From: Deltaproteobacteria bacterium
GTDB taxonomy: Bacteria; UBA10199; SBBF01
Direction of reading: 5' to 3'
Length of the DNA: 10,627 bases
Assembly (NCBI GenBank): GCA_016207765.1
Contig: JACQOY010000068.1
Coordinates: forward strand, 1-10,627
A program made the position numbers and the translations under genes. Positions within the stretch are counted from its first letter, which is position 1; every line of letters begins with the position of its first letter. Positions 1-10,627 of the stretch are shown one piece after another. The notes under the pieces were generated by a model. That model was given only the letters and a program-made list of their open reading frames with translations, made no database searches and was not told the DNA's origin.

Positions 1-1
1 C

Positions 2-784
2 TTCCACGGCTGGATGGACATGGGGGCGAGTTTTGAATTTTTCTGCCGGGAACTCGAATCCGATTTTTACTGCATCGCCCCCGATCTGCGCGGATTTGGC
101 AAAAGCGGCCACACCAAAGATCCACTCGGTTATTTTTTCTATGAATATGTCGCCGATCTGCACGAGCTTTTCAACAAGCTGGCGCCGGACGAAAAAATAC
201 GGGTACTCGGGCATTCGATGGGAGGGAATATCGTCTCCCTCTACGCCGGCACCTTTCCCGAGCGGGTGAGCCATTTTGTGAACGTCGAAGGCTTCGGCAT
301 CCAGGATATGCCGCCATCGATGGGGCCTGAGCGGATGCGGCAATGGATTGAAAGTCCGGCCGACAAAGGGTTTAGGGTCTACAAAAAAATACCCGAACTG
401 GCTGATCGCCTGATTCAGGCAAATCCACATCTCCCGATGAAACGGGCTCTTTTTCTCGCCCGATATCTCAGCAAAAAAGTGAAGGGGGGTTATGTGATTG
501 CCGCCGACCCAAAGCACAAGATGAAAAATCCGTATTTGTTTCAGCTTAGGAACATTTATTCCTTCTGGGAAAAAATCGGGGCAAAATGTCTTCTCGTCTC
601 GGCGGAGCATACGGAAATGGGGGAGTGGATGGGAGGGGAAGAAAATCTTCAAAAAGAAATAGCCGGGCGTTACGGCCGTTTTCCCGCCGGTTCGCAGACG
701 GTTGTGATGAAAGATTGTGGCCACATGATCCACCACGAAAAACCTTCGGTGCTGGCGCGACTTGTAAAAGATTTTTTAAAATGA
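2..784 (+). CDS. alpha/beta hydrolase, 5'-truncated by window edge
   Basis: A serine hydrolase of the alpha/beta fold, probably cytosolic; the substrate cannot be told from sequence. The frame is open to the left edge and reads F-H-G-W just before the first in-window ATG (position 14). That H-G-W is the usual oxyanion-hole motif, so the true start lies upstream of the window. Numbering from the ATG at 14, the strand-4 motif DLRGFGKSG is at 24-32, the nucleophile elbow GHSMGG at 66-71 (Ser68), a likely acid in the VSAEHTE segment (Glu198 as an acid replacing Asp, or a nearby residue), and the catalytic His237 in DCGHMIHHEKPS. A helical cap of about 100 residues separates the elbow from the acid. 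The family (haloalkane dehalogenase, epoxide hydrolase or esterase-like) is certain at fold level only. It is followed directly by an inverted repeat and then the Fic gene. Confidence 0.93.
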   Translation, partial: FHGWMDMGASFEFFCRELESDFYCIAPDLRGFGKSGHTKDPLGYFFYEYVADLHELFNKLAPDEKIRVLGHSMGGNIVSLYAGTFPERVSHFVNVEGFGIQDMPPSMGPERMRQWIESPADKGFRVYKKIPELADRLIQANPHLPMKRALFLARYLSKKVKGGYVIAADPKHKMKNPYLFQLRNIYSFWEKIGAKCLLVSAEHTEMGEWMGGEENLQKEIAGRYGRFPAGSQTVVMKDCGHMIHHEKPSVLARLVKDFLK

Positions 785-815
785 GTGAAGCGATTAGGCC
801 CATTAATCGCTTCAC
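785..815. repeat. perfect 12-bp inverted repeat with 7-nt loop
   Basis: The arms gtgaagcgatta (785-796) and taatcgcttcac (804-815) are exact reverse complements around the loop ggcccat. The repeat begins immediately after the hydrolase stop codon. It is not followed by a T-run on the + strand, so it is a poor intrinsic terminator. A third, 10-of-11 copy of the half-site (tgaagcaatta, 820-830) follows in direct orientation. Its right end coincides with a possible -35 box for the Fic gene, so an operator is an attractive reading; a 3'-end stabilising hairpin for the hydrolase mRNA is the alternative. Confidence 0.75.
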
Positions 816-839
816 AAAATGAAGCAATTATTGTATCCT
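811..839 (+). promoter_or_regulatory. candidate sigma-70-type promoter for the Fic gene
   Basis: TTCACA (811-816, 5 of 6 matches to TTGACA) and TATCCT (834-839, 4 of 6 to TATAAT) are separated by 17 nt. The -10 box ends 7 nt before the ATG at 847, so transcription would begin at or next to the start codon. The gene lacks a convincing Shine-Dalgarno sequence, which fits a leaderless transcript. The -35 box overlaps the right arm of the inverted repeat. This is inferred from consensus matching only. Confidence 0.4.
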
Positions 840-846
840 TCCAGGC

Positions 847-1965
847 ATGCGTTATATCTGGCAGGAAAAGAGTTGGCCCCGTTTGACGTGGGATTCCAAA
901 CGCCTCATCGAACCGCTGGGGAAGGCCCGTCGCGCGCAGGGGGAGCTTATCGCCAGGGTCTCGGCGCTTGGCCTTGCCTCAAGGCTTGAGGCCCAAGCCG
1001 ATCTTGTCTCCGAAGAGGCGTTAAAAACGGCGGCCATTGAAGGAGAAAAACTCAATCCCCTGTCGGTTCGCTCATCCGTTGCAAGGCGCCTGGGGTTGCC
1101 CACAGCGGGTCTTCCTCCGACACAACGTGCCGTTGACGGCTTGGTGGAGGTGTTGCTCGATGCCACCGCAAATTACGACAAACCCCTTACGTGCAAGCGA
1201 ATCAAAGGATGGCAAGCGGCTTTATTTCCAACCGGTTATTCAGGTTTTCATCGCATCGCAGTGGGGAGGTGGCGAAAGCACGATCCAATGCAGGTGCTCT
1301 CCGGACCCATCGGGCGGGAGAAGATCCACTTTGAGGCCCCTCCTTCCAACCGGGTGGAAAAAGAGATGGGGAAATTTCTTGTCTGGTGGAATAAAAGCAT
1401 CAAGGAAAGTCCCGTGGAAGGCTTGATCCGGGGGGGAATGGCCCATTTTTATTTTGTCGCCATTCATCCTTTCGAGGACGGCAATGGCCGGATTGCGCGG
1501 GCATTGACCGACATGGCCCTGGCCCAGGACGAAAAAATGTCTGACCGATTTTACAGCTTGTCTTCCCAAATTATGACAGAGCGGGATGCCTATTATGCGG
1601 TTCTCGAAAAAACTTCGAAAGGGAATGGCGATATTACGGAGTGGCTTCTCTGGTTTGTTTCCTGTGTCGAACGAGCGATTGGCCGATCGGAAAAACTTCT
1701 TGAGAGAATACTGGGCAAGGTTAAATTTTGGCAGGACCACGCCGCGACGTCCATCAATGCCCATCAGCGCAAGGTAATCAACCGATTACTCGATGCCGGA
1801 GAGGGAGGTTTTGAAGGGGGCCTGACGACCCGCAAGTACGTTTCGCTTGCCAAAGTCAGCAGGGCCACCGCCTACCGTGAGATGGATGACCTGGTCGCCA
1901 AGAAAATACTGGTCTCAAACTCATCCGGCGGGCGGAGTACGAGTTATCGGTTGGTTTGGAAGTAA
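847..1965 (+). CDS. Fic family AMP-transferase (DUF4172-like N-terminus, C-terminal winged helix)
   Basis: Fic proteins usually transfer AMP from ATP to a hydroxyl side chain of a target protein, and some remove it. The 372-residue protein has, in order: an N-terminal region starting with a WQxxxWPxxxWD pattern typical of DUF4172; an inhibitory motif T-x-x-x-E-G at 61-66 (Glu65), which in class II Fic proteins blocks the ATP pocket; a flap region around 132-154; the catalytic signature HPFEDGNGRIAR at 207-218 (His207 acting as base); and a winged-helix-like segment at about 305-372 with a recognition-helix pattern SRATAYREMDDLVAKK. Length and layout match single-gene Fic proteins such as the 372-residue Shewanella SoFic, as remembered. 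No antitoxin gene adjoins it, which agrees with self-inhibition in cis. The winged helix might bind its own promoter. The ATG is chosen because the conserved N-terminus begins there; only a weak cagg precedes it. Confidence 0.93.
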   Translation: MRYIWQEKSWPRLTWDSKRLIEPLGKARRAQGELIARVSALGLASRLEAQADLVSEEALKTAAIEGEKLNPLSVRSSVARRLGLPTAGLPPTQRAVDGLVEVLLDATANYDKPLTCKRIKGWQAALFPTGYSGFHRIAVGRWRKHDPMQVLSGPIGREKIHFEAPPSNRVEKEMGKFLVWWNKSIKESPVEGLIRGGMAHFYFVAIHPFEDGNGRIARALTDMALAQDEKMSDRFYSLSSQIMTERDAYYAVLEKTSKGNGDITEWLLWFVSCVERAIGRSEKLLERILGKVKFWQDHAATSINAHQRKVINRLLDAGEGGFEGGLTTRKYVSLAKVSRATAYREMDDLVAKKILVSNSSGGRSTSYRLVWK

Positions 1966-1993
1966 CGGCGTTTTCTGGAGTTGTCTTTGGAGT

Positions 1994-2022
1994 TTGCAAA
2001 CCGCCGTTGTTTCCTTTATACT
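1994..2022 (+). promoter_or_regulatory. promoter for the lipoprotein gene, with palindrome over -35
   Basis: TTGCAA (1994-1999) and TATACT (2017-2022, 5 of 6) are 17 nt apart, which would start the transcript near 2029 and leave a leader of about 23 nt containing the Shine-Dalgarno sequence. The -35 box lies inside a perfect 10-bp palindrome gtttgcaaac (1992-2001). Flanking 7-bp arms aacggcg (1964-1970) and cgccgtt (2002-2008) could also pair over a 31-nt loop just after the Fic stop codon, followed by T-rich DNA, possibly ending the Fic transcript. Confidence 0.5.
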
Positions 2023-2051
2023 GCACGTTCAAGTCAAACAAAGGGGGTTCT

Positions 2052-3122
2052 GTGAAAAAAAGTTTTTTGGGATGTTTGGCGGTCGGTGTCGTTCTGATTA
2101 TGTCGGCTTGCAGTTCTTCGTCTTCGTCCGATGCGGGGAATAACGAGGCGGCATCAGGGCTCCAGTTTAATGCCGCCGGCGATTTTGACAGCTCGGCCAG
2201 CGCCGCCGCGGCCCTCATTCGGGGGGTAACCACGGGGGAGTGCGCCGACCTGGAAGATAATCCCACGATGGACGATCCCATACTGGAAGACGGGCTCGAT
2301 TGCGATGAAGACGGCGGTATTGTGGCCCATGTTACCCCCAGCCGATATGCCCTTGCCTTCAAGAGGGCGATCCTTGTGCCGGCGGATGTGGAGGGGGAAG
2401 ATGCCGAATCGGTCGATCTGATTGCCGATACGGGAACCCTTGCCTTGTCCGAGGTGGTCGATTTCACGGAGGACGACACCGAAGAGTCGGTCATCAGCAT
2501 CAGCTCCGCCGATCTGCCGGCAGGAACCTACAGCGGCGTCGAGGTGGAGCTGTACTATTTCCAGCTCACCTTTTCGGTGGCCGGTGTGGAGCAGAACGTC
2601 CGTGTCTACATGAGTGATGATGATTTTGAGGACGAAGGAAGCCTCGGTCATCACCAGGGGGATATCACCTTCATTAACGACAATGGCACCCCCGCCGATT
2701 ACTCGGATGATACTGAAGAGGGATGGGTTGATGACACTTGGCTTGCCGAGAATCTGACCGACACGCGCGGCGAGGCGCAAAACGGCGCGGGAGGGGTTGA
2801 TGACGAAACCGGCCATGACCGCGGTTTTTTTGGGAATGAGGAACTATGGGGGCAGGAAGAACTGGATCAGGGGGCCGGACAGGATATTTATGTTGAGACC
2901 CTGGATTTTGATGAACCGCTGGTGATCGATCCCGAAGTTCTTACCACCATTACCGCCACCTTCTCCGTGGCCGATACCTTCTACTACGAGGACTTCGCGC
3001 CGCAAAATACCGCTGACTTTCCCGGTTTCTATCCGGGAGATGGGGGGGAGGCGGGTGCGGATACCGAGGAATGGGCCCCTCTGATACCCACGGCGGAGAT
3101 CGAGACGACAACTTCCTCTTAG
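2052..3122 (+). CDS. acidic lipoprotein of unknown function
   Basis: A 356-residue predicted lipoprotein. The start is GTG at 2052, preceded by aaggggg with 4-nt spacing; the frame is open farther upstream but that part overlaps the Fic gene and lacks a signal sequence. The N-terminus is VKKSF, a hydrophobic stretch and the lipobox M-S-A-C, so Cys20 would be lipidated after signal-peptidase II cleavage. A run of six serines follows as a linker. The mature part is very rich in Asp and Glu, with two cysteines (64 and 84) and loops such as DCDEDGG and NDNGTPADYSDD that resemble calcium-binding loops. A central beta-rich portion (about 95-190) contains DLPAGTYSGVEVEL, a pattern seen in DUF4382-type surface lipoproteins; that similarity is from memory and weak. 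No enzyme motif is visible. It is likely a monocistronic gene anchored in the outer membrane or facing the periplasm. Confidence 0.9.
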   Translation: MKKSFLGCLAVGVVLIMSACSSSSSSDAGNNEAASGLQFNAAGDFDSSASAAAALIRGVTTGECADLEDNPTMDDPILEDGLDCDEDGGIVAHVTPSRYALAFKRAILVPADVEGEDAESVDLIADTGTLALSEVVDFTEDDTEESVISISSADLPAGTYSGVEVELYYFQLTFSVAGVEQNVRVYMSDDDFEDEGSLGHHQGDITFINDNGTPADYSDDTEEGWVDDTWLAENLTDTRGEAQNGAGGVDDETGHDRGFFGNEELWGQEELDQGAGQDIYVETLDFDEPLVIDPEVLTTITATFSVADTFYYEDFAPQNTADFPGFYPGDGGEAGADTEEWAPLIPTAEIETTTSS

Positions 3123-3133
3123 GAGGTTGTTTT
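3108..3133 (+). terminator. intrinsic terminator overlapping both stop codons
   Basis: The arms acaacttcct (3108-3117) and aggaggttgt (3121-3130) form a 10-bp stem with one G-U pair and a 3-nt loop ctt, followed by tttt and ctc. The hairpin lies across the TAG of the lipoprotein gene and the TAA of the convergent cutA gene. Read on the minus strand the G-U pair becomes a C-A mismatch and no T-run follows, so it should act mainly on the lipoprotein transcript. Confidence 0.6.
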
Positions 3134-3433
3134 CTCAATCCATACAAGAAAATCGTGATTGCCGTCCGTAATCGGCAGGGCCACAATGCAAGGGCAGTCG
3201 TAACTGTGAAGTGATTTTGCTTTTTCGATCAATTTTTTGACCAGCGTTTCCCTCGTTTTGGCGATCAGAACCGTTTCCTTCGCTTCCTCAATTTTTCCCT
3301 CCCACCGGTAGATGGAATTCATGCCGTCGATAATATTCACGCAGGCGGCCAGCCGCTCCTCCACAAGGGTGCGACCGATTTTGTCGGCCTCAGTGCGGTT
3401 GGAGCAGGTAATATAGACTACTGCGTAGCGCAT
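3119..3433 (-). CDS. cutA: CutA1-type divalent-cation tolerance protein
   Basis: A small cytosolic protein of the CutA1 family, trimeric in known members and named for copper/divalent-cation tolerance, though its molecular role is still debated. The 104 residues are full length. Family blocks are visible: an N-terminal strand AVVYITCSNR, ERLAACVN at 26-33, IYRWEGKIEE at 41-50, a central KETVLIAKT strand, HSYDCPCIVALPI at 76-88 (usually HPYEVPEII-LPI) and the final FLVWI at 95-99. The ATG at 3433 fits the family's usual N-terminus. No Shine-Dalgarno sequence is seen. The gene follows corA by 72 nt on the same strand, and both concern divalent metals. Its stop codon overlaps that of the convergent lipoprotein gene by 4 nt. 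Confidence 0.95.
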   Translation of the reverse strand: MRYAVVYITCSNRTEADKIGRTLVEERLAACVNIIDGMNSIYRWEGKIEEAKETVLIAKTRETLVKKLIEKAKSLHSYDCPCIVALPITDGNHDFLVWIEKTTS

Positions 3434-3436
3434 ATA

Positions 3437-3451
3437 TAAAGTGACACTTTA
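3437..3451. promoter_or_regulatory. palindrome upstream of cutA, possible operator
   Basis: taaagtg-a-cacttta is a perfect palindrome with 7-bp arms around one base, lying 3 nt upstream of the cutA start. It falls in the 72-nt gap between corA and cutA. Position and size fit a regulator binding site or a site blocking translation initiation. No known metal-regulator consensus is claimed. Confidence 0.35.
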
Positions 3452-3505
3452 AAGCATATGGGCCGTGGAAAAAAGTGTTATTCTGTTTGTGCCCAGACAA
3501 GAGGT

Positions 3506-4573
3506 TCAAAACCATTTTTTCTTCTTGAAAAAGGCGAGCATGAAAAGAACCAGCAAACCCATGCCGGTCATCACGGCGGGATAGCCCCACCACCAGCGAA
3601 GTTCCGGCATATATCCAAAATTCATCCCGTAAATGCCGACAATAAACGTCAGCGGCAAAAAAATCGTGCCGATTACGGTAAGCACCTTCATGATCTCATT
3701 CATCCGGTTGGCGTTTCCGGAGAGATAGATGTTCACCAGTTCGGCAAGCGTGTCGCGAAATGTTTCGATGATATCCATCGTCTGGACGGCGTGATCGTAA
3801 ATATCCCGAAAATAGACGAGGGTGTTCCGGTGAATAAGAGGCGATTCACCGCGTTCCAACTGGCCGATCACTTCCCGGAGAGGCCATACCGATTTGCGGA
3901 GAAAGATAAGCTCCCTTTTCAACCGATGCACTTCCTGCATCGTCTTGGAAGAGGTCTTTGCCGAAATTTCCGTTTCCAGATCCTCGATTTTGTCCCCCAT
4001 CTTCTCAAAGACCGCGAAATAATTGTCGATAATGGCATCCATCAGTGAATAGGCCAGATAATCGGCCCCCATTTTTCGGATCGTTCCTTTGCCGGCGCGA
4101 ATCCGTTCCCGGATCGGGTCAAAAACATCGCCGACCTCTTTTTCCTGAAATGAAATGACATAATTTTTGCCGAGGATGAGGCTGACCTGCTCGGCAACAA
4201 TTTCCTTTTTGTGTTCACCGTTATAGAGCATTTTCAGGACCACATAAAGATAGTCGTCGTGGTCTTCTATTTTGGGGCGCTGGTCGGTGTTCAAGATGTC
4301 TTCCAGAACGAGGGGATGAAGATCGAACACGGCGCCGATTTTCTGGACGACATCGGCATCGTGAACACCATCGACGTTTATCCAGGTAATTCCCGGTTTG
4401 TTTTTGTATTCCGCGCAGGAGGTCGAATAGGGGATTTCTTTTTCCTCAAAACCGTCTTCGGTAAAATTGAATGCGGTGATTTTGACCGTTTCGGACTTTC
4501 TTTCACCGATGTGGATGAGAGAGCCGGGAGGGAGGCCCGCCTTTTTCGAGCGTCTTTTCATCAGTTGGGACAT
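3506..4573 (-). CDS. corA: CorA-type magnesium/cobalt channel
   Basis: CorA proteins are pentameric inner-membrane channels for Mg2+ and Co2+. The 355-residue protein begins with a basic segment leading to LPPGSLIHIGE, then the alpha/beta cytosolic domain with ITWINVDG, HPLVLEDILN and QRPKIEDHDDYLYVVLKM, a long helical stalk (about 150-290), and two C-terminal membrane segments. The signature YGMNF, with GMN at 316-318, closes the first membrane segment; the second is followed by a lysine-rich tail KKKKWF, as in the family. The ATG at 4573 is preferred over an upstream TTG (4591), because a good promoter (ATGACA, 16 nt, TACAAT at 4583-4610) would start transcription just before this ATG. An ATG at 4561 is also possible. 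It is divergent from the epimerase gene and upstream of cutA. Confidence 0.96.
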   Translation of the reverse strand: MSQLMKRRSKKAGLPPGSLIHIGERKSETVKITAFNFTEDGFEEKEIPYSTSCAEYKNKPGITWINVDGVHDADVVQKIGAVFDLHPLVLEDILNTDQRPKIEDHDDYLYVVLKMLYNGEHKKEIVAEQVSLILGKNYVISFQEKEVGDVFDPIRERIRAGKGTIRKMGADYLAYSLMDAIIDNYFAVFEKMGDKIEDLETEISAKTSSKTMQEVHRLKRELIFLRKSVWPLREVIGQLERGESPLIHRNTLVYFRDIYDHAVQTMDIIETFRDTLAELVNIYLSGNANRMNEIMKVLTVIGTIFLPLTFIVGIYGMNFGYMPELRWWWGYPAVMTGMGLLVLFMLAFFKKKKWF

Positions 4574-4582
4574 GATGATTCT

Positions 4583-4610
4583 ATTGTACAAACCCTGCTG
4601 ATCTTGTCAT
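4583..4610 (-). promoter_or_regulatory. candidate promoter for corA
   Basis: On the minus strand ATGACA (4610-4605, 5 of 6) and TACAAT (4588-4583, 5 of 6) are spaced by 16 nt. The expected start is around 4576, leaving only about 3 nt of leader before the ATG at 4573. The same short gap must also hold the start of the divergent epimerase gene, whose own -10-like TGTAAT is at 4610-4615. Confidence 0.5.
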
Positions 4611-4621
4611 GTAATTAATTG

Positions 4622-5458
4622 ATGAAAATTCTCATTGCCGGATGCGGGTATGTGGGGTCGGCTCTGGCTGTGCGTCTTCTGGAAGAGGGGCACGATGTCT
4701 GGGGGCTTAAACGGCATTCAGCCGGACTGCCTTTGGGGATAAAACCGGTTGTGGCCGATCTCGCCTGTGTCGATTCGCTCACATCTCTTCCGTCGAATCT
4801 CGACTCTGTTTTTTATCTCGCGTCGGCCGACGCGATTGATGATTCGGCTTACCGGGCGGCCTATGTCGACGGCATCAAAAACCTGGTGACCGCCCTAAAG
4901 GGGCAGACGATCAGGCGGTTTTTCTTTATTTCAAGCACCCGGGTTTATTCTCAGAAAAACGGGGAGTGGGTGGATGAGGCCACTGCGACCAATCCCGTAA
5001 CCTTTGCGGGACAACGCCTTTTGGAAGGGGAGCAGATTGCGCTTAATGCCCCATGGTCCGCCACGGTTGTGCGATTCGGGGGAATTTACGGTCCCGGAAG
5101 GGCCGGATTAATCGACCGGATTCGCGAGGGGAAAACGATTCTCAAGGAAGGACCGCCGGTTTACACAAATCGGATTCATGTCGACGATTGTGCCGCTGTT
5201 CTGCATCATCTCATGACCCTGAAGAGTCCCGCAGACCTCTATCTTGCCGTCGATTGCGAACCGGCTGAACAGAAGGAGGTCTATGGCTGGATTGCGGCCC
5301 GTCTTGGCGTTCCAGCCCCTGTTGTCGGCAAAAAAGAACCCACCGCCTACGAGTCTCGCGGTGAAAGCAATAAACGATGCCGAAATAACCGACTCCTTGC
5401 CACGGGCTATAAATTTCTTTACCCCACTTTTCGGGAGGGGTATGGGAGTCTGATATGA
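4622..5458 (+). CDS. NAD-dependent epimerase/dehydratase family protein, YeeZ-like
   Basis: An extended short-chain-dehydrogenase-like protein of 278 residues, of the YeeZ type; its substrate is unknown. The Rossmann dinucleotide motif GCGYVG is at 7-12. Further blocks are VFYLASA (63-69), the SSTRVYSQ strand (104-111) followed by GEWVDEATATNP, RFGGIYGPGR (151-160) and NRIHVDDCA (183-191). The C-terminus NKRC...YKFLYPTFREGY is typical of this subgroup. The classical YxxxK catalytic pair is absent: the corresponding region reads FAGQRLLEGE, as in E. coli YeeZ, so ordinary SDR chemistry is uncertain. ATG 4622 is chosen over an adjacent TTG at 4619; no Shine-Dalgarno sequence precedes it. The stop overlaps the pdxH start by ATGA, indicating translational coupling. 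Confidence 0.92.
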   Translation: MKILIAGCGYVGSALAVRLLEEGHDVWGLKRHSAGLPLGIKPVVADLACVDSLTSLPSNLDSVFYLASADAIDDSAYRAAYVDGIKNLVTALKGQTIRRFFFISSTRVYSQKNGEWVDEATATNPVTFAGQRLLEGEQIALNAPWSATVVRFGGIYGPGRAGLIDRIREGKTILKEGPPVYTNRIHVDDCAAVLHHLMTLKSPADLYLAVDCEPAEQKEVYGWIAARLGVPAPVVGKKEPTAYESRGESNKRCRNNRLLATGYKFLYPTFREGYGSLI

Positions 5459-6054
5459 ACAAGAAAGATCTTCTTCCCGATCCCTTTAAACAATTTCGAC
5501 TCTGGTATGACGAGGCCTGCGGCCACAAGGCGATAGAGCTTCCGTGGGCCTGTTGTCTTTCGACCATTAGCGAAGACGGTTTTCCGGACGGACGGATGAT
5601 GCTTTTGAAAGAAGCGGATGACCGGGGTTTTGTCCTCTACACGAATGCCCAATCCCCCAAGGGAAAATCACTGCTCGGCAACAAAAAGGGGGCGCTGACT
5701 TTTTACTGGGAAGATTTTCGGAGGCAAATCCGCGTTCAGGGGGAGGCGGAACAGGTTACCCCTGCCGAGGCCGACGCCTATTTCGTGTCCCGGCCCCGCG
5801 AATCGCAGATCGGCGCGTGGGTCTCTCAACAGAGCCAAAAGCTTGAGAGCCGGGAAGTCCTCGATAAAAAGTTCGGGGAATATTCAAAAAAATTTGAAGG
5901 AAAAGAGGTTTCCCGCCCCCCGTACTGGACCGGATTTCGCATCATTCCGGCAAAAATCGAATTCTGGCAGGAACGCGACAACCGGCTTCATGACCGGTTT
6001 TTGTACACGCGGACAAAATCGGGCGATTGGAAGATTGAAAGATTGTATCCGTAG
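5455..6054 (+). CDS. pdxH: pyridoxamine 5'-phosphate oxidase
   Basis: An FMN-dependent cytosolic oxidase that converts pyridoxine or pyridoxamine 5'-phosphate to pyridoxal 5'-phosphate, the last step of vitamin B6 synthesis or salvage. The 199 residues cover the whole family: GRMMLLKEADDRGFVLYTN (46-64), KGKSLL, FYWEDFRRQIRVQG (83-96), the substrate-binding RPRESQIGAWVSQQSQ (113-128), PYWTGFRIIPAKIEFWQ (156-172), RLHDR (177-181) and the C-terminal ERLYP. It lacks the roughly 20-residue N-terminal extension of the E. coli enzyme, which is common. W-T-G-F replaces the more usual W-G-G-F/Y. The ATG overlaps the upstream epimerase stop codon (ATGA). It ends with TAG exactly at the family's C-terminus, showing that TAG terminates normally here. 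Confidence 0.97.
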   Translation: MNKKDLLPDPFKQFRLWYDEACGHKAIELPWACCLSTISEDGFPDGRMMLLKEADDRGFVLYTNAQSPKGKSLLGNKKGALTFYWEDFRRQIRVQGEAEQVTPAEADAYFVSRPRESQIGAWVSQQSQKLESREVLDKKFGEYSKKFEGKEVSRPPYWTGFRIIPAKIEFWQERDNRLHDRFLYTRTKSGDWKIERLYP

Positions 6055-6074
6055 GGGTTTGGCAAATCTCTTGT

Positions 6075-6470
6075 TCAATGCGATTTGAGAATAACGTGGT
6101 GTCTGCGGTTATCAAACGTAATTTTGTAGCGGTCAAAAAGGTCCAATCCCAAAATATTAAAGCCGACTTTAAGCCTGCTTGAAAATCCGATGTTCATTAA
6201 GAATCGATTTTTACCTACCTGTAGAGACACCTTGTGCAGATAGAAAGGAAGCGAATCGCCATCCCCCACCACGGCAAGCATCCTGGTGCCGGTCGTCAGA
6301 CTTAATCCCAAAAGATCGGCAACAGAATCGTCAAATATGGAATAGAAGGCGCCTGAATCCAGATATGCATTTACTTTCCACCACTGGTCTTTTTGACCCT
6401 TGATGCCGACAGGAATAATTGGAAGGCTCCGTCCCCGGTGGTAGGAGTAGGGAAAAACTAAAGCAGGCAT
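6075..6470 (-). CDS. retropepsin-like aspartic protease
   Basis: A 131-residue single-domain pepsin-type protein, which would have to dimerise to form an active site, as retropepsins do. It begins MPALVFPY, followed by SLPIIPVGI, the catalytic loop YLDSGAFYSIF (Asp38-Ser-Gly-Ala) and the second family motif, a hydrophobic pair plus Gly in FNILGLDLFDRYKITFD (ILG at 106-108). It has no signal peptide or membrane segment, so it is probably cytosolic. The ATG at 6470 lies inside the end of the DUF5678 gene (13-nt overlap), so translation is likely coupled. It ends 20 nt from the convergent pdxH stop. Activity is inferred; the natural substrate is unknown. Confidence 0.85.
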   Translation of the reverse strand: MPALVFPYSYHRGRSLPIIPVGIKGQKDQWWKVNAYLDSGAFYSIFDDSVADLLGLSLTTGTRMLAVVGDGDSLPFYLHKVSLQVGKNRFLMNIGFSSRLKVGFNILGLDLFDRYKITFDNRRHHVILKSH

Positions 6471-6709
6471 ATCAGTTCTTTTTTGGTTGGAACTTTAAAG
6501 AGGTAGAGCTGTTCCGGCTTTTCCAGTTTGGCTTTTTTGATCACTTGCATCGGTGTTTTTCCGCGGGCAAGAATCTTGCCGCTGAGAATCCCGACATAAT
6601 AACCGCCGTATCTTTTGACCAGATCGTCAAAATGCCTGGCGGCCCATTTTTCATCCTGGTGCATCACAAATTCAATCCTAGCAGACAGTCTCGCGATAAT
6701 AAAGGCCAT
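6458..6709 (-). CDS. DUF5678-type small protein
   Basis: An 83-residue protein if begun at the ATG 6709, which lies 2 nt after the stop of the upstream metalloprotease-like gene (TAA-AA-ATG). This spacing suggests coupled translation. The conserved part starts only around residue 20: EKWAARHFDDLVKRYGGYYVGILSGKILARG (20-50) and a closing LYLFKVP (68-74), the pattern of DUF5678. A start at GTG 6667 or ATG 6664 would give 68-69 residues and fit the domain better; an agg lies 9 nt before the GTG. The function of DUF5678 is unknown. It is sandwiched between two putative protease genes and overlaps the aspartic protease start by 13 nt, so it could be a substrate, partner or inhibitor of one of them; that is inference. 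Confidence 0.8.
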   Translation of the reverse strand: MAFIIARLSARIEFVMHQDEKWAARHFDDLVKRYGGYYVGILSGKILARGKTPMQVIKKAKLEKPEQLYLFKVPTKKELICLL

Positions 6710-6711
6710 TT

Positions 6712-9405
6712 TTACCAATAAAGATACTCCTCCGCATAATCCTCCGCCAAATCGCGCAGGTCGCCGGCGCTCATGTCGCAAATGATCCTCTCCAGTTCGC
6801 GGATGACGGCGTCGAACCGGACGGGATCTGATTCAAAAACGGTCTGGAGGGTTTCGTCGTCGGTCAAAAGCCTTGAATCGCGGGCGAGGTGGCCGAAAAA
6901 ATAGAGACACCCGCGGCCATGACTTGTGTAGGCAACGCTTTCCGGGCGTCCGGCGTAGGCCGTTTTCATGACGATGGGCGAAGAGCCCGCCTGCTTGTAG
7001 AACAACAGGATGCTGAAAACAAAAAGGGTGGAAAAGGGGTCTTCGCTGTGGGCAATCTGCATTAGCGAAGAATAGACTTCGTCGTTCTTCAATCCAAAAA
7101 CATTTGCCGTGACATGGGCCAGCTCGTGCTGATGGACCGCCTCCAAAAGATTCCTGTAAAAATCTTCCTCTGTCTCCAACGGGCTGTTGAATAAAAGAGA
7201 GGGCAGGGGATGTTGCCTGGCCACCTTGTCAATCTTGGCCGGGTCGTTCTTCATGGCGGCCAGCTCGCGCGCCTTGCCTTCGATGGTATCAACCACGACC
7301 ACGGCCCCTTCGAACCGGTCGGCAGTGGGGTTTGGCGAAAAACCGCCAATGTCGGTATAAGAGGTGGCGATTCCAATGTTGGGCGGCAAGAGGGCTTGAA
7401 CGGACGGAAACTCGTTTAAGGCATTTCTGACATAAAAGGTCGCCACATCCTGGACGGGATACTGGTCGGCCACCTCGACCCCCTCGATTTTTACCGGCAT
7501 GGCAACCCACTGGAATGCGCCCGCCCCCGGCACCTCGTTTGGCACCAGCGCATAACCGGCCGGCAGAAAAAACTGCCGATTGAGATCGGCAATGGTCCGC
7601 CGAAGTTTGGTCTCGTCGCGGTCGATCAGCGCACGGATCAGATCCCAATTATAGGAGTACATCTCTTCGCAGTACCCATTGGGATCCATGATCCCTTTGG
7701 TTTGAGGGGCAGTCGTGGTCGATGATGGGTCAAGCAGAAGCCGGTTGATATCGCCGATGCGCCTGTCGAGCAGATAGTGAGGCGAGGCCCAATATTCGAA
7801 CTGATAATAGGGCAAATCTTCACGGTTCAGCCCGGTCGCCTCTTCCCACAACTCGCCGACCGTTTTGGCAACGGGGGCTGTTTCCCGCACATAGCAAAGG
7901 GCGAAGAAGTTGAAGAGGGCATCGACAATTTCGGGCGCTGTCTGCACCAGCCCGTGCCAGATCGGTTTGTCGTAGATTATTCCGGCCTGCTCTTCTCTGG
8001 AATTCCGAAGGAGGGTAAAGATAAGCTTTTTCAATTCGTCGGGGCCATAGGCTTGCTGGTAGTCGCGGAGCATTTGGCGCCCTTCATCGCTTGTGGCGAT
8101 TGTTTTCAAGAATGGGTAGGCTTCACAGAAAAAGCCGCCGCCGTTCGAATCAGTACTGGCACGTATAGTGATGAAGTCTTCGTGTCGGATTTCCTTCAGA
8201 ATTTCCGGATGAGAATAGAAATCCTCAAGGGTCATAAAAAACATGCCATGGCCATCCGGAGCAAAGGCAAAAGGGGTGAAGGTTTCATTATCTATTTTCT
8301 GAAAGCGGCGCTGGATGATCAAAAATTCTTCCCATGTGATGGGGACTTGGACATTGGTCTCATAAATGCGATCCATCAGTTCACCCTCTTCGGGTGACAT
8401 CTTATTATCCGCACCTCCCCCCACAAATAGTTGCTGGAATCGTCGGTCCGATGTCTTCGGGGAGAGGAGTTCCGCCAGAAAGGCCTCTGCGGCCTTTTGT
8501 TCTTCGTCAAGGAAAGTTTCGGTTGGATTTCCGAGAATGACCTCCCCCTCTTCATCAGTCAGATCGAGATTTGCTACCGGAATTTTTCCCAACTCGAGAA
8601 GATACGTGATAGCCTGTCCAAATTCATAAGACAATTTGTTATCAGATTTGTAGTAATAAAAAATTTTATCACTTAAGTCATCAAATGAGTCAACATCCAT
8701 TCTGTGCCAATCCACTCCATAACTTGTCAGCCTTTCTTTCAGCGCGGCATCAAATGGCCTTGCCCCCAGTGCGATGAGGCAGAGCCCGATTCGGAGCAAA
8801 AGTTCCTCTTGTTCCCGATTCTCCGCCGTCTTTGGCAAAGCGTTCTCCCATTCCATCAAAAAATCGGCCAATAGCCTCGTCGTGGGATCAAGCAGGGGGT
8901 TGAGGCCTGTCAGTAGATTGATGTAGTTATCTAACGGCATAAGGGAAATTCCCTCAACCTTTTCCGGCCGAAGGGTCGCGGCGACATAATAGGGGTCAAA
9001 AAAGGGCTCGTATTTTTGGAATAAGCTTTCGGGAACCAGATTTTTTATTTCATCCGGAACCGGCAGACGGTTTTTTGAGATGTCGGCAATCTGGCGGGGG
9101 AGGGCGTCATGGTTTGCAAACAGGCCCCCTCTGCCGGTCACCCGGTTGAAATGAAGATCGGCCTTCTGAAAAAAGCCGGTTGGATTCCGGATGAACTTAT
9201 CCTCCGTGTCGGGTGCGACATTGGGATTCACATCCAAAAGAAGCGTTTCCCCCCGGATACCCGAAAGTTTTACCTCGCAGATTTGGCCTGTGGATGGGTC
9301 GTAGAATGGTTGCGAAGGGCCGCCGTGATCCCACCCATCTTCCACCAAGTGAGAATAGTCCCAGAGGAGGGGAGAATAAGCTGATTTTGAAAGGTCAGAT
9401 GCCAT
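6712..9405 (-). CDS. large uncharacterised protein with HExxH zinc-protease motif
   Basis: I do not recognise the family. The 897-residue protein has no signal peptide or obvious membrane segment, so it is probably cytosolic. Near the C-terminus is HQHELAHVTANVFG, with HELAH at 760-764 (7128-7114), the pattern of zinc metallopeptidases: two His ligands and Glu761 as general base. A third ligand might be Glu776 (LKNDE) or, with gluzincin-like spacing, Glu822 in RPESVAYTSHGRG; this is not settled. The N-terminal two thirds is mostly helical in composition and rich in aromatic and acidic residues, without visible repeats. ATG 9405 is preferred to an upstream TTG (9423). There is no Shine-Dalgarno sequence, but a -10-like GATAAT lies 7 nt upstream. 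It is the first gene of a tight cluster with the DUF5678 and aspartic protease genes. That it is a gene is near certain; proteolysis is inferred from the motif. Confidence 0.88.
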   Translation of the reverse strand: MASDLSKSAYSPLLWDYSHLVEDGWDHGGPSQPFYDPSTGQICEVKLSGIRGETLLLDVNPNVAPDTEDKFIRNPTGFFQKADLHFNRVTGRGGLFANHDALPRQIADISKNRLPVPDEIKNLVPESLFQKYEPFFDPYYVAATLRPEKVEGISLMPLDNYINLLTGLNPLLDPTTRLLADFLMEWENALPKTAENREQEELLLRIGLCLIALGARPFDAALKERLTSYGVDWHRMDVDSFDDLSDKIFYYYKSDNKLSYEFGQAITYLLELGKIPVANLDLTDEEGEVILGNPTETFLDEEQKAAEAFLAELLSPKTSDRRFQQLFVGGGADNKMSPEEGELMDRIYETNVQVPITWEEFLIIQRRFQKIDNETFTPFAFAPDGHGMFFMTLEDFYSHPEILKEIRHEDFITIRASTDSNGGGFFCEAYPFLKTIATSDEGRQMLRDYQQAYGPDELKKLIFTLLRNSREEQAGIIYDKPIWHGLVQTAPEIVDALFNFFALCYVRETAPVAKTVGELWEEATGLNREDLPYYQFEYWASPHYLLDRRIGDINRLLLDPSSTTTAPQTKGIMDPNGYCEEMYSYNWDLIRALIDRDETKLRRTIADLNRQFFLPAGYALVPNEVPGAGAFQWVAMPVKIEGVEVADQYPVQDVATFYVRNALNEFPSVQALLPPNIGIATSYTDIGGFSPNPTADRFEGAVVVVDTIEGKARELAAMKNDPAKIDKVARQHPLPSLLFNSPLETEEDFYRNLLEAVHQHELAHVTANVFGLKNDEVYSSLMQIAHSEDPFSTLFVFSILLFYKQAGSSPIVMKTAYAGRPESVAYTSHGRGCLYFFGHLARDSRLLTDDETLQTVFESDPVRFDAVIRELERIICDMSAGDLRDLAEDYAEEYLYW

Positions 9406-9412
9406 CGTCAGT

Positions 9413-9418
9413 ATTATC
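9413..9418 (-). promoter_or_regulatory. -10-like box before the metalloprotease-like gene
   Basis: GATAAT on the minus strand (5 of 6 to TATAAT) ends 7 nt before ATG 9405. No good -35 box is seen 16-18 nt upstream. The 145 nt between this gene and the end of the next gene (9406-9550) are AT-rich, contain no supported gene, and are the only place for the cluster's promoter. Confidence 0.3.
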
Positions 9419-9550
9419 GGCAAAGGGTGGAAAAAGTTGCTAAAAATTGGTGAAAAATTTATTAATTTCCGTTTGATTAAAAAGATTAATAATTAAAGAT
9501 AGATAGGAATATAGACTGGGGCCAAATAAGGCACAGTGATGAAAACCCGA

Positions 9551-10540
9551 TTAATTTCCGAGAACGTAATTAAACACCAGCGGCGCCACGATGGAGGCGT
9601 CCGATTCGATGATAAACCGCGGCGTGTCGCTGTCCAGCTTTCCCCACGTTATTTTTTCGTTCGGGACCGCGCCGCTGTAGGAACCGTACGATGTGGTCGA
9701 ATCGCTGATCTGGCAGAAGTAGCTCCAGTAGGGGACTTTTTCCTTCTAGTCCTGGTTGATCAGCGGGACCACGCAAATGGGAAAATCGCCCGAAATCCCG
9801 CCGCCGATCTGGAAAAAGCCGATCGGCTTGGAGGAATGTTCCCGGTACCACTGGATTAAGTGGGCCATCTGTTCGAGGCCGCTTCGCACCACATTAAAAC
9901 GTCCGATATTCTTTTTTAGGATGTTGGCGACAAAGATGTTCCCCAGCGTGGAATCTTCCCACCCCGGGGTGTAGATGGGTATCTTTTTTTCATGGGCCGC
10001 CAAAACCCAGGAATTTTTCGGATCGATTTCGTGGTGTTTTGATATCTCGCCGGCCTCAACCAGCTGATACATGAATTCGAACGGGAAGAAGCTTTTTCCC
10101 TCCTTGTCGGCCTTCTGCCAGAGCTTTAGGACCTGTTTTTCGATCCGGCGCATTGCCTCCTCTTCAGGAATGCAGGTGTCGGTCACCCGGTTCATGCCCC
10201 GATCGCGAAGGCTCACCTCTGCTTCCGAAGTCAAATGACGATAGCCGGGAATCCGCTCGTAATGGTTGTGCGCCACCAGATTGAAAATATCCTCCTCCAG
10301 ATTGGCCCCGGTGGTGGTGATGGCGTGGATTTTGTTTTGCCGGATCATTTCGGCCAAAGAGATGCCGAGCTCACCGGTCGACATCGCTCCCGCCATTGTC
10401 AGCATCATCTTGCCCCCATTGTCCAAAAGACGAATCCATCCGTCGGCGGCTTCGACGACAACAGCTGAATTGAAATGTTTGAAATTGTTTTTGATGAAAT
10501 CGCGGATCGGCGTCTCTTTCGATTTGCTGTTTGTTTTCAT
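9551..10540 (-). CDS. deoxyhypusine synthase family protein, interrupted by an in-frame TAG
   Basis: Deoxyhypusine synthase transfers the aminobutyl group of spermidine using NAD. Bacteria lack the eukaryotic eIF5A target, and bacterial members are thought to act in polyamine synthesis or on unknown acceptors. From ATG 10540 the frame runs 264 residues to TAG (9746-9748), then continues without another stop or frameshift for 64 codons to TAA (9551-9553), 329 positions in all. Family blocks before the TAG include AGAMSTGELG (50-59), TTTGANLEED (75-84), PIYTPGWEDSTLGN and FFQIGGGISGDFPICVV. After it come YFCQISDSTTSYGSYSGAVPNE and WGK with Lys301, the expected catalytic lysine. Stopping at TAG would therefore remove the active-site lysine and the C-terminal strand. 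A pseudogene by one point mutation is the simplest view; readthrough or sequence error remain possible. Confidence 0.88.
9746..9748 (-). other. in-frame TAG inside the deoxyhypusine synthase gene
   Basis: The context on the minus strand is CAG GAC TAG AAG GAA, between N-Q-D and K-E-K-V-P-Y-W. As I remember them, homologues carry an ordinary residue, commonly Leu, after the NQD motif. TTG or AAG to TAG would be a single base change. Three other genes in the window (the lipoprotein, pdxH and DUF5678) end in TAG. Confidence 0.85.
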
Positions 10541-10627
10541 AATTTTGTATGTTTCGTCCTGCGGTGAAACACCACGAGGTATACGTTATTCCTTCACCAA
10601 GCCCTCGCGGAATTACACAGCAAACAC

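Follow-up and report, generated by a model that had tools for sequence, protein, structure and literature searches.

A single in-frame TAG codon in an otherwise intact gene of the deoxyhypusine synthase family in a draft bacterial genome

In the window, i.e., the whole stretch of 10,627 nucleotides that was analysed, a gene of the deoxyhypusine synthase (DHS) family was found to be interrupted by one in-frame TAG. In our judgement there is about an even chance that a single sense codon was changed to TAG very recently in this otherwise intact gene, with TAG acting as an ordinary stop; the base would then be real and not a consensus error. This reading is supported by the anatomy of the gene, the sense codons in its relatives, the selection on both sides of the TAG, and the normal use of TAG as a stop elsewhere in the genome. 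Against it stand the draft state of the genome (84% complete, its 1.89 Mb spread over 256 contigs) and the location of the gene at a contig end, where the consensus would often be weakest.

Anatomy of the interrupted gene

The minus strand was translated from 10540 to 9551, which bore out the original prediction of 264 codons, a TAG, 64 further codons and a TAA (Table 1). The lesion is a single stop of the substitution type, with neither a frameshift nor a homopolymer indel.

Table 1. Coordinates of the interrupted DHS-family gene and of the adjoining contig end in the window.
Feature	Position	Strand	Evidence
DHS-family (PF01916) gene, codons 1-264, ATG start	9749..10540	-	PF01916 match, 3.9e-31
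In-frame TAG, codon 265	9746..9748	-	Best 120 proteins: 118 Leu, 2 Met; stop in 0/80 aligned relatives
Remaining 64 codons, also DHS-family, with the WGK lysine at residue 301	9554..9745	-	NF001980 match of the tail alone, 9.5e-11; dN/dS ~0.05 relative to the sister genus
TAA	9551..9553	-	Sister-genus orthologue stops at the same place
87 bases from the ATG of the gene to the contig end	10541..10627		Window is the whole of contig C2

The first 264 residues matched PF01916 on their own (108.9 bits), and the frame read across the stop scored 152 bits against a curated cut-off of 27, which places the gene in this family. The 64-codon tail by itself matched NCBIfam models of the DHS family, the best of them being NF001980, and the profile positions of this model ran on from the first part (7-253) to the tail (265-321). 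The match of both parts to the family, which had also been predicted, is not due to chance. A profile search of the whole genome returned a single PF01916 match, with '1 TAG' inside, which speaks against a second copy of the gene in the genome at its 84% completeness.

The lysine of the WGK motif, at residue 301 when the TAG is counted as 265, is encoded solely 3' of the TAG, as originally stated, and the product of ordinary translation lacks this catalytic residue of an active enzyme. In the DHS family this lysine forms the covalent intermediate; regulatory DHS subunits are known from trypanosomatids. No ATG, GTG or TTG is present in frame from the TAG to codon 301, which speaks against the tail being made as a separate protein. 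Since the lysine lies after the TAG and the tail is without a usual start codon, the product should be inactive.

The name deoxyhypusine synthase used in the original prediction held at the level of the Pfam family, but none of the NCBIfam equivalog cut-offs was reached. TIGR00321 scored 104 bits against a cut-off of 304, outside the strict definition of a deoxyhypusine synthase, and the best NCBIfam model, NF001980 ('homospermidine biosynthesis protein'), scored 126 bits against a cut-off of 450 and thus did not assign the gene to the SpeY-like class. The eIF5A model (PF01287) matched in none of 46 genomes, the own genome included; the sensitivity of this search was imperfect, with three of 14 named control genomes positive (all archaea) and Haloferax missed. 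Because no eIF5A was found, deoxyhypusine synthase is used here as a family name only. A DHS-like homospermidine synthase, SpeY, has been described in bacteria (PMC9992855), and the caldomycin synthase CdmS has been described from Thermus (PMC10981699). As with SpeY and CdmS in these descriptions, the present gene belongs to a DHS-family protein in a bacterium in which no eIF5A was found, and the DHS lysine is conserved. Unlike the SpeY described there, it falls outside the NF001980 family at the score given above, and the present copy is interrupted. A SpeY-like role in polyamine metabolism may be suggested.

Selection and the site in relatives

The window differed from the best 120 homologues at two of the 151 columns that were conserved in at least 97.5% of them, namely at the stop itself and at column 250, where Ser replaces Ala; the same Ser is present in L022. 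Substitution rates were estimated as Nei-Gojobori counts with Jukes-Cantor correction using our own script. In comparison with the DNA of the sister genus, dN was 0.137 and dS 1.24 upstream of the TAG (dN/dS ~0.11), and dN was 0.045 and dS 0.90 downstream of it. Values for five more distant genomes were left out, as their synonymous sites were saturated or nearly so. Purifying selection is evident on both sides of the TAG and the gene is otherwise intact. The low dN/dS in the tail indicates that the tail was kept as protein for nearly all of the divergence from the sister genus, and the change to TAG is therefore either very young or not real.

Of 193 genomes searched for the gene, 99 matched at E <= 0.001; apart from that of the window itself, every listed row was free of stops inside the match. 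For the alignment by tblastn, 80 relatives were used, consisting of the 29 best genome matches (own genome excluded) and 51 named public loci; these two sets may overlap, and the remaining genome matches, most of them distant, were left out. All 80 span the site without a stop in the match and have the lysine. Gap placement moves the column in some rows of this set (to Gln, Glu and others), which makes its residue counts less exact. At the site, 27 of the 29 genome relatives had Leu (22), Met (3), Ile (1) or Asn (1); L006 and L020, for which the antisense frame had been taken, are not counted here. Among the best 120 of 8000 scored proteins, no stop occurred at the site, and the lysine of WGK was conserved in all 120.

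The closest of the proteins listed (P0001) was 90% identical and the next (P0002), a protein of the sister genus labelled Deltaproteobacteria, 83% identical, both with Leu at the site; the sequence of P0002 is that of the frame at L138:9707-10699. The codon in close relatives, which the original prediction had named as a check on the amber codon, was thus a sense codon. A stop common to orthologues, as expected of a functional in-frame stop, was found neither among the 80 aligned relatives nor among the 120 listed proteins. No near-identical protein of the same species was present among the best 120 of 8000 scored, and a search of the genus returned the own genome as the single representative of both genus and species. 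The genes pdxH, corA and cutA are common to the window and the sister genus, where they lie beside an intact copy of the gene; in the window they are interspersed with a 903-codon frame and an epimerase-like gene.

Reading of TAG in the genome

Stop codon usage was sampled in 219,881 bases (the window and 20 further stretches), corresponding to 11.6% of the genome. The 163 ab initio gene calls in this sample ended in TGA (62), TAA (61) and TAG (40, with the present gene counted). Coding-like sequence continued in frame after the stop in 17 of the 163 calls (TAG 5, TGA 4, TAA 8). For 16 of these an ATG followed 0-20 codons on, as for a next gene, and their reading as separate genes is based on this ATG and not on a family search; the one exception without an ATG was the present gene. 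In the TAG subset, an ATG followed 0-11 codons on in four of five calls, the fifth being the present gene, which was thus the only case left in this sample by the search for in-frame TAG codons that had been proposed.

The ends of frames were also compared in the 31 best pairs between the own genome and the sister genus, in which 21 of the own frames ended within two codons of the end of the homologue. Six own frames ended in TAG: four did so within two codons of the homologue's end, a fifth within four, and the sixth (in L129) lies in near-identical DNA that looks non-coding, as every frame contains stops and an insertion is present, and is probably not a gene. An in-frame stop was found in three of the 31 pairs, i.e., in the present gene, in queG and in one antisense match (L126). 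The sister-genus version of the DHS-family gene itself terminates in TAG, as does pdxH (5455-6054) in the window, the latter in accordance with the original prediction.

Searches for the pyrrolysine synthetase PylS gave scores over the cut-off in none of 60 genomes, among them the own genome (84% complete) and two genomes of the same family, and in one of 14 control genomes. The best score in the own genome was 18.2 bits against a cut-off of 178. Weak matches at E <= 0.001 occurred in 56 of the 60 genomes, all under the cut-off, and probably represent other class II synthetases. Pyrrolysine was rejected as improbable on these results. No CUA anticodon was present among 22 tRNAs, three more that are truncated at contig ends and a tRNA-like element, and a search at a loose threshold yielded five extra weak matches and no suppressor tRNA. 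The pylS gene and suppressor tRNA that the original prediction had suggested looking for were thus not recovered. The tRNAs for Lys, Arg, Trp, Tyr, Ile and Asn were likewise not recovered, and the tRNA set is incomplete.

An RF1-like gene matched the prfA model with 383.6 bits against a cut-off of 423; it runs off a contig end after positions 6-266 of 361, which accounts for the score under the cut-off. A second release-factor frame, which is complete, scored 272 bits, and we read the two frames as RF1 and RF2, respectively. Genome-wide reassignment of amber, against which the original prediction had argued from pdxH, was rejected on the stop usage in this sample and the RF1-like gene. Recoding is unlikely, the weak points of this conclusion being the incomplete genome and the incomplete tRNA set, owing to which the absence of suppressor or pyrrolysine components is weak evidence.

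Explanations of the TAG

If the codon was mutated, a sense codon would have become TAG very recently as a strain-level nonsense mutation. Translation would then end after 264 residues, ahead of the catalytic lysine, and the truncated product should be inactive, making this a fresh null allele.

There is a substantial chance, short of even, that the TAG instead reflects one wrong base in the draft consensus and that the gene of the organism is intact. The assembly consists of 256 contigs and 87 bases separate the ATG from the end of its contig, the gene is intact save for one codon, and with only one of 17 coding-followed calls lacking an ATG the lesion is isolated, as expected of an error. An isolated lesion fits a fresh mutation equally well, however, and its substitution type, free of any homopolymer indel, speaks against an error. 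As there is only one genome for the genus, real mutation and error are not told apart; the weights that we give them are a matter of judgement, and no computation separates them.

Translation may also read through the TAG at some rate, by a suppressor tRNA, near-cognate misreading or pyrrolysine, and so give the full-length enzyme, which we consider improbable. The strong purifying selection on the tail could be taken in its favour; the period preceding the change, however, accounts for this selection. DHS is not one of the methylamine methyltransferases in which pyrrolysine use is known. One survey describes in-frame stops as widespread among bacterial genes of low dN/dS; it argues for frequent read-through of such stops, and its authors assume that functional recoding is lacking in the vast majority of them (Belinky et al., 2021; PMC7918605). 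The present gene resembles the cases described there in that its one in-frame stop is flanked on either side by conserved coding sequence of low dN/dS. In the Paenibacillus case of that survey, however, TAG is found at one position in several genomes, whereas here it is seen in a single genome and is absent from all 80 relatives that were aligned. Some Deltaproteobacteria are described as having pyrrolysine systems (PMC8318568), and the present case is like them in its in-frame TAG and in the Deltaproteobacteria label of the sister genome. It is unlike those described in that PylS did not exceed the cut-off and the aligned relatives have no stop at the site. The incomplete tRNA set of a genome that is 84% complete leaves some room for read-through; against it are the PylS result in 60 genomes, the tRNAs recovered, none with CUA, and the RF1-like gene. 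Of the three options in the original prediction, recent loss and sequencing error both fit, whereas amber read as an amino acid was unsupported by the relatives, PylS, tRNAs, RF1-like gene and normal TAG stops.

It is more doubtful still that the TAG is genuine and has become fixed in the species, with low-rate read-through throttling a polyamine enzyme as a very young, species-specific amber switch located ahead of the catalytic lysine. That the 264-residue product functions as a non-catalytic partner, in the manner of the regulatory DHS subunits that exist elsewhere (PDB 6dft_B), is barely credible, given a single PF01916 match and no catalytic partner seen in the assembly (84% complete), a tail without relaxation and no stop in the 80 aligned relatives.

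Further observations on the assembly

Three other frames of the window were noted. The 903-codon frame (6712-9423, minus strand) had no Pfam or NCBIfam match, a 388-codon frame (1956-3122, plus strand) appears lipoprotein-like by eye and had no Pfam match, and 847-1965 (plus strand) encodes a Fic/DOC-family protein that begins with DUF4172. A search for repeats in the window found nothing bearing on the DHS-family gene.

In queG (epoxyqueuosine reductase) the frame changes at a run of nine T, both in the own genome (L121, contig C49, 6133-7037, minus strand) and in the sister genus (L152, G001 contig C15, 608-1551, minus strand). The tract and the break are identical in the two genera, the downstream frame is conserved and the upstream part is 71% identical; that the break is common to two genera argues against a chance error. 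Runs of nine T are described as prone to transcriptional slippage in bacteria (PMC1088944). In G004 a long T run occupies the same position of queG inside one open frame.

A short palindromic repeat beginning TAGGGGCG was found at L122:504, L118:17554, L119:16417, L118:6221, L120:14151 and L137:2563, and also in the sister genus (L139:2594). It starts at, and provides, the TAG stop in three sampled genes.

The tRNA-like element at L110:1501-1568 (contig C204) has good acceptor and T arms, but its D arm and anticodon stem are degenerate. It was called Leu(taa) by ARAGORN and scored 25 bits against an Rfam gathering score of 29, and is possibly a decayed tRNA copy. The end of L111 (C21) and the start of L112 (C244) carry overlapping parts of apparently the same tRNA (anticodon GCC), likely an assembly break. 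The DNA at L124:110-1490 (contig C180) and L129:1681-2168 (contig C51) is near-identical to L140 (G001 contig C2) across the genera; the frames in it are ~99% identical over 219 and 163 aligned residues, most other pairs being far more different, and no Rfam rRNA match was found in this DNA. It is either recent mobile DNA or contamination common to the two drafts.

Implications

The DHS-like subgroup to which the gene belongs is common in bacteria; it occurs without eIF5A in those genomes that were searched and lies under every curated function cut-off. Neither a mutation nor an error at this codon alters existing knowledge of amber codons. If the mutation is real, a gene loss would have been caught before further decay; if the TAG is an error, the case would be a warning against inferring recoding from single stops in draft genomes.
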